A stretch of DNA of 64,000 nt from Verrucomicrobiaceae bacterium (GTDB lineage: Bacteria; Verrucomicrobiota; Verrucomicrobiia; Verrucomicrobiales; Verrucomicrobiaceae). A model generated the notes under the pieces. It was not told the DNA's origin. It was given only the letters and a program-made list of their open reading frames with translations, and made no database searches. Shown here piece after piece: positions 1-64,000 of this stretch (its first letter is position 1; the number at the start of each line of letters is the position of its first letter). Location of the stretch: positions 806,001-870,000 of the forward strand of contig JABTUN010000002.1 of assembly GCA_015075365.1 (NCBI GenBank), given 5' to 3'. The translations under genes were made by a program, and so were the position numbers.

Positions 1-1
1 G

Positions 2-835
2 CAGATCGCCGACTGGGGGCCGCAGGTGCTCTGCCTGTGGGTGTTTGTGAGCCTGCTGATCGCGGGCAGCTTCATTGATATCGAGCATTTCATCCTGCCG
101 CACTCCATCACCTTTGGCGGGGCGGCGGCAGGCCTGCTGGCCGCGCTGTGGGTGCCGCAGCTCGTGGGCGTGGAGCCGGGGGACCACTGGCGCGGGCTGG
201 GCCTGTCCTTTGGCAGCGCGGCGATCGGCCTGGGCGGCCTGTGGCTGGTGGTGGAGCTGGGAAAGCTGGCCTTTGGCCGCAAGAAGCATGTCTTTGAGAA
301 ATCCGTGCGCTGGGAGGTGGCGCAGCCGGATGAGAACGAGCCGCCGGTGGTGCGCTTCGCCGACACGGAGATGGGCTGGGCGGACATCTTCATGCGCGGC
401 AGCGACCGCATGCAGATCACCTGCGAGGAGCTGCAGGTGAACGCCGACCGCTTTGAAAAGACCACCGCCGAGCTGTGGATGGAGAAGATCAAGGTGCGGG
501 ATGGAAACGACTTCCGCGAGTTCCCGCTGGAGGGCGTGACAAAGCTGCACGGACGGATCACGCAGCTCGTCATCCCGCGCGAGGCGATGGGCATGGGCGA
601 TGTGTTTTTTCTCATGATGATCGGCGCCTTCTGCGGGTGGAAGTGCGTGCTCTTCACCATCCTGGCCGCCTCCGTGCTGGGCACGGTGATCGCCCTGCTC
701 AGCCGCCTGATCGGCCGCTCCGAATGGGGCGCGAAGATCCCCTTTGGCCCCTATCTGGCCGCCGGGGCGCTCATCTGGCTCTTTTACGGCACAGAGATTC
801 TCGACTGGTACATCTCCAAGACGGCGTGGCGGTAA
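2..835 (+). CDS. Prepilin peptidase, A24 family (5' end missing)
   Basis: Inner-membrane aspartic protease that would process type IV pilin or type II secretion pseudopilin leader peptides. The frame is open to the first bases of the window, so the N-terminus (normally including the zinc-binding and methylase part) lies upstream. The two catalytic aspartates are visible: D26 of the visible part in FIDIEHFILP, and D200 in the GMGD motif, each in a hydrophobic helix. Between them lies a soluble insert of more than 100 residues (about residues 95-190, charged, Trp/Glu-rich), much longer than the short loop of the Escherichia coli enzyme. Such inserts may be normal in this phylum. The end IPFGPYLAAGALIWL is typical of the family. 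It is followed after 35 nt by the BatA-like gene in the same direction, but a functional link is not evident. Confidence 0.9.
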   Translation, partial: QIADWGPQVLCLWVFVSLLIAGSFIDIEHFILPHSITFGGAAAGLLAALWVPQLVGVEPGDHWRGLGLSFGSAAIGLGGLWLVVELGKLAFGRKKHVFEKSVRWEVAQPDENEPPVVRFADTEMGWADIFMRGSDRMQITCEELQVNADRFEKTTAELWMEKIKVRDGNDFREFPLEGVTKLHGRITQLVIPREAMGMGDVFFLMMIGAFCGWKCVLFTILAASVLGTVIALLSRLIGRSEWGAKIPFGPYLAAGALIWLFYGTEILDWYISKTAWR

Positions 836-870
836 GACGGGGACGGTGACGCCGTTCTGATCCTGTCTTC

Positions 871-2880
871 ATGTCCTGGCTCTTTCCCCTCTACCTCGCC
901 GGTGCGGCCGCGATCATCGCGCCGATTCTGATGCATCTGCGCCGGCGGCCGCCGCAGGACCGCGTGGAGTTCAGCTCCCTGCTCTTTCTGGATGCGCAGA
1001 CGCCCGTGCCCGTCAGCAAGCGAAAGCTGGAAAACTGGCTGCTGCTGCTGCTGCGCTGCCTGGCGCTCATCCTGCTCGCGCTGATGTTCTCCCGCCCCTT
1101 TCTCCAGGGGGATGACACCGCCGCGGAGTCCCCGCACAGCGCCACGCTCATCCTGGTGGACCGCAGCGCCTCGATGCGCCGCGCGGACCTGTGGAAACGC
1201 GCGGTCACAGAGGCGGAAAAACTCGTGAAGGAGGCCCGGATCACCGACCGCGTGGCGATCGCCGCGTTTGACCGCGAACTCACGCCGCTGTGGACCTTTG
1301 AGGAGGACCGCAGCACGCCCGCAGACCGCCTCACCGCGCTGCAAACACGGCTGGCCGCGCTGTCGCCCTCGTGGAGCGGCACGCACCTCGACCACGCCCT
1401 CATCGCCGCCGTGCCATCCTTTGATTCCACCACCACCGGCCTGCAAAAACGCATCCACCTCATCTCCGACCTTCAGGAGGGCACACGGCTCGACGCGCTG
1501 CGCAGCATCGCCTGGCCTGCCGGACTCGCCTTGAGCGTGCATCGCATCGATCCGCCCTCGAATGACAACCTCTCGGTCACGCTCGCCGCGCGCGACACAG
1601 ATGAGGGCATGGAGAGCGCCGTCCGCCTGCGCCTCAGCAACACCCGCGACTCCGCGCTGCGCGATTTCACGCTCGCCTGGCAGGACGCGCCCAAATCCCA
1701 GGCCATCACCGCGCAACTGCCGCCCGGCGCCTCCCGCATCCTCTCCGCGCCGCCCAATGCCACCAACGCCACCGTGCTCACCCTCACCGGCGACGCGCAT
1801 GACTTCGACAACCGCGTCTTCATCGCCCCGCCGCAGCCTCGCGAGGTGCGCATTCATTTCCTCGGCAAGGAAGCCACGCGCGATGAGGCCGCCTCACCTC
1901 TGTACTACCTGGCCCGCGCCCTGCAACCCACGACCACGCTCGCCCCCGTCCTCACCGTTGATGAAAAACTGCCCGCGCAGCCAGCCGATGTCCTTTTCAT
2001 CACCGGCAGCGCCGCGCCCGCCGGCCTGCGTGATTATGTCGAGCGCGGCGGCTTCCTCGTCACCGTGCCGGAGGACGCCACCTTGCTCAAGGAGCTCACC
2101 GGTCTCGACCTCACCGTCACCGCGGACACCGGCGGCGACTACCGCATGCTCGCCGAGGTCAAAACGGAGCACCCATTGCTCCACCCCTTCGCCGATCCCA
2201 AGCTGCGGGACTTCACCAAGCTCCGCTTCTGGAAGCACCGCGTCATCCGTGATGCGGGCACTCCTGCCCGCACTTCCGGCCTCGAAACCCTCGCCACCTT
2301 CGACAACGGCCACCCTGCCATCCTCAGCGCGCGTATCGGCAAGGGCACGCTCATCGTGCTGGCCTCCGGCTGGCATCCGGCGGACAGCCAGCTCGCGCTG
2401 AGCACGAAATTCGTGCCGCTGCTCTACGGCTGGCTGGCCGCCGCCGGTTTCAGCCACGATCCGGCTGCCACGCTCTTCGTCGGTGACACGCTGCCGCTCG
2501 ACGCGGCGCAGGCGCACACCGTCACCGATCCGGAGAACAAAACGCACGCCCTCAAGCCCGGCGAAACCTTCACCGCGGCGCAAATCGGCCTCCACAAGGT
2601 CCAAACAGGCGCGCAGACCCGGACCATCGCCGTCAACCTGACGCCAGAGGAGGGCCGCGTGCTGCCGCTGGAGCCCCCAAAGCTCGCCGAACACGGCCTC
2701 CAGCTCTCCAGCGCCGCCGAGACCACGGCCGCCACGCCCGCCGACCAGCAACGCCTCACCGCCACGGACACGGAGCAGCGCCAGCGCAGTTGGTGGTGGA
2801 TCTTGACCGCCCTTTTGGCCGTCCTTTTGCTCGAAACGGCCCTGGCGGGGCGTTCAAGGCAAGTAATGGCCCCAGCCTGA
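871..2880 (+). CDS. BatA-like membrane protein with von Willebrand A domain
   Basis: The 669-residue protein starts with the double-transmembrane segment typical of BatA-type proteins (LFPLYLAGAAAIIAPILMHL, then a second helix near residues 52-70 after a basic linker). A vWA domain follows whose MIDAS motif DRSAS starts at D97. A long beta-rich periplasmic region runs to about residue 635, and one transmembrane helix with a short basic tail closes the protein. The family is associated with MoxR AAA ATPases and Bat proteins, but no MoxR gene lies in this window. The next genes (small membrane protein, then a DUF4175-like giant) follow at 24 and 30 nt, so these three probably form one envelope operon. 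The substrate is unknown. The ATG at 871 was chosen because it begins the first membrane helix. Confidence 0.85.
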   Translation: MSWLFPLYLAGAAAIIAPILMHLRRRPPQDRVEFSSLLFLDAQTPVPVSKRKLENWLLLLLRCLALILLALMFSRPFLQGDDTAAESPHSATLILVDRSASMRRADLWKRAVTEAEKLVKEARITDRVAIAAFDRELTPLWTFEEDRSTPADRLTALQTRLAALSPSWSGTHLDHALIAAVPSFDSTTTGLQKRIHLISDLQEGTRLDALRSIAWPAGLALSVHRIDPPSNDNLSVTLAARDTDEGMESAVRLRLSNTRDSALRDFTLAWQDAPKSQAITAQLPPGASRILSAPPNATNATVLTLTGDAHDFDNRVFIAPPQPREVRIHFLGKEATRDEAASPLYYLARALQPTTTLAPVLTVDEKLPAQPADVLFITGSAAPAGLRDYVERGGFLVTVPEDATLLKELTGLDLTVTADTGGDYRMLAEVKTEHPLLHPFADPKLRDFTKLRFWKHRVIRDAGTPARTSGLETLATFDNGHPAILSARIGKGTLIVLASGWHPADSQLALSTKFVPLLYGWLAAAGFSHDPAATLFVGDTLPLDAAQAHTVTDPENKTHALKPGETFTAAQIGLHKVQTGAQTRTIAVNLTPEEGRVLPLEPPKLAEHGLQLSSAAETTAATPADQQRLTATDTEQRQRSWWWILTALLAVLLLETALAGRSRQVMAPA

Positions 2881-2904
2881 CACTCTTCGCATCTCCAGAC
2901 TTCC

Positions 2905-3144
2905 ATGAGCCCGATCTCACACGACAAGCGTCTGCACTTCGGGTGCGGCTTTGTCCTCGGCGGGCTCCTTGCGTTCGTGGTTTTGATGGAGCCGGTGATC
3001 CAGCAAGGCTCCAGCCTGTGGGCGGTCATTTTCACCTGCGCGCTGGTGACCGCGTTTTTTGCCATGAGACATGGCGAAACTTTCTGGTCCAAAGCCTCTT
3101 CCATCATTTCCACCCTATTCACCTGGCTGTCCCACTGGAGATAG
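2905..3144 (+). CDS. Small two-helix membrane protein, unknown function
   Basis: A 79-residue protein with two hydrophobic segments (about residues 11-28 and 37-52) and a Trp/Ser-rich amphipathic tail. The N-terminal SHDKRLHFGCGF resembles the start of small VanZ-like or phage-holin-like membrane proteins, but it is too short to assign. It sits between the BatA-like and DUF4175-like genes in the same direction with short gaps, so it is probably co-transcribed. No catalytic motif is visible. The ATG is well placed after the preceding stop, although no strong Shine-Dalgarno sequence is seen. Confidence 0.6.
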   Translation: MSPISHDKRLHFGCGFVLGGLLAFVVLMEPVIQQGSSLWAVIFTCALVTAFFAMRHGETFWSKASSIISTLFTWLSHWR

Positions 3145-3174
3145 ACCGGTCATCAACTCCTCACCGCCCCAGCC

Positions 3175-6100
3175 ATGATCGCACGCACCATCCTCGAAGC
3201 CCGCATCGCCGAAGTCCGTGAGGCCCTGCGGAAGGCACGGCTGCTGCGCCATCTGGCGGCCGTTTTTCTCGTCGGCATCGTCGTGCGCGGCGCTTTGCTC
3301 CTGGCGGTGTGGCAGGGCGTGACCATTCCAAGGCCGCTCGACCGCTGGTCGATGCTCGCGCTCATCGCGCTGGCGGTCATCGCCTGGCTCAAGGGCCGCC
3401 GGAACATCTGGAGCGACCGCGAGATCGCCCGGATGATCGAGGAAAAGCATCCCGTGCTGGACTCCCTGCTGCTCACGGCGATCGACCACGAGCCGCAGGC
3501 GAAAGAACCCTCCTCCTTCCTGCACGAACGCGTCATCGACCAGGCGCTGGCGCGCGCCGCCACGCAAAACTGGCCCGTCACCGTCGCGCAGCGGCCGTAT
3601 TCACGCGCGCTCGTGGCGGCATGGGCCGTCGTGATCGGTTTCATGGCCATCGAACTGACGCACCGGCTGCGGCCTGAGCCCGCCGCGCCGCCAGCGGCCG
3701 CCCTCGCCACCGAAACAGCCCCGGCGGCACCCACCGAGTTCAAGGTCACCCTCACACCGGGTGATACAGAGATCGAGCGCGGCTCCCGCCTCATCGTGGA
3801 GGCCCGTTTCGACGGCCCGGTGCCGGAGGATGCCACGCTCGTCATCCAGGAGACGGACGGCAAGCCGCGCGACACCCTGCCAATGCGCCTCACCGTGGAC
3901 GGACAGGTTTTCGGCGGCCTCATCGCCAAGGTGGACCGCGACGCCACCTACCACGTCGAGTTCGCCGGTCAAAAGTCCCCCACGCACACCATCCGCGTGT
4001 TCGACTATCCCGCGCTCGTGCGCGCCGATGCCGTCGTCACGCCGCCGGAATACACGAAGCTGCCACCGAAGGAGACGAAGAACACGCAGAAGGTCACCGC
4101 GCTGGAAGGCTCGAAAGTCACCTGGAGAATCCAGGTGAACAAACCGCTCGTCATGGAGGACGCCGCCCGCCCGGCCGGCACCCACCTCACCGCCGCGGAG
4201 CTTTTCGGCGAAGACAAGACCGTCATTGCGCTCACGCCCACCGCTGGCGATGCCACGCTGCTGGAAGGCGTGCTCACCGCCGAAAAAACGCAGAAGTACC
4301 GCCTGCACCTCGTCGATGAGGCCGAGCGCGCGAACAAGAACCCGCCGTGGTTCACCGTGACCGTGCAGAGCAACCAACTGGCAAAGATCGAAGTCGTGTT
4401 TCCCAAGCGTGACATCCAGGTCTCCAGCATCCAGGAACTGCCGGTCGAGGCCAAGGTGTCCGACGACCTCGGCGTGACGAAAAGCGGCGCGGTTTTCAGC
4501 ATCAACGGCAACAGCAAGGAAATCCTCTTCCAGCATCCCGTCACCGCGCCGCTCAAAAAGCAGGACGTGCGCGCCGAGCTCACGCTCGAAAAAGAAAACG
4601 CGCAGCCACGGCAGTTGGTGAGCTATTACCTTTGGGCGGAGGACACCGGCCCGAAGGGCGAGGTGCGCCGCAGCATGAGCGACATGTTCTTCGCCGACAT
4701 CCGCCACTTCGAGGACATCTTCCGCGAGGCCGAGGCACCTCCTGCCGAGCCCGGACAGCCAAAGCCGAAAGGCCAGACCGACAAGCTCGTCGATCTCGTC
4801 AAACAGATCGTCAATGCCACCTGGCGCCTCATCCGCGACACGAACGCCGGCCGCGCCATGGAAGCCGCCGCGCCCGATGTCGATGTCGTGAACGAGTCCG
4901 TCGGCATCGCGCTCGAACAGGTGAAGGAAGGCATGGAGGAGGCCGAGGATGCGGAGATCAAGCAGGCGCTCACCGAGGCGTGGAAATCGCTCAAAGACGC
5001 GCAGCCGCCGCTCCAGCAGGCCTCCGAGGAGAAGAAACGCTCCCCTTTGAACCAGGCGCTGGCCTTTGAGCAAAGCGCGCTCGAGTGGCTGCACCGCGCG
5101 CAGAGCCGGGAACATCAGGTTATGCGCCAGAACCAGCCGCAGATGGCCGCCGCCTCTGCCAGCCAGCAGCAACAGCAAAACCAGCTCATGGACCTGGAAT
5201 TGAAGCAGAAGGAGCAGCGTTACGAAGAGGAAAAGGCCGCGACTGAAGAGCAAACCGCCGAGCAGCAGGAGAATTTGCAGGTCTTGAACCGCCTCAAGGA
5301 GCTGGCACGCCGCCAGGAGGCGCTGGCGGAGAAGATGAAGGAGCTGCAAAACCAGCTGGCCGAGGCAAAGAGCGAGCAGGAGAAACAAGAGCTCGAAAAC
5401 CAGCTCAAACGCCTCCAGGCGGAGCAGGAGCAGCTCCTGCGCGATCTCGACGACCTCAAGGACCGCATGGAAAAACCGGAGAACGCCCAGCAGATGGCCG
5501 AGGCGAAGGAACAGCTCGAAAAAACCCGTGAGCAGGTGAACGAGGCCGCCGAGCAGCTCAAAAACGAGCAGCTTGCCGATGCCACCAACTCCGCCACCCG
5601 CGCGCAGCGCGAGCTGGAGCAGATGCAGGAGGACTTCCGGCAGAAGACGGGCAAAAAATTCGCGGAGGACGTGAAGCAGCTCCGCCAGCAGGCGCGGCAA
5701 GCAGCGGACGCGCAGAAAAAGATCAGCGAGGCAATCGAGAACCAGAAAACACCCGACGCCGCCGATGCAGGTGACAGCGCCGCCGACCTGGCGCGCACGC
5801 TCAATAACAGCCAGCTCGGCCGCCAGGTGGCAGAGCAGCAGGAGAACATCGAAAAACTCCTCAACAACATGCGTCAGCTCAGCGAGCAGTCAGAGCAGTC
5901 GGAGCCCCTGCTCCACCGCAACCTCTACGACGCCGTGCGCCAGGCGCAGACCGGCGGCTTGGAGGAGAACCTCCAGGAAACCCGCGACCAGCTCCGCTAC
6001 GGCTCACGCGCCGGCGCGCAGGATGCGGAGCGCAAGGCCGCCAACAGCGTCGGACAACTGCAAAAAGGCGTGGAAAAGGCGGCGGAGAGCGTGCTGGGCA

Positions 6101-7269
6101 GCGAAAGCGAGGCCCTGCGCGTGGCCCGCAACGAACTGGACCGCCTGATCAAAGAGGCGCAGGAGGAGGAGAACACAGCGCAGCGCGGCCAGCAGGCATC
6201 CGATGCGTCAGACAAATCAGGCCCGCCCGATACGAAAAGCCAAAACGCCGAAGGCCAAGATCAGAATGCCCCCCAAGACCCAAAGGTGGCCGAAAAAGCC
6301 ACCCAATCTGGTAAAGGCCAGATGGGGCAAAAGCCGGGCGAACAGAGCGAGCCGGGTGAAAAAGGCGAAGGCCAGGGACAAGGCCGTGGCGAACCCCAAG
6401 ACCCAAAAACCGCCCAAAACAGCCGCCAGCCCGGCGAAGCTCAGCAAGGCCAGCAACCCGGCGAAAAAGGCAAGAGCGAGGGCCAGAGCGGCCAGCAACC
6501 CGGCGATCGAGGCCAGGGCAAAAACGAATCCCAGCCGCAGATGGCCCAAGGCGGCCAAGGCCAGCAGCCTGGAGAAGGACAGCGGCCCGGCGAACAAGGC
6601 CAAGGGCAGCAGCAGGCCCAGGCTGAAGGCCAAGGTCAAAGCCAAGGGCGGCAGCAAGGCCAGGACCAGCAGCAGGCCCGGAATTCGTCTCCACGCGAGG
6701 GGCAGCAGCCCGGCGGGCAACAACGTGGTGAAGGCCGGGGCGAAGGTGCCCGGCAGCAAGCCGCCGAAGATGGCAGCCGCCGCCCTCCTGAGGGACCGGG
6801 GCGCGAGCGTTCATCCAACGCCGGCAACCGCATGGCGGGCGGCAGCACCAGTGGCGGTGGAGATAACAGCCGCGGTGCCAGTTTCAGCGGCGGCCTGTTC
6901 TTCGACGACACCCAGGAGCAGCCGGACCGCGGCCTCTTCACCGGTGAAGGCTATGACCGCTGGAGCGACCGCCTGCGCAATGTCGAGGAGTTGCTGAACA
7001 ATCCCGAGCTGCGCAACGAGGCCGCCAAAATCCTCGACCGCGCGCGTGATCTGCGCGTGGAGTCCCGCCGCAACAACGAAGCCCCGCAGGTGGCGCATCT
7101 CAACCAGCGCATCACACAGCCGCTCGTCGAGCTGCGTGACCGCGTGGCCGAGGAGCTCGCGAAAAAGGACGCCGGCAAAAACCTCGCCCCCGTGGACCGC
7201 GATCCGGTGCCCGCCGAGTTCCGCGACCTCGTGAAGCGCTACTACAAGGAACTGGGAGCGGGAAAATGA
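3175..7269 (+). CDS. Giant DUF4175-like membrane protein with coiled coil and Gln/Gly-rich region
   Basis: A 1364-residue protein. Three hydrophobic helices lie near residues 25-45, 58-72 and 145-162. A beta-rich extracytoplasmic region (about 170-510) follows, then a very long Gln/Glu/Lys/Ala coiled coil (about 600-960), a low-complexity region rich in GQ, PGE and GEG (about 1010-1215), and a conserved-looking C-terminal helical domain (about 1235-1364). The N-terminal helices and the REIARMIEEKHPVLDSLLLTAI segment fit DUF4175-type proteins that accompany BatA-like genes in this phylum; this assignment is from memory. It ends 9 nt before the convergent kinase gene. The Gly/Gln region is encoded by imperfect nucleotide repeats and could vary in length between strains. 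The role is unknown; a cell-envelope scaffold is an inference. Confidence 0.75.
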   Translation: MIARTILEARIAEVREALRKARLLRHLAAVFLVGIVVRGALLLAVWQGVTIPRPLDRWSMLALIALAVIAWLKGRRNIWSDREIARMIEEKHPVLDSLLLTAIDHEPQAKEPSSFLHERVIDQALARAATQNWPVTVAQRPYSRALVAAWAVVIGFMAIELTHRLRPEPAAPPAAALATETAPAAPTEFKVTLTPGDTEIERGSRLIVEARFDGPVPEDATLVIQETDGKPRDTLPMRLTVDGQVFGGLIAKVDRDATYHVEFAGQKSPTHTIRVFDYPALVRADAVVTPPEYTKLPPKETKNTQKVTALEGSKVTWRIQVNKPLVMEDAARPAGTHLTAAELFGEDKTVIALTPTAGDATLLEGVLTAEKTQKYRLHLVDEAERANKNPPWFTVTVQSNQLAKIEVVFPKRDIQVSSIQELPVEAKVSDDLGVTKSGAVFSINGNSKEILFQHPVTAPLKKQDVRAELTLEKENAQPRQLVSYYLWAEDTGPKGEVRRSMSDMFFADIRHFEDIFREAEAPPAEPGQPKPKGQTDKLVDLVKQIVNATWRLIRDTNAGRAMEAAAPDVDVVNESVGIALEQVKEGMEEAEDAEIKQALTEAWKSLKDAQPPLQQASEEKKRSPLNQALAFEQSALEWLHRAQSREHQVMRQNQPQMAAASASQQQQQNQLMDLELKQKEQRYEEEKAATEEQTAEQQENLQVLNRLKELARRQEALAEKMKELQNQLAEAKSEQEKQELENQLKRLQAEQEQLLRDLDDLKDRMEKPENAQQMAEAKEQLEKTREQVNEAAEQLKNEQLADATNSATRAQRELEQMQEDFRQKTGKKFAEDVKQLRQQARQAADAQKKISEAIENQKTPDAADAGDSAADLARTLNNSQLGRQVAEQQENIEKLLNNMRQLSEQSEQSEPLLHRNLYDAVRQAQTGGLEENLQETRDQLRYGSRAGAQDAERKAANSVGQLQKGVEKAAESVLGSESEALRVARNELDRLIKEAQEEENTAQRGQQASDASDKSGPPDTKSQNAEGQDQNAPQDPKVAEKATQSGKGQMGQKPGEQSEPGEKGEGQGQGRGEPQDPKTAQNSRQPGEAQQGQQPGEKGKSEGQSGQQPGDRGQGKNESQPQMAQGGQGQQPGEGQRPGEQGQGQQQAQAEGQGQSQGRQQGQDQQQARNSSPREGQQPGGQQRGEGRGEGARQQAAEDGSRRPPEGPGRERSSNAGNRMAGGSTSGGGDNSRGASFSGGLFFDDTQEQPDRGLFTGEGYDRWSDRLRNVEELLNNPELRNEAAKILDRARDLRVESRRNNEAPQVAHLNQRITQPLVELRDRVAEELAKKDAGKNLAPVDRDPVPAEFRDLVKRYYKELGAGK

Positions 7270-7278
7270 TTGCGCGGC

Positions 7279-8310
7279 TCACCGGCTCACGCGCCCGCCG
7301 CCATCGCCGGCCATGAGCGCCTCAATCTCGGCGCGCGTGCTGCGGTTGTAATCACCCTCGATCGAATGCGCCAGGCATCCGGCCGCGGTGGCGAAAGCGA
7401 TGGCATCCACCGCGCTGGAGTTGTGCAACAACGAAAAAACCAGCCCGGCGGTGAAGGCATCTCCCGCGCCCAGACGGTCCACGACCTGCGTGATGACATG
7501 TCGCGGCGCCAGATGCAGCGTGTCCGTGGCATGCACATACAGCGCGCCGCTGAAACTCTGCGCCGCCGAGGTGCTGCCATCCCGCAGGGTGAAGGCCGCG
7601 TGCATCACATTGGGAAACTCCGCCACGATCCGTCGCGCCAGCGCGTGCAGATCGCCGTCGTGCGTCACGCCCAGCATCGCCGTGGCATCGCTGATGCCGC
7701 CGACGAAGACCGTCACTTGCGGCAGCAGCGCGCGCATGGTGCGCGTGGCCAGTTCCCGCGCCTCCAGCGGCGGCTCCCAGCGCCAGAGCTTCGTGCGGTA
7801 GTTCATGTCACACACGACCGCGATGCCACGCCTCCGCGCCTCCTGCGCGGCGAACAGCGCCACCTCCGCCGCATTGCGGGAGATCGCGGGCGTGATGCCG
7901 GAGATCACAAACCATTCACAGCCGTCAAAGATGTGCTCCCAGTCATAGGCGGAGGCCGGAGTGACGGCCACGGCGGCTCCTTCACGGTCATAAATCACAT
8001 TCCCGCCGCGCTGGTTCACACCGTGTTCCAGGAAATAGATGCCCAGCCTTCCTTCCCGCGTGCGCAGGATGTGCCGTGTGTCCACACCCAGGCCGCGCAG
8101 TTCCGTCACGCAGGCATCCGCCACCGCATGCTCCGGCAACGCGGTGACAAAGGCCGCGTCCACACCAAGATGGGCCAGCGCGACCGCGATGCTGGCCTCC
8201 GCCCCGGCAAAGGTCACGTCCACCGTGCCCGGCATGGCCTGCTGAAAACGAGCATAGCCCGGCGTGGCGGCGCGCATCATGATTTCGCCAAACGTGACGA
8301 CCCGGCTCAT
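7279..8310 (-). CDS. kdgK: PfkB-family sugar kinase, probable 2-keto-3-deoxygluconate kinase
   Basis: A 343-residue ribokinase/PfkB-fold kinase. It opens with VVTFGEIMMR, shows the first signature around GAEASIAVALAHLG, and carries the C-terminal PfkB signature DRLGAGDAFTAG with the catalytic aspartate D284. The predicted reaction is ATP-dependent phosphorylation of 2-keto-3-deoxygluconate (KDG) to KDPG in the cytoplasm. The substrate is inferred from the upstream gene, which encodes the KDPG aldolase that would use the product. The start ATG at 8310 overlaps the aldolase stop codon (ATGA type), indicating tight co-translation. The reading frame remains open upstream, but that extension runs antisense-like through the aldolase and is not real. 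Other PfkB sugar kinases cannot be excluded from sequence alone. Confidence 0.85.
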   Translation of the reverse strand: MSRVVTFGEIMMRAATPGYARFQQAMPGTVDVTFAGAEASIAVALAHLGVDAAFVTALPEHAVADACVTELRGLGVDTRHILRTREGRLGIYFLEHGVNQRGGNVIYDREGAAVAVTPASAYDWEHIFDGCEWFVISGITPAISRNAAEVALFAAQEARRRGIAVVCDMNYRTKLWRWEPPLEARELATRTMRALLPQVTVFVGGISDATAMLGVTHDGDLHALARRIVAEFPNVMHAAFTLRDGSTSAAQSFSGALYVHATDTLHLAPRHVITQVVDRLGAGDAFTAGLVFSLLHNSSAVDAIAFATAAGCLAHSIEGDYNRSTRAEIEALMAGDGGGRVSR

Positions 8311-8966
8311 GGACGCACCTCCCGGACGATCCCGGTGATCTCCGCCGCCAGCGCTGTGATCGCGCCCCAATCCTGCCGGGCGATGAGCTCCTTCGGCGCG
8401 AGCCAGGAACCGCCCAACGCCAGCACGGAGGCTTCTTTCAAATACACCGCCGCGTTGGCCGCGTTCACGCCCCCCAGCGGGATGAAGCGCACGCCGAGGT
8501 GAAGGAAAGGCGCGGCAATCGTCCGCAAATACGGCAGTCCCCCTGCAGGCTCGCAGGGAAAAAACTTCAGCACCTTGCATCCGGCCTCCAGCGCCAGCTC
8601 GATGTCCGTGGGCGTGCAGACTCCCGGCGCGAAGGGCAGCCCGGCACGCCGCGCCTCCGCCACCACGCGAGGGTTCATGCCTGGTGCCACGCCGAAGCTG
8701 GCGCCGCACTCCATCACCGCGTCCACCTGCTCCGGCCTGAGGATCGTGCCCGCACCCAGCACCATCTCCGGCACTTCCTGACCAATCCGGCGCAGGCATT
8801 CCAGCGCGGCATCCGTGCGGAGCGTCAGCTCGATGGCAGACACGCCGCCGGCCAGCAGCGCGCGCGCCAGCGGCACCGCGTCCGCCACGCGGTCGATCAT
8901 CAGCACGGCCACGACGCCGTTTTGCTCCAGGTGGCGGTTCAGTTCATCGGGAAAGGAGTGATCCAT
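8307..8966 (-). CDS. eda: KDPG/KHG aldolase
   Basis: Class I aldolase of 219 residues, the usual length. The Schiff-base lysine is K134 in [14 protein letters not shown]. The catalytic glutamate is E46 in AIELTLRT, and the phosphate-binding glycine segments (PLGGVN, LALGGSW) are in place. It cleaves 2-keto-3-deoxy-6-phosphogluconate to pyruvate and glyceraldehyde 3-phosphate. It is the first gene of a two-gene minus-strand unit with the KDG kinase. The 131-nt gap to the divergent SDR gene holds candidate operator repeats, so both directions may respond to the same sugar-acid signal. Confidence 0.93.
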
Positions 8967-9011
8967 CAGTGGAAGCAGGACGGGAGAGTCGCGAATGCAA
9001 CCCGCAAGTCA

Positions 9012-9048
9012 TTCACCCGCCATGTGAAGCGAAATTCACCCTGTGGAA
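9012..9048. promoter_or_regulatory. Candidate operator in the divergent kdgK-eda / SDR promoter region
   Basis: In the 131-nt region between the two divergent units, TTCAC at 9012-9016 is followed after 7 nt by its inverted partner GTGAA at 9024-9028. A second, imperfect copy (TTCAC, 3 nt, GTGGAA) lies at 9035-9048. Two adjacent dyads in a divergent promoter suggest a dimeric repressor site. No regulator gene is adjacent, and the assignment is inference. Confidence 0.35.
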
Positions 9049-9097
9049 ACACGCGCAGGCTTGCGGCGGAGTGACCGCACGCCATAGATGCGCGGCC

Positions 9098-9874
9098 ATG
9101 TCTTCTATTTTCGAGCTTTTCTCCCTGCAAAACAAGACCGCCGTCGTGATCGGTGGCACTGGTGAACTCTGCGGTGCCATCGCGGAGGGCTATGCCACGG
9201 CGGGTGCGGAGGTCGTGCTGGTGGGACGCGATGCCGCGAAGGCGGAAAAGCGCCTGGAGAGCATTCACGCGGCCGGCGGGCGCGCGTATTTCGTCTCCGC
9301 CGACGCCAGCCGGAAGGCCGATCTGCAAATCTTGCTCGACCAGGTGCAGGAGCGCTCCGGTGGCTGCCACATCCTTGTCAACGGCGCAGGCGTGAACTCG
9401 CCCACGCCCTTCCTCGACATCCCGGAGGAGGAATACGACCGCATCATGAACATCAACACGAAGGCCGTCTTCCTCGCCTGCCAGGTCTTCGGCAAATACT
9501 TCGTGGAGAACAAAATCGCCGCCTCCATCATCAATCTCGGCTCCATGTCCGGCCTGATCCCGCTGAGCCGCGTCTTCACCTACTCGATGTCGAAAGGCGC
9601 GGTCCACAACCTGAGCAAGAACCTCGCCCGCGAGTGGGCACCGCTCGGCATCCGTGTGAACACGCTCGTCCCCGGCTTCTTCCCGGCGGAGCAGAACAAA
9701 AAAGTGCTCACCCCCGACCGCGTGGCAAAAATCATGGGCCACACACCGATGAACCGCTTTGGCGAAGCCAAGGAACTCGTCGGCGCCGCACTGCTGCTCG
9801 CCGCCAGCGGCGGCTCCTTCATTACCGGCCATGAAATGGTCGTGGATGGCGGGTATTCGTCGATGACTATTTAA
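9098..9874 (+). CDS. SDR-family dehydrogenase, probable sugar-acid (mannonate/fructuronate-type) oxidoreductase
   Basis: Classical short-chain dehydrogenase of 258 residues. The nucleotide-binding motif is GGTGELCG (residues 19-26), NGAG is at 95-98, and the catalytic Ser149, Tyr162 and Lys166 form the Y-x-x-x-K motif (YSMSK). The C-terminus [12 protein letters not shown] is typical. The ATG at 9098 was preferred over an upstream GTG because the Rossmann fold begins right after it and the upstream residues are unlike the family. It is divergent from KDG kinase and KDPG aldolase genes, so a role in feeding uronates into the KDG branch is likely. An SDR-type fructuronate reductase or a KduD-like enzyme are the main options. 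Confidence 0.8.
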
Positions 9875-9881
9875 AGTTGTC

Positions 9882-9923
9882 TTGTTGCTGCGCAACAACA
9901 CTCCCTGTTCCGCAGGAACAGGG
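9882..9923. terminator. Tandem hairpins between convergent genes, possibly a repeat element
   Basis: Two perfect hairpins lie between the convergent SDR and PHP-domain genes. The first pairs TTGTTGC (9882-9888) with GCAACAA (9892-9898) around a 3-nt loop. The second pairs CCCTGTTCC (9903-9911) with GGAACAGGG (9915-9923) and directly abuts the stop codon of the minus-strand gene. Neither has a clean T-run, so they may be mRNA-stabilising or repeat sequences. On the minus strand the second stem is preceded by GTAG, as are three other hairpins in this window. Confidence 0.5.
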
Positions 9924-12533
9924 CTACTTTATTTGCACCCACACCGGAGACGACCACGCCATGTTGCCGTCGTTTTGTTCGACGCGGAGGTAGTAGCGGT
10001 TTTCGCCCGGAAGGGGCGATTCGTCGGTGAAGGATTGCGAGAAGGTCTTCGCATTCGGTTCCCACTGCTGGTGGTTCTTCTCGTTGCGGACCAAGGTGAC
10101 GCGCTTGATCGGCGCAGTGCCGTCGATGGCGAATTTGAGGACCGGTTTGCCGCTCAAGGCGATCTCGGTGCCGAGGAGTTTGTCGCTGCAGGTGAACTCG
10201 ACGAAAATCTTGTCGGTGGCGGCGATGGTGCGGCGGGCGTTGAGGCCTTCGATGATGCCTTCGCGGGTGAATTCCTTCACATAGACGCCGCCGTAGCTGG
10301 TGTGGGTGGAGATGTGGTCGCTGTTCGCCCACACGCCGAGTTTGTGGCCGATTTCGAGTGCGTGCTGATACACACCGTTGTTCTTTACAGTGAAACTGCG
10401 GATCGGTTCGCCCACGACGGGCACGCCGACGACATCGGAGGAGTGGTTGTACTTTTCGCCTTCACGCAGACCGACGGTCGGCTGCGGAGCGCCGGGAGCC
10501 TCGTAGCTGACGCGGGCACCTTGGTAGATCTCGATCACGTTTTCGACGCGATGGTCGATGGGCGGGATTTGATCCCAATCGGTGCCCATGCCGGTCGCGC
10601 CGGTGTGGGAGATGGCGGTGACGGGTTTGCCGTAACGCGTGAGCACGCTCCAGAGTTCGGTGGGATGCAGTTCGGGCTCGCCGTCTTCTTTAACGGGGAA
10701 AAGCTTCTGCCACGGGCTGGCGAGGTAGTTTTTCCGCTGGATGTAAACGATGGGGCCGCCGCGCTGGGCGAAGACCATGTTGCGATGGCCAAACGGCCAC
10801 TTTTGCTCGCGCTCATAGGCATACATGCTGGTGAAGAAACCGGGCGCGTAGAAGACATCGACGAGTTTCTGGTTCAGCCACCACTCGTAGGGCGTGTAGA
10901 TCTTCGCGATGTCGGTGTGGTCGCTGGTGCCGAGGGTGTCGAGCTTGCCCATGTCGATGGCGTAACGGAACTGCTCGACGATGCAGCCGTCATTGGCGGT
11001 GATGCAGTTGGAGACGTCGGTGTGGCGGTGGTAATCGCCCCAGTAGAGCTTGTAGGTCACGCCGTCGTGCGTCCACGTGTGGCGGTCGTTGCGGTCGCGC
11101 TCGGGAGTGGTGGGATTGATGTAGGCGGGGAATGAATCGCGCGGTTTGAGCGCAGGCGCGGCAACGAGCGGCACATCGGCATCCGTGGCGGCTTTGGCGA
11201 GGTGAATGCCGGTGTTGAGTTGCAGCTTCGAGCTGCGCAAATCGCTCGGCCACGCGATCCAGAGGCTGCCATCACTGCCGAGGGCGTGTGTGGTTTGATG
11301 ATCCTGCGAATAGACACTGCCAGGGATGGCAAAAGGCTTTGTCCACTGCTTCGTGGCCTCGTCGTAACGTGTCAGCGCGATGCGCCACGCGTAGTTTTTG
11401 AAGTAGCGCACGGTGAGCCACGGACGACCTGCGGCATCGAGCATGACGTGTGGCAAGTTCACCGCAGCGACTTGATTTGGGCCGGCGCGGCCAATTTCTT
11501 TGTCTTTCTCGGCCTTCGCCTTCGCTTGTTCCTGATTTTTGGCCTTGGCTTCCGCCTTGGCCTTCGCTTTCGGGTTGTTGCCGCGTGGCGCGGCAGGTTG
11601 CATCGGTTGAGGGCCGGGAAGATCGGCAAAAAGGCCGTCAGGCGAGGGCAGTTCATCCACTTTGCCACTCGCGAGGTCGAGATAGGCCATCACAGTGTTC
11701 TTGCGCCCGTTTAAACCCTGCGGATGACCATGAGCGCGCATGTCGAGACCCCACTGCTGGTTCCCACGCTCGCACGCGAGCCAGATGCCTTTGCCGTCTT
11801 TCGCGCCGATGGCCGAAACGCGGCCCTCGTAGCGTTCGGTGGCGATGAGCTGCTTCGTTTCACCCACTTTGAGATCAGCGCTGATCTTGGCGGCGTAGAT
11901 GTTGAATTCGTTGCCGCGTGACGAATCGAAGAAAACCCACGCATCCTCGCCAGTAAAGGCCAAGCACGGCTCCCAATCGCCCGCGGCATCATTCGTGACT
12001 TGGATCTCGCGAGACCACTTTTGGCTCTCCACATCGAAGAACCGGCAAAACACATCCGCCGTGGTGCCGCGCATGCCTTGCCACACGCACCACACATCGC
12101 CGGAGGGACTCGTGGCCGCTTTGGCGAAGGCATTGCCTCCATTCGGCGATGAGGCGAGCGTGCCGACGTCAGCTCTACCATCGCGGATTTGCGTCCAGCG
12201 CAGCTCCATGAGGTCTTTCTCATTCACCTGGCTCCAAAACACATGCAGCACGCCTTTGCGATCCGTCGCCATGCTCGGCTGATGAATGATGCCGGGCTCG
12301 CCGATGGTCACAACCTCGCTCAAAGCCCCGTCGGCGAGCTTCGCGACCTTCAGCACGTCTTTTTCGCCATCCCACTGCACAAACGCCACATGCGGCACGC
12401 CGCCGCCATCGGTCGCGAGAGCCGGAAAGTCGCTCCATTTGCCCTCAGGCTGCCAGACGGCCGGTTTGGGCAGCAAATCCTGCGCGAAGCAAGACGTGGC
12501 GACGACAATCGAGAGAATGGCAGGTCGGAGCAT
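9924..12533 (-). CDS. Secreted PHP-domain (DUF3604-like) protein with beta-propeller-like N-terminal half
   Basis: An 869-residue protein with a signal peptide (ILSIVVATSCFAQ, cleavage near residue 18). The N-terminal half has repeated SGDVWCVW / KGVLHVFW / DGSLWIAW strands resembling sialidase/BNR-type propeller blades. A Lys/Ala/Glu-rich low-complexity linker (about residues 325-350) is inserted in it. The second half has PHP-type metal ligands GDYHRHT (about residues 499-505) and GTSDHTD further on, as in DUF3604 proteins. PHP domains are metal-dependent phosphoesterases, but the substrate of this secreted type is unknown. The gene is divergent from the FAD oxidoreductase gene with 67 nt between starts. 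The family label is from memory. Confidence 0.8.
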   Translation of the reverse strand: MLRPAILSIVVATSCFAQDLLPKPAVWQPEGKWSDFPALATDGGGVPHVAFVQWDGEKDVLKVAKLADGALSEVVTIGEPGIIHQPSMATDRKGVLHVFWSQVNEKDLMELRWTQIRDGRADVGTLASSPNGGNAFAKAATSPSGDVWCVWQGMRGTTADVFCRFFDVESQKWSREIQVTNDAAGDWEPCLAFTGEDAWVFFDSSRGNEFNIYAAKISADLKVGETKQLIATERYEGRVSAIGAKDGKGIWLACERGNQQWGLDMRAHGHPQGLNGRKNTVMAYLDLASGKVDELPSPDGLFADLPGPQPMQPAAPRGNNPKAKAKAEAKAKNQEQAKAKAEKDKEIGRAGPNQVAAVNLPHVMLDAAGRPWLTVRYFKNYAWRIALTRYDEATKQWTKPFAIPGSVYSQDHQTTHALGSDGSLWIAWPSDLRSSKLQLNTGIHLAKAATDADVPLVAAPALKPRDSFPAYINPTTPERDRNDRHTWTHDGVTYKLYWGDYHRHTDVSNCITANDGCIVEQFRYAIDMGKLDTLGTSDHTDIAKIYTPYEWWLNQKLVDVFYAPGFFTSMYAYEREQKWPFGHRNMVFAQRGGPIVYIQRKNYLASPWQKLFPVKEDGEPELHPTELWSVLTRYGKPVTAISHTGATGMGTDWDQIPPIDHRVENVIEIYQGARVSYEAPGAPQPTVGLREGEKYNHSSDVVGVPVVGEPIRSFTVKNNGVYQHALEIGHKLGVWANSDHISTHTSYGGVYVKEFTREGIIEGLNARRTIAATDKIFVEFTCSDKLLGTEIALSGKPVLKFAIDGTAPIKRVTLVRNEKNHQQWEPNAKTFSQSFTDESPLPGENRYYLRVEQNDGNMAWSSPVWVQIK

Positions 12534-12600
12534 GGCCCTTTAACATTCTGTTTGCCGATTCCTTTCATGCAGCGATGAAACCAAACACCCCCACCCAGCC

Positions 12601-14682
12601 ATGAAAACACGCGCCTTTTTCGCCTCGTTTGCCCTCCTTGGTTCCATGCTCCAGGCCGCGGAGCACGATGTCGTCGTCTATGGCGGCACCTGCGCAGCCG
12701 TCATCTCCGCCGTGCAGGTGAAGAAGATGGGCAAGTCCGTCATCATCGTCTCGCCGGACAAGCATCTGGGCGGATTGAGCAGCGGCGGCCTCGGTTTCAC
12801 GGACACGGGCAACAAGGCGGTGATCGGCGGCCTTTCGCGTGATTTTTATCATCGCATCTACCTGCACTACCAGAAGCCGGAGTCGTGGAAGCAGCAGAAG
12901 CAGTCCGAATATGGCAACAAGGGCCAGGGCACGCCCGCGATGGACGGCGAGAACCGCACGATGTGGATCTTCGAGCCGAGCGCGGCGGAGAAGGTTTTCG
13001 AGGACTACATCAAGGAATTCGGCATCGAGGTCGTGCGCGATGAGTGGCTGGACCGTGCGAGGGGCGTCAAAAAAGACGGCGACCGCATCGTGAGCATCAC
13101 CACGCTCAGCGGGAAGACCTACGCGGGGAAGATGTTCCTCGACACGACCTATGAAGGCGACCTCATGGCCGCCGCCGGTTGCGATTACCATGTCGGTCGC
13201 GAGGCGAACAGCGTCTATGGCGAGGAGCACAACGGCGTGCAGGTCGGCGTGCTGCATCACCGTCATCATTTCGGCGCGGTGAAGGAGAAGATCAGCCCCT
13301 ACAAGGTGCCGGGCGATCCGAAGAGCGGCGTGCTGCCGCGCGTGAGCACGGAGGATCCGGGCAAATTCGGCGAAGGGGACAAGAAGGTGCAGGCCTACTG
13401 CTTCCGCAGTTGCTACACGAACGTGCCGGAGAACCGTATCCCGTTTCCAAAGCCGGATGGCTACGATGCCTCGCAGTATGAAATCCTTCTCCGCGTGCTG
13501 AACACCGGCTGGGGCGAGTTCTTTGAGAAGTTCGACCCGATCCCGAACCACAAGACCGACACGAACAACCACGGGCCGTTCAGCTTCGACAACATCGGCT
13601 ACAACTACGATTATCCCGAGGCCAGCTACGAGCGCCGCAAGGAGATCATCGCCGAACACCGCACCTACCAGCAGGGCCTGCTGTGGTTCGTGGCGAACGA
13701 CCCGCGCGTGCCGAAGAAGGTGCAGAATGAACTGCGCAAGTGGGGGCTGCCGAAGGATGAATTCACCGACAACGGCAACTGGAGCCACCAGCTCTACATC
13801 CGCGAGGCACGCCGCATGATCGGCGACTATGTGATGACCGAAAACGAGCTGCGCAAAAAGAAACCCACGCCCGAATCCGTCGGCATGGGCAGCTACACGA
13901 TCGACAGCCACAATGTGCAGCGCTACATCACGCCCGAAGGCTACGTGCAGAACGAAGGCGACATCGGTGTGAGCACGAACGGCCCTTACGAGATCGCGTA
14001 TGGCTCATTGGTTCCGAAGAAAGGGCAGGGCAGCAACTTGCTCGTCCCGGTGGCCATGTCGGCGACACACATCGCGTATGGTTCGATCCGCATGGAGCCG
14101 GTGTTCATGATCCTCGGCCAGGCCGCGGCCACCGCGGCGGTGTTCGCCATCGACGACAATCTTCCCGTCCAAAAGGTGCCGTATGTGAAGCTGCGCGAGC
14201 AACTCCTCAAAGACGGCCAGGTGCTCGAATACACCGGCCCGAAGACCTCGCGCGGCGTCGATCCAAAGTCGCTCAAAGGCATCGTCATGGATGACACACA
14301 GGCCAAGGTGACCGGCCACTGGCAGGAGAGCGGCGCGGCGAAAAGCTTCATCGGCGACGGCTACAGCCACGACGGCAATGCGAAGGACGGCCAGTGCAGC
14401 CTGCGCTTTGAGCCCAAACTCGAAAAAACCGGCAAATACCGCCTCCAACTCGCCGCACCGCCAAACAGCAATCGTGCAAGCAATGCGCAGGTCGAGGTGC
14501 AGCACCTCGGTGGCTTGAAAAAGCTTACCGTTGACCTCAAGAGCGGCAAGGAAGCGGAAGGCGTGCACTGGATTGACCTCGGCGAATACGAATGCGGCAA
14601 CGACACCGCCATCAGCATCAGCAATGCCGGCGCGAACGGCTATGTCGTCGTTGATGGCGCGCGCTGGCTGCCGGTGGAGTGA
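12601..14682 (+). CDS. Secreted FAD-dependent oxidoreductase with C-terminal golvesin/CBM-like domain
   Basis: A 693-residue protein with a signal peptide (about residues 1-20, ending LQAAEH). The dinucleotide-binding motif is VVVYGGTCAAVISA (about 24-37), followed by SPDKHLGGLSSGGLGFTDTGN, the hallmark of the FAD_oxidored family found widely in Planctomycetes and Verrucomicrobia. The last about 120 residues form a beta-sandwich resembling the domain of golvesin and xanthan-lyase-type proteins, ending GANGYVVVDGARWLPVE. The ATG at 12601 gives an intact signal peptide. The substrate is unknown; extracellular carbohydrate processing is an inference from the fused domain. Confidence 0.85.
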   Translation: MKTRAFFASFALLGSMLQAAEHDVVVYGGTCAAVISAVQVKKMGKSVIIVSPDKHLGGLSSGGLGFTDTGNKAVIGGLSRDFYHRIYLHYQKPESWKQQKQSEYGNKGQGTPAMDGENRTMWIFEPSAAEKVFEDYIKEFGIEVVRDEWLDRARGVKKDGDRIVSITTLSGKTYAGKMFLDTTYEGDLMAAAGCDYHVGREANSVYGEEHNGVQVGVLHHRHHFGAVKEKISPYKVPGDPKSGVLPRVSTEDPGKFGEGDKKVQAYCFRSCYTNVPENRIPFPKPDGYDASQYEILLRVLNTGWGEFFEKFDPIPNHKTDTNNHGPFSFDNIGYNYDYPEASYERRKEIIAEHRTYQQGLLWFVANDPRVPKKVQNELRKWGLPKDEFTDNGNWSHQLYIREARRMIGDYVMTENELRKKKPTPESVGMGSYTIDSHNVQRYITPEGYVQNEGDIGVSTNGPYEIAYGSLVPKKGQGSNLLVPVAMSATHIAYGSIRMEPVFMILGQAAATAAVFAIDDNLPVQKVPYVKLREQLLKDGQVLEYTGPKTSRGVDPKSLKGIVMDDTQAKVTGHWQESGAAKSFIGDGYSHDGNAKDGQCSLRFEPKLEKTGKYRLQLAAPPNSNRASNAQVEVQHLGGLKKLTVDLKSGKEAEGVHWIDLGEYECGNDTAISISNAGANGYVVVDGARWLPVE

Positions 14683-14715
14683 TCTGAACCGCACGTCCTT
14701 CCTGTGCAAGCTTCC

Positions 14716-15906
14716 ATGAGTTCTTCCGAGCCATCCCCCGAAGCAGCACCCATCTTTGTCGAGGCCGGGTCCAATCCTTCTGCACCAGCTTCCAAGCCGG
14801 TGATCACGGTCGCTTTGATTGCATTGAGCGCGATTGCCACCTGGCTGTGGAAAAACGCTGGAGAAGATTACATCGCATGGCTTTGGGCGCAGGATGTCGA
14901 GCTTTGGCGCGGAATGAAGCTCTGGACACTGTTCACGTCCTTGTTCGTGCATGGAGATTTGCTGCATTTGCTCTTCAACAGCTACTGGTGCTGGCATTTG
15001 GGCCGGTCGATCGAATCGGAGATACCACGGCCGCGTTTCCTTCTTCTGGTCGTTGGAACCACGCTACTCGGGAGCCTGGCTGAACTCGCCATCTCAGGAC
15101 AAACCGGCATAGGCATGTCTGGAATGGTTTATGGGCTGTTTGGCTTCATGCTGGTCATGCGAGACCAGCATCCTGCTTTCCGCCGGGCCATCGATGCGCG
15201 GACGATCCGGCTGCTGACAGGCTGGCTGGTGCTTTGCTTTGCCGTGGATGCCATGAACATCATGCGCGTGGCCAATTTCGCCCACGTGGGAGGCTTCGTA
15301 TCAGGCATGCTGGCAGGTCTGGCCTCCAAAGACGGTCTATGGAGAACACGGACCAGGGCCTTGCTTGGTGTGCTGGCGGGTACCGGACTTGTTTCACTTG
15401 GCTGGGCCCCATGGCAGGACAACTGGCACTTTGCCCGGGCCGCAGCCGCTGTGGATGCTGGCGATCATGCTTCTGCGTTGCCATACCTCGATCACTATCA
15501 TGCCCGGCATCCCGACAATCCATGGGTCACCCAAACAGCCGCCAACATTCGACTCCAACAGAAGGACTATGCGAAAGCTTTGGAAATGCTGGACCAGACC
15601 GCGCGAGTGAACGCGGACCCTTACGTCACGAACAGCCTCGGGTGGCTGCTGGCCACATGCGCTGACGAGGGCATCCGGGACGGACAACGTGCGGTGTTAT
15701 GGGCTAAACAAGCTTGTGAAGCCACGAATTGGAAGAACCCCAGCTTCATCGACACATTGGCTGCGGCTCATGCTGAGAACGGGGACTTCCCCGAGGCCTT
15801 GAAGTGGTCCACCAAGGCTGTGGAAATGAGCACCGGCGAAGAGCATGCGGCCCTGCTGGAAAATCACCAAACGCTCCAGAAAAAACAGCCCATTCGCGAA
15901 CCCTGA
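14716..15906 (+). CDS. Rhomboid-family intramembrane serine protease with TPR tail
   Basis: About 396 residues. The N-terminal two thirds carry six or so membrane segments with rhomboid hallmarks: HGDLLHLLFN, the serine S135 in GMSGMVYGLFG, and the partner histidine H190 in ANFAHVGGFVSG. The C-terminal about 150 residues are tetratricopeptide-like helices (DAGDHASALPYLDHYHARHPDNP, NADPYVTNSLGW, ENGDFPEALKWSTKAVE). It would cleave membrane proteins within the bilayer, and the TPR part may select partners. The start could also be GTG 14704, but the ATG at 14716 was preferred. Base composition is slightly less GC-rich than its neighbours. Confidence 0.88.
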   Translation: MSSSEPSPEAAPIFVEAGSNPSAPASKPVITVALIALSAIATWLWKNAGEDYIAWLWAQDVELWRGMKLWTLFTSLFVHGDLLHLLFNSYWCWHLGRSIESEIPRPRFLLLVVGTTLLGSLAELAISGQTGIGMSGMVYGLFGFMLVMRDQHPAFRRAIDARTIRLLTGWLVLCFAVDAMNIMRVANFAHVGGFVSGMLAGLASKDGLWRTRTRALLGVLAGTGLVSLGWAPWQDNWHFARAAAAVDAGDHASALPYLDHYHARHPDNPWVTQTAANIRLQQKDYAKALEMLDQTARVNADPYVTNSLGWLLATCADEGIRDGQRAVLWAKQACEATNWKNPSFIDTLAAAHAENGDFPEALKWSTKAVEMSTGEEHAALLENHQTLQKKQPIREP

Positions 15907-15918
15907 ACAGCCCCCCGC

Positions 15919-16413
15919 ATGAATCCAGTATTTCGCCGTTACCGGATCGTCCTCGGCATCTTCATCACCGGCCTGTTGCTGAGCGGCATCACGGCATTTC
16001 CGTTGGTGCATGAACTGCGATGGATGGCGTCATGGCTTGGCATCACCGAGCATGCGGATTATGCGCGGCATGCGGGACTGGCTCGGTGGATCGGATTTGT
16101 GTGGCACGGGCTGGAGGTCACGCAGGCGCAGTTTCCCTTCATCGCCTACGGCACGGACTGGCTGGCCTTCGGGCACATCATGATCGCGCTGTTCTTCATC
16201 GGGCCGTGGCGTGATCCGGTGGGCAATGCCTGGGTGTTGAAGACAGGGCTGGTGGCATGCGCCGCGATCATCCCGCTGGCGCTGATTTGCGGGGAAATCC
16301 GCGGCATCCCGCTCTACTGGCGGCTCATCGACTGTTCGTTCGGCGTTTTCGGCGCGGTGCCGCTGCTTTACTGCCTGCGTTTGTCCAAACAGATGAGAGC
16401 AGCCGGCAAATGA
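15919..16413 (+). CDS. Four-helix membrane protein of unknown function
   Basis: A 164-residue protein with four predicted membrane helices (about residues 9-28, 68-95, 103-121, 133-152). It starts MNPVFRRYRIVLGIFI and has a short basic C-terminus. It begins 12 nt after the rhomboid gene in the same direction, so it is probably co-transcribed. It ends 8 nt before the convergent infC stop. No enzyme motif was recognised. Confidence 0.7.
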   Translation: MNPVFRRYRIVLGIFITGLLLSGITAFPLVHELRWMASWLGITEHADYARHAGLARWIGFVWHGLEVTQAQFPFIAYGTDWLAFGHIMIALFFIGPWRDPVGNAWVLKTGLVACAAIIPLALICGEIRGIPLYWRLIDCSFGVFGAVPLLYCLRLSKQMRAAGK

Positions 16414-16421
16414 AGGCACAC

Positions 16422-17405
16422 TCAGGCACCGGCCGTGTCAGCATCGGCAGGCGGTGGCACGTCGGGCGCTGATGGAGCAGGCTTCGGCTCATGATGGTCA
16501 TCGTCATGGTGATCATCCTGGTCGTGCTTTTGCTCGCGGGGGTCGTGGCCTTCCTGATACTTGTGATCGTGATGCTCGGTCACGCCTTTGAGATGGGGCT
16601 TGAACTTGCGGTGGCGCTGCTGGCCCGGAAGCGGACTGACCTGCATGTTGATGTTGCGCCCGGCCATCTTCGGCTCTTGGTCGCAGTGGCCCATGGTCTT
16701 GAGATCCTCCTTGATCTTCGTGGCCAGCTCATGGCCCAGCTCCTGATGCGCCATCTGGCGACCGCGGAACTGGAGCTGGATGCGCACCTTGTGCCCTTCC
16801 GCGAGGAAATCCTCCGCGTGGGTGATCTTGATGAGGTAGTCGTGCGGATCGATGCCGATGCGGAACTTCATCTCCTTAACCTTCCCGGCCTTCTGATGCT
16901 TGTGCGCCTCTTTTTTGTGCTTCTCCAGCATGTACTTGTACTTGCCGTAGTTGACGATTTTGCACACGGGCGGGTCGGCGTTTGGAGCGACCTCGACGAG
17001 GTCCAGCCCGCGCTCTTTGGCGATGCGGATGGCCTGCGGGGTGGGCAGGATGCCGAGCTGGTGATGCCCGTCCTCCTCGACCACGCGCACACGCGGTGCA
17101 CGGATGCGTTCATTCACACGCGTCTGGTCGGCAAAACGCCCGCCCTGACGATCACGGTTGTTCGAGCCACCAGGACGGCCTCCCGAACCACCACCAAATC
17201 CACCAGGACGAGCAGGGCCGGTGCCCGCCCCCGCTGGCCGGGGCGGACTACCGCCCTGAAACCGGTTTCCTGAGGGGAATCCACCAGCCTGGGGACGTGG
17301 CGGGCCGCCCGACTGCGCCGGGCGCGGTTGTCCGCTTGGTTGATTCTGCTGCGGCCTTGGTGCGCCAAAGTTGCCGCTGTTCAGGGATTGGAATGGGTTG
17401 CTAAT
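16422..17405 (-). CDS. infC: Translation initiation factor IF-3 with AUU start and N- and C-terminal extensions
   Basis: The IF-3 core (about residues 97-261) carries the family signatures: VNERIRAPRVRVV, LGILPTPQAI, APNADPPVCKIVNYGKY, KEMKFRIGIDPHDY and the C-terminal FRGRQMAHQ. The first ordinary start codon in frame is the GTG at 17117, but that would remove the residues before NERIR that other IF-3 proteins have. Upstream the frame stays open through a Gly/Pro/Gln/Arg-rich stretch to an ATT at 17405. That codon is preceded at 5 nt by GGAGGT, and no ATG, GTG or TTG occurs before the next upstream stop. AUU is the classical infC start used for IF-3 autoregulation in enterobacteria. The protein would be 327 residues, with a 96-residue N-terminal extension and a 66-residue His/Asp/Pro-rich C-terminal tail. 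rpmI and rplT, the usual neighbours, are absent. Confidence 0.93.
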   Translation of the reverse strand: MSNPFQSLNSGNFGAPRPQQNQPSGQPRPAQSGGPPRPQAGGFPSGNRFQGGSPPRPAGAGTGPARPGGFGGGSGGRPGGSNNRDRQGGRFADQTRVNERIRAPRVRVVEEDGHHQLGILPTPQAIRIAKERGLDLVEVAPNADPPVCKIVNYGKYKYMLEKHKKEAHKHQKAGKVKEMKFRIGIDPHDYLIKITHAEDFLAEGHKVRIQLQFRGRQMAHQELGHELATKIKEDLKTMGHCDQEPKMAGRNINMQVSPLPGQQRHRKFKPHLKGVTEHHDHKYQEGHDPREQKHDQDDHHDDDHHEPKPAPSAPDVPPPADADTAGA

Positions 17406-17410
17406 GGGAT

Positions 17411-17416
17411 ACCTCC
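17411..17416 (-). promoter_or_regulatory. Shine-Dalgarno sequence of infC that decides the AUU start
   Basis: Read on the minus strand, GGAGGT is followed by 5 nt (ATCCC) and then ATT. It is one of the strongest ribosome-binding sites in the window. It supports initiation at the non-standard codon rather than at the internal GTG 288 nt downstream. Confidence 0.75.
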
Positions 17417-17712
17417 GGGTGGTTTCGATGCTCCAGCGCGGAGGATTCCGGCTGGAAAGGGATTGAGGGACAGGTCACCGCGCTCATCATATCAGCACAG
17501 ACCGGCCCGTGACTTGCGCAGCACATCCTGTTCCCGTTCGTGCGGGTTTGTGTGGCGCTGGGTGAGAAAAGTCATGCAGGAGAAAGTCGGATCAAGCTCC
17601 CCGGACTGGCAGATTTGCCAGCGGGAACAGCGCAAGGAACGCTGGTAGGAGATTACGACTTTCAACGAAGACGGCAAGAGACGAATTAGAGAGAATGCGG
17701 TGCCCATGCCTG
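17417..17712. other. infC leader / desaturase 3' flank without a gene
   Basis: About 300 nt between the infC ribosome-binding site and the stop of the desaturase gene, both on the minus strand. No convincing small gene or tRNA is seen. A TATGAT hexamer on the minus strand (17486-17491) could be a -10 box of an infC promoter, leaving a leader of about 80 nt, but no good -35 box was found at the proper distance. Confidence 0.4.
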
Positions 17713-18543
17713 TCAGGCTGCAGCAGTGCGCTCCAGGGTGGCCTCCACGACATGGCGCGGCGGCTCCTTGATGTCCCGCACGATGCGCAGCCAGCCCAGT
17801 ATTTTCAGAACATAATAGGTGATGTCGATCTCCCACCACCGGAAGCCCTGCCGCGCGCAGTGCTGGTAGTAGTGGTGGTTGTTGTGCCAGCCCTCCCCCA
17901 GGGTCACGAGGGCCATGATGAAGGAGTTCTTGCTCGACTCTCCCGTCTCATAGCGGCGCTTCCCGAGCATATGGCAGAGGGAGTTGATGAAGAATGTCGT
18001 GTGATACAGCACGACGGTGCTCACGCAAAAGCACCACAAAAAGCCCGCCCAGCCGCCCAGCCAGCCGCAGAGCAGCGCCAGCAGCATCGGCGGTATGAAG
18101 TGCCACTTGTCCAGCCACACCAGCTCCGGGAATTTCACCAGATCCTTCACACGCTTCGCGTCATACTCATTGTAGTCCGGTGCCAGGATCCAGCCCACAT
18201 GCGCCCAGTAGAAGCCCTGCTGCTTCACCGAATGAATGTCCTCGGGCGCGTCGGAGTGCTGGTGATGGTGCCGGTGGTGCGCCGCCCACCAGAGCGCTCC
18301 TTTCTGGGCCGACATGCCGCCCAGCAAGGCCAGCACAAACTGAAACCAGCGCGAGGTCTTGAACGACCGGTGTGAGAAATAGCGGTGATAGCCCCCGGTG
18401 ATCCCAAATTTCCGGATCAGGAACAAACTCAGCGCCAGGGCGAGCATCCAGGGCTCAGGTTTCACAAAAAACGCCGCGACAGCGAGAACATGGATGGCGA
18501 AGAACAACAGTGCTCCAGGCGAAAAATACGATGCTTTGACCAC
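17713..18543 (-). CDS. Membrane fatty-acid (acyl-CoA type, delta-9-like) desaturase
   Basis: A 276-residue integral membrane di-iron desaturase. The three histidine boxes are present: HRYFSH after GGYH (about residue 53), HHRHHHQH near residues 89-96, and EGWHNNHHYYQH near residues 218-229. Four membrane helices are arranged as in acyl-CoA delta-9 desaturases. It introduces a double bond in acyl chains using oxygen and electrons from an unidentified donor, adjusting membrane fluidity. The gene stands alone, with the ATG at 18543. Confidence 0.92.
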   Translation of the reverse strand: MVKASYFSPGALLFFAIHVLAVAAFFVKPEPWMLALALSLFLIRKFGITGGYHRYFSHRSFKTSRWFQFVLALLGGMSAQKGALWWAAHHRHHHQHSDAPEDIHSVKQQGFYWAHVGWILAPDYNEYDAKRVKDLVKFPELVWLDKWHFIPPMLLALLCGWLGGWAGFLWCFCVSTVVLYHTTFFINSLCHMLGKRRYETGESSKNSFIMALVTLGEGWHNNHHYYQHCARQGFRWWEIDITYYVLKILGWLRIVRDIKEPPRHVVEATLERTAAA

Positions 18544-18694
18544 GAGAATCTAACAGATGGGGTTGGGGAGGGTGTCCGGGAAAGACGGGTGGATGGTGCC
18601 CTGTTCCAGGAATTCTGCAAGTCTAATGATCCCACGTGCCTGACAGTCCCGGCATGATGCCTTGAACCGGGTCCGGAATCCAGAGCCAATGACC

Positions 18695-18710
18695 GGGCCG
18701 CCAGCGGCCC
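18695..18710. terminator. GC-rich hairpin downstream of the DegT-fold gene
   Basis: GGGCCGC pairs with GCGGCCC around a 2-nt centre, 36 nt after the stop of the minus-strand gene ending at 18746. No T-run follows, so factor-independent termination is uncertain. The rest of the gap up to the desaturase start shows nothing gene-like. Confidence 0.3.
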
Positions 18711-18745
18711 ATGGGAACGGCACTCCGCCCAGGACCCGACAGATA

Positions 18746-19906
18746 TCACTTCCCAAAGAACTGACCCATCAGCCTCTCCAGCACGTCGAGGCGCTCGTCA
18801 TCGACAAACTGGTTGTTGCCGATGTAGAACGCATTCCGATGCAGAAAGTCAGCGGTGTCGTATTCGCCAGGGACGTAATACTGCTTCAGGAAGGGCTGCT
18901 GGAGCAGGTTGCCGCTGATGAGCGGGCGGCTTTCGATGCCGTTCTCGCGGATGAGCGCCTGAAAGGGAGCCTTCTTCGCGCGGTCCTTCAGCACGAAGGG
19001 AAGGACGAAGCTCGATTTGCCCGGATGATCGAGCGTGATGAGGTCGTCGGGGAACTGGCGGCAGATTTGCAGGAAGCGCGTGTAGGCCTTGTTTCGCTTC
19101 TCGATGAAGCCGTCGAGCTTCGGAAGCTGGCAGAGGCCGAGCACGGCGTTGAACTCCGTGTTGCGGAAGTTGAAGCCGTCCGTGAGGAAGAGGAACTGGA
19201 AGTCGATGTCGGCGTGGATCTTCTTGATCGGTGCCTGATACTTCTCCGGCAGCTCGCGGGCCAGGCCGTGGCTGCGTTTGAGGACGTTGAGCTTGTAGAA
19301 ATCCTCGTCGTTCGTGCAGATCATGCCGCCCTCGACGGTGGTCATGTGATGGCCCCAGTAAAAGCTGAAGCTGCTGCCCAGGCCGAAGTTGCCCACCTTC
19401 ACGCCGTCGATGGTGCCCCCCTGTGTTTCGCAGGTGTCCTCCAGCAGCACGATGTCGCGGTCGCCGATGATCTCTTTCACGCGCTTCACATCCGCCGGAA
19501 AACCAAGGATGTGCACGAGGAAGATCGCGCGGGTCTTGTCCGTGATCTTTTGGGCGAGCTGGTCATAGTCGAAGGCGAAGTCGTTGAGGTTGGCATCGAC
19601 AAACACCGGCTTGAAACCCGCCTGCATCACCGGCGTGACCGTGGTGGGCCAGGTGAGCGCGGGAACGATGACTTCATCGCCAGGATTCCATCCATAGCGC
19701 TCCGCCGCGGCGTAAATCATGAGCAGGTTGGCCGAACTGCCGGAATTCACATAGACGCTGTGCTTGCAGCCCATCCACTCCGAGTAGGCGGCCTCGAACT
19801 CCCGCACCTTCGTGAACTGCGTGAAGCGCTTCGTCTCGCGGATGAATTGGACGAGCAGGTCGAGGTCTTCGTTGCTGATGACGTTTTCTTGGAGGGGCCA
19901 GAACAT
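18746..19906 (-). CDS. DegT/DnrJ/EryC1-fold enzyme with His in place of the PLP Lys; probable nucleotide-sugar 3-dehydratase (ColD-like)
   Basis: A 386-residue protein with the sugar-aminotransferase fold: YVNSGSSANLLMIYAA near the start, GDEVIVPALTWPTTVTPV, VLLEDTCETQGG and the EGGMI segment. Where aminotransferases have a lysine before the EGG motif, this protein has SFYWGHHMTTVEGG, with His186 and His187. This replacement is known from GDP-4-keto-6-deoxymannose 3-dehydratase (ColD) and the related E1 enzyme. No clustered Cys for a 2Fe-2S centre is seen, which favours ColD over E1. It therefore probably removes the 3-hydroxyl of a nucleotide-linked 4-keto sugar to make 3,6-dideoxy sugars for surface polysaccharide. 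The ATG at 19906 begins MFWPLQENVISNEDL, as in the family. No colitose-type partner gene is adjacent. Confidence 0.85.
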   Translation of the reverse strand: MFWPLQENVISNEDLDLLVQFIRETKRFTQFTKVREFEAAYSEWMGCKHSVYVNSGSSANLLMIYAAAERYGWNPGDEVIVPALTWPTTVTPVMQAGFKPVFVDANLNDFAFDYDQLAQKITDKTRAIFLVHILGFPADVKRVKEIIGDRDIVLLEDTCETQGGTIDGVKVGNFGLGSSFSFYWGHHMTTVEGGMICTNDEDFYKLNVLKRSHGLARELPEKYQAPIKKIHADIDFQFLFLTDGFNFRNTEFNAVLGLCQLPKLDGFIEKRNKAYTRFLQICRQFPDDLITLDHPGKSSFVLPFVLKDRAKKAPFQALIRENGIESRPLISGNLLQQPFLKQYYVPGEYDTADFLHRNAFYIGNNQFVDDERLDVLERLMGQFFGK

Positions 19907-20003
19907 GGTTGGGAAAGGGCGCGTAGTGCCTAAAGCGCCAGCGCGGGGCGTCAACCGTCAAGGCGCGCCAAATCCCGACCGAAGACGGCGTTGGTATGAG
20001 CGC

Positions 20004-21329
20004 ATGCACACCTCCCCTGCCCTGTCCCGCCGCCACCTGCTCCAAAAACTGCCGCTCGCCGCCCTCGCCGGCGGGTTTCACGTCCATGTCCGCTCCCAGG
20101 AGGCGAAGCAGCTCTGGCGCACGGGCAATCCGGCCATCGACAAGCCACGCGAGGTCGCGATCAACCTGCTGAAGCCCACGCAGGCTCAAATCGAGCACGC
20201 GTGGGAGCTGCATTTCGGCAGCGTGGTGTTTGAGAGCTACGGCTTCGCCCCGCGCTGCGCCATCGACGCGGAGGCGTTCAACGCGGCCATCGACTCCGGT
20301 GCCTCTGCTGCCGAGCTGGCCGATCTGCGCGAATCCATGTCGATGAACCGCAATGCGACGAACGAGCGCGAGCGGAAGGAATTCCTCGATGCCTTCCACG
20401 CCGCCGGCGTGACATGCATCTTCCAAAACACCGGCGAGGAGGGCAGCGACCCCATGCGCCTGATCAAACGCCTCGCGCATTTCACCAAGGCGACCGATGC
20501 GCTGAAGCCCGCGCTTTCCAAAGTGACCACGGCGGAGGAGATCACCGCCTTGAAAAAAGCAGGGAACGTGGGCCTGTGCTTCACCACGAACGGCGTGCCG
20601 CTCATGCAGGACTGGGAAAGCGTGCGCGATGAGCTGCGCTTCATCCGCATCTTCCACGAGCTGGGCACGCGCATGATGCATGTCACCTACAACCGCCGGA
20701 ACCCGCTCGGCGACGGCGCGGGCGAGCCGCACGACGGCGGCCTGAGTGATTTCGGCAAGGCCGCCATCGCCGAGATGAACAAGATCGGCGTCATCGCCGA
20801 CGTGGCGCACAGCGGCTGGAAAACAGCCTTCGATGCGGCCAAGGCATCCGCGAAACCGATGGTCGCCAGCCACACGACCTGCTGCGGCGTGTATGAGCAC
20901 TTCCGCGGCAAGCCGGACGACACCATCAAGGCCATCTGCGACACCGACGGCCTCGTCGGCATGTGCTGCATCCCTCGTTTCCTCGGCGGCAAGGGCGATG
21001 TCACCGCGCTGCTCGATCATCTCGACCACGTCATCAAGAAATTCGGCTCCAAGCACGCCGCCATCGGCTGCGACGTGGCCTACACCTCGCGCTTTGACAA
21101 AGAAGAGCGCGCGAAGCTGAAAAAAGCCCCCGGCGGTCCCGCCGACCGCTGGGAGCACCTCTGGCCGAAGGACGACTTCCAAACCACCCTCGAGGCCGAG
21201 CAAAGCGTCGCCTGGTCGAACTGGCCGCTCTTCACCCTCGGCCTGATCCAGCGCGGCCACAGCGACGACACGATCCGCCAGATCCTCGGTGGCAACATGT
21301 TGCGCGTGCTGAAGGCCAACGCGGGGTGA
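20004..21329 (+). CDS. Tat-exported membrane-dipeptidase-like (peptidase M19) protein, divergent metal site
   Basis: A 441-residue protein. The N-terminus SRRHLLQKLPLAALAGG is a likely twin-arginine signal. The C-terminal half matches renal-dipeptidase/M19 proteins: MMHVTYNRRNPLGDG, GLSDFGKAAIAEMNKIGVIADVAHSG, PMVASHTTCCGVY and AIGCDVAYTSRF. The early H-x-D pair (usually in a DGHND-like motif) and the usual E-containing loop are not evident. One of the two zinc ions may therefore be lost, and activity is uncertain. The ATG at 20004 was chosen because it gives the intact signal sequence. It is divergent from the ColD-like gene, with 97 nt between starts. Confidence 0.75.
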   Translation: MHTSPALSRRHLLQKLPLAALAGGFHVHVRSQEAKQLWRTGNPAIDKPREVAINLLKPTQAQIEHAWELHFGSVVFESYGFAPRCAIDAEAFNAAIDSGASAAELADLRESMSMNRNATNERERKEFLDAFHAAGVTCIFQNTGEEGSDPMRLIKRLAHFTKATDALKPALSKVTTAEEITALKKAGNVGLCFTTNGVPLMQDWESVRDELRFIRIFHELGTRMMHVTYNRRNPLGDGAGEPHDGGLSDFGKAAIAEMNKIGVIADVAHSGWKTAFDAAKASAKPMVASHTTCCGVYEHFRGKPDDTIKAICDTDGLVGMCCIPRFLGGKGDVTALLDHLDHVIKKFGSKHAAIGCDVAYTSRFDKEERAKLKKAPGGPADRWEHLWPKDDFQTTLEAEQSVAWSNWPLFTLGLIQRGHSDDTIRQILGGNMLRVLKANAG

Positions 21330-21331
21330 AC

Positions 21332-21823
21332 TCATGGCAGCTCGCCTGCGCGCAGCAAAGCGGCATGCACGAGGCTGCCAGACAGCCGGAACTGTCCCTG
21401 CACGATGAGTTGCCGCAGCAGCGGCCCCACTTCAGCAATGGAACCGCGCTGTTTCGCCATCAGAAGCAGGCCGACTGTGCCGATCGCGGTCAGCGCGAGA
21501 TGGAGGGCCGCATTCCGTGCATTCACCTCATCAAGCAGCACGGCACCGGCCCCTGTCTCCACCGCGAGGCTCAACGCCTCCGCCTCGCCGATGTCGAGGC
21601 GGCTGTCGGCCGCCACCGAAGGATGCAATCAAGCGACATGGCGGGTCCGGCAGTTTGCGGGCAGTTTCAGGCCGCCGAAACGCCCGCTGCTGGCCGCCAT
21701 GCGGATGAACTCGCGCTCCACGGCATCAGGAATCCAGACTTCGCCAAACATCTCGGCAAGCAGTCAGTCGAGGCCGAGGAGGGCCACGTTCAGCAACACG
21801 GAGGTGTCCGCCACGACGATCAC
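21332..21823 (-). pseudogene. DUF3368/PIN-type toxin gene with two in-frame TGA codons
   Basis: Starting at a GTG that overlaps the antitoxin stop, the frame reads [15 protein letters not shown] (PIN-type first acidic motif). It continues through [22 protein letters not shown] to LDIGEAEALSLAVETGAGAVLLDE, and then the DUF3368 tail with TVGLLLMAKQRG. The full 164 codons give the normal length and order of the family in one unbroken frame. TGA codons interrupt it at 21764-21766 (codon 20) and 21629-21631 (codon 65). Both can arise from TGG by one G-to-A change. TGA is an ordinary stop in neighbouring genes, so this is most simply a toxin inactivated by two nonsense mutations. The piece after the second stop is still an open frame from a TTG. 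Confidence 0.8.
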
Positions 21824-22053
21824 CGGGCGAGCAGTTCGTTCAGCGCCGCCAGATCCGCGTCGAGGTCGTCCGTGCTGTAGCCATTGGTGATGCCGCGGCT
21901 TTGCAGTTCCTTTTCAAACTGATTCTCATCGATCCCGGCGACATCGGCCGCGCGTCCGCGTGCGAGCTTGCGCGAGGCATAAAGGCCGCAGGCGAGCTCC
22001 AGCCGCAAATCGGCCGCAGGAAGATCTGGAATGTCAGGCAGCGTCAAAATCAT
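21820..22053 (-). CDS. UPF0175-family antitoxin
   Basis: A 77-residue protein. [31 protein letters not shown], then [10 protein letters not shown] and [14 protein letters not shown] follow the UPF0175 pattern (helix-turn-helix-like, usually paired with a DUF3368 PIN toxin). It overlaps the following toxin gene by 4 nt (GTGA). As the toxin is broken, the antitoxin may persist alone or act as a regulator. The start ATG at 22053 is separated from the divergent hydrolase gene by a 78-nt promoter region without an obvious operator. Confidence 0.8.
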
Positions 22054-22131
22054 ACCAGAAGCTACCACACGGAAAAACGCCTCCAAATGAAAGTTTGCCT
22101 GCGCGACATGGGTGATAGCCTCGCCCATACC

Positions 22132-23181
22132 ATGAAGAAGCTCCTCACCGCACTCCTTGCCCTCACGCTCGCCGTTGCCGCGCGCGACAAGACGCTCGAC
22201 ATCTACTGGATCGACTCGGAGGGCGGTGGCTCCACGTTGATCGTGACACCGGCCGGTGAATCGGTGCTCATCGACACCGGCAATCCCGGCGGGCGCGACC
22301 CGCAGCGCATTCAGAAGGTCGCCACGGAGGTCGCGGGCTTGAAGCGCATCGACCACGTCGTCATCACGCACTTCCACGTCGATCATTTTGGCGGACTGGC
22401 CGAGCTGGCGGCATTGATCCCTGTGGGCACGCTGCATGACAAAGGCGTGCCGGAGGGCAGCCCCGATGGACGGCCGCAGGACATGCGCTGGACTTTGATG
22501 AGCAGACCGTATCTCGACGCGAAGGTGGAAAAGCGCGCCACCATCGCCGCGGGGAGCCAGATCGCGCTGAAACAGGCCGAGGGCAGCCCGAAGCTCGTTT
22601 TGCGCTGCCTCGGGGCGAATCAGAAGTTCATCCCGCCGTATCCGGACCAGCCGGAAAACCCGCTGAAGGGCTCCGTGCCGCCCAATGCCCCCGATCCCAG
22701 CGACAATGCCAACAGCGTCGTGCTCGTGCTCGAGTTCGGCGGCTTCCGCTTCTTCGACGGCGGTGACCTGACGTGGAATGCGGAGGAAAAACTCGTCTCC
22801 CCCTTCAATCTCGCCGGCACCGTCGATCTGTATCAGGTGAACCACCACGGCCTCGACAGCAGCAACAACCCCATGCTCATCCGCAGCCTGCAGCCCACCG
22901 TCTCCGTGATGAACAACGGCCCCCGGAAAGGCACCAGCAAGAGCGCCATGGACGCGCTGAAGTCCACGCCGACCCTCCAGGCCATGTATCAGGTGCATGA
23001 GAATGTCCGCCCCGATGCCGAAAACACCGCCGACAAGACGATGATCGCCAATCACGGCGACCTCGCCGACGGCTGCGCCGCGCAGCACATCCATTGCGTG
23101 GTGGGCGCGGATGCCAGGACCTACACCGTGCATGTGCCTTCACAGAAGCATTCGCGGACGTTTGAGACGCGGGCGCGGTGA
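22132..23181 (+). CDS. Secreted metallo-beta-lactamase-fold hydrolase (ComEC-like type)
   Basis: A 349-residue protein with signal peptide [17 protein letters not shown]. The metal motif HFHVDHFGG lies near residues 83-91, with [21 protein letters not shown] and [11 protein letters not shown] contributing later ligands. This arrangement (VLIDTG, H-x-H-x-D-H, D in GGD, H in NHHG) resembles the extracellular hydrolase domain of ComEC-like proteins, which hydrolyse nucleic acids or phosphoesters. The substrate is not known. An upstream in-frame ATG (22087) exists, but the signal peptide favours 22132. Confidence 0.82.
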
Positions 23182-23257
23182 TGCGGCCCGCGTTCCCCTG
23201 CCGCGCATCTTCACGCTTGCCAAACGGCCCGGTGATCCCGTTTAATCTCCGGCAGTC

Positions 23258-25333
23258 ATGTCGCCCGAAATCCGCGAGATCATCGACAACGACAAATTCT
23301 ACCTCGGCTCCGTCCGCGCCGTCGCAGATCTCCTCCCGGAGAGCGATGCCGAGCTCGATGCCTGGATCACGGCCGCCATCGGCAGCCATGATCAGATGGC
23401 CCTGCACTTCCTCCTCGCCGCCGCCGCCATGCAGGACCGGCCCATTGACGCGCGCCACCTCCGCCGCGGCTTTTGCATGATGAGCAATGCCGACATGACC
23501 CTCTGCCTCATCTGGAAGATGCAGGGAGACGTCCCCGCAGCGCTCCTCCACGCCTTCCAGGGCACCCTGATGTCCCATCCCATGCGCTCCCTCGGCCTGC
23601 TGGCCATCCACGCCTGGTGCGCCAAACATCGGGAAGGCGTCTTCCCCCCGGAAATCATCACCGAGGCACGCCTCCTCGCCCACGAGGCCCGCAAAGTGCC
23701 CCAGCAGCTCAGCTACCTCTGGGGCCTCGCCGACCGCCTCCAGGACCCGCACTTCTCCGCCGTCCTGGCCGGTTGTTTCAAAAGCTACGACATCGACACG
23801 ATCAAAAAGGCTGGCATCGACCTCAGCAACGCCACCCTCGCCCTCGCCGAGGCCCCCATCACCCTCTTCCTCGCCAAGGAAGCCGACCGCCGCATCGACT
23901 CCCGCGGCCCCCTGCGCCGCGCCGTCGAGCGCATCGGCCGCAATGATCCCTGCCCCTGCGGCTCCGGCAAAAAATACAAACGCTGCTGCGAGGACCAAGA
24001 CAAAGAGCGCCTCCGCCACTCCTCCACCGTCCCCGGCAGGACCCAGGCCGAGGTCAAAGCCCGCCCCGAGGAAGGCCTCACCGCCGCCCGCCTCGAAACC
24101 ATGCTCGGCCATGACCTCGCCCGCATCGACCCCGCCCGCGTCAAAGAATCCCTCCTCCAGCCCTACTTGATGCGACTCAGCGGCTTCGGCCTCTTCGACG
24201 AGGTCGTCGCCACCTTCGAGATCCATGGCTGCCACACCGACACCATGAGGAAGCTCTGGCACTTCTGCCTCTTCTTCATGATGCGCAAGCACTGCATCGA
24301 GCCCGCCCGCCGCCTCTACCACCTCCGCTACCAGCACGGCCCCGTCAGCGACACCCTGAAGGCCTCCTACCGCCTCCTCCTCTGCAGCGACGACCCGCCG
24401 CGCTACCTCGACATGCTCGAACACCTCTGCCTGCACACGCTGCGCACCGGTGACACAGACACCCACTGTGAGATGGCCTGCGGCCTCCTTTACTCCCCCT
24501 TCAAAGCCCTCGGCATCCTCCTCTCCCGCAGCCTCATCCCCGTCGGCACCACCAAAGACGCCTCCTTCCTGCTCGATCAGATCCAGCTCGCCCGCGACCA
24601 CCTCAATCTCAGTCCCGAAGAACCCTTCACCGACATCCTCGAAGCCCGCCTCCACGACACCAGCCGCGAAACCGGCGCCGAAACCGCCGTCCACCAAAAA
24701 GCACGCCGCGAGCTCGCCCACCTCGCCGCCCAGACACGCGCCCAGACCGAAAAACTCGCCCAGATCCAGCGCGACATCCGCCTCCACCAAAAACGCCTCG
24801 ACACCGCCGCCGCCGCCCAGCGCCCCGCCACCACCGCCGACACCGACGCCCTCCGCCAGCTCCAGGCCAAGCTCGCCGCCACCTCCGCCGCCCTCCGCGC
24901 CTCCAACGAGGAACGCGCCGCCCTCCGCCGCAAAACCATCGACGACCTCGCCCGCAGCGACGCACGCCGCGCCACCCGGCCCCCGGAGCCCCCTGCCGAC
25001 GACAGCGACCCCGACGACACCACCCACACCCTCCCCGGCGGCGTCGCCAGCCAGCAGCTCCCCCGCCCCATTGACTTCCCCCGCCGCTTCTTCGACACCC
25101 TCCAGCACCTCCCCACCCAGGTCGGCCGCGCCGCCCTCACCCTCATCGGCCGCATCGCCGCCGGAGACCCCGCCGCCTTCACCGGCATCCTCCGCCTCCG
25201 CGCCGCCACAGACGTCCACCGCGCCCGCATCGGCCGGGACCACCGCCTCCTCTTCCGCCTCCACCCCGACCGCGTCGAAGTCATCGACCTCATCAACCGC
25301 CGCGACCTCGACCGCCGCATTGAAACCCTCTGA
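23258..25333 (+). CDS. Large SEC-C zinc-binding protein with coiled coil and C-terminal RelE/ParE-like domain
   Basis: A 691-residue protein of unusual architecture. Residues 1-220 are helical-repeat-like. A SEC-C motif follows at about 229-246 (RNDPCPCGSGKKYKRCC, with C232 and C234 as the first cysteines). A second helical region spans about 270-470 and an Ala/Gln/Arg coiled coil about 480-570. The last about 75 residues resemble RelE-type ribonuclease toxins (FFDTLQHLPTQV, then DVHRARIGRDHRLLFRLHPD and VIDLINRRDLDRRI). SEC-C motifs bind zinc and occur in SecA and many adaptor proteins. Codon use is strongly C-rich. A small gene follows after 4 nt, so the two form an operon. Toxin activity is an inference from the tail; the domain calls are from pattern memory. 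Confidence 0.7.
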   Translation: MSPEIREIIDNDKFYLGSVRAVADLLPESDAELDAWITAAIGSHDQMALHFLLAAAAMQDRPIDARHLRRGFCMMSNADMTLCLIWKMQGDVPAALLHAFQGTLMSHPMRSLGLLAIHAWCAKHREGVFPPEIITEARLLAHEARKVPQQLSYLWGLADRLQDPHFSAVLAGCFKSYDIDTIKKAGIDLSNATLALAEAPITLFLAKEADRRIDSRGPLRRAVERIGRNDPCPCGSGKKYKRCCEDQDKERLRHSSTVPGRTQAEVKARPEEGLTAARLETMLGHDLARIDPARVKESLLQPYLMRLSGFGLFDEVVATFEIHGCHTDTMRKLWHFCLFFMMRKHCIEPARRLYHLRYQHGPVSDTLKASYRLLLCSDDPPRYLDMLEHLCLHTLRTGDTDTHCEMACGLLYSPFKALGILLSRSLIPVGTTKDASFLLDQIQLARDHLNLSPEEPFTDILEARLHDTSRETGAETAVHQKARRELAHLAAQTRAQTEKLAQIQRDIRLHQKRLDTAAAAQRPATTADTDALRQLQAKLAATSAALRASNEERAALRRKTIDDLARSDARRATRPPEPPADDSDPDDTTHTLPGGVASQQLPRPIDFPRRFFDTLQHLPTQVGRAALTLIGRIAAGDPAAFTGILRLRAATDVHRARIGRDHRLLFRLHPDRVEVIDLINRRDLDRRIETL

Positions 25334-25337
25334 AATC

Positions 25338-25817
25338 ATGAACACCCCCGCCTCCTCCACTCCCGTTCCACCCGATCACCCCTTCTTGCTGCAATGCGCC
25401 AACATGCGCGCCGTCCTGCGCCAGGGCCGCGCCCTGCTGCCCCCGCACGCCCAGTTCAAGCCCGACTTCGACCTGCATGAGCGCCGGCTCGATGAGATCG
25501 AGCGCCTCTTCCGTCAGAACCCACGAGAAAACGCCCCGCTCATCCAGCAGTTGAATGAAGACTTCATGCTCGACTACCGGGCCGACATGGCCGCCACCAT
25601 GAGTGAAACGCAGAAACGCCTGCTCGGCTTCGTTGATCGCATCGCCAGCATCTTCGGAAAAAAGAAGTTCGAGCTCCCGTCCGCAATCCGTGACGACCTC
25701 GAAGACCAGCTCCAGCCCTACCATGACGGCATCCGCGACAAAATGCTCGGCGAAATCCCCATCGCCGACCGCCGCGACATCGAAGCCGCCAAACGCCGCC
25801 TCGACGACGAAGAGTGA
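25338..25817 (+). CDS. Hypothetical helical protein, partner of the SEC-C/RelE-like protein
   Basis: A 159-residue, mostly alpha-helical, acidic protein with no motif I recognise. It has a Pro/Ser/Thr-rich first 15 residues, a central LLGFVDRIASIFGKKKFELP stretch and a charged C-terminus. It begins 4 nt after the stop of the SEC-C gene, and this spacing argues for co-expression and perhaps complex formation. If the upstream tail is a toxin, this protein is the obvious antitoxin candidate. That is inference from position only. Confidence 0.6.
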   Translation: MNTPASSTPVPPDHPFLLQCANMRAVLRQGRALLPPHAQFKPDFDLHERRLDEIERLFRQNPRENAPLIQQLNEDFMLDYRADMAATMSETQKRLLGFVDRIASIFGKKKFELPSAIRDDLEDQLQPYHDGIRDKMLGEIPIADRRDIEAAKRRLDDEE

Positions 25818-25823
25818 TCCGGT

Positions 25824-26274
25824 GGATGGCCGAAAAAGAGAACAGAGGGGAAAAGAGGATGGGCGGTGTTGGAAACCGCTGTGGGGGGCACGAAGGCTGC
25901 GCCAGCCAGGCAGCCCTCTCGCTCCGCGAGAGGAGCTAAGCGCATGGCAGGCTCCACCATGGACGAGTCGGGGCTGGCAGGCCGCGGCGCAGATCGTTCG
26001 CTCATCTCAGCGGAGCGAGATGGCTACCTTGCTTCGCCGGATCGCTCGTGGCCACATCCCGCCTCATCACCTGGTGTGAAGGCAAGCCCTTGGAGTCATG
26101 GAGTGCTGGAGCATGGGAAACCCAACACTCCCCTGCTCCACCGCTCCATGCGCGGGATCATCATGGTGACGCGGAGTCTGTTTTCGGAAACGGCCCGGCG
26201 GCCTTGCGTGCCAAGACAACTGCCACCGGCCCCTGCCCGGCTCTTTTCCTCTTGTTTCTCTCTTTCGGCCATGC
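25824..26274. repeat. Inverted-repeat element A upstream of the STAND gene
   Basis: The left arm at 25824-25858 (ATGGCCGAAAAAGAG, then AACAGAGGGGAAAAGAGG) matches the reverse complement of the right arm at 26240-26274 with only a few differences. Inside are two shorter hairpins: 25915-25933 (CCTCTCGC paired with GCGAGAGG), and 26003-26022 (CATCTC paired with GAGATG) followed by GCTACC. The same arms flank element B at 29.1 kb. No transposase or open gene is present, so this looks like a MITE-like or structured intergenic repeat. Most of the 616-nt gene-free stretch 25818-26433 is this element. Confidence 0.65.
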
Positions 26275-26379
26275 TGCTCCGTCGCTCCCACCGCCTTCCG
26301 TGCCCGCCACGTTGACCCCACCGGTATTTTTCACTGGTCAAAACACGCGCTTTCACCTTGGGTGGGCGGCAGGTGATCT

Positions 26380-26442
26380 TGCCGCGTCTTTGGAAGGCGC
26401 TGCATCGTCCGCAGACCTTGTTGCATCGTGTCCATGCCGTTC
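26380..26442. repeat. Short run of 21-bp periodic repeat abutting the STAND gene start
   Basis: Three consecutive 21-nt units begin with TGCC or TGCA at 26380, 26401 and 26422. The first ends in TTGGAAGGCGC, very like units of the larger array at 29413-29706. The third unit runs into the start codon of the STAND gene. The short length makes this less certain than the downstream array. Confidence 0.45.
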
Positions 26443-28809
26443 CCGCATCAACAACATGCCGCTCAAATCGGCGACCGGCTGAACATACTCGCCGATCAAT
26501 TGAAGACGCGCACCCGCGCCAGCCTCAATGACGCCAATCACTGGCTGGAGTCCGCCATGAAGCGTTTCTTCAATGCCTTGATGGGCTGGGACTTGGTCAA
26601 TCTCAACATCGAAAAGCCCAATTACCCGGCGGCAGACCTCGGCGATAAAGCACGCCGCATTGCCATTCAAATCACCAACCAAGAGGACTCCGACAAGATC
26701 ACCGAGACAGCGGCCAAGGCCATCAAGCACAAGCTGCACAAGGACTACAACCGCCTCATCATCTTCTTCCTGCTGCCGCGAAAGCCTCCGATGCCAAAGG
26801 GGTTCAAGCAGTCACCCGATGGTCCGGTCATCGAATGCCGGGACATCGCCGATTTGTTGAGGCAGCTACCCGAGTTGGAGGATCAAGGCCGCTTGAAGGC
26901 CGCCAATGATGTCCTCGCGAAGGAACTCGGCATCCGTGATACGGACGAGAGCGTCTATCCATCGAATCTCCCCGGCATCTACGCAGGCTGCGTCTTTGTG
27001 GGTCGCGAGCAGTTCCTCAATGACCTGCGCGCGTCGCTCCTGAAGAAGACGCAAGCCACCGCCATCATGCAGGCACCCGCCGCCACGGGGATCTCCGGCC
27101 TCGGCGGCATTGGCAAGACGCACGCGGCGGTGGAATACGCCCGCAGGCATCAGGCCGACTACAGCGCCACGCTCTTTGTCAGCGGCGATTCATCCGAGCG
27201 GCTCGACAGCGGCTTCTCCGCGCTCTTCGACGTTCTCTCCCTCGGCCGCAAAAACGAGATGGAGAGCGATCAGGCCGCGCGCGTCGCCGCCGTCATGAAA
27301 TGGTTCGCCAGCCATGACAAATGGCTGCTCATCGTCGATAACGTCGATGACGAAAAGGCGGCAGCCGCGCTCGACCAATACATGGGCCACCTCGGTCGGG
27401 GTCATGTCCTCATCACCTCCCGCCTGCAAAGCTGGGCTGACAATGTCGCCACCCTGCCCATCGAAGTCCTCAGCCTCGATGAATCCATCGACCTGCTGCT
27501 CCAGCTCACCGATAAAAAGCGCCGCCGCACCGATGACGAGGCCGCGCAGGCCCGCCTCCTGGCCGAAAAACTCGACGGCCTGCCCCTCGCGCTGCATCAG
27601 GCCGCCGGTTACATCAACGAACAGCGCCTCACCTTCGCCCAATACCTCGCCGAGTATGAGCAGGAGGCCGCGAGGCTGCTCGACTGGTTCAAGAGCCATG
27701 TCATCCATTACGAGCGCCTCGAAAAAGACACCCCCAAGCCCGTCCTCATCACCTGGAAGACCAGCTTCGACAAGCTGGATGCCGACACCCGCTTCTGGCT
27801 CCTTGTCTTCGCCCACTTCGCCCCCGATCCCATCCCCGAGTTCCTGCTCGACTCCGCCCCGGAGGCCTCTGCCGAGGTCAAAACGCTTTTGCGTTCTGCC
27901 CAAGACGCCCTCGCCCAGGCCGAGGGCTACAGCCTCCTCACCCGCTACGATGCCCCCCCCCGCTTCAAGCTCCACCGCCTCGTCCAGCACATCCTCCGCC
28001 TCACCGCCCCGGCGGCCGAATGCGCCACCGCCCTCGCCATGGGCATCCGGCTTTTCGTTGAAGGCAATCTAGGCAATCCGCTGGATGTCCGAACCTGGAA
28101 AAAATGGACGCCGCTCCAGCCCCACGCCGTCTCCCTCGTCACCCACGCCCCCGATGCGCCTGCGCTGGAGCGTTTGAGCTGGTTGGTGGGGCAGTTGGGA
28201 AATCTGTTTCACACCAAAGGCATTCATGGAGAAGCTGAAAAACACTTACTCCGCGCCTGGAAGCTGGATGAGACCCGCTATGGCCCGGACCATCCTGCTG
28301 TCGCCATTCGCCTCAACAACCTCGCTACGTTGCTCCAGGCCACGAACCGGTTGGCGGAGGCCGAGCCATTGATGCGGCGTGCCTTGCAGATCGATGAGGC
28401 CAGCTATGGCAAGGACCATCCCAATGTCGCCGCGAGTCTCAACAACCTCGCGCAGTTGCTCAAGGCCACGAACCGGCTGGCGGAGGCCGAGCCGCTGATG
28501 CGCCGCGCCTTGCAGATCGACGAGGCCAGCTATGGCAAGGACCATCCCAATGTCGCCACGAACCTCAACAACCTTGCGCAGTTGCTCAAGGCCACGAACC
28601 GGCTGGCGGAGGCCGAGCCACTGCTGCGACGTGCTTTCGACATCTTTGTGCGTAGCCTGGGACTGGAGCATCCGAAAGCGCAGGGAGTCGGTGGGAACTA
28701 CATCCGTCTCCTGAAGGCCCTGAAGGTGCCGGAGGAGGAGATTGGGGAGCGGGTGAAGAGCGCGATGGGCAAGAGCGGGAGCGCGGAAGCGGGTGGCGGT
28801 GCCGGGTGA
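26434..28809 (+). CDS. SMEK-like / NB-ARC / TPR protein (NLR-like STAND NTPase)
   Basis: About 791 residues in three parts. Residues 5-130 resemble the SMEK domain placed at the N-terminus of STAND ATPases (LNDANHWLESAMKRFFN, LVNLNIEKPNYPAADLGD, ARRIAIQITNQ). The NB-ARC NTPase follows, with P-loop GLGGIGKT at 222-229, Walker B KWLLIVDNVDD, RxxxR-like VLITSRLQSW and the GLPLAL motif. The C-terminus is TPR, with three almost identical 42-residue repeats. STAND proteins of this build sense a ligand with the repeats, oligomerise through the NTPase and activate the N-terminal effector; many defend against phages. The N-terminal effector activity is not established here. The ATG at 26434 was chosen over GTG 26428. 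The gene stands alone and is flanked by related repeats on both sides. Confidence 0.85.
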   Translation: MPFPHQQHAAQIGDRLNILADQLKTRTRASLNDANHWLESAMKRFFNALMGWDLVNLNIEKPNYPAADLGDKARRIAIQITNQEDSDKITETAAKAIKHKLHKDYNRLIIFFLLPRKPPMPKGFKQSPDGPVIECRDIADLLRQLPELEDQGRLKAANDVLAKELGIRDTDESVYPSNLPGIYAGCVFVGREQFLNDLRASLLKKTQATAIMQAPAATGISGLGGIGKTHAAVEYARRHQADYSATLFVSGDSSERLDSGFSALFDVLSLGRKNEMESDQAARVAAVMKWFASHDKWLLIVDNVDDEKAAAALDQYMGHLGRGHVLITSRLQSWADNVATLPIEVLSLDESIDLLLQLTDKKRRRTDDEAAQARLLAEKLDGLPLALHQAAGYINEQRLTFAQYLAEYEQEAARLLDWFKSHVIHYERLEKDTPKPVLITWKTSFDKLDADTRFWLLVFAHFAPDPIPEFLLDSAPEASAEVKTLLRSAQDALAQAEGYSLLTRYDAPPRFKLHRLVQHILRLTAPAAECATALAMGIRLFVEGNLGNPLDVRTWKKWTPLQPHAVSLVTHAPDAPALERLSWLVGQLGNLFHTKGIHGEAEKHLLRAWKLDETRYGPDHPAVAIRLNNLATLLQATNRLAEAEPLMRRALQIDEASYGKDHPNVAASLNNLAQLLKATNRLAEAEPLMRRALQIDEASYGKDHPNVATNLNNLAQLLKATNRLAEAEPLLRRAFDIFVRSLGLEHPKAQGVGGNYIRLLKALKVPEEEIGERVKSAMGKSGSAEAGGGAG
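28303..28680 (+). repeat. Three tandem 126-bp TPR-encoding repeats within the STAND gene
   Basis: Units at 28303-28428, 28429-28554 and 28555-28680 each encode a 42-residue TPR of the type LNNLA-LL-ATNRLAEAEPLMRRAL. The first two, and the first half of the third, are nearly identical even at silent positions. A more diverged copy precedes them. Such identity indicates recent duplication or gene conversion. Confidence 0.9.
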
Positions 28810-28840
28810 AGGCCAAGGGCCTTCCGTCTTGTAGCAAAGG

Positions 28841-29043
28841 GGTGCCGAGCCTGTGGCGAGTGCTCCCCTGGAAATACGGACCACCGCCTCCCCATCAGCG
28901 CGCCGAACCCCAACGGGGTTCCGTATCGCCGTGTTGAGGGCGAAACAGGCCGCCGCGAAGGGACGGAACCCCGGTGGGGTTCATCGGATGGGCGGTGGCG
29001 GGGGATGCGCGACCCAGGGGAGCGCTCGCCAAGGCTCGGCACC
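28841..29043. repeat. Nested inverted repeat downstream of the STAND gene
   Basis: The outer arms GGTGCCGAGCC...GCTCCCCTGG (28841-28871) and 29014-29043 are reverse complements over about 30 nt with two mismatches and one indel. Inside are two hairpins in mirrored orientation: GAACCCC(28905-28911)/GGGGTTC(28915-28921) and GAACCCC(28966-28972)/GGGGTTC(28976-28982). The whole block could fold into one long cruciform or RNA stem. Confidence 0.65.
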
Positions 29044-29099
29044 TCTGGGCTATGGGCCGCAAGCCTTTCAGGCTTGGCTGAAACCGGGGCGGGTAGGGT

Positions 29100-29320
29100 G
29101 GATGGGCCGAAAAAGAGAAAAGAGGGGAAAAAGGAAAAGGCGGATAAAGGTAGGGCGCTTGGTCCTCCAAGCGCCGGTTCGCAGGCCAGAGGGCATACGA
29201 GAGCACTTTTCAGCCCGCGCAGGCCGCAGGACGCTCGTGCGGCGGCTGGGGGACCAGCCGCCCTACCTGATGAAGATGCTTCCCCGGCTCTTTTCCCTTT
29301 TTTCTCTCTTTCGGCCATGC
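29100..29320. repeat. Inverted-repeat element B (second copy of the arms of element A)
   Basis: The left arm (29101-29140, GATGGGCCGAAAAAGAGAAA then AGAGGGGAAAA) and the right arm (29287-29320, reverse complement ATGGCCGAAAGAGAGAAA then AAGGGAAAAGAG) match those of element A. Two inner hairpins face each other: GGCGCTTGG/CCAAGCGCC at 29154-29175 preceded by GGTA, and GGCGGCTGG/CCAGCCGCC at 29241-29262 followed by CTACC. The interior is shorter than in element A and not clearly related to it. No transposase is encoded. Confidence 0.65.
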
Positions 29321-29412
29321 TGCCGTGCCTTTTGCCAAACCACCGCATTCTGGTGAATGCGCCACGCGGCGCGGCGTGGGATTGTTTGCCAGAACAAGGG
29401 AGCGGAATGGGC

Positions 29413-29706
29413 TTGGGAGCGGTCTGCAACGTCTGGAGAGGTGGCCGCGTCGTCTTGGGATGGCGTTGAAACGCCTTGGGATGGCCCTGAAACGTCTTTT
29501 GAGGGTGCTGAAATGGTTTCAATGGATCAAAAAGACGATGCAGCGGACTGCCCGGACGCTGCATGGCTATTGAAAGACGATGCAGGAGCTTGGAAAGACG
29601 ATGCAATTGTTTCAGCAGACGATGCAGCGCGTGCAAAAGGCGTTGCATGGGGCCTGGAAGCCGTTTCAGGAGCCTGAATGGGCGCTGCAAGTGACCTAGG
29701 AGGCAC
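29413..29706. repeat. Fourteen-unit, strict 21-bp degenerate periodic array
   Basis: Divided into 21-nt units from 29413, all 14 units begin with T. Seven begin with TGCA, and eight consecutive units (6-13) carry G-N-C-G at positions 17-20. Units differ greatly elsewhere, yet no unit has an insertion or deletion. In one plus-strand frame the array gives heptads such as WDGVETP/WDGPETS; on the minus strand it gives LHRLxxx and FQxHPKx heptads. Neither strand has a start with coding support. The constant period without sequence conservation is unusual. No spacers or cas genes are present, so it is not CRISPR. Confidence 0.75.
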
Positions 29707-30003
29707 GGACGATCTTCAAGGGCATTTGGCTGATCTCCCGGCGGGCTGGTGTGTGCATGACAAGCCGGATTGGTAGGCGCATGGGTCGGTTTGACGTGCA
29801 AAAAGTGTTTGCAATGACCTAAGAGGCATGCATGGTCCGCCCAGCCAGCCGCTGAGGTGATGCCACCCGGCGGCGTGGTTTGTGAATCGACAGGCCAGCC
29901 ACCATGAGCCGTTTGTTCAGCCTCCCCCACCAGCCTGGGCGTGCGCGCCGCAGGCGCACGGGGAATTCGTGCCGCTGGTCCTCCACCCTCCACCGCCGCA
30001 CGC

Positions 30004-31101
30004 ATGCCGCACGATCCCCTGAAGGCCCGCTGGAATGACGGCAGCGTGTGGAACGGCGGCTTTCTGTGGTCGTCCGGCTCCACGCCGCCTGAGGAAACGC
30101 CTCTGCTGCCCGCCACACCGATCCCCCTCAACACCCATACCACCATGCAACCCCACGAAATCACCAAGGAACGCGCCATCCTGTCCCTGACAGTGTGGAC
30201 GCAGCACGCGCCGGCGCTGATGATCGGCAATCAAGGCACGACGGAGCTGGAGGCTCTGATCGACCAGTATGAACCGCTGGTGCAACTGCGGGCGGTGAAG
30301 CAGGACGAGGCGGACGCCGCCTACCGCGCGCAGCAGACGACGCTGGCGAAGCTGAAGCTGCTGGGCACGCGGGTGGCGCAGATCATCGAGGGCCACCACA
30401 GCGAGGATGTGCTGATCATGAAGGACCTGAAGGATGTGTATCAAACCTCCCCGCGCAGCGAAGGGACTATCCTGGAGCGGGCGCGGATGCTGTACCCGCT
30501 GTGGGTGCGGGTGAACACGGCGCGGGCGGCGCACACGCCGGCGCTGCCGCCGATCACGCGGATGGTGCAGGGCGTGGACCACACGGCGGCGATGTTCAAG
30601 GCGCTGCTGGACGGCTATACGACGCAGGTGCAGGCGCGCAGTGACGCGGACGGGGTGCTGGCAGGGACGAAGAAGGATCTGGAGGACCTCAACGAGGAGA
30701 CGGACGCGCTGATCAAGAAGTGGTACAAGGTGATGAAGGCCAGCTACGATCCGGGATCGCCGGAATACGAGGCGCTCTCCAGCATCCCGACGGAGGGCGG
30801 CACGCCGGCGCCGGGGATCATCGAGATCAGCACGGTGGTGCAGGGCGGGGAGAACGGCCTGCATGTGGAGGCGGAGTATGTGCCGGGCGGCGGGGAGCAC
30901 GCGACGACGCGGCTGATCAAGTGGATGGTGGTGGGCGTGGACACGGGCTTCACCCACAGCGAGCCGCTGGAGGCGACGGGGAACGTGATCGGCCCCTTCG
31001 TGGTGGGAAATGTGGTGAAGCTGATGACGGAGGTGAGCAACAGCTCCGGCACACGCACGAGCGCGGAGCGGACGATCACGATCGAGCCGCCGATCGTGTA
31101 G
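30004..31101 (+). CDS. Hypothetical protein, helical with C-terminal beta domain
   Basis: 365 residues if started at the ATG at 30004; an alternative ATG at 30145 would give 318. The first 47 residues are Trp/Pro-rich (MPHDPLKARWNDGSVWNGG). The middle is helical (about residues 50-235). The last about 120 residues look like an immunoglobulin/fibronectin-type beta sandwich (IIEISTVVQGGENGLHVEAEYVPGG, EVSNSSGTRTSAERTITI). No signal peptide, enzyme motif or known family was recognised. Codon use is strongly G-ending, unlike the C-rich SEC-C operon. It follows the repeat region and is convergent with the isochorismatase-SGNH gene. Confidence 0.65.
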   Translation: MPHDPLKARWNDGSVWNGGFLWSSGSTPPEETPLLPATPIPLNTHTTMQPHEITKERAILSLTVWTQHAPALMIGNQGTTELEALIDQYEPLVQLRAVKQDEADAAYRAQQTTLAKLKLLGTRVAQIIEGHHSEDVLIMKDLKDVYQTSPRSEGTILERARMLYPLWVRVNTARAAHTPALPPITRMVQGVDHTAAMFKALLDGYTTQVQARSDADGVLAGTKKDLEDLNEETDALIKKWYKVMKASYDPGSPEYEALSSIPTEGGTPAPGIIEISTVVQGGENGLHVEAEYVPGGGEHATTRLIKWMVVGVDTGFTHSEPLEATGNVIGPFVVGNVVKLMTEVSNSSGTRTSAERTITIEPPIV

Positions 31102-31182
31102 CGCGCGGCGTGGTGCTGCCCCAGGCGGAGGCGTTTGCGGCCCTTGGCGCTGCCCCGCCGCGGGCGGGAGGCATGGAGGCGG

Positions 31183-32787
31183 CTATTTTTTCCGGATCAC
31201 GGGCGCGAGCCACTTGGCGGTCTCGTCGGCGATGATGTTGTAGCCGGCGAGCGTGGGGTGGCGGTCGCCGGCCCAGCCGGGGAGGTGGCCGAAGATGCCG
31301 TCGAGACGGTTGTCGAGGACGACGACCTGGGGATCCGTGCCGGGCTGGAGGTAGGGCGTGGCGAAGGGGCGGAGGTTTTCGGGGATCTTGGCGAGCGCGT
31401 AGCGGCGGTAGTTGAGGCCGTCGGGGTTTTTCTTCAACTCGGCGAGGTAACGTGGCGCGATGTCGAAGAGCGTGAGCTTTTCCTCGGCGGCGATCTGCTT
31501 GATGAGGGCGTTGATGTCGTCGTGGAGGTTGTCGGGCGCGTAGGGGATGCAGGTCATGGGGATGAGCATGGCCCGGGGGTGATCCTGGCGGAGGCGGGCG
31601 AGGAGCTCGCGGAAGTCCTTGGGGAACTGGGCGGGGAAGTCCTTGACCTTGGCGCGGTCGTTGAGGCCGTAGCGGATGAAGATGTAGTCGGCCTGGGGCT
31701 TGGTCTTGACGGCCTTGTCGTAGCGGGTGTCGAGCAGGCGGCGGATGTATTCGCCGCTGACGCCTTCATTATAGACATCGGCGGGGGGCAGGCCGGGCTG
31801 GGCGGCGAGGAGGATGCGCAGGGTGTCCTCGAACTGGGGCTCGCCGGGGGCGAGTTTCTTGGGGATGCCGGCCTCGGTGGTGCTGTCGCCGAGGAGGAGG
31901 ATCTGGAGGCGTTTTTTGCCGGCGGTGGCGTCGCTGAAGGTGAAGGGTTTGCCGCCGATGAACTGGTCGGAGGTGATGGTGGGGCAGATGAGGCGCTCGA
32001 CGTGCTGGATGAAGAGCTCCGTGCCGCGGGTGTGGCTGACGAAGGGCCAGCGGGCGGGATTGTACATGGTGTCGGTCATGTCGCGCATGAGGACGACGTG
32101 CCTGCCGTTTTTGGCCATCTGGCGCAGGCCGAAGGGGCGGCCGGCGACGCACATGTTGGTGTGGACGCCCATGAGGATGACGTTGTCGATGCGGCGCGCC
32201 TCGAGGAGGTTCCAAATCTCGACGCCGCTGTCGCTGATGGCGTCTTTTTCCTGGTCGATGCGGAGGGTGTCGATCTGCTTTGTCCACGGTGCGCGGGGGT
32301 TGAGGCCCTTGGCGGTCAATTCAGCGGCCCATTTGGCGTGCTCGGCGGGATCGTCGTCCTCGCCGCCGTCGGATTGATCGAGCGGATAGACGGCCAGCTC
32401 CTCGCTGGGGATTTGCTTGCACCATTCGCCGATCTTGTCGGGCAGGCGCGCGGCGGCGGGGGCGGACTTGGCGCGCTCGCGGGCGGGCGTGCCCTCGTAG
32501 GGCTTCATGCAGGAGCTGGGGGCGTGGATGATGAGGACGCCTTCCTGGCGGGCCTTTTCGAGGACCTGATTGAAGCGGGGAGCCATCTCGCCCTCACGGA
32601 TAACGGCATTTTTACAGTGATGGAGATCCCACATGTCGCAGACGATGATGGCGGTGCGGGAGGGGAGCCATTGCTCTTTGACGAGGGTCGTTTTGCCGGA
32701 GGGGGCGCGGGATTGCAGCGTGAGGGGGAGCGGCGTCTCGGCGGCGAGGCACGAGACGGCGGCGAGGAAGAGGAGGAGGCGTTGCAT
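31183..32787 (-). CDS. Secreted isochorismatase-like / SGNH hydrolase fusion
   Basis: A 534-residue protein with signal peptide MQRLLLFLAAVSCLAAE. Residues about 20-290 form an isochorismatase-like cysteine hydrolase: AIIVCDMWDLHHC for the Asp, and VILMGVHTNMCVAGRP carrying the Cys nucleophile. Residues about 310-534 form an SGNH/GDSL hydrolase, with ILLLGDSTTEAG for the Ser, the FIRYGLND block, and GDRHPTLAGY for the Asp/His. The fusion suggests two hydrolytic steps on one extracellular substrate, such as an N-acyl or O-acyl modified compound, but the substrate is unknown. The start at 32787 was chosen for the signal peptide; the frame stays open upstream. Confidence 0.85.
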   Translation of the reverse strand: MQRLLLFLAAVSCLAAETPLPLTLQSRAPSGKTTLVKEQWLPSRTAIIVCDMWDLHHCKNAVIREGEMAPRFNQVLEKARQEGVLIIHAPSSCMKPYEGTPARERAKSAPAAARLPDKIGEWCKQIPSEELAVYPLDQSDGGEDDDPAEHAKWAAELTAKGLNPRAPWTKQIDTLRIDQEKDAISDSGVEIWNLLEARRIDNVILMGVHTNMCVAGRPFGLRQMAKNGRHVVLMRDMTDTMYNPARWPFVSHTRGTELFIQHVERLICPTITSDQFIGGKPFTFSDATAGKKRLQILLLGDSTTEAGIPKKLAPGEPQFEDTLRILLAAQPGLPPADVYNEGVSGEYIRRLLDTRYDKAVKTKPQADYIFIRYGLNDRAKVKDFPAQFPKDFRELLARLRQDHPRAMLIPMTCIPYAPDNLHDDINALIKQIAAEEKLTLFDIAPRYLAELKKNPDGLNYRRYALAKIPENLRPFATPYLQPGTDPQVVVLDNRLDGIFGHLPGWAGDRHPTLAGYNIIADETAKWLAPVIRKK

Positions 32788-32918
32788 GGCGGGTGAGGGC
32801 GGAGGCGGGACGTGAGAGCGTAGAAGTAAGAGGTGAGAGAGGCGCTTCTGGCATCGGAGGCGGGAGTTCTGGCTCTTCCGCGGGGCTGCAAGGGGAGGCC
32901 AGACCAAAACTTTACTTT

Positions 32919-35393
32919 ATGAGGGAGTCGATTCGGCATAAATACTGGCGAAAACCTGCTCGTATCAAAACAGACGCCTCCTGTTTCGTGGAAAGCCCAG
33001 AATCTCCAGCGCCTCCTCCATCTTCCGATGCCCCGGCTTTCCCGGCCATGGCCGGGGAAGACGCGCTGCCGAATCCCTTCGCGGATGATGTGTGCCCGGG
33101 TCCCTTTGCCGTGGAGGAAAACCGCAGCGTGCCGGGCATGAACGCGGACGTGCTGAACCAACTGACGGCGACGATCGACGAACGGAACGGGGCGCGCGGC
33201 GGCCAGCCGCTGCTGCTGCTGACGGCGCCACGCGCCGGATATGGAAAAACCCATCTCCTGGGCCGCCTCGCCTCCGCCGCGGGCGGGCAGGTGGTGCTGG
33301 TGCCGCTGGCCTTCCGCCTGGAGGATGACATTTCCCTGGCCTCCGTGTCGAAACGCGGCCTGGAGGCGATGGCGCGCGCGGAAAACGGGCGCGCGGGCTG
33401 GACACGGCTGCGGGAGGCCTGCGCGGGCGTGTGCGCGGCGCTGCTGCGGGAGCTGATCGCCTCCGGGCGGCTGCCATGCGCCAATGCCGACCAGGCGAAG
33501 CGCGTGCTGGGAAGCAACCCGGTGGAGATTTTTGATCCGGCCGGCGCGGCGCGGCTGATCGGCGACTGGATCCGCCGGCATGGCGCGTCGCTGAGGAAAC
33601 CGCTGACGGAGCAGGCCGCGCGCAGCATCCCCGCCCCGATGCCGGTGCTGGAGGCATGGATGAACGCGTTGATGAGCCACGCACAGGAGGGCACGGCGGC
33701 CTCGAGCGTGCCGGTGCGCGCGCTGGCGGCGGATGAGGACAGCGAAGGGCCGCTGAACTTCCTGCGGGTGCTGGGACTGTGGCGGCCGGTGGTGATCCTG
33801 GTCGATCACCTGGACGCGTATTACCGCAATCCGGAGGCGGGGCTGAAGATCGCGTCCCTGCTGCTCGACATGGCGGAGATGGACGGCGTGCATGTCGTGC
33901 TGAGCCTGAATCAAGACGTGTGGCAGGCCACCTTTGGCCACCACCTGCCGAGCGCGATGGAGGACCGCCTGACGGCCTCGCAGATGCTGCTGCGCGGGAT
34001 CGGCATGGCGGAGGCGGCGGAGCTGCTGCGCATGCGGCTGGACATCGCGGACGTGACGCCGGAGCAGGCGCGGGAGTTTGAGGCCTTTGTCGATGTGCCG
34101 CGCCACTTTTTGGGCCGCCCGCTCGGCTCCGTGTCCGCGCGCGGCTTCCTGCGGCATCTGGCGAGGCAGTGGGAGGTGTTTCAGAACACCGCGCCCTCGC
34201 CGGGCCAGGGATTTGCGGGTGGCATCATCGAGGAGAGGCCGGAGGACATGGTCTCCACCACGGTGGCGGTGCCCGCGGGCACGCCGGGCGGCGAAGAGAC
34301 GATGCAGCCGATGCCCGCGATGCCGGTGGAAAGCGATCCGCATCAGATTTTCGATGCCACGACGACGCAACGCGCGAAAAACATCGCGGAGGGCCTCGCG
34401 GAGCCGGTGGCCGCGCTGCCGCAGGAAAACGAACCGGATCTGCCGATGCCTCCGGCCGAGATGGCGGCGGCACCCAGGGCCGCGGATGCCGGGTTCAATC
34501 CCAATCCCGAGCTGTCAGCGCGGGCGGCCAGCGCCTTTGAACGCCTGCGGGAAATGCTGGGGAAGCTGCGCCAGCCCGCCGTCTCCCCAGAGCCCGAGGG
34601 TGAGCCCGGCCACGCCTCGAACGGCAGCATGACCAAGCTGGAGGAGGTGATGAGCAGCGCAGCGCCCGTGGCGGCGGCCACGGCCACCGCGCCCGCCGTC
34701 AGTCCCGCGGTGGTTCCTGCCACGACGCCGCTGGCCGCGGGCACCCACCCTGCCCCGGTGCTGGCCACTCCCGTGCCGTCCGCGGCGCACCCCGCCGCCA
34801 CCGAAGACGCGCGTGACACGCTGCTGGGCCGCTACGAGGCGCTGCGCCTCCAGATGTCCGCGGAGGCGGAAACCCTGCCGCTCGACCACGCGAAGCTGGT
34901 GGAGCTGATCCGGCTGGCCGGCCGCCGCTTTCCGCTGGTGCGCCTTAGCGAGCATGAGCTGCCCGGTCTGACCGGCCATCATGTCATGTGCTGGTCCTTG
35001 CAGGGGCTGGAGATCCTTTTTGGCATGGGCGGCTTCGCGGACAGCGCCTACTGGCGCACGCTGTCGAGTTTCGCCGCGGGAAGACAGGCCCAGACCGCCG
35101 CGGGCGCCGAGGCATTGGGTGAAACGCCGCCGAAAGTGAAGCTCGTGATCTTCAAAACCGACCGCGAGCAGCAGAGCTGGTCCATCCTGCGCATGAGCGA
35201 CGCCTTCCCCGCCGTCGTGGAGCCCATGCTCGACGCCGTGCATCTCGATCCCGCCAGCGTGACCGCCCTCTATGCCATGCAGCGCATCATCAAGGAGGCG
35301 GAGTCCGGCGCGCTCCAGGCCACGCCCGCGCAGGTGATGAGCGTCCTGGCGCGGGAGCTGGATTTCTTCTGGAAACGCGTCACACGGGCCTGA
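32919..35393 (+). CDS. P-loop ATPase of unknown family, upstream of rpoA
   Basis: 824 residues from the ATG at 32919; an ATG at 33048 is an alternative. Walker A is GYGKTHL (G107-T111 and on) in LLLLTAPRAGYGKTHLL, and Walker B is VVILVDHLD near residue 290. Together they indicate an AAA/STAND-like ATPase of about 400 residues. A long Ala/Pro/Thr-rich linker (about residues 425-640) follows, then a folded C-terminal domain (about 640-824) without known motifs. There are no membrane helices. It could be a regulatory or DNA-associated ATPase; I do not recognise it. It is divergent from the isochorismatase-SGNH gene and ends about 210 nt before rpoA. Confidence 0.7.
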   Translation: MRESIRHKYWRKPARIKTDASCFVESPESPAPPPSSDAPAFPAMAGEDALPNPFADDVCPGPFAVEENRSVPGMNADVLNQLTATIDERNGARGGQPLLLLTAPRAGYGKTHLLGRLASAAGGQVVLVPLAFRLEDDISLASVSKRGLEAMARAENGRAGWTRLREACAGVCAALLRELIASGRLPCANADQAKRVLGSNPVEIFDPAGAARLIGDWIRRHGASLRKPLTEQAARSIPAPMPVLEAWMNALMSHAQEGTAASSVPVRALAADEDSEGPLNFLRVLGLWRPVVILVDHLDAYYRNPEAGLKIASLLLDMAEMDGVHVVLSLNQDVWQATFGHHLPSAMEDRLTASQMLLRGIGMAEAAELLRMRLDIADVTPEQAREFEAFVDVPRHFLGRPLGSVSARGFLRHLARQWEVFQNTAPSPGQGFAGGIIEERPEDMVSTTVAVPAGTPGGEETMQPMPAMPVESDPHQIFDATTTQRAKNIAEGLAEPVAALPQENEPDLPMPPAEMAAAPRAADAGFNPNPELSARAASAFERLREMLGKLRQPAVSPEPEGEPGHASNGSMTKLEEVMSSAAPVAAATATAPAVSPAVVPATTPLAAGTHPAPVLATPVPSAAHPAATEDARDTLLGRYEALRLQMSAEAETLPLDHAKLVELIRLAGRRFPLVRLSEHELPGLTGHHVMCWSLQGLEILFGMGGFADSAYWRTLSSFAAGRQAQTAAGAEALGETPPKVKLVIFKTDREQQSWSILRMSDAFPAVVEPMLDAVHLDPASVTALYAMQRIIKEAESGALQATPAQVMSVLARELDFFWKRVTRA

Positions 35394-35464
35394 GACCGGC
35401 CGGCACCGGGCTGCGGATGGGCCGGACAGCCACGAAGGCGGTTTTTCACGATCAAAATCCGCGC

Positions 35465-35492
35465 TTGCAAAGGCGCATGCCTCCCCCATAAT
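35465..35492 (+). promoter_or_regulatory. Sigma-70-type promoter of rpoA-rplQ
   Basis: A TTGCAA -35 box (35465-35470) and a CATAAT -10 box (35487-35492) are separated by 16 nt, about 110 nt upstream of the rpoA start. This gives the transcript a leader of roughly 105 nt containing the stem-loop described next. In most bacteria rpoA is transcribed from within a ribosomal operon, so a dedicated promoter fits the unusual context here. Confidence 0.6.
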
Positions 35493-35553
35493 CCCCGCCC
35501 CTCGCGAGTCCCCCTGAAAATTCGCCGTTGGTCTCCGTGCCTGCCTCTCTTTG

Positions 35554-35595
35554 AGATGTGCAGGGTTCTCGCCCGGAGGTAACCCGGTCACATCT
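35554..35595 (+). promoter_or_regulatory. rpoA leader stem-loop presenting GGAGGT in its loop
   Basis: AGATGTG (35554-35560) pairs with CACATCT (35589-35595), and GGGTT (35563-35567) pairs with AACCC (35581-35585). The 13-nt apical loop contains GGAGGT (35575-35580). The Shine-Dalgarno-like hexamer is 24 nt from the ATG in linear sequence, too far unless the stem bridges the gap. A control element for rpoA translation is inferred. Confidence 0.5.
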
Positions 35596-35604
35596 GCAAA
35601 CCAC

Positions 35605-36723
35605 ATGTCCGTACGCCTAGCCCGATTCGAAATGCCGAATCGCCTCGTCCGCAACGAGGCCACCGCCACCGAAACCTACGCCCAGTTCGTCGCCGAGCCC
35701 TTTGACAAGGGATACGGCCACACCATCGGCAACTCCCTCCGCCGTGTCCTGCTCTCCTCGCTCGAAGGCGCCGCCATCACCTCCGTGAAGATCCGCGGGG
35801 TCGAGCATGAGTTCTCCACCCTTCCCGGTGTGCTGGAGGACGTGGTGCAGATCGTGCTGAACCTCAAGAAGGTGCGCTTCAAGCACAACGGCGACAACAA
35901 GGAGCCCAGCCTGCTCTCCATCACTGTGGAAAAAGAAGGCGTGATCACCGCCGGTGACATCAAAGAGGACAACCACTACGAGGTCATCAACAAGGACCAG
36001 ATCATCTGCACGCTCGACAAGAAGACCAAGTTCGAGTGCGAGTTCGAGGTCCGCGTCGGCCGCGGGTTCTCCACCTGGGAGGAAAACAAGCGCCCGGACA
36101 CCCCCATCGGCGTGATCCCGATCGACTCCATCTACAGCCCGGTCACCCGCGTGAAGTACGCGGTGGAAAACACCCGCGTGGGCCAGAACACCGACTATGA
36201 CAAGCTGGTGCTCGACATCTGGACGGACGGCCGCATCAATCCCAGCGACGCCCTGCTCCAGTCCGCCGCCATCCTGCGCCACCACCTCGACGTGTTCGTC
36301 AACTATGACGACAAGGCCATCGAGTTTGAGGCCGCTCCGGAGGCCCAGAGCGAGGAAAACAGCGAGCTGCGCAAGCTCCTGAACATGAGCGTCAACGAGA
36401 TCGAGCTCTCCGTCCGCGCCGCCAACTGCCTCAACAACGCCAACATCACCTCGGTCGGCCAGTTGGCCATGAAGACCGAGGGCGAGATGCTCCGCTACCG
36501 CAACTTTGGCAAGAAGTCCCTCACCGAGATCAAGGAAAAGCTGGCCGAGCTGGGCCTCTCCCTTGGCATGAAATTCGACCCCGCGCTGCTTGAGCCCACC
36601 CCCGGCGGCGTCTCCCTCCTGGCCCGCAGCACCATGCTCGATGAAGAGGATGAGGAAGGCGACGCCCTTGGCTTCACGAAGCTGATGGACAGCCATCTGC
36701 CCGATGTCGAAGACGACGAATAA
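35605..36723 (+). CDS. rpoA: DNA-directed RNA polymerase subunit alpha
   Basis: A 372-residue protein. The N-terminal assembly domain has GYGHTIGNSLRRVLLSSLEGAAI, and the C-terminal domain has VNEIELSVRAANCLNNANI and LRYRNFGKKSLTEIKEKLAELGL. It is slightly longer than the E. coli subunit because of an acidic tail ending VEDDE. It assembles the core polymerase and contacts promoter UP elements and activators. The downstream partner rplQ is present, but rpsM, rpsK and rpsD are not upstream; an unrelated ATPase gene is there instead. The ATG at 35605 fits the family start MSVRLARFEMP. Confidence 0.98.
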   Translation: MSVRLARFEMPNRLVRNEATATETYAQFVAEPFDKGYGHTIGNSLRRVLLSSLEGAAITSVKIRGVEHEFSTLPGVLEDVVQIVLNLKKVRFKHNGDNKEPSLLSITVEKEGVITAGDIKEDNHYEVINKDQIICTLDKKTKFECEFEVRVGRGFSTWEENKRPDTPIGVIPIDSIYSPVTRVKYAVENTRVGQNTDYDKLVLDIWTDGRINPSDALLQSAAILRHHLDVFVNYDDKAIEFEAAPEAQSEENSELRKLLNMSVNEIELSVRAANCLNNANITSVGQLAMKTEGEMLRYRNFGKKSLTEIKEKLAELGLSLGMKFDPALLEPTPGGVSLLARSTMLDEEDEEGDALGFTKLMDSHLPDVEDDE

Positions 36724-36760
36724 GATCAACCCGGAAGCCTAGAAAGACTCCAACACAGAC

Positions 36761-37297
36761 ATGAAACACGGAAGAAAGATCGTTAAACTCCAGCGCAAGC
36801 AGGACCACCGCGATGCCTTGCTGATGAACCTGACCTGCTCCCTCATCGAGCACCGTCGCATCCGCACCACGCTCGCCAAGGCCAAGGCGCTCCGCCCTTA
36901 TGCCGAGAAGCTCGTCACCCTCGGCAAGCGCGGCACGCTGCACGCCCGCCGCACCGCCCTCTCCAAGCTCCGCCACAAGGACGCGGTGAAGAAGCTCTTC
37001 GAGGAGATCGCCGTCGCCTCCAAGGACCGCGTCGGCGGCTACACCCGCATCACCAAGCTCGGCCAGCGCCGCACGGACTCTGCTCCGATGGCCTTCATCG
37101 AGTGGGTCGATGCCTACGTGCCGAAGACCGCCGAGGCTCCTGCCGCGGAAGCCGCCGAAGCCCCTGAGGCCGGTGCCGCCGAGGCACCCGCCAAGAAAAA
37201 GGCTCCTGCGAAGAAAAAAGCAGCCGCTGCCGCCGAAGGCGATGCCGCCCCGAAGAAAAAGGCTCCTGCCAAAAAGAAGGCCGCCGCCGCTGAATAA
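36761..37297 (+). CDS. rplQ: Ribosomal protein bL17 with Lys/Ala-rich C-terminal extension
   Basis: The first about 120 residues are a canonical bL17 ([54 protein letters not shown]-like end). A 58-residue tail follows, made of Ala/Glu-rich and [12 protein letters not shown] repeats resembling histone H1 tails. Such tails may be common in this phylum; the function is unknown. The gene follows rpoA after 37 nt and is followed by a strong terminator. Confidence 0.97.
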
Positions 37298-37331
37298 GCG
37301 CGAATCCTTCACCATCAACGAACTCACCCCG

Positions 37332-37365
37332 CGCGGGAGCCTGCAAAGGCTCCCGCGTTTTTTTT
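37332..37365 (+). terminator. Factor-independent terminator of rpoA-rplQ
   Basis: CGCGGGAGCC (37332-37341) pairs perfectly with GGCTCCCGCG (37348-37357) around a 6-nt loop, and eight T follow. It lies 35 nt after the rplQ stop. Confidence 0.95.
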
Positions 37366-37427
37366 GGCCTACTTCCTCATGATTGACGCTTTTCCAGTGG
37401 CCTGATATGCAGCGTGGAAATTCGCGC

Positions 37428-39563
37428 ATGACTGACTCCACCGCCCTTTCGCCGCTGGATGCGTTCTCCGGACGCATGGAACCGACCCGCGTGTCCTGGC
37501 TGTATCAAGCGGGTCTCGCCATTGTGGCGCTGGCGATGATCCTGCTGCCGCTCATCTATCTGGCGCTCATTGCCGCCGTCGGCTGGGCCATCTGGTGGCA
37601 TCTGGTGAATGACGTGGTGATTTTCCAGCATGTGGAGGGCCGTGGCGTGATCCTGGCGCTGGTGGCCTATCTCGGACCGGCGGTGGCGGGCCTTATTTTT
37701 GTGCTGTTTCTCATCAAGCCGCTCTTTTCACGCGCCAGCCAGGGTCCGCCGCCTTTCCAGCTTTCGGAGAAGGCTGAACCGCTGCTTTTCGCCTTTGTGG
37801 AAAAGATCTGCCAGCACGTCGGCGCGCCGGTTCCTCGGGAAATCCGCCTCGACACACAGGTGAACGCCTCCGCGGGCTTCCGCCGCGGCTGGGTGAGCTT
37901 TTTGGGGAGTGATCTGGTGCTGGTGATCGGCGCGCCGCTGGTGGCGGGCATGTCGATGCGCCAACTCGCCGGTGTGCTGGCGCATGAGTTCGGGCATTTC
38001 GCCCAAGGCGCGGGCATGCGGCTGAGCTACATCATCCGCAGCGTGAACGCGTGGTTCGCCCGGGTCGTGTATGAGCGCGATCACTGGGACGAGCGCCTCG
38101 AGGGCTGGGCGCAGACGGACGAGTGGTATCTTAAAATCGTCTTCCTGCTGGCAAAAGGCGGCGTGTGGGCCGGGCGGAAGATTCTGTGGCTGCTCATGAG
38201 CGTCGGCCACGCCATCAGTTGCTTCATGTCCCGGCAGATGGAGTTCGACGCGGACAGCTACGAGGCGAAACTGGCGGGCAGCAGCGAGTTTGCGCGCACG
38301 GCGGAGCGCCTGCGCGCGCTGGGCGTGGCGCATGGCGTGGCGATGAATGACGCGTATCAAACCTTCCAGTCCCGCGAGCTGCCGGACGATCTGACGGCGC
38401 TCGTGGCCTGGCGTGAGAAGGTGATGCCCGCGCATGTCCGTCAAAAGCTGGAGCAGAGCGTCTCCGAATCGAAAACGGCGTGGAATCACACGCATCCGGC
38501 CGATTCCGACCGCGTGAAGGCGGCGCTGGCCATCGGCGCGGAGGGCGTTTTCCGGCTGGAGGAGCCCGCCGCGGGTCTGTTCAAGGATTTCAACACCACC
38601 AGCCGCGATCTCACCCGCCACTACTTCCAGCACGAGCTGCAGGTGTCGCTGGACAAGGTGCGCTTTCGCGATGCCGCGCGCATGGCGCAGGACCGGCAGG
38701 CCGCGGACGAGTCGGACAGGCATCTCGACGCCTTTTATCTCAATCTGTTCCACTTCATGCGCGTCACGCCGCTGGAGCCCGGACGCCAGGGCACCTGGAA
38801 GGAGGCGCACGACGCCATGCTGGCCCACGCCAAGGCCTACGAGGCCATGCTGCCGGCGTATCACGCGCTGCTGGGCAAACTGACGGACCAGACCGCGGGC
38901 GCGGACCTCATTGCCGCGCATTACACGCTCACCACGCCCGCCGAGTTCGGACTCAGTGGCAGCACGGCCGCCGTGGCGGAGGCGGGGCTCTCACAGACGC
39001 GGAATCAACTGCGTGAGCTGGCGGAGCGCATGGCTCCGTTTGAAACCGCCACCACGAACCGCCTCCGCGCCGCCCTGGATGACTGGCGTGACCGTCAAGG
39101 TGATGACCCCGGGCAGCACGCGCAGCTCGAGCGCCTGCTGGCCGCGCAGCGCTCTCTGGCGCGCATCACGGGCGAGATCATGGAGGCATCCCGTGCCAGC
39201 CGCTCCCTGGAGCTGATCTTTGCGAACAGCTCCGGTCACCAGAACGGGGAAAAACTCTACTTTCACGCGCGCACGGTGGCGCAGCGAATCGAGACCGCGT
39301 TCCGCGAATGCATGACGGCGTTGGAAAACACCGCGCATCCCTATCTCGACGGTCATCCGCCGGTCAGCGGGACCCTCCATGTGCCCGAAAAAGCGGACAA
39401 CGAATACGCCCGCGCGGTCAAGCTGGCCCAAATCGGCACCGAGGCGCTCATTCCACTGCTGGTGCGCATCATGGGCGACTTGAGCGGCCTGGCGCTTGCC
39501 GCGGAGAAGGAACTGGCCCAGGACACGGCACGCTTCCAGCCTCCACCGGCAGGGGTTGCGTGA
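37428..39563 (+). CDS. Membrane-bound M48-family zinc metallopeptidase
   Basis: About 711 residues. Two N-terminal membrane helices (about 33-62 and 72-100) precede the zinc motif HEFGH at 186-190 in LAGVLAHEFGHFAQG. The third ligand is probably the Glu in MEFDADSYEAKLAG. The long C-terminal half is helical without motifs. The HtpX/STE24-like fold suggests quality control of membrane proteins, with the active site on either face depending on topology. Several starts are possible; the ATG at 37428 was preferred over 37407. It is an independent unit after the rplQ terminator. Confidence 0.88.
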   Translation: MTDSTALSPLDAFSGRMEPTRVSWLYQAGLAIVALAMILLPLIYLALIAAVGWAIWWHLVNDVVIFQHVEGRGVILALVAYLGPAVAGLIFVLFLIKPLFSRASQGPPPFQLSEKAEPLLFAFVEKICQHVGAPVPREIRLDTQVNASAGFRRGWVSFLGSDLVLVIGAPLVAGMSMRQLAGVLAHEFGHFAQGAGMRLSYIIRSVNAWFARVVYERDHWDERLEGWAQTDEWYLKIVFLLAKGGVWAGRKILWLLMSVGHAISCFMSRQMEFDADSYEAKLAGSSEFARTAERLRALGVAHGVAMNDAYQTFQSRELPDDLTALVAWREKVMPAHVRQKLEQSVSESKTAWNHTHPADSDRVKAALAIGAEGVFRLEEPAAGLFKDFNTTSRDLTRHYFQHELQVSLDKVRFRDAARMAQDRQAADESDRHLDAFYLNLFHFMRVTPLEPGRQGTWKEAHDAMLAHAKAYEAMLPAYHALLGKLTDQTAGADLIAAHYTLTTPAEFGLSGSTAAVAEAGLSQTRNQLRELAERMAPFETATTNRLRAALDDWRDRQGDDPGQHAQLERLLAAQRSLARITGEIMEASRASRSLELIFANSSGHQNGEKLYFHARTVAQRIETAFRECMTALENTAHPYLDGHPPVSGTLHVPEKADNEYARAVKLAQIGTEALIPLLVRIMGDLSGLALAAEKELAQDTARFQPPPAGVA

Positions 39564-39719
39564 TCCATTCGAAATCGTCCGAAAACCGTGTCGAACGGGG
39601 CGCGGCGCGGATCATGACGAACCCCGCCGTCGAAGGCGGATTTCTATCGCTGAAATTCAGCGCGTGCCGCGGGTTTCAAAGGTTTGACAGCGGCTTGCAT
39701 CCGTTGAGAATCCACGGTG

Positions 39720-40409
39720 ATGAGTGAACCAGCCACCAAAGTGCCGCCCTTGGACGACGTCATTCCCGAAGAGGTCAAAAAAGAGAAAGGCTTGTGGGAA
39801 AAGACCCGCAAGAGCCTCATCGAGCGCTTGAACAACTGGGAGGACCAGCGCACCTGGAACGAGTTTTACCAGACCTACTGGCGCCTCATCTTCTCCGTGG
39901 CCACCAAGGCCGGCCTGACACGGGAAGAGGCCTTCGATGTCATCCAGGAGACGATCATCGCGATCGCCCGCCAGGTGCAAAAGGGGCAGTACGACCCCCG
40001 TGCCGGCTCCTTCAAGGCCTGGCTGCTGCAAATGACCCGCTGGCGCATTCTTGATGTCTTCCGCGCCCGCAAACGCCAGCCCTCGCTCGCCGACCAGGGG
40101 AATGCCGACTCCGAGGACACCAGCACGCAGATTGTCGAGCGCCTGTCCCAGGAGAAGGACAACATGCTGGAGAAAATCTGGGACCGTGAGTGGCGGGACA
40201 ACATCACCGCCGCCGCGCTGGAGCGCGTGAAGGCCAAGGTCTCCCCGCGCCAGTTCCAGATCTTCGACTGCTATGTGATGAAAGGCTGGGGCGTGAAGAA
40301 AACCTCCGAGGCGCTCGGCATCAATGCCGCGCAGGTCTATCTGGCGAAGCATCGCGTGGGCGCGCTCGTCAAAAAAGAGGTGCAGGCCCTGGAGCACACC
40401 ATGCTCTGA
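39720..40409 (+). CDS. ECF-type sigma factor
   Basis: 229 residues. Region 2 is clear (WNEFYQTYWRLIFSVATKAGLTREEAFDVIQETIIAIARQV and GSFKAWLLQMTRWRILDVFR), and a region-4 helix-turn-helix lies at about 175-215 (FDCYVMKGWGVKKTSEALGINAAQVYLAKHRV). The N-terminal WEDQRTW segment is characteristic of a large ECF group in Planctomycetes and Verrucomicrobia. No anti-sigma gene is adjacent, so control may be by transcription or by its N-terminal extension. The start may also be GTG 39717, one codon earlier. Confidence 0.92.
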   Translation: MSEPATKVPPLDDVIPEEVKKEKGLWEKTRKSLIERLNNWEDQRTWNEFYQTYWRLIFSVATKAGLTREEAFDVIQETIIAIARQVQKGQYDPRAGSFKAWLLQMTRWRILDVFRARKRQPSLADQGNADSEDTSTQIVERLSQEKDNMLEKIWDREWRDNITAAALERVKAKVSPRQFQIFDCYVMKGWGVKKTSEALGINAAQVYLAKHRVGALVKKEVQALEHTML

Positions 40410-40454
40410 CCCGGACGCGGAAAGGAAGACCGCCGTCCGTTTCGAGGGCAGAAA

Positions 40455-40486
40455 AAAGCCCGCAAGCACGGCGGCCTGCGGGCTTT
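40455..40486. terminator. Bidirectional terminator between convergent sigma-factor and RRM genes
   Basis: AAAGCCCGCA (40455-40464) pairs with TGCGGGCTTT (40477-40486) around a 12-nt loop. On the minus strand it is followed by further T residues, making a good terminator for the RRM gene. On the plus strand the T tract is short. Confidence 0.8.
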
Positions 40487-40506
40487 GGGAAATCAGAGGG
40501 CGTGGC

Positions 40507-41115
40507 TTACGCGGCCGCGGGGGCGGCTTCCTCCTGCGGCTGGGAATCCCGGCCGCCGGCATCGTCGCCACGGGTGTTGGGCTTGGCGCCGCTGAGCTGC
40601 AGCGGGCGGCCCATGAAATCCTTGCCGGAAAGCTCGGCCACGGCGCGGCGGGCCTCCTCCAGGCTGGCCATGGTGACAAAGGCGAAGCCCTTGGAGCGCT
40701 GTGTGCGGCTGTTCACCACGACCTCGGCATTGCGGACGCTGCCGACGCCGTTGAAGAGCTCGAAAAGGTCGCTCTCGGTGGCGTCGTAGGAGAGGTTGCC
40801 GACGTAAAGGCGCTCCGTGGTGATTTCGGCGGGGTTGACGGGCGTCTGCTCGCGGCGGGGCTTCGGCTCGCGCGGCGGGCGGCTTTCACCGCCTTGGCGC
40901 TGTGCCTGGGCCTGCTGGCGGCTGGCGGCGGAGGGGTTCGGCGGGCGGGAGACGGGCTTGGATTTGCCGATGCCGAAAAGGCCGAGGATCTTCTGGAAGA
41001 AGCCCGGCTGGGTGCGGCCCGAGGGACGCGGGACGGTTTCATTGCCGCCAGAGCGGTCGCCACGGTCGAAATTGCGGCGGCGGCGGTTGCGGTTGCGATT
41101 GGAGTTGTTGGACAT
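40507..41115 (-). CDS. RRM-domain RNA-binding protein with basic Arg/Asn-rich N-terminus
   Basis: A 202-residue protein. Residues 1-95 are disordered, rich in Arg, Asn, Gln and Pro (RNRNRRRRNFDRGDRSGG), with a short hydrophobic GFFQKILGLFGIG. One RNA-recognition motif follows at about 100-175, with RNP2 LYVGNL and RNP1 KGFAFVTM. The end is acidic/Ala-rich. Single-RRM proteins in bacteria bind RNA and are often cold- or stress-regulated, but the targets here are unknown. It has a long upstream gap that could hold a regulated leader. Confidence 0.9.
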   Translation of the reverse strand: MSNNSNRNRNRRRRNFDRGDRSGGNETVPRPSGRTQPGFFQKILGLFGIGKSKPVSRPPNPSAASRQQAQAQRQGGESRPPREPKPRREQTPVNPAEITTERLYVGNLSYDATESDLFELFNGVGSVRNAEVVVNSRTQRSKGFAFVTMASLEEARRAVAELSGKDFMGRPLQLSGAKPNTRGDDAGGRDSQPQEEAAPAAA

Positions 41116-41566
41116 GTGGGGTGGTTGCGTTCGGGTTTGGTTGTGTGTCTGGCGGACAGTCCGGCACGGGGCGGCGGGCGGCCGGGGACAGGCGTCGTGC
41201 CATTTCCCCTGGGCCGCTCCGGTGCGTCCACGGCCCTGTCACGGGCCGGAAACGCTGCCACCGGGGGCTGTCGCAGTCCGTGAGGCCGGCCAGGGCCGGA
41301 CCAGGCCGCTCGAAATGTCCGCAAGCGGACATGGCGATGAGGTGTCCCGTCGGATCAACCCTGCGGCTGATCGGCACAAACAGCGCTTTCAGAGGACTGG
41401 GATGGCGCATGCAGGTGAACTTTCGCGGTGAAGGGACGAGCCTCGGAGCGGGCTGGGGGTGCTCGGAAGGACTGCGGGGAAGATTCTAGGCGAGGCATCC
41501 CCCCGGTCAACCGGGAATCCCGCACACGACGGTTGCCAGTTGGCGTTCCCGGCGCATCATTCACGC
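41116..41566. other. 450-nt gap with two perfect palindromes, leader of the RRM gene
   Basis: No gene is supported between the divergent RRM and glutaredoxin genes. Two palindromes with 2-nt centres are present: TGTCCGC-AA-GCGGACA at 41316-41331 and CCCGGT-CA-ACCGGG at 41502-41515. They may be operators or parts of a structured leader of the RRM mRNA. No consensus promoter was identified with confidence. Confidence 0.4.
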
Positions 41567-41815
41567 ATGCCCAAGCCCGATCTTTATGTCAAAACCGGCT
41601 GCCCGTGGTGCGACGAGGTGCTCGACTACCTGGAGGCGCGGGACATTCCCTTCACCAAGATCACCGTGAGCGGCAACCGGGAGGCCATGCAGCGCATGAT
41701 CGACCTCAGCGGCCAGTCGAAGGCCCCCACGATGGATTGGGATGGCGAAATCCTGGCCGATTTCGGCGTGGAGGAACTGGTCCCCTTTCTTCGGGCACGC
41801 GGCCTGCCGGTCTGA
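41567..41815 (+). CDS. Glutaredoxin-like protein
   Basis: 82 residues, a complete small thioredoxin fold with the redox motif GCPWC at about 11-15 (KTGCPWCDEVLDYLEARDIPF) and the cis-Pro segment KAPTMDWDG. It would reduce disulfides or glutathione mixed disulfides, or serve as a redox relay. The ATG at 41567 gives the standard start; the frame stays open upstream without family similarity. The DUF1501 gene follows after 49 nt. Confidence 0.88.
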   Translation: MPKPDLYVKTGCPWCDEVLDYLEARDIPFTKITVSGNREAMQRMIDLSGQSKAPTMDWDGEILADFGVEELVPFLRARGLPV

Positions 41816-41864
41816 GGCCGGCCGATGAGAGGAACGAGGCTGCGTGTGCGTATTCAAAGCCGTC

Positions 41865-43277
41865 ATGAACGCCCCTGCCGCCACCCAGAGCCGCCGAGAC
41901 ATGCTGCGCAACTCCTGCGCGGGCTTTGGCATGCTCGCGCTGCAAGGACTGCTCGCCAGCGAGGCGAACGCCGCCGCTGTAAACCCGCTGGCCCCCAAAA
42001 AGCCGCATTTCGCCCCCCGCGCGAAGCGCATCATCTTTCTGCTGATGAAGGGCGGCCCCTCGCAGGTGGACACCTTTGACCCGAAGCCGCTGCTGGACCG
42101 CGACCACGGCAAGCCGCCGCCCTTTGCGCTGCCGCGCGTGAAATTCGCCGAGACTGGCGCGCTGCTGCGCTCCCCCTGGAAGTTCAAGCACTACGGCCAG
42201 AGCGGGCTGCCGGTCAGCGATCTCTTCCCCAATGTGGGCCGCTGCGTGGACGACCTGTGCATCATCCGCTCAATGCACGGCACGAATCCGGCACACGGCG
42301 GGGCGCTGCTGAAGCTGCACACGGGCAGCGACACCTTTGTGCGCCCGAGCATGGGCTCGTGGATCAGCTACGGCTTGGGCACGGAAAACACGGACCTGCC
42401 AGCCTTCATCACCATCTGCCCCACGCTGGCCCACGGCGGCGTGAACAACTGGGGCTCCGGCTTCCTCCCTGCCTGGACGCAAGGCACCCCCCTGGGCAAT
42501 GCCAGCGTGGCCGCGGACCAGGCCGTCGTGCGCCACATCCGCAATGAGCGGCTCTCTCCCGCCCTGCAACGCATGCAGCTCGACTTTGCCGCCGATCTCA
42601 ACCGCAGCCATCTGGAAACCACCGGCGCGAACAGCGCGCTCGAGGCACGCATCGACTCCTTTGAGCTAGCCTACCGCATGCAGACCTCCATGCCCGAGCT
42701 TCAGGACATCACCGGCGAGACGGAGGCCACGCGCAAGCTCTACGGCCTGGATGATCCGGTGACGGCGAACTTCGGCCGCCAGTGCCTCATGGCGCGGCGT
42801 TTTGCCGAGCGCGGCGTGCGTTTTGTCCAGGTCACCCACAGTGATGCCTTTGTGCAGTGGGACCAGCACGGCGACCTGCTCAAAGGCCACACCAAAAACG
42901 CCGCCGAGGTCGATAAACCCATCGCCGGCCTGCTGCGGGATCTGAAGTCCCGCGGCCTCCTCCACGACACGCTCGTGCTGTGGGGCGGTGAATTCGGCCG
43001 CACGCCCACCGCGCAGGGCACGGACGGGCGCGACCACAATCCGCACGGCTTTACCATGTGGCTGGCCGGTGGCGGTGTGAAAAGCGGCATCGCCCATGGT
43101 GCGACAGATGATTACGGCTACTACGCCGCCGAAAACAAGGTCCACATCCACGACCTGCACGCCACGATTCTGCACCTCATGGGCCTGAACCACGAAAAGC
43201 TGACGTACCGCTATGCTGGACGCGACTTTCGCCTCACGGACATCGCCGGCGAGGTGGTGCACGACATCATCGCGTAA
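41865..43277 (+). CDS. Tat-exported DUF1501 protein (sulfatase-like fold)
   Basis: A 470-residue protein. The twin-arginine signal is [14 protein letters not shown] (residues 9-22). Family hallmarks are [57 protein letters not shown] and [18 protein letters not shown]1501 proteins are abundant in Planctomycetes and Verrucomicrobia and are usually encoded with a DUF1549/DUF1553 cytochrome-like partner. None is present here, so this is an orphan copy. The fold resembles alkaline phosphatase/sulfatase, but the substrate is unknown. Confidence 0.9.
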
Positions 43278-43283
43278 GCCGCG

Positions 43284-44207
43284 TCAAGGCCGCGCGGCCA
43301 GCGACAGCTCGATGATGCGCGCGCAGAGCTCCGGAAACTCAATGCCGACCGCCCGGGCCGCCTTGGGCAGCAAGGAGCTGCTGGTCATGCCGGGAATGGT
43401 GTTGATCTCGAGCACAAAAGGCGATTGATCACTGTCACGCAGCATCACATCCACGCGGCCATAAACCTCCGTGCCGCAGGAGCGGAAGGCGGCCAGCGCC
43501 GCGTCCTGCACACGCCGGGTCACCTCGGGAGCAAGCGGCGCGGGGCAGTGATAGAGCGTCTTTCCCTTGCCGGTCATCCACGGGTACTTGTTGTTCATGT
43601 CGTAGAAGCCGTCCACAGGCTCGATATGGATGATGGGCAGCACCTGGTCCCCCAAAATGCCGATGGTGAGCTCCTTCCCGGCGATATAATCCTCGATCAG
43701 CGTGTCGGAGCCGAACTTCTTCGCGTCCGCGACCGCGGCGTCGAACTCGCTTTGATGATGGCAGATATGAACGCCCACGCTGGAGCCCTCGCGCGGCGGT
43801 TTGACGACCAGCGGAAAGCCGATTTCGAGCTTCTCGCGGCCATCCAGCGGGTACACCTGCGAGCGCGGCGTGGGCACACCGGCGGCGATGAAGCGCTGCT
43901 TGCTGAGGGCCTTGTCGAACGCGATGCGGCTGCTGGCAACGCCCGCGCCGGTGTAACGGATGCCGCGCTCCTCCAAAATGGCCTGGATGCGGCCATCTTC
44001 GCCAAAAGTGCCATGAATGAGATTCATCGCGATGAAGACATTCGCGGGCACATCGAAGTCAGGGCCGGCGACATCGACCTCCAGCACCTGCGCACCGAGG
44101 GATCGCAACGCCTCCGCCACACTTTCAGCCGTTTTGAGGGACACCTCGCGCTCCGAGCCGGGACCGCCCTTGAGGACGGCGATTTTCTTGTCGTTAAGGT
44201 CGATCAT
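43284..44207 (-). CDS. ddl: D-alanine--D-alanine ligase
   Basis: A 307-residue ATP-grasp enzyme, the usual length for the short DdlB type. Motifs include KIAVLKGGPGSEREVSL at the start, LIHGTFGEDGRIQAILE, PLVVKPPREGSSVGV for ATP binding, and VLEINTIPGMTSSSLLPKAA for Mg and substrate binding. It makes D-Ala-D-Ala for peptidoglycan precursors. It is not in an mur cluster here. It ends 6 nt before the convergent DUF1501 gene. Confidence 0.96.
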   Translation of the reverse strand: MIDLNDKKIAVLKGGPGSEREVSLKTAESVAEALRSLGAQVLEVDVAGPDFDVPANVFIAMNLIHGTFGEDGRIQAILEERGIRYTGAGVASSRIAFDKALSKQRFIAAGVPTPRSQVYPLDGREKLEIGFPLVVKPPREGSSVGVHICHHQSEFDAAVADAKKFGSDTLIEDYIAGKELTIGILGDQVLPIIHIEPVDGFYDMNNKYPWMTGKGKTLYHCPAPLAPEVTRRVQDAALAAFRSCGTEVYGRVDVMLRDSDQSPFVLEINTIPGMTSSSLLPKAARAVGIEFPELCARIIELSLAARP

Positions 44208-44259
44208 CAGGCCGCAGCCATGCCGTCACGACCCCGGCTTGGCAAGAATTTCCTCCTCG

Positions 44260-45273
44260 TCAGGCCCAGGGAAACACACGCTCCTCCGGCAGCGCCTCAT
44301 CAAGGCGCACGACGCGGTGGCCTTGCTCGTCCGAGACATGCGCGGCGACCAGCGCGCGGATGGCCAGCAGGCCGTCCGCGCCGGTGGTGTAGTTTTCACC
44401 AGCCAGCAGCGCCTCCGTGACGCGCAGCGAGGGCACGAGCGCGTCAGCGGGCTCGATCTTGCGCGCGCCATCCTCCCACGGCATGCCGTAACGCGTGGTG
44501 GGCATGCTGAGGTGCTCCTTCTGGCGCACAGTCCAGTCCATGCGGCCGCCGAGCTCATCGACGAAGATCTGGCCGTTGCGCGCGGTGTAGCACACGCGGC
44601 AGCCGTGGCCTTGATCGCTGCTGCAATCCATCGTGAAGCGCACGCCGTTGGCGGCGACAAGGCGCACACAGCCCGCACGGTCCTCAAACTGCGGCCCGCG
44701 CGGGTTCGGCACCGTTTCCGCGCTGAACCAGCCTTGCGCCTCCACTGGCGCGGCGCCGGCGATGTAGCGGAACATCTCGAAATAGTGGCTGCCGTTCATC
44801 GCGAGGCCGAAATTCCCCGCGGAGACATGAATGCTCGTCACGCCGCCGAACTGCTCGCTATCGAGCATCGCCTTCGGGATCGTGTATTGATCCATGAAGC
44901 GCATCTGGTGGTTGATGGCCAGCTTGGTGCCCGTTTTGGCGCAGGCGTCGATCATCTGCCGCGCGGCTGCGAGGCTGGTGGCCATCGGCTTTTCGCACAG
45001 AATGGCTTTCACACCCGACTGCGCGGCCAAAATGGTCAATTCGGCATGCACGGGGGCCGTGGTGGCGATGATGAGCAGTTCCGGCTTCGATTTTGCGACC
45101 ATCTCCGCTGCATCGGCAAACAACCGGTCATCGGATAGCGATGCCTTTTCCTTCGCCGCGACGCGGCTTTGCTCAAACGGGTCACAAACACCGACGACGT
45201 CGAGTTTGAGGGCGAGAAGATTATCGAGATGGCGGAGGCCCATGCGTCCAAGGCCGATGAGTGCTGCTTTCAT
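44260..45273 (-). CDS. Gfo/Idh/MocA-family NAD(P)-dependent oxidoreductase
   Basis: A 337-residue protein. The Rossmann motif is ALIGLGRMGLRH (residues 4-15), and the family signature CEKPMATSLAAARQMIDAC contains the catalytic-type Lys. It oxidises or reduces a sugar or sugar nucleotide. Its start overlaps the end of the preceding glycosyltransferase-like gene by 4 nt (ATGA), which in turn overlaps the ABC exporter gene. The three form one operon, so a surface-glycan sugar is the likely substrate. Confidence 0.88.
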   Translation of the reverse strand: MKAALIGLGRMGLRHLDNLLALKLDVVGVCDPFEQSRVAAKEKASLSDDRLFADAAEMVAKSKPELLIIATTAPVHAELTILAAQSGVKAILCEKPMATSLAAARQMIDACAKTGTKLAINHQMRFMDQYTIPKAMLDSEQFGGVTSIHVSAGNFGLAMNGSHYFEMFRYIAGAAPVEAQGWFSAETVPNPRGPQFEDRAGCVRLVAANGVRFTMDCSSDQGHGCRVCYTARNGQIFVDELGGRMDWTVRQKEHLSMPTTRYGMPWEDGARKIEPADALVPSLRVTEALLAGENYTTGADGLLAIRALVAAHVSDEQGHRVVRLDEALPEERVFPWA

Positions 45274-46631
45274 GTGTGTGTTCGGGAGGAGATGAGAGTG
45301 GAGAGGAGGCTTAGCAACCGTTCGCCAGATTTGCCATCGAGAATGCCCCATTCGGCATGGGGAACCGCTTGGGGGACCTGCCGGGCGATACGGGCGACCT
45401 CAGCGGCAAAGTCCGCCTTCGTTTCGAGATGGAGGACGCCGGGCGCGCCCTTGTAATCGTCGTAGCGGTACAGGTAGAGGTCGTGATTGATGACTGTCTT
45501 GCCGCAGGCAACGGCCCAACGGATGGTGGCGGAGATGCTCGCAACGAAGACATCGCAGAGCGGAATCACCTCCGCGGTGGGGCGGGAGCAGTGTTTCACG
45601 TTCGGCCACGCGCCGAAGTCGATCTTCTCAGGCTTGAGGTGCGGATGCAGGTTCACCACCACGCTCCAGCCTGTGGCGGCGAGTGTTTCGAGCCAGAAGG
45701 CGACGATCTCGCGATGGGCGGCGAATTCACCACCGCTGCGGCCGGTGTTGAACTGGTCCGGCGGGATGGCGGCGAGAAAAACGGGTCGTTTCGGGTCCAG
45801 ACCGAGCTCCTGGAGCAATCCGGCGCGGTTGTCAGCCTCACAGCTCAAAATGACCGCCATGCGGTCATGCACGGCGGAGCCGATAATGGCGAATTTTTCG
45901 TCTGGAATGCCGCTGGAGGCATAAGCGCGGCGCGCGGCCTCGCTTTCCAGCAGCACATGCGAGGCGAAGGAGCAGGTGTTCTGCCACGGATCAGGCGGCG
46001 CGAAGCCAAACCACTGCATGGCGAGCGCGGCGCGGAACGGCAGGCGCAGCAGGGCGGTGCCACGATGCTCACGCGCCCAGTGCGGATGCTTTTGGATGAA
46101 CCACCGCCGGAAGAAACCGCGCACCTGATGCCTGGGATGGCCGTGATAGGCCTCGCAGGCCTCCAGCGGGTTATCGAGCGTGTAGGGCAGCACCAGCGAG
46201 GGCACTCCGAGACGCGCGGCCTCCCGCGTGAGCACATGGGAGAGGTATTCGAGATTCTCCTCCGGCAGGAAAATGGCCGCAGGACGCATGCGCATGAGGA
46301 AGTCACGCACCTGCGCGGCATAGGCGCGCAGCTTGAAGCCGGCGCGGAGAACACTGCGCGCGGACAGCCGGCACTGGTTGCGCTGTTTTTTGGACAAGGG
46401 CTGCATTCCTGGCGTGACCGTGCGTCCGGCGGCATCCGCTGCCTCGAAACCGTGCTGCGCCGCCTGGGCGGCATCCGCCTCCCAGCCGGGATAAGGCCGC
46501 GCGAACAAGACATGGACCGCGTGGCCGCTTTCAGCCAGAAACTGCGCGGTGGGCAGCAGGGAGCGCCAGTGCGCGCCAAGGTAGACGACCACCAGAACCC
46601 GCCGCGCGGTGTCTTGTCCCGCCCGGGTCAT
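45270..46631 (-). CDS. GT-B-like glycosyl- or polyol-phosphate transferase, surface polysaccharide
   Basis: A 453-residue cytosolic protein beginning RRVLVVVYLGAHWRSLLPTAQFLAESGH, a Rossmann-like GT-B N-terminus. The C-terminal donor-binding part has VVVNLHPHLKPEKI, VIPLCDVFVASISATIRWAVACGKTVINHDLY and DYKGAPGV. This resembles CDP-glycerol glycerophosphotransferase, capsule and UDP-GlcNAc 2-epimerase-type proteins, but the exact family is not certain. The gene overlaps both neighbours by 4 nt (ABC exporter upstream, oxidoreductase downstream), so it is translationally coupled in a glycan operon. Confidence 0.7.
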   Translation of the reverse strand: MTRAGQDTARRVLVVVYLGAHWRSLLPTAQFLAESGHAVHVLFARPYPGWEADAAQAAQHGFEAADAAGRTVTPGMQPLSKKQRNQCRLSARSVLRAGFKLRAYAAQVRDFLMRMRPAAIFLPEENLEYLSHVLTREAARLGVPSLVLPYTLDNPLEACEAYHGHPRHQVRGFFRRWFIQKHPHWAREHRGTALLRLPFRAALAMQWFGFAPPDPWQNTCSFASHVLLESEAARRAYASSGIPDEKFAIIGSAVHDRMAVILSCEADNRAGLLQELGLDPKRPVFLAAIPPDQFNTGRSGGEFAAHREIVAFWLETLAATGWSVVVNLHPHLKPEKIDFGAWPNVKHCSRPTAEVIPLCDVFVASISATIRWAVACGKTVINHDLYLYRYDDYKGAPGVLHLETKADFAAEVARIARQVPQAVPHAEWGILDGKSGERLLSLLSTLISSRTHT

Positions 46632-48481
46632 GCGCCGGCGGGAATGAGGGTTCCATCCGCGGGTTCGTCAGCTGTCTTGAACTGCAACTGGTGGAGCCGC
46701 TGGTAGAGCGGGCAAGTGCGCAGCAGTTCCTCATTCGAGCCGATCGCCTCGATCCTCCCGTCCTGCATGACGATGATCTTGTGCGCGGCCAGCACGGTGG
46801 AGAGGCGGTGGGCGATGGCGATGACCGTGCGCCCCTCCGCGAGATCGTGGAGCGATTCCTGGATGAAGCGCTCGCTTTCCGTGTCCAGCGCGGAGGTGGC
46901 CTCGTCGAGCAGCAGGATGGGCGCGTTCTTGAGGATGGTGCGCGCGATGGAGATGCGCTGCTTCTGGCCGCCGGAGACCTTGGAGCCGCCATCGCCGACG
47001 ATGCTTTCGTAACCTTCCTGAAACTCCTGCACAAAGGCATCGACATGCGCCTTGCGCGCGGCGGCCAGGATTTCTTCCTTGGTCGCGTCGAGGCGGCCGT
47101 AGCGAATGTTCTCCCAGACGGTGTCATGAAACAGGAACACGTCCTGGCTGACGATGCCGATGTTGTCCCGCAGCGAGCGCTGGGTGACGTTCCGGATGTC
47201 GCGTCCGTCGATCTGGATGCTGCCCTGATCGACATCGTAGTAGCGCATGAGCAGGGAGAAGATGGTGCTTTTCCCTGATCCGCTGGGGCCGACAAGCGCA
47301 TAGAATTTGCCCGGTTCAAAGTCACAAGTGACCCTGTTCAGCGCCAGCTTGTCGAGTTTCCTCCCGTCCTGGCCGGTGTAGGCGAAACACACGTCCCGCA
47401 GGCTGATGGCACCACGCGCGCGCGGCATTTCGACCGCGCCTTTCCGGTCCATCACCTCCGGCTCGCGGTCGAGCAGGTCAAAGACAGCCTCGGAGGCGGC
47501 CAGGGTCTTCTGCGTGGTGAGGCCGATGCGGCTGAGCTCTTTGATGGGCGGGTACATCTGCGTGAGCGCCAGCACAAGGATGAAGAAATCCGCCGCGGTG
47601 CGCTCCATGTACCACCAATAGACCAGGCCGGCAGCCACACCGAGGGAGGCCACGGTCTCAACGATCGAGGACGAGAGGTCCGCCAGTTTGTTGAACTTCA
47701 GCGTGTCGATGGAGCTGGTGCGGTTGCCCTTTTCAAAACGCGCCAGCTCATACTCCTCACGCGAGTTTCCCTTCACCAGCCGGATGCCGCCGATGGCCTC
47801 ATGCATGCGCACGAGCATCTCCGAGGCGGCGCCCACCTCGATCTTTCCGCTGCGGCGCACGCTCTTGGAGATCATGCGCACCGGGATGAGGCACAGGGGG
47901 AACACAAACAGGGACATGAAGGTGAAAAACGGGTCGATGCCGAAAAGCACGATCAAGATCGAGATGATCGTCATGGGATGCTTCGTGATCGCCTGCACCA
48001 TGGCCAGCGAGTTCACCTGGAGGGCGCTGGACTGCACGGAGACGACCTGGATGAGCTCCCCCGCCTTGGCACGGTTGAAAAAGGACAGGGACTGGCGCAG
48101 TACCGCGCCGTAAAGATCCTGGCGGATCATGTAGAGCACATGGCTGGCCGCCTTCGTGTAGGTGCGGGAGCTCAGAAAGCTGAGGAAGCCGCGGCAGAAG
48201 ATCAGCGCCGGGATGATCGAGGCCGCCACCAGCACCACAGGCCAGCCCACGTTGGCGTCCCCTTCGTTCACCGGGAAGATGTCCGTCAGTTTCACCGGGC
48301 CGAGGAAGGGCACGCGCTGCGCCACATCCTTCACGGGTGTTGATCCCTTCAGCACCAGCGAGAAGATGACCTGGAACGAGATCAGCATCAGCGCGTTGAA
48401 CATGGCCGACACCATGCCCAGCCCCACCCCCAGCATGAGCCGCCGCCATTGCGGACGGACATAGTTCAGCAGCTTTTTCAT
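46628..48481 (-). CDS. MsbA-like ABC exporter (fused permease-ATPase)
   Basis: About 617 residues. Six membrane helices lie in the first about 330 residues, followed by a complete ABC ATPase: Walker A GPSGSGKST, Q-loop VSQDVFLF, signature KVSGGQKQR, Walker B ILLLDEATSALD and H-loop AHRLS. This half-transporter type flips lipid A, glycolipids or peptides. It is the first gene of the minus-strand run with a glycosyltransferase-like and a dehydrogenase gene, so a lipid-linked glycan is a plausible cargo. An upstream in-frame ATG at 48541 would add 20 residues. The start at 48481 (MKKLLNYVRPQW) fits exporters better. Confidence 0.92.
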   Translation of the reverse strand: MKKLLNYVRPQWRRLMLGVGLGMVSAMFNALMLISFQVIFSLVLKGSTPVKDVAQRVPFLGPVKLTDIFPVNEGDANVGWPVVLVAASIIPALIFCRGFLSFLSSRTYTKAASHVLYMIRQDLYGAVLRQSLSFFNRAKAGELIQVVSVQSSALQVNSLAMVQAITKHPMTIISILIVLFGIDPFFTFMSLFVFPLCLIPVRMISKSVRRSGKIEVGAASEMLVRMHEAIGGIRLVKGNSREEYELARFEKGNRTSSIDTLKFNKLADLSSSIVETVASLGVAAGLVYWWYMERTAADFFILVLALTQMYPPIKELSRIGLTTQKTLAASEAVFDLLDREPEVMDRKGAVEMPRARGAISLRDVCFAYTGQDGRKLDKLALNRVTCDFEPGKFYALVGPSGSGKSTIFSLLMRYYDVDQGSIQIDGRDIRNVTQRSLRDNIGIVSQDVFLFHDTVWENIRYGRLDATKEEILAAARKAHVDAFVQEFQEGYESIVGDGGSKVSGGQKQRISIARTILKNAPILLLDEATSALDTESERFIQESLHDLAEGRTVIAIAHRLSTVLAAHKIIVMQDGRIEAIGSNEELLRTCPLYQRLHQLQFKTADEPADGTLIPAGA

Positions 48482-48739
48482 GCTCTCGCCGCTCCGCGAG
48501 AGGTTGGTGGTCTTGCTGTGTTTGCCCAGCAAGAGGCGCATCAGGAGCATTCCGGAAAAGTCGGGGTTGAGGTTAGGGCGGAAGGTTTGACCGCATGCCC
48601 GGCTTGTCCACCGGAAAGACGGCGCGCGCCGCATCCCGGCCTGGGGAAAGAGACGCCGGAAAATCGCAAGATTGTCTTTGCAAGGCATGCGCCAAGCCGC
48701 CATAAAAAAGCGCCTTTTTCACTCCACTCCCGTCCATCA

Positions 48740-49327
48740 ATGCCGACCGTTCCCGACTCTCCAGCCTCTCCTCCTGGCGTTGAAAAACGGAAGGGGCTCG
48801 TGGTTTGGTTCACCGGCCTCAGCGGCTCGGGAAAAAGCACCCTGGCCAACGGCCTCGAAGCCTACCTCAATCACCAGGGAGTGATGTGCTTCCTGCTCGA
48901 TGGCGACATTCTGCGTCAGGGACTGTGCTCCGACCTGGGCTATTCGCTGGAGGATCGCAAGGAGAACATCCGCCGTGTGTCCGAGGTGTCCCGGCTGTTC
49001 GCCATGAGCGGCGTGGTGGCCATCGTGGCCCTCATTTCCCCGCTACGAGCCGACCGGGAACGCGCCCGTGCCCTTTTCAAGGACGGCGAGTTTATCGAAG
49101 TCTTTGTCGATGCGTCGCTGGCCGTGTGCGAAAAGCGGGACGTGAAAGGGCTCTACGCCCGTGCCCGCGCGGGCGGCATTCCGGATTTCACCGGCATTTC
49201 ATCTCCCTACGAGCCGCCGCTGCACGCCGAAGTCCACGTGGAAACCGGCCTTCACAGCTATGAGTCGAGCCTCGAGCTTGTGACCGCGAGAGTCATGGCC
49301 GCTCTCCAAGCCCCACCGTCCGCATGA
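48740..49327 (+). CDS. cysC: Adenylyl-sulfate (APS) kinase
   Basis: A 195-residue protein. P-loop GLSGSGKST starts at residue 26, DGDILRQGLCSDLGYSLEDRKENIRR binds APS, and ISPLRADRERAR and KDVKGLYARARAG-type motifs follow. It makes PAPS from APS with ATP. The next gene overlaps by 4 nt and encodes a sulfotransferase, the PAPS consumer. This pairing points to sulfation rather than assimilatory sulfate reduction. No ATP sulfurylase gene is in the window. Confidence 0.95.
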   Translation: MPTVPDSPASPPGVEKRKGLVVWFTGLSGSGKSTLANGLEAYLNHQGVMCFLLDGDILRQGLCSDLGYSLEDRKENIRRVSEVSRLFAMSGVVAIVALISPLRADRERARALFKDGEFIEVFVDASLAVCEKRDVKGLYARARAGGIPDFTGISSPYEPPLHAEVHVETGLHSYESSLELVTARVMAALQAPPSA

Positions 49328-50352
49328 GCGCGCCCACCTTCCTGCTTGTCACTGGATCCATGCGGTCCGGCACCACTCTGCTCGGCGAGCTGCTCTACTC
49401 ACGCTACGAGAAGCGCTGCCGCCACCCCTGGCTCTCTTTTGCCAACGATAACATCAACACCCTGCGCGAACTGGCGACCATCCGCGCGCGCGATGGCGCG
49501 ACAGTGGAGCAGAGCATCGTCACCCTTCTGGAAAAGCACCAGTGGCCTGACACTTCCCCGCGCAGCCTCCCTGCCTTGCTGCAAAGGCAAATCCTGGAGG
49601 TGGCCCCCATCGAACAGCCGCCACCCAAGGTCTATGGCCTGAAAACCACCGCCTTGTTCGATGATTTCCTGTGGATGAAGCCTGTGTTGGGCAACACGCG
49701 CCAGATCATGGTCTTTCGTGATCCGCGGGACGTGCTCGTGTCCAATCTGCGTCGCGTCTCCCTCAGTGACACCGCGACCAAACCCGTCTCCAAGTGGCAG
49801 CAGATCAAGTCCAGGCTCATCGGCGGGCATCATGATGAAACCGTGCCACGCCCGGACCAGCAGAACTACGACGGCCACATGGTTTTGACCATGACCTTGA
49901 ACGCGTACCGCTTCTGGAAGGCGCACGAGTCCGATCCGGATGTCCTGATGCTGCGCTACGAGAAGCTTGTGCATGATCCCGAGGGCGGCATGCGCGAGAT
50001 CTTGCGCTTCCTCGACCTGCCGGCGGATCTGTACGACTGGGACTCCCTGAAAAGCGGCAGCATCGTCTCCAACTCCTCCTTCCTCATCAAGGACCCGGAT
50101 GGAGCCGTTCCCGCCGGCATCCAGGTCAGCGCCATCGGCCGTTACAAGGAATCGCTCAGCCCCTTTGACCTGTGGCTGACCCAGCGTGTGCTGGGCACCA
50201 TGATGCAGGAGTTGGGCTACCCGCTCGACGACGGTGGCGGCTACCAGCCGAAGGAGGACTCCTGGCGCACCTGGATGGAAGGCTTCGTGGCACGCAGCCG
50301 CACCCTGGGCCATGCCACCGAGGGGCTGGAAGCCGTGCTCCATCCCGCATAG
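49324..50352 (+). CDS. PAPS-dependent sulfotransferase
   Basis: A 342-residue protein. The 5'-phosphosulfate loop is TGSMRSGTTLLGELL (residues 10-24), and the 3'-phosphate motif is IMVFRDPRDVLVSNLRR. Further features are MLRYEKLVHDPEGGMREILRFLDLP and a C-terminal GRYKESLSPFD-type segment, all typical of carbohydrate or small-molecule sulfotransferases. It begins within the stop of cysC (ATGA overlap). The acceptor is unknown; the adjacent acyltransferase and exporter genes suggest a surface glycan. Confidence 0.9.
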   Translation: MSAPTFLLVTGSMRSGTTLLGELLYSRYEKRCRHPWLSFANDNINTLRELATIRARDGATVEQSIVTLLEKHQWPDTSPRSLPALLQRQILEVAPIEQPPPKVYGLKTTALFDDFLWMKPVLGNTRQIMVFRDPRDVLVSNLRRVSLSDTATKPVSKWQQIKSRLIGGHHDETVPRPDQQNYDGHMVLTMTLNAYRFWKAHESDPDVLMLRYEKLVHDPEGGMREILRFLDLPADLYDWDSLKSGSIVSNSSFLIKDPDGAVPAGIQVSAIGRYKESLSPFDLWLTQRVLGTMMQELGYPLDDGGGYQPKEDSWRTWMEGFVARSRTLGHATEGLEAVLHPA

Positions 50353-50373
50353 CCGTCCATTCGCCCACCGCTC

Positions 50374-51003
50374 ATGAGCACTCCCAACACGCCCATCACC
50401 AAGTCCGGCCTGCGATCCATCTGGGAGATCGGTGACAGCTTCTTTCCCGGCCATGCACGACGGAACTACGGCAAGATCATCGACTTCATCCACCTGACCG
50501 GCTACATCCGTGAACTGGCACACGGTTGCCAGCGAGTTGTCGAGGTCGGCGGCGGAGATTTTTCATACGCGCGCCATCTGGTGAAGACGGGGGCCTTGGG
50601 CCGCCTGCCTTTTGTCTCTACGGACATCCCCTCCCAGCGGGTGCAGGATGCCAGGGCGCGCGAAAGCAAGTTCACCATCGAAGAGGCGGACCTGCTCGAC
50701 GCCCAGGCGCGTTTCGGCGGGGAAAAGACCCTGTTCGTGGCGGCCAACGTGCTCGGCAACATTGTGCCTGAGGATTTGAACCTCTTCCTGTCACGCGTGA
50801 AGGCATCCGGCTCCAGCCTGGCTTTCATCGCAGGTGGTCCGCATCCCAGCATCGAAGAGGCGTATGTGGCGGACAAAATCCGCTACGACCACAACTACTT
50901 CCGGCTCATCCGGGAGCATGGATTTCAGATCCACAAGTATTACATGCTGTTCGATCCGAAAGTATCGAAGTCCGCAACCTACGTCATGGGGCTCACCAGC
51001 TAA
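50374..51003 (+). CDS. SAM-dependent-methyltransferase-like protein
   Basis: A 209-residue protein with a Rossmann-like segment VVEVGGGDFSYARHL (about residues 50-64), similar to motif I of class I methyltransferases. An acidic residue follows in PFVSTDIPS, and TLFVAANVLGNIVPEDL takes the motif IV position. No closer family is recognised. Located 21 nt after the sulfotransferase gene and before the MBOAT gene in the same direction, it is probably part of the same glycan-modification operon. Confidence 0.6.
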   Translation: MSTPNTPITKSGLRSIWEIGDSFFPGHARRNYGKIIDFIHLTGYIRELAHGCQRVVEVGGGDFSYARHLVKTGALGRLPFVSTDIPSQRVQDARARESKFTIEEADLLDAQARFGGEKTLFVAANVLGNIVPEDLNLFLSRVKASGSSLAFIAGGPHPSIEEAYVADKIRYDHNYFRLIREHGFQIHKYYMLFDPKVSKSATYVMGLTS

Positions 51004-51065
51004 GCCATTCTCCGGTGAATCTCGCGCGCCAGCCATGAGCGCGCCCAGCCACGCCTCTGTGAACC

Positions 51066-52505
51066 ATGCTTTTCAACTCCCTTGAGTTCATCTTCGTGTT
51101 CCTGCCGGTGGCCTGGCTGGGCTTTGTGTGGCTCGCGCGGCTCGGAAACACCGCCGCTGTCGTGTGGCTGTCCCTGGCCTCCTATGCCTTCTACGGTAGT
51201 TGGGACTGGCGCTATCTCGGGCTGCTCGGCGGCTCGACCCTGGTGAATTTTGCCATCGGCGGCCGCATCCTGCGCGGCGGCCCGCATGGCGGCACCTGGT
51301 GCGCGGCCGGTGTCGCCCTCAACCTCGCCACGCTGGCCGTCTTCAAGTACGCGGACTTCCTTGTGGAGAACATCAACCTCGCGGCAGGCACGGACTGGAC
51401 CCGTCCCGGGCTGACCCTGCCGCCCGGCATCTCCTTCTTCACCTTCACCCAGATCGCCTTCCTGGTGGACGCGCGGCGTGGCGCGGCCAATGACCGCTAC
51501 GAGCTGCCTGGCTACTCCTTGTTTGTGAACTGGTTCCCGCACCTGATCGCCGGCCCGGTTTTGCATCATGCCCGCATGATCCCGCAGTTCCGCCAGTTGC
51601 ACAGCAGGGTCATCAACAATGACCACATCGCCTCGGGATTGACCCTCTTCGCCATCGGCATGGGAAAAAAAATCCTTCTTGCCGACAATCTCGCGCTCGT
51701 GGCCTCGCCCGTGTTCGATTCAGCTGCGCAGGGCGGGGAACCCGCGCTGCTGGCCGCGTGGGCGGGAGCCGTGGCCTACGCCTTCCAGATCTACTTTGAT
51801 TTTTCCGGTTACTCCGACATGGCGGTGGGCCTCTCCCGCCTCTTCAATGTCGAGCTGCCGGTGAACTTCGCCTCCCCTTACAAGGCCGGCAGCATCATCG
51901 AGTTCTGGCGGCGCTGGCACATCTCCCTCTCCTCCTTTCTGCGTGATTACCTCTACATCCCGCTCGGCGGTAATCGCAAAGGCCCGCTGCGCCGCCACGC
52001 CAACCTCATGCTCACCATGTTGCTCGGCGGCCTGTGGCACGGTGCGAGCTGGGGATTCGTGCTCTGGGGCGGCCTGCACGGGCTCTATCTGATCCTTAAC
52101 CATCTGTGGCGGCAAAAAACGCCCGCATCAGCCGCGCCGCCGGGCAGGATGCGCCATGCGGGTGGTGTCGCGCTGACATTCGTCATCGTCACGCTCGCCT
52201 GGGTGTTCTTCCGTGCCACCAGCATGTCAGCGGCTGTCGAGATGCTCCAGGGCATGGTGGGCGCGCATGGCCTGGCAAACGCCGGCTGGGGCGATCTCAC
52301 CGCGCTCGGCGTGGCCGACATCCGCTCGGGGCAAAAGATGCTCTTCATCGCCGCCTTGATCGTCTGGCTTTTCCCGGACTCGAACCAGGTCGCCGCCCGC
52401 CTGCGCTCCTGGGGAACCGTCGGCGCGCTCCTGGCCGGGCTGGTGCTGCTGGTCTGTCTCACCCGGATCGGCAAGCCCTCCGAGTTCCTCTACTTCCAGT
52501 TCTGA
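51066..52505 (+). CDS. MBOAT-family O-acyltransferase (AlgI-like)
   Basis: A 479-residue polytopic membrane protein. It starts MLFNSLEFIFVFLPVAW like AlgI/DltB relatives. It carries FQIYFDFSGYSDMAVGLSRLF, the conserved FWRRWHISLSSFLRDYLYIPLGGNR block, and the catalytic histidine in LGGLWHGASWGFVLWG. It moves acyl groups across the membrane for O-acetylation of exported polysaccharide. The following SGNH gene, 7 nt away, probably encodes the periplasmic partner, as in the AlgI-AlgJ/X systems. Confidence 0.95.
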   Translation: MLFNSLEFIFVFLPVAWLGFVWLARLGNTAAVVWLSLASYAFYGSWDWRYLGLLGGSTLVNFAIGGRILRGGPHGGTWCAAGVALNLATLAVFKYADFLVENINLAAGTDWTRPGLTLPPGISFFTFTQIAFLVDARRGAANDRYELPGYSLFVNWFPHLIAGPVLHHARMIPQFRQLHSRVINNDHIASGLTLFAIGMGKKILLADNLALVASPVFDSAAQGGEPALLAAWAGAVAYAFQIYFDFSGYSDMAVGLSRLFNVELPVNFASPYKAGSIIEFWRRWHISLSSFLRDYLYIPLGGNRKGPLRRHANLMLTMLLGGLWHGASWGFVLWGGLHGLYLILNHLWRQKTPASAAPPGRMRHAGGVALTFVIVTLAWVFFRATSMSAAVEMLQGMVGAHGLANAGWGDLTALGVADIRSGQKMLFIAALIVWLFPDSNQVAARLRSWGTVGALLAGLVLLVCLTRIGKPSEFLYFQF

Positions 52506-52512
52506 CGCCCGC

Positions 52513-53505
52513 ATGACCTCCGCGAAATACATCCGCGTCCTGCTCCTGGCCTCCCTCGGCGCTTATCTGCTGCTGCGCATGGCCCTCGCAGGCTATTGCG
52601 AGTTCGCGCTTCGGGCTCAGGACCTCCAGACGTCCAACAGGCTCTTCAACATCCACATCCTGCCCAAAAGCGGACTGATGGCCGGAGTTGACATCCTCGC
52701 TTCCAAAGCCGCCAGCCAGCCAGGCAACATCATCTTCCTGGGAGACTCCCAAACCTACGGCTACAGCCGCCCGCCCCAGGCCACCAGCGCCTACCTTTTG
52801 CAGCAGGAACCCCGGATCAGACAGGCGGGGAAACAGGTGATCAACATGGCCATCGTGAACGGGCGCTTCTGGGACAGCATCCTGGTCCTCCAGGCACTGA
52901 AGAATGCCCGCGCGACCGTCGATGTGGTCATCCTCTCCACCAATCCCACCCACTTCAGCCGCCAGCCACCACCCAGGCCGGACGCCGCCACCTGCCTGCC
53001 GCGCTCAGGCCCCTCGCAGAGCGTCTTCGCCTCCCTTTTGCTGGCCACGCGATTCAATGTGTTCGACCTCACCCAGGTGTCCTGGAAAAACATCCGCGCT
53101 CTCCGCCCTGTAGATCTATTCGAGGAAGCCTTCGTGCCATCGGACACCTTTGCGGTTGCCCAGGTGGGCCCTGACTACTGTGCGGACCTCGATCCCGCCA
53201 CCGTCATGCCCGATCTCGTCGAACTCATCCGCCTGGCGCGGAAACTCGCGCGCCGCGTGATCCTCTTCACCCAGCCGCGCCACTACGCCGACTATTACCA
53301 GCCGCCCTTCAACTACACCTGGAATCCCCGCGTCGTCGATGATGCCGTGCTCGCCACCGCGCGCGCCGAGGGCGTCCACGTCGTGCTCGACCTCGCCGAC
53401 GCCTTTCCGCGCGACCACTTCTCCGATCTCATCCACCTCAACAAGCTCGGGCACCAGGCCGTCGCCCAACGCCTGCTCCCCCACCTTTTGGAGACGCCGC
53501 CCTGA
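52513..53505 (+). CDS. Membrane-anchored SGNH-fold protein, likely O-acyl transfer partner of the MBOAT protein
   Basis: A 330-residue protein. One N-terminal membrane anchor (about residues 7-27) precedes an SGNH domain with FLGDSQTYG (Ser nucleophile block) and, near the C-terminus, HLNKLGHQAVAQRLL (block V with the His). An AlgJ/AlgX or DltD-like role in transferring acyl groups to a surface polymer is inferred from the adjacent MBOAT gene. It is the last gene of the plus-strand glycan run. The Asp usually three residues before the His is replaced in HLNKLGH, so the catalytic triad may be altered. Confidence 0.8.
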   Translation: MTSAKYIRVLLLASLGAYLLLRMALAGYCEFALRAQDLQTSNRLFNIHILPKSGLMAGVDILASKAASQPGNIIFLGDSQTYGYSRPPQATSAYLLQQEPRIRQAGKQVINMAIVNGRFWDSILVLQALKNARATVDVVILSTNPTHFSRQPPPRPDAATCLPRSGPSQSVFASLLLATRFNVFDLTQVSWKNIRALRPVDLFEEAFVPSDTFAVAQVGPDYCADLDPATVMPDLVELIRLARKLARRVILFTQPRHYADYYQPPFNYTWNPRVVDDAVLATARAEGVHVVLDLADAFPRDHFSDLIHLNKLGHQAVAQRLLPHLLETPP

Positions 53506-53540
53506 AACACCCTCTTTGCCCCCTTCGTTCCCTGCGCTCC

Positions 53541-55097
53541 ATGAATCGTCCGCTCACCTCCCTACTCTGCCTTTTCGCCACCACCCTGACTGCCGCGGAC
53601 TGGAACCAATGGCGCGGCCCCGGGCGCAACGGCGTCTCCCACGATACCACGCCCATCGCAGAGACCTTCCCCGCCGACGGCCTCCGAAAGGTCTGGGCGA
53701 GCGACTTCATCCCCAGCAATGAATACGGCGGCCACGCCAGCCCCGTCATCAGCGGTGAACGCGTCTTCCTCAGCGTCGTCTGGCATGAACGCGTCCCCTC
53801 CGAGACGCGGGAGATCGACACGGAGGTCATGCAGACGCTGAACTTCCGCGGCACCTCGCCCGAGTTGGAAAAGAAGCTCGAAGAGACACGCCTGAACCTC
53901 CCCCGGCTGCGCGGCGAAAAGTTTGACGAATGGATCGTCCAATGGCGCAAGGACAACCTCACCGAGAAGGAGGACATCAACATCGGCTCCTGGGTCGCCA
54001 GCCGTTTCAAGGCCGGCAAAAACGCCATCGGCCTCCAGTGGCTCAAAAAGATGTCCGACCGCCAGGGCAAGCCGTTCGAAAGCGCCACCGCCTTCAACCA
54101 GTGGCTTGATGCCGAGGGCTTTCCGCCCGACGTGAAGGAAAAAATGATCGCCGCCGTGCCCAACACGGTGAAAATCGCCCAGGATGTCATCCTTTGCCTC
54201 GACTTGAACACCGGAAAGCAGGTGTGGAAGTTCTCCAAGCCTGGCAAGCCCAGCGGACGCCAGTCCTCCAGCACCTGCGCGGTCGTGGACGGTCGCGTGT
54301 ACGCCGCCTGCAGCACGGAACTCCTGTGCGTCGATGAGACGGATGGAAAACTGCTCTGGACCGCGCCGCTCCCCATCAAAGGCCCCGCCGCCTCCCCTCT
54401 CGTCGTCGGGGATCGCGTCTTCATGGCCGCCGGCCATGCCTGCGCCTTCTCCACAAAAGATGGAAAGCTGCTCTGGGAGCAAAAACAGGCCAAAGGCAGC
54501 ATCGCCAGCCCCACTTGGTGGCAGCCGGAGAAATCCAAAGCCGTCGTCGTCATCAACGGCAACAACGCCCTCCATGGCGTGAACCCCGAAAACGGCGATC
54601 TCCTCTGGACCGTCGAGGGCGGCAGCCAGAGCACCCCGGTGGCCGAGGGCGACTGGCTTGTCATCTACAGCGGCACGGAAGGCGTCGGCCTGCGCGCCTA
54701 CCAGATGCAGGCCGACGGCCCCCCCAAGGCCGCCTGGTCCCGCTTCTGGGTCACGCGCCGCTACACCGGCAGCCCCATCATTCATGAAGGCAGTGTGTAC
54801 CTCACCTGTGGCGAAAAGCATCAGTGCGTGGACCTCGCCACCGGCGCGGAGAAATGGGTCGTCAACGAGATCAACAGCACCATCACCTCCCCGCTGCTCG
54901 TGGACGGCAAACTCCTCGTCTATGAAAATAACGGCACCCATGTGCGCATGATCAAGGCATCCCCCTCCGCCTACGAGCAGCTTGGCCGCGCCAAAACGGA
55001 TGCCATGGGCTGTTCCTCCCCCGCCATCGCCCGCGGCCGCTTCCTCGTCCGCCAAAAGGACAAGCTCGTCTGCTTCGACCTGCGGCCGCAGCAGTGA
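53541..55097 (+). CDS. Secreted PQQ-type beta-propeller repeat protein
   Basis: A 518-residue protein with a signal peptide (MNRPLTSLLCLFATTLTAA) followed by DWNQWRGPGRNGV, the typical start of outer-membrane or periplasmic PQQ-like propellers in Planctomycetes and Verrucomicrobia. Blade motifs recur as DLNTGKQVWKF, DETDGKLLWTA, STKDGKLLWEQ, NPENGDLLWTV and DLATGAEKWVV. An inserted helical region (residues about 90-200) is unusual. Cofactor binding and enzyme activity are doubtful; these proteins often lack quinoprotein catalytic residues. About 80 nt after the stop still read like coding sequence in another frame. Confidence 0.88.
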   Translation: MNRPLTSLLCLFATTLTAADWNQWRGPGRNGVSHDTTPIAETFPADGLRKVWASDFIPSNEYGGHASPVISGERVFLSVVWHERVPSETREIDTEVMQTLNFRGTSPELEKKLEETRLNLPRLRGEKFDEWIVQWRKDNLTEKEDINIGSWVASRFKAGKNAIGLQWLKKMSDRQGKPFESATAFNQWLDAEGFPPDVKEKMIAAVPNTVKIAQDVILCLDLNTGKQVWKFSKPGKPSGRQSSSTCAVVDGRVYAACSTELLCVDETDGKLLWTAPLPIKGPAASPLVVGDRVFMAAGHACAFSTKDGKLLWEQKQAKGSIASPTWWQPEKSKAVVVINGNNALHGVNPENGDLLWTVEGGSQSTPVAEGDWLVIYSGTEGVGLRAYQMQADGPPKAAWSRFWVTRRYTGSPIIHEGSVYLTCGEKHQCVDLATGAEKWVVNEINSTITSPLLVDGKLLVYENNGTHVRMIKASPSAYEQLGRAKTDAMGCSSPAIARGRFLVRQKDKLVCFDLRPQQ

Positions 55098-55177
55098 TCG
55101 CCCGGTCTCCCTCCAAGTGGACAAGTCCACCGGCAAACTCACCTTCACCGGCCTCGCTGCCACCGAAGTGAGCCTTT

Positions 55178-56317
55178 TCAGTGCGTTTCGACCCACCGCC
55201 GCACTTCGTCGAGGATCTCGGTTTGGCGGCGGAAGAAGAGAAAGTGGTCTTCGCCGTCAAAAGCACGCTTCGTGACCTTCATGCCGGCTTGTTCGAGTTT
55301 CACGGCGTAGTCGTCCACATAGCTCCAAGGCACGCGGTCGTCGTTTTGGCCGGAAAGGATGAGGACGGGGCGATTGAGGAGGCGTTTGGCCAAGTCGGCC
55401 GGTTGGATGCGATCATGCAGCACGGCGCTGAGGAGGATGAGGGAGGCGAATCGCGGGCCGCGGGCGGATTCGGCGAGGCAGACGCCTTTGCCGCCGTTGG
55501 AGAGGCCCATGAGGTGGATGCGCTCGAGATCGATGGCCGCGTGCTTGCCTGCATCGCGGATGGCGGCGGTGATGGCGTCATACGCGCCGCGCTTTTCCCA
55601 GTTCCCGAGGCCAAAGGTGGGCGCGATGACGGTGCAGCCGGTTTGATCGGCCACTTTGGAGAGGAGCCAGATGTAGGCTTTGAAGTTCCCGCCGCTGCCA
55701 TGCAGAAACACGAGCGCAGGCGCGGGCTTCGTGCGGTCGATCTGCGGCGGGATGTAGTGAAAGTAGTGCCCGTGACGAAACTCCGCGAAGGTCACCTCGT
55801 CATAGATCGCGCCCAAGGCCGAGCCGCAGGCCGCAAACTCGGCGTCGCGGCTAATCTCGGCGTAGATCGTGTCGGTCAAAGCGGCTAGTTCGCGCTTCTG
55901 CGCCCGCGTGAAGAGCGGATCGATCGCCATCGCCGCCGCATAGCCGAGATGAATCTGGTCGATCTCCGGCAGCACGTTCCCCAAGCCGTATCGCGCGTGA
56001 TGCCACCCGCCATCCGCGTAGCGCGAGTGCATGCGAGCGCTTTCCGGCGTGTGTCCATCCGGCGCCTGCATCACCAGCCCGGCCCCCATCGCCAAACCGA
56101 GCCCCAGCAGCCCTTTTCCCAGCCACACCTGCCGCGTGGAGCATCGCTCATCGCCAATGCACCACAGCAACGGCCCGCTCCCCACCATCCCCACCGCCAG
56201 CCCAAGCCCCAACCCCGTCCACGTCATCCCACAAGCCACCATCCCCATCGCCACCGGCACGAAGACCAGCGCCAGCAGCAGCACGAAGGCTTTCAACAGG
56301 GCAAATGGGGAGGTCAT
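55178..56317 (-). CDS. Membrane-anchored alpha/beta hydrolase
   Basis: A 379-residue protein. The N-terminal about 100 residues hold three hydrophobic helices. The alpha/beta-hydrolase domain follows, with oxyanion-type LVFLHGSGGN, nucleophile motif GLSNGGKG, the acid in ILSGQNDDRVPW and the histidine in DGEDHFLFF. It resembles dienelactone-hydrolase or esterase-type enzymes; the substrate is unknown. The ATG at 56317 was chosen because it begins the first helix; an upstream ATG (56380) adds 21 unlikely residues. Confidence 0.8.
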   Translation of the reverse strand: MTSPFALLKAFVLLLALVFVPVAMGMVACGMTWTGLGLGLAVGMVGSGPLLWCIGDERCSTRQVWLGKGLLGLGLAMGAGLVMQAPDGHTPESARMHSRYADGGWHHARYGLGNVLPEIDQIHLGYAAAMAIDPLFTRAQKRELAALTDTIYAEISRDAEFAACGSALGAIYDEVTFAEFRHGHYFHYIPPQIDRTKPAPALVFLHGSGGNFKAYIWLLSKVADQTGCTVIAPTFGLGNWEKRGAYDAITAAIRDAGKHAAIDLERIHLMGLSNGGKGVCLAESARGPRFASLILLSAVLHDRIQPADLAKRLLNRPVLILSGQNDDRVPWSYVDDYAVKLEQAGMKVTKRAFDGEDHFLFFRRQTEILDEVRRWVETH

Positions 56318-56737
56318 GGCGAGATGGAAGGTGATGACCTGCTCACCAGCAACTGCCAACTTGGCGGGGAAGCGATGCACGAGGTGCGTTGGCTGAATTC
56401 CGCCCCGATCCGTGATGCAGCGCCTCTACGCCTGAAGCTGTCCAGGATTCCGGCTTGCATCGCTCGACGGGCGGTCAGCATGCAGGAATCATCGCCTGCA
56501 CCCGCGATGATCCCCGGCCAGCGGCTTTGGCCCGGTGCATTTACGACGGGATTTCGTCAACTGACAGCCTGCATGGTCGGGTCATTCGCATTTTGCGTCA
56601 TGCAGGAGTGCCCGCATCACGATGAGGCCGCAGCAATACGATTGCCGTCCGCGAAAACGAAGAAGGCGCAAAAGCCAACTCCCCGCTTGACCTTGCGCCG
56701 CCCTCACGTCTCTCTGCGCCCTCCTTTTCCCCACCTC
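56318..56737. other. 420-nt gap between divergent genes, nothing gene-like
   Basis: The stretch separates the divergent alpha/beta hydrolase and alcohol dehydrogenase genes. No small gene or tRNA and no clear repeat was found. It presumably carries both promoters, but no box was assigned with confidence. Confidence 0.4.
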
Positions 56738-57853
56738 ATGAAAGCCCTTGTACTCACCGCTCCCTGCGAGTTCCAGTTTGACACCCAGTTCCCTGATCCC
56801 ACGCCTGCCGCAGGCGAGGTCCTGGTGCAGGTGAAGGCCTGCGGCATCTGCGGCAGTGATATTCATGGTATGGACGGCCGCAGCGGCCGCCGACAGATGC
56901 CCATTGTCATGGGTCATGAGGCAGCCGGTGAAATCATCGCCGTGGGCGAGGGTGTGACTGATTGGAAACTCGGCGAGCGCGTCACCTTTGACTCCACGGA
57001 ATATTGTGGCGAGTGCGATGAGTGCCAGTCGGGCTATGTGAACCTTTGCCCGAACCGCAAGGTCCTCGGGGTGTCCCCGGGCAGCTACCGCCGCCACGGC
57101 TGCTTCGCGGAGCGCATCGCCTTGCCCGCGCGCATCCTCTACCGCATCCCGGACGCTCTTCCCTATGGGAAGGCCGCTTTCGCAGAGCCGGTGAGCATCG
57201 CCCTGCACGCGGTGAATCTGGCGGATGGTGTCGAGGTGGGCGAGGCCTTCACCGCAGCTGCCCAAACCTGTGGCGATGAATCCTGCGAGAGCTGTGACTG
57301 CGAGGCGGAGAACAACGGAGGCACCGCTGTGGTCGTGGGCGCGGGCCTGATCGGCCTGCTAGTGGTGCAGGCGCTGAAGGCGCGCGGCTGGGAACGTGTC
57401 ATTGCCGTCGATCTGGACGACAAGCGTCTCGAACTCGCCAAAAAGCTCGGAGCGTCGGAGGCCTTCAACGCGAAGCAGGATAATCTGGCCGCCCATTTGC
57501 GTGAGATTTGTGGTGGAGACGGAGCGGACGCGAGTTTTGAGGTCGTCGGTGCCGCCGCACCGCTCGATCTGGCCATCCGCTGCGTGCGGAAAGGCGGGCA
57601 GGTCGTGCTGATCGGCAATCTGCAGCCCAACACGCCCTTCCCCCTCCAGGAGGTTGTCACCCGCCAGATCACGATCAAGGGATCGTGCTCCTGCGCCGGT
57701 GAGTACCCGGAGGCCATCCGCCGCATTCAGGACGGCAGCATCCAGGTGGAGCCGTTGCTGAGCGCCACCGCGCCGCTGGACGAGGGCGCAGGATGGTTCC
57801 AGCGCCTCTACGACAACAAAGAGGGTCTGCTCAAGGTTGTTCTCACGCCTTGA
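56738..57853 (+). CDS. Zinc-dependent alcohol dehydrogenase (sorbitol-dehydrogenase-like) with Cys/acidic insert
   Basis: A 371-residue MDR-family enzyme. The catalytic zinc ligands are seen in KACGICGSDIHGMDG and MGHEAAGEI. A structural-zinc loop is seen in STEYCGECDECQSGYVNLC, and NAD binding in VVVGAGLIGLLVVQALKARG. Just before the NAD domain (about residues 178-192) sits a short insert with four Cys among Asp/Glu (TCGDESCESCDCEAENN), which I do not know from the family. The substrate is probably a polyol or sugar alcohol. The ATG at 56738 begins the standard MKALVLTAP. Confidence 0.88.
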   Translation: MKALVLTAPCEFQFDTQFPDPTPAAGEVLVQVKACGICGSDIHGMDGRSGRRQMPIVMGHEAAGEIIAVGEGVTDWKLGERVTFDSTEYCGECDECQSGYVNLCPNRKVLGVSPGSYRRHGCFAERIALPARILYRIPDALPYGKAAFAEPVSIALHAVNLADGVEVGEAFTAAAQTCGDESCESCDCEAENNGGTAVVVGAGLIGLLVVQALKARGWERVIAVDLDDKRLELAKKLGASEAFNAKQDNLAAHLREICGGDGADASFEVVGAAAPLDLAIRCVRKGGQVVLIGNLQPNTPFPLQEVVTRQITIKGSCSCAGEYPEAIRRIQDGSIQVEPLLSATAPLDEGAGWFQRLYDNKEGLLKVVLTP

Positions 57854-57886
57854 TCCGCCGCTTCCGGCCCTGCTCCCCGCTTCCCG

Positions 57887-58453
57887 ATGCTACGACTCGT
57901 TCTGCTGCTGTCCCTGCCGCTCTTCCTGCTCGACCAATGGTCCAAGAGCTGGATTGTCGGACGCTTTCCCTCTCCCTTTGATCCGTCCAGCCTTGGCGTG
58001 GAGGAGGAGGTCATTCCGGGCATCTTCTGGCTGCACCACGCGGCAAACACGGGCGTGGCCTTTGGCATGTTCAACGGCACGGCCTATGCGAACTATGCCT
58101 TCACCTTCGTCTCCCTGGCCGCTTTCACCTTCATCGTGGTGATGCACCGCAAGGGGGCGTTTCCCGGCTGGATGAGCCGCACTGCCGTGGCGCTGCTGAT
58201 CGCCGGCATCTTTGGCAACCTGACAGACCGCCTCTTTCGCGCGCACGCCACGGGCGAGTTGTTCACGGGCAGCTTCCTCGATGGCTACGTGGTGGACTTT
58301 TTGAAGTTCGACTTCGGCTTCCCGCCCTTCAATCCCTGGCCCTCCTTCAATGTCGCCGACTCCTGCGTGGTGACCGCCGCCATCCTGCTAGCGCTTTCCA
58401 CCTTCTTCGAGAAGCCCGAGGAAAAACCGCAGCCTGCCGCACCCGGTGCCTGA
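57887..58453 (+). CDS. lspA: Lipoprotein signal peptidase (signal peptidase II)
   Basis: A 188-residue protein with four membrane helices and the two catalytic aspartates in the conserved blocks GNLTDRLF and FNVADSCV. LDQWSKSWIV near the start and HHAANTGVAFGMF also match the family. It removes signal peptides from prolipoproteins in the inner membrane. Located 33 nt after the alcohol dehydrogenase gene; the usual partner ileS is absent. Confidence 0.95.
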   Translation: MLRLVLLLSLPLFLLDQWSKSWIVGRFPSPFDPSSLGVEEEVIPGIFWLHHAANTGVAFGMFNGTAYANYAFTFVSLAAFTFIVVMHRKGAFPGWMSRTAVALLIAGIFGNLTDRLFRAHATGELFTGSFLDGYVVDFLKFDFGFPPFNPWPSFNVADSCVVTAAILLALSTFFEKPEEKPQPAAPGA

Positions 58454-58495
58454 AGGCCGCGCCCGTCCATCGTTCCCCATTCAATTCCTGTTCCC

Positions 58496-59323
58496 ATGAA
58501 ATCCAACATCGGCGTTCTCGGTCTCGGCATCATCGGTTCCCGCGTGGCGGAAAATCTGCGCAAAGCCGGCCATGAGGTCTTTGTGTGGAGCCGTAGCGCC
58601 CGCGCTGTCCCCAATTTCCTGGCTTCTCCACGGGAGGTGGCCTGTGCCGCCGGCATCATCCAGATCTTTGTGCGCGACAGCACCGCGCTGCTGGAGGCCG
58701 TGCGCGACATGGCACCTTCGCTGACCGCCGGCCATCTCATCATGAACCACGCCACGGTCAGCAAAAAAGCCGTGCTGGAGGCCGCGCAGATCGTTGAGGC
58801 GGCTGGGGGTTCCTTTCTCGATGCCCCCTTCACCGGCAGCAAGATGGCGGCGCAAAACGGCAAGCTTTGCTACTATGTCGGCGGCAGTGACCTGCTCCTG
58901 GAGCGCGCGCGGCCCGTGCTGGAGGCCAGCGCGGCAAAGATCCTCCCCCTGGGCGGCGTGGGAGACGCCATGGTGCTCAAGATCGTCACCAACCTCGTCT
59001 CCGCAGTCATCGTCGAGGCCGTCGCCGAGGCGGCCGACATCACCCGGGCCCACGGTATCGACCTTGCCCGGTTGCACACCGCGCTGGAGTCGAATGCGAA
59101 CTACTCCACGCTCATCGGCATGAAACTGCCGGCCATCATGAATGGTGATTTCGAGCCGCACTTCAGCCTGCGCAACATGCTCAAGGACGCGGACTTCGCC
59201 CGCGAACTGGCCTCCGAGGCCCGTCTGGTGACGCCGGCGCTTGATTGCACGGCCGCGACCATGCGCGCGGGTGTCGAGGCGGGCAAAGGCGACCTCGATT
59301 TCAGCGTGATCGGCCAGCGCTAG
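58496..59323 (+). CDS. NAD(P)-dependent beta-hydroxyacid dehydrogenase family protein
   Basis: A 275-residue protein. The Rossmann motif is GVLGLGIIGSRVAENL (residues 6-21), the substrate loop is DAPFTGSKMAAQNGKL, and the catalytic Lys region is AMVLKIVTNLVSA (Lys in place of the usual K/N of 3-hydroxyisobutyrate dehydrogenase types). Members include 3-hydroxyisobutyrate, tartronate-semialdehyde and succinic-semialdehyde reductases; the substrate is not deducible. It follows lspA after 42 nt in the same direction. Confidence 0.85.
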   Translation: MKSNIGVLGLGIIGSRVAENLRKAGHEVFVWSRSARAVPNFLASPREVACAAGIIQIFVRDSTALLEAVRDMAPSLTAGHLIMNHATVSKKAVLEAAQIVEAAGGSFLDAPFTGSKMAAQNGKLCYYVGGSDLLLERARPVLEASAAKILPLGGVGDAMVLKIVTNLVSAVIVEAVAEAADITRAHGIDLARLHTALESNANYSTLIGMKLPAIMNGDFEPHFSLRNMLKDADFARELASEARLVTPALDCTAATMRAGVEAGKGDLDFSVIGQR

Positions 59324-59435
59324 CCGCCCAAACGCCGTGGCCCACTCGCGCCACCACTGAGCCATATCGGCCATCCGTGTGCCAGGATGCCGCGTCGCCC
59401 GACAGGCCCGCGCCCGAGGCCAAAACACGTGCAAA

Positions 59436-59460
59436 GCCCGCCAAATCAAGGATGGCGGGC
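59436..59460. terminator. Weak hairpin between the dehydrogenase gene and clpB
   Basis: GCCCGCC (59436-59442) pairs with GGCGGGC (59454-59460) around an 11-nt loop. It has no T-run, so its role is uncertain. Confidence 0.3.
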
Positions 59461-59473
59461 GATCCTGCCCCTG

Positions 59474-59489
59474 TGGCATGGTTTGAGCA
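59474..59489 (+). promoter_or_regulatory. Possible sigma-54-like promoter of clpB
   Basis: TGGCATG followed by GAGCA gives the GG-N10-GC spacing of sigma-54 promoters, 35 nt upstream of the ATG. The -12 TT is replaced by GA, and no CIRCE element or classical sigma-32 box is seen. This is only a weak candidate. Confidence 0.2.
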
Positions 59490-59524
59490 GAAGAACGGAC
59501 AAACAACCAACAACCTCACCAACC

Positions 59525-62110
<2,586 letters not shown>

Positions 62111-62131
62111 AATCACTTCACCCTCATTCTT

Positions 62132-62590
62132 CTACACTTGATAAGCGCTCGTTGGAAAACCAGCGGCAGATATTGGTGCTATCCCGGTTCCAGTCGGCAA
62201 CATCCCAAAACTAAGCCCTGCGCTGGGGACAGCGCAATTATCTGGGAGCAATAGCGCAAGTGCGGTTGAGTCTCCTCTTGGTAGTTTGTCGAGAACTTCT
62301 GAATAGAAAGCGTAGCTTGTAACAATTGCAGCTTTGAATTCAGAGCTGACTTTTGGAGCCCAATATGGCATGAACACAACCGCGAGGATAAGTCCCGTAG
62401 ATTTCAATTTCTTCAAGAATGTAGGAACCCCAAAAAAGTCGAGAACTTTTTCGAGAAAGCTTTCCTCTTTTGCCAACTGCTTGGCATCTGGAACGCTGTT
62501 CGTGATAATCACTTCAAAATCTTCTGAAGTAATTCCATACTTAGCTCGGAGTTCTTCTTTGCTGGGAGATGTAAAGGCCGTTGGTTGCAT
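62132..62590 (-). CDS. Hypothetical protein in lower-GC patch
   Basis: A 152-residue protein. The first 60 residues look helical and charged (KEELRAKYGITSEDFEVIITNSV, ESFLEKVLDFFGVP). One hydrophobic segment (STGLILAVVFMPYWAP) lies near residue 70, and the C-terminus is Gly/Pro/Ala-rich. Codon use and base composition are clearly more AT-rich than the surroundings, which suggests recent acquisition. It is convergent with clpB, 21 nt away. No family is recognised. Confidence 0.55.
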   Translation of the reverse strand: MQPTAFTSPSKEELRAKYGITSEDFEVIITNSVPDAKQLAKEESFLEKVLDFFGVPTFLKKLKSTGLILAVVFMPYWAPKVSSEFKAAIVTSYAFYSEVLDKLPRGDSTALALLLPDNCAVPSAGLSFGMLPTGTGIAPISAAGFPTSAYQV

Positions 62591-62627
62591 GATGGATCGA
62601 GAGTTTAAGTGTTGAGGAATGTCTATA

Positions 62628-62816
62628 TCAACATCTTCTATTCGATGATGTAAGTGTGTTCATCCGGCGGTGGACGCAAGAGGTGCCTTCGGCCCCTACA
62701 ACCTGCTGAGAGATCACGGTGGCTACGAAGGCATCGACACCCACACCATCCTCGCGGGCGAGGACTTCAACACGTGGGCGCATGGAGTCAGGAAGCTGGA
62801 TGCTCAGGGTGCTCAT
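62628..62816 (-). CDS. Ribbon-helix-helix (CopG-like) antitoxin, truncated
   Basis: 62 residues. The first about 40 fit an RHH antitoxin (STLSIQLPDSMRPRVEVLA, then EDGVGVDAFVATVISQQV). The rest (GAEGTSCVHRRMNTLTSSNRRC) has no relation to the usual C-terminal tail. The change coincides with the switch to lower-GC sequence, so the gene was probably cut by an insertion or deletion. It starts 2 nt after the XRE antitoxin gene stop. It may still bind DNA, as the RHH core is intact. Confidence 0.55.
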   Translation of the reverse strand: MSTLSIQLPDSMRPRVEVLAREDGVGVDAFVATVISQQVVGAEGTSCVHRRMNTLTSSNRRC

Positions 62817-62818
62817 GT

Positions 62819-63112
62819 TCAGGCTGCGTGAAGAGCTGCGAGCACGGCTTTGGGCTGACGCTCGACCACTTTGAGCAGGGCTTTGGCGGGGCCGTCGGGT
62901 TCGCGGCGGCCTTGTTCCCAGTTTTGCAGGGTGCGGACGCTGACGCCGATCATGCGGGCGAAGGCTGACTGCGTCAGTTCAACGCGCTCACGCAGGCTGC
63001 GCACGTCCGTTTTGTGCCGCGTGGTGCGGCGGTGGGCCACTTTTTCCCCACGCATGATTGAGCCCATTTGGTGGACGCTTTGAACCAGTTTTTGGAAGTC
63101 TTCATCTTTCAT
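62819..63112 (-). CDS. XRE-type antitoxin (HigA/NadS-like)
   Basis: A 97-residue protein. The helix-turn-helix is RERVELTQSAFARMIGVSVRTLQNWEQGRREP, followed by an Ala/Leu-rich helix. It is preceded by and overlaps the RelE-type toxin gene by 11 nt, the toxin-first order of HigBA/RelE-NadS systems. It should neutralise the toxin and autorepress the operon. Confidence 0.88.
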   Translation of the reverse strand: MKDEDFQKLVQSVHQMGSIMRGEKVAHRRTTRHKTDVRSLRERVELTQSAFARMIGVSVRTLQNWEQGRREPDGPAKALLKVVERQPKAVLAALHAA

Positions 63113-63428
63113 GGGTGTAGTGCTCGATAAGTTGTTTCAACAGCTTCAACTGCGCGGGATTGAGGTCTTCCTGGCGGTTCTTCCGGTAGGCGAAGAGCAG
63201 GTAGGCTTTGTCCCGGTGGTAAAGGTAATAGATCACCCGGATGCCTCCTCGCTTGCCCGAGCCCGCCACTGACCAGCGCAGCTTTCGCAGGCCGCCGGAG
63301 CCACGGATGAGGTCGCCCGCCTCCGGCTGCTCTAGCAGCGCCAGTTGAAGCAGGTGGTGCTCATCCACGGTGAGCAGGTCGTCGATCTGTTCGGAGTAGA
63401 TGGGAGACTCGATAAACGTGAGTTTCAT
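63102..63428 (-). CDS. RelE-family toxin
   Basis: A 108-residue protein. MKLTFIESPIYSEQIDDLL, the LALLEQPEAGDLIRGSGGLRKLRWSVAG block and GKRGGIRVIYYLYHRDKAYLLFAYRKN are typical of RelE/HigB toxins, which cut mRNA on the ribosome. The basic residues expected for catalysis (Arg and Lys in the central block) are present. The ATG at 63428 was chosen; the longer open frame adds 8 residues. It forms a TA pair with the overlapping XRE gene. Confidence 0.88.
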   Translation of the reverse strand: MKLTFIESPIYSEQIDDLLTVDEHHLLQLALLEQPEAGDLIRGSGGLRKLRWSVAGSGKRGGIRVIYYLYHRDKAYLLFAYRKNRQEDLNPAQLKLLKQLIEHYTHER

Positions 63429-63494
63429 CCAAGTGGTGGACAGATACGCCATTGGCGTGCTTTGGCAAAGCGGGAATTCGGTCCCGTTGGTGAC

Positions 63495-63915
63495 TCATGA
63501 GAGTTCTCTCTCCACGAAATAGGCCTGCTTGTGCCCGCCTCGCGCGAGTTCAGCGGCTTTGGCCTCGGCTTCGGCCTGGGTGGCGTAGCGGGCGATGAGG
63601 AAAAGAGCGCCGTTGTCGTCTTCGCGGTAGAGGGCGTGGGGGAGTTCGGTCGGCGGCTCTGGTGATGTGGCAAAGGGGAGCGGGGCTCGTTTGGCACCAC
63701 AGCCCAGGCTCCGAGATCATCCTGGCCCCACACGACGCCGAGGCCGGAGGCCACGGTGCGGAGCAGTTCGAGTTCGGTCGCTGTTTCACCCGCATCCAGC
63801 AGGCTCGCCTCGATCACCTCGCCACTGCCGGAGGCGCGGCCCGAGATGGGAAGGATCGCCCCCGCCCCGCTCCACCCGGAGCGCCGCGTGGATGAAATGG
63901 GCCGTGGTTTGACAT
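63495..63915 (-). pseudogene. Decayed hypothetical gene at the window edge
   Basis: Coding-like segments occur in three frames in the same direction. MSNHGPFHPRG begins at 63915. GEVIEASLLDAGETATELELL and GLGVVWGQDDLGAWAVVPNEP lie in a second frame. LPHALYREDDNGALFLIARYA and ELARGGHKQAYFVERELS form the third, ending at 63495. Joined, they look like one protein of about 140 residues broken by two frameshifts. No family name is known. Assembly errors are an alternative. Confidence 0.4.
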
Positions 63916-64000
63916 GAGGATGCTTTGAATTCTCTGGGCGGGGGCGGCTCCAAAGTGCCGGGTGGCAGGTGCGTCCGTCCCATCGGGCGCTCATGGCCTA

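Follow-up and report, generated by a model that had tools for sequence, protein, structure and literature searches.

The locus raises the question of what a run of fourteen degenerate 21-nt units might be, lying between two genes of a Verrucomicrobiaceae bacterium whose genome is 6.9 Mb; a preliminary description had offered an ordered protein-binding array, a curvature array, or the relic of a heptad-repeat gene. The window, as used here, is the whole stretch of 64,000 nucleotides that was analysed. The lag-21 identity of positions 29413-29706 was 0.56, compared with 0.263 for 500 dinucleotide shuffles (z 10.9), with echoes of the period at lag 42 (z 9.2) and lag 63 (z 6.7), and the array was the strongest periodic signal in the window when lags 10 to 99 were scanned. 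This excess over the shuffled controls bears out the strict 21-bp periodicity that had been described over 14 units; as also described, T occupies position 1 in 14/14 units without any indel, and G-N-C-G stands at 17-20 in eight consecutive units, counted from 29518. The period of the 14-unit array stood and its single orientation did not, the first five units running the opposite way.

The two arms (left units inverted, right units forward) were revealed by related arrays, and in this register the window array extends over 29407-29707 around a 7-bp centre (Table 1). Each arm was scored with a weight matrix trained only on arrays from other genomes and with no window sequence; this window-free matrix was used because the profile model R1 had included window rows, making its E-values for the window partly circular. 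The left arm scored 38.7 on the minus strand versus 6.9 on the plus strand, and the right arm 46.6 on the plus strand, where the background maximum of the same matrix was 8.9 (684,440 positions). In 10/11 two-armed arrays of this and related genomes the unit frames of the two arms were 7 bp apart; at the eleventh (L149) the scan picked a place inside an arm, and a like centre, CTGCAATGGTTGCAG, is visible there by eye. The array is a genuine element with strict spacing and two arms, and its type of locus recurs. A small satellite of like units stops 9 bp short of the NB-ARC gene. The sequence TGACCTANGAGGCA occurs twice, at 29692-29705 (inside the last array unit) and at 29815-29828 (123 bp downstream), and is absent from all other fetched loci.

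Table 1. Features of the array and its surroundings (positions within the window).
Feature	Position	Strand	Basis
Satellite, about three like units	26362-26424	-	Spaced pattern; window-free matrix 17.4 vs background maximum 8.9
SMEK-NB-ARC-TPR (STAND-type) gene, far side of array	26434-28809	+	Pfam
Open frame, 106 aa, over most of array, heptads ..KDDA..; probably not a gene	29357-29677	+	ORF list
Left arm, five 21-nt units, inverted	29407-29511	-	Window-free matrix score
7-bp centre between arms, AATGGTT, dyad TGAAATGGTTTCA	29512-29518		Gap common to 10/11 arrays
Right arm, nine 21-nt units, forward, consensus approximately TGCAGNGNNNNNNAAAGRCGA	29519-29707	+	Window-free matrix; lag 21
Possible leader ORF, 44 aa (MSRLFSLPHQPG...), overlaps family-1 gene start	29904-30038	+	Similar ORF at L177-L179
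Family-1 gene, 365 aa: W-rich disordered N-terminus, helical bundle, fibronectin-III-like C-terminus	30004-31101	+	Homologues with upstream arrays

The array sits between the SMEK-NB-ARC-TPR gene and a gene of what we call family 1, which starts about 300 bp downstream; the called neighbours comprise SEC-C, SMEK-NB-ARC-TPR, family-1 and GDSL lipase genes. The family-1 protein had no Pfam match above cut-off, and its structure model (pLDDT 82) gave the domain order listed in Table 1. ORFs similar to the 44-aa candidate leader were found at three orthologous loci. Pfam matches of the far-side gene were SMEK_N (2.4e-33), NB-ARC (1.2e-10) and TPR, and it is uncertain that this gene forms part of a unit with the array and the family-1 gene; its TPR part holds a 126-bp tandem repeat (28267-28634, 2.9 copies, 87% matches), a sign of recent repeat turnover. 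A sigma-70 promoter scan across the array region and a tRNA search at the array found none; the Rfam matches were all below threshold and to unrelated families, most of them falling on a flanking hairpin. Beside the array, at 29104-29317, is a long inverted repeat (AAGAGAAAAGAGGGGAAAAAGG ... CCCTTTTTTCTCTCTTTCGGCC) that matches Rfam hairpin families by chance; it may be a dispersed intergenic repeat, since one of its ends resembles 26240-26280.

We then examined related genomes for arrays of the same period. BLAST with the window array, in its own genome and in a set of 56 genomes, returned no convincing related array; a spaced pattern, followed by a sequence-only profile (built from non-overlapping pieces, since overlapping windows had misaligned), found like arrays (unit approximately TTGCAGYGRCCNNNAAAAGNCG) elsewhere in the genus, and pattern, profile and periodicity searches together yielded dozens of 21-nt arrays. 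An array lay upstream of a family-1 gene in five genomes (G000, which is the window's own, G008, G011, G032 and G057). Seventeen family-1 loci came from a search across GTDB species genomes; besides Verrucomicrobiaceae they included records under the titles Limisphaerales and Verrucomicrobia subdivision 3. Of the 17, 15 had sufficient upstream DNA and, with the window, made a test set of 16. Lag 21 was the top upstream lag at 16/16, and an upstream 21-nt array was present at an identity cut-off of 0.49 at 15/16, the remaining locus falling just below the cut-off, compared with 8/212 control genes of the window's genome (Fisher 7e-17). The more distant family-1 arrays appear single-armed, and two two-armed arrays (L149, L156) had no family-1 gene recognised alongside.

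The letters of the unit are wholly different between distant family-1 loci (for example CGGTGTCGTGGCCCTCTACGT at L190 and AACGTCCCGG... at L193). Adjacent spacing was exactly 21 in 119/124 family-1 unit neighbours (about 96%, a figure that leans upward because the chaining penalised other spacings), neighbours that are themselves just 57% identical, and conservation in these arrays is concentrated in a single block of each 21-nt unit and lacks a codon period.

Further 21-nt arrays in the window's genome precede genes of a second family (about 277 aa; 19 matches there, some partial), and such an array was upstream at 20/22 family-2 loci examined (Fisher 1.5e-20 versus the same controls). Resemblance between the two families is confined to a W-rich motif at the N-terminus (hhalign E 6.5e-4, probability 28%), and for this reason the array is the main thing common to both. 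The 21-nt period is held across families and orders despite the changing letters. Many family-2 arrays have an HTH gene on their upstream side, and the block GGCTCGTCC recurs in three arrays that adjoin related HTH genes, the rest of the unit being different; this is only suggestive of a putative regulator binding the units, and the block may have been retained through plain common descent. Several family-2 genes (L229, L230, L240, L241) are followed by a small gene (MPFDPSLPQ...QLNAL...), which may also belong to the cassette. A 21-nt array at L055 (8261-8533) adjoins an HTH gene with no family-1 or family-2 gene recognised, perhaps a cassette minus its last gene, and a GC-rich 21-nt repeat at L062 (6208-6510; GGGGAGCCCCCGGCCTCACGG) comes after a coding gene and is tied to neither family.

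A period of 21 nt is also seven codons, and the arrays might be translated minisatellites or their relics, with an ancestral heptapeptide-repeat ORF translated just before the downstream gene (the family-2 arrangement) and a decayed copy in the window. The family-2 arrays have near-identical units and are contained in an open frame that runs to the start codon of the downstream gene (TGATG or TAATG overlap); over 19 of them the sense frame contained 4 stops and each of the five others 38-71, and several of the ORFs start MNAT. Judged by these frames the family-2 arrays are probably translated, and the frame may be a leader crossing the array. In the window, the 106-aa plus-strand ORF is in the same relative frame as family 2, and it is the one exception to the claim of the preliminary description that the array has no convincing reading frame, which otherwise holds. 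Family-1 arrays, on the other hand, contained 17-59 stops per frame with none of the frames favoured, and codon coherence among the window units was weak (best z 2.6-2.7 in twelve frame tests); on these grounds the 106-aa frame is probably not a gene, and a heptad protein was rejected for the window array. The peptides of different family-2 arrays are unrelated whereas the period is invariant; relics should collect indels, yet most neighbours stay spaced 21; and a heptad gene would not be expected to give inverted arms a constant 7 bp apart. The relic proposed earlier draws some support from the translated-looking ORFs of its family-2 kin; family 1 keeps no open frame and codon coherence in the window units is weak, and we consider this explanation unlikely. 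Because the spacing of 21 is kept while units are 57% identical and no frame is favoured, selection on spacing rather than on reading frame is the simplest account, and the comparison argues for selection acting on the spacing itself (two helical turns), not on a heptad protein.

The explanation that we prefer, and to which we would give an even chance, is that the array is a helically phased array of putative protein-binding sites acting on the downstream gene. It would be a cis-acting nucleic-acid element with one site per 21 bp, each unit consisting of one conserved block and one freer block; since 21 bp is two turns of B-DNA, all conserved blocks would face one way. Most likely a DNA-binding protein would sit on neighbouring sites along a single face of the helix and control the gene that starts about 300 bp downstream; in the window's group the putative sites run outward as two arms from the fixed 7-bp centre. 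What was observed is the periodicity, the inverted arms, the fixed centre, the association with the gene family, the maintenance of spacing despite divergence and, in family 1, the lack of frame conservation; we infer that a protein binds the array, that DNA rather than RNA is read there, that the binding acts on the downstream gene, and that the XRE-type HTH protein encoded next to some related arrays is their regulator. Of the three readings offered in the preliminary description, the ordered protein-binding array is thus the best supported (spacing of 21 despite divergence, fixed 7-bp centre, one conserved block per unit), with the binding itself putative. The curvature array was not general: units of sister arrays such as those at L190 and L193 have few or no A-tracts, and A-tract curvature was rejected as a general function. 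Against a binding array, HTH genes adjoin family-2 arrays and not the window array, where no HTH gene was recognised among the called and scanned neighbours. One conserved protein cannot read all arrays, because the unit sequences differ wholly between distant loci, and the two-armed arrays L149 and L156, with no recognised family-1 neighbour, also count against it.

The inverted arms could instead pair into a long hairpin in a transcript or leader and so affect expression of the downstream gene. Folding was better than shuffled for the window (z -4.4), L095 (z -4.7) and L084 (z -3.8) but no better for L092 (z -0.9), and such fold scores follow from inverted consensus units. Units facing each other across the arms did not exceed other pairs in similarity (0.543 vs 0.536, p 0.5). 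This lack of covariation between the arms makes a paired RNA stem less likely, and the long paired hairpin was rejected. The single-armed look of the distant family-1 arrays also speaks against a structured RNA, which we regard as quite improbable. Least probable of all is that the array marks a place of gene exchange, by recombination or insertion, which would explain the changing defence-like neighbours (a STAND, TPR, Roc-COR-TIR or AIPR gene stands on the far side of many family-1 arrays, and the far-side gene varies: SMEK-NB-ARC-TPR in the window, TIR-NB-ARC-TPR at L155/L178, a 237-aa protein at L179, a dehydrogenase-like gene at L177, AAA plus TPR at L184, Roc-COR-TIR at L182, AIPR at L192), but the window array had no recognised recombinase next to it, phage and plasmid records gave no match to family 1, and viral contigs gave none to either family.

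Returning to the phased binding array, a broader and more doubtful form of it, which we put forward tentatively, is that of a recurrent verrucomicrobial cassette: a strict 21-bp phased array of free unit sequence, W-motif / fibronectin-III genes and often an HTH gene of its own, the cassette being governed by a nucleoprotein filament that in some lineages would be two-armed from a fixed centre. If this were true, the arrays would make up a class of cis-element defined by spacing and not by sequence. Similarity searches miss such elements because the period is kept while the letters change. If spacing is the selected trait, the arrays offer a natural series in which to study the reading of helical phasing. 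They also link two protein families, one with many copies in the window's genome, and give each a testable putative control element.

No description of such arrays or loci was found in the open-licence literature searched and no described family fitted. The recurrence of arrays with this unit length, often in different letters, ahead of nearly every member of both gene families points to an undescribed spacing-dependent element. CRISPR arrays resemble the window array in that their units repeat regularly and are partly conserved, partly variable; here, in contrast, the 21-nt unit has no separate repeat and spacer of usual length, the arms are inverted and no cas gene was recognised nearby, and a CRISPR reading was rejected on the continuous 21-nt units (confirming the earlier remark that CRISPR spacers are absent), the arms, and the lack of cas among the called neighbours. 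Coding minisatellites, which are variable-number heptapeptide repeats, have the same 21-nt unit and are approached by family 2 with its open frames and near-identical units; a nearly stop-free frame across homologues was found in family 2 and not in family 1, the window included, and the period locked at 21 with unrelated peptides and the two inverted arms also set the arrays apart. Replication iterons (17-22 bp) and plasmid centromere arrays such as parC are phased arrays of operator or iteron-type sites. The called neighbours of the window array included no Rep gene, and the replication iteron reading was rejected for want of an initiator gene next to the array; the partition centromere reading was rejected for want of partner genes, no ParR/ParM, ParA/ParB or TubR/TubZ being among the called and scanned neighbours. 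The window array thus differs from these systems in having no recognised replication or partition gene alongside, and the arrays in general differ in a unit sequence that is free between loci and in preceding genes of unknown function at many chromosomal places; what they have in common with iteron and parC-type arrays is tandem sites about two helical turns apart, a conserved block in each unit and, in some, inverted sets.
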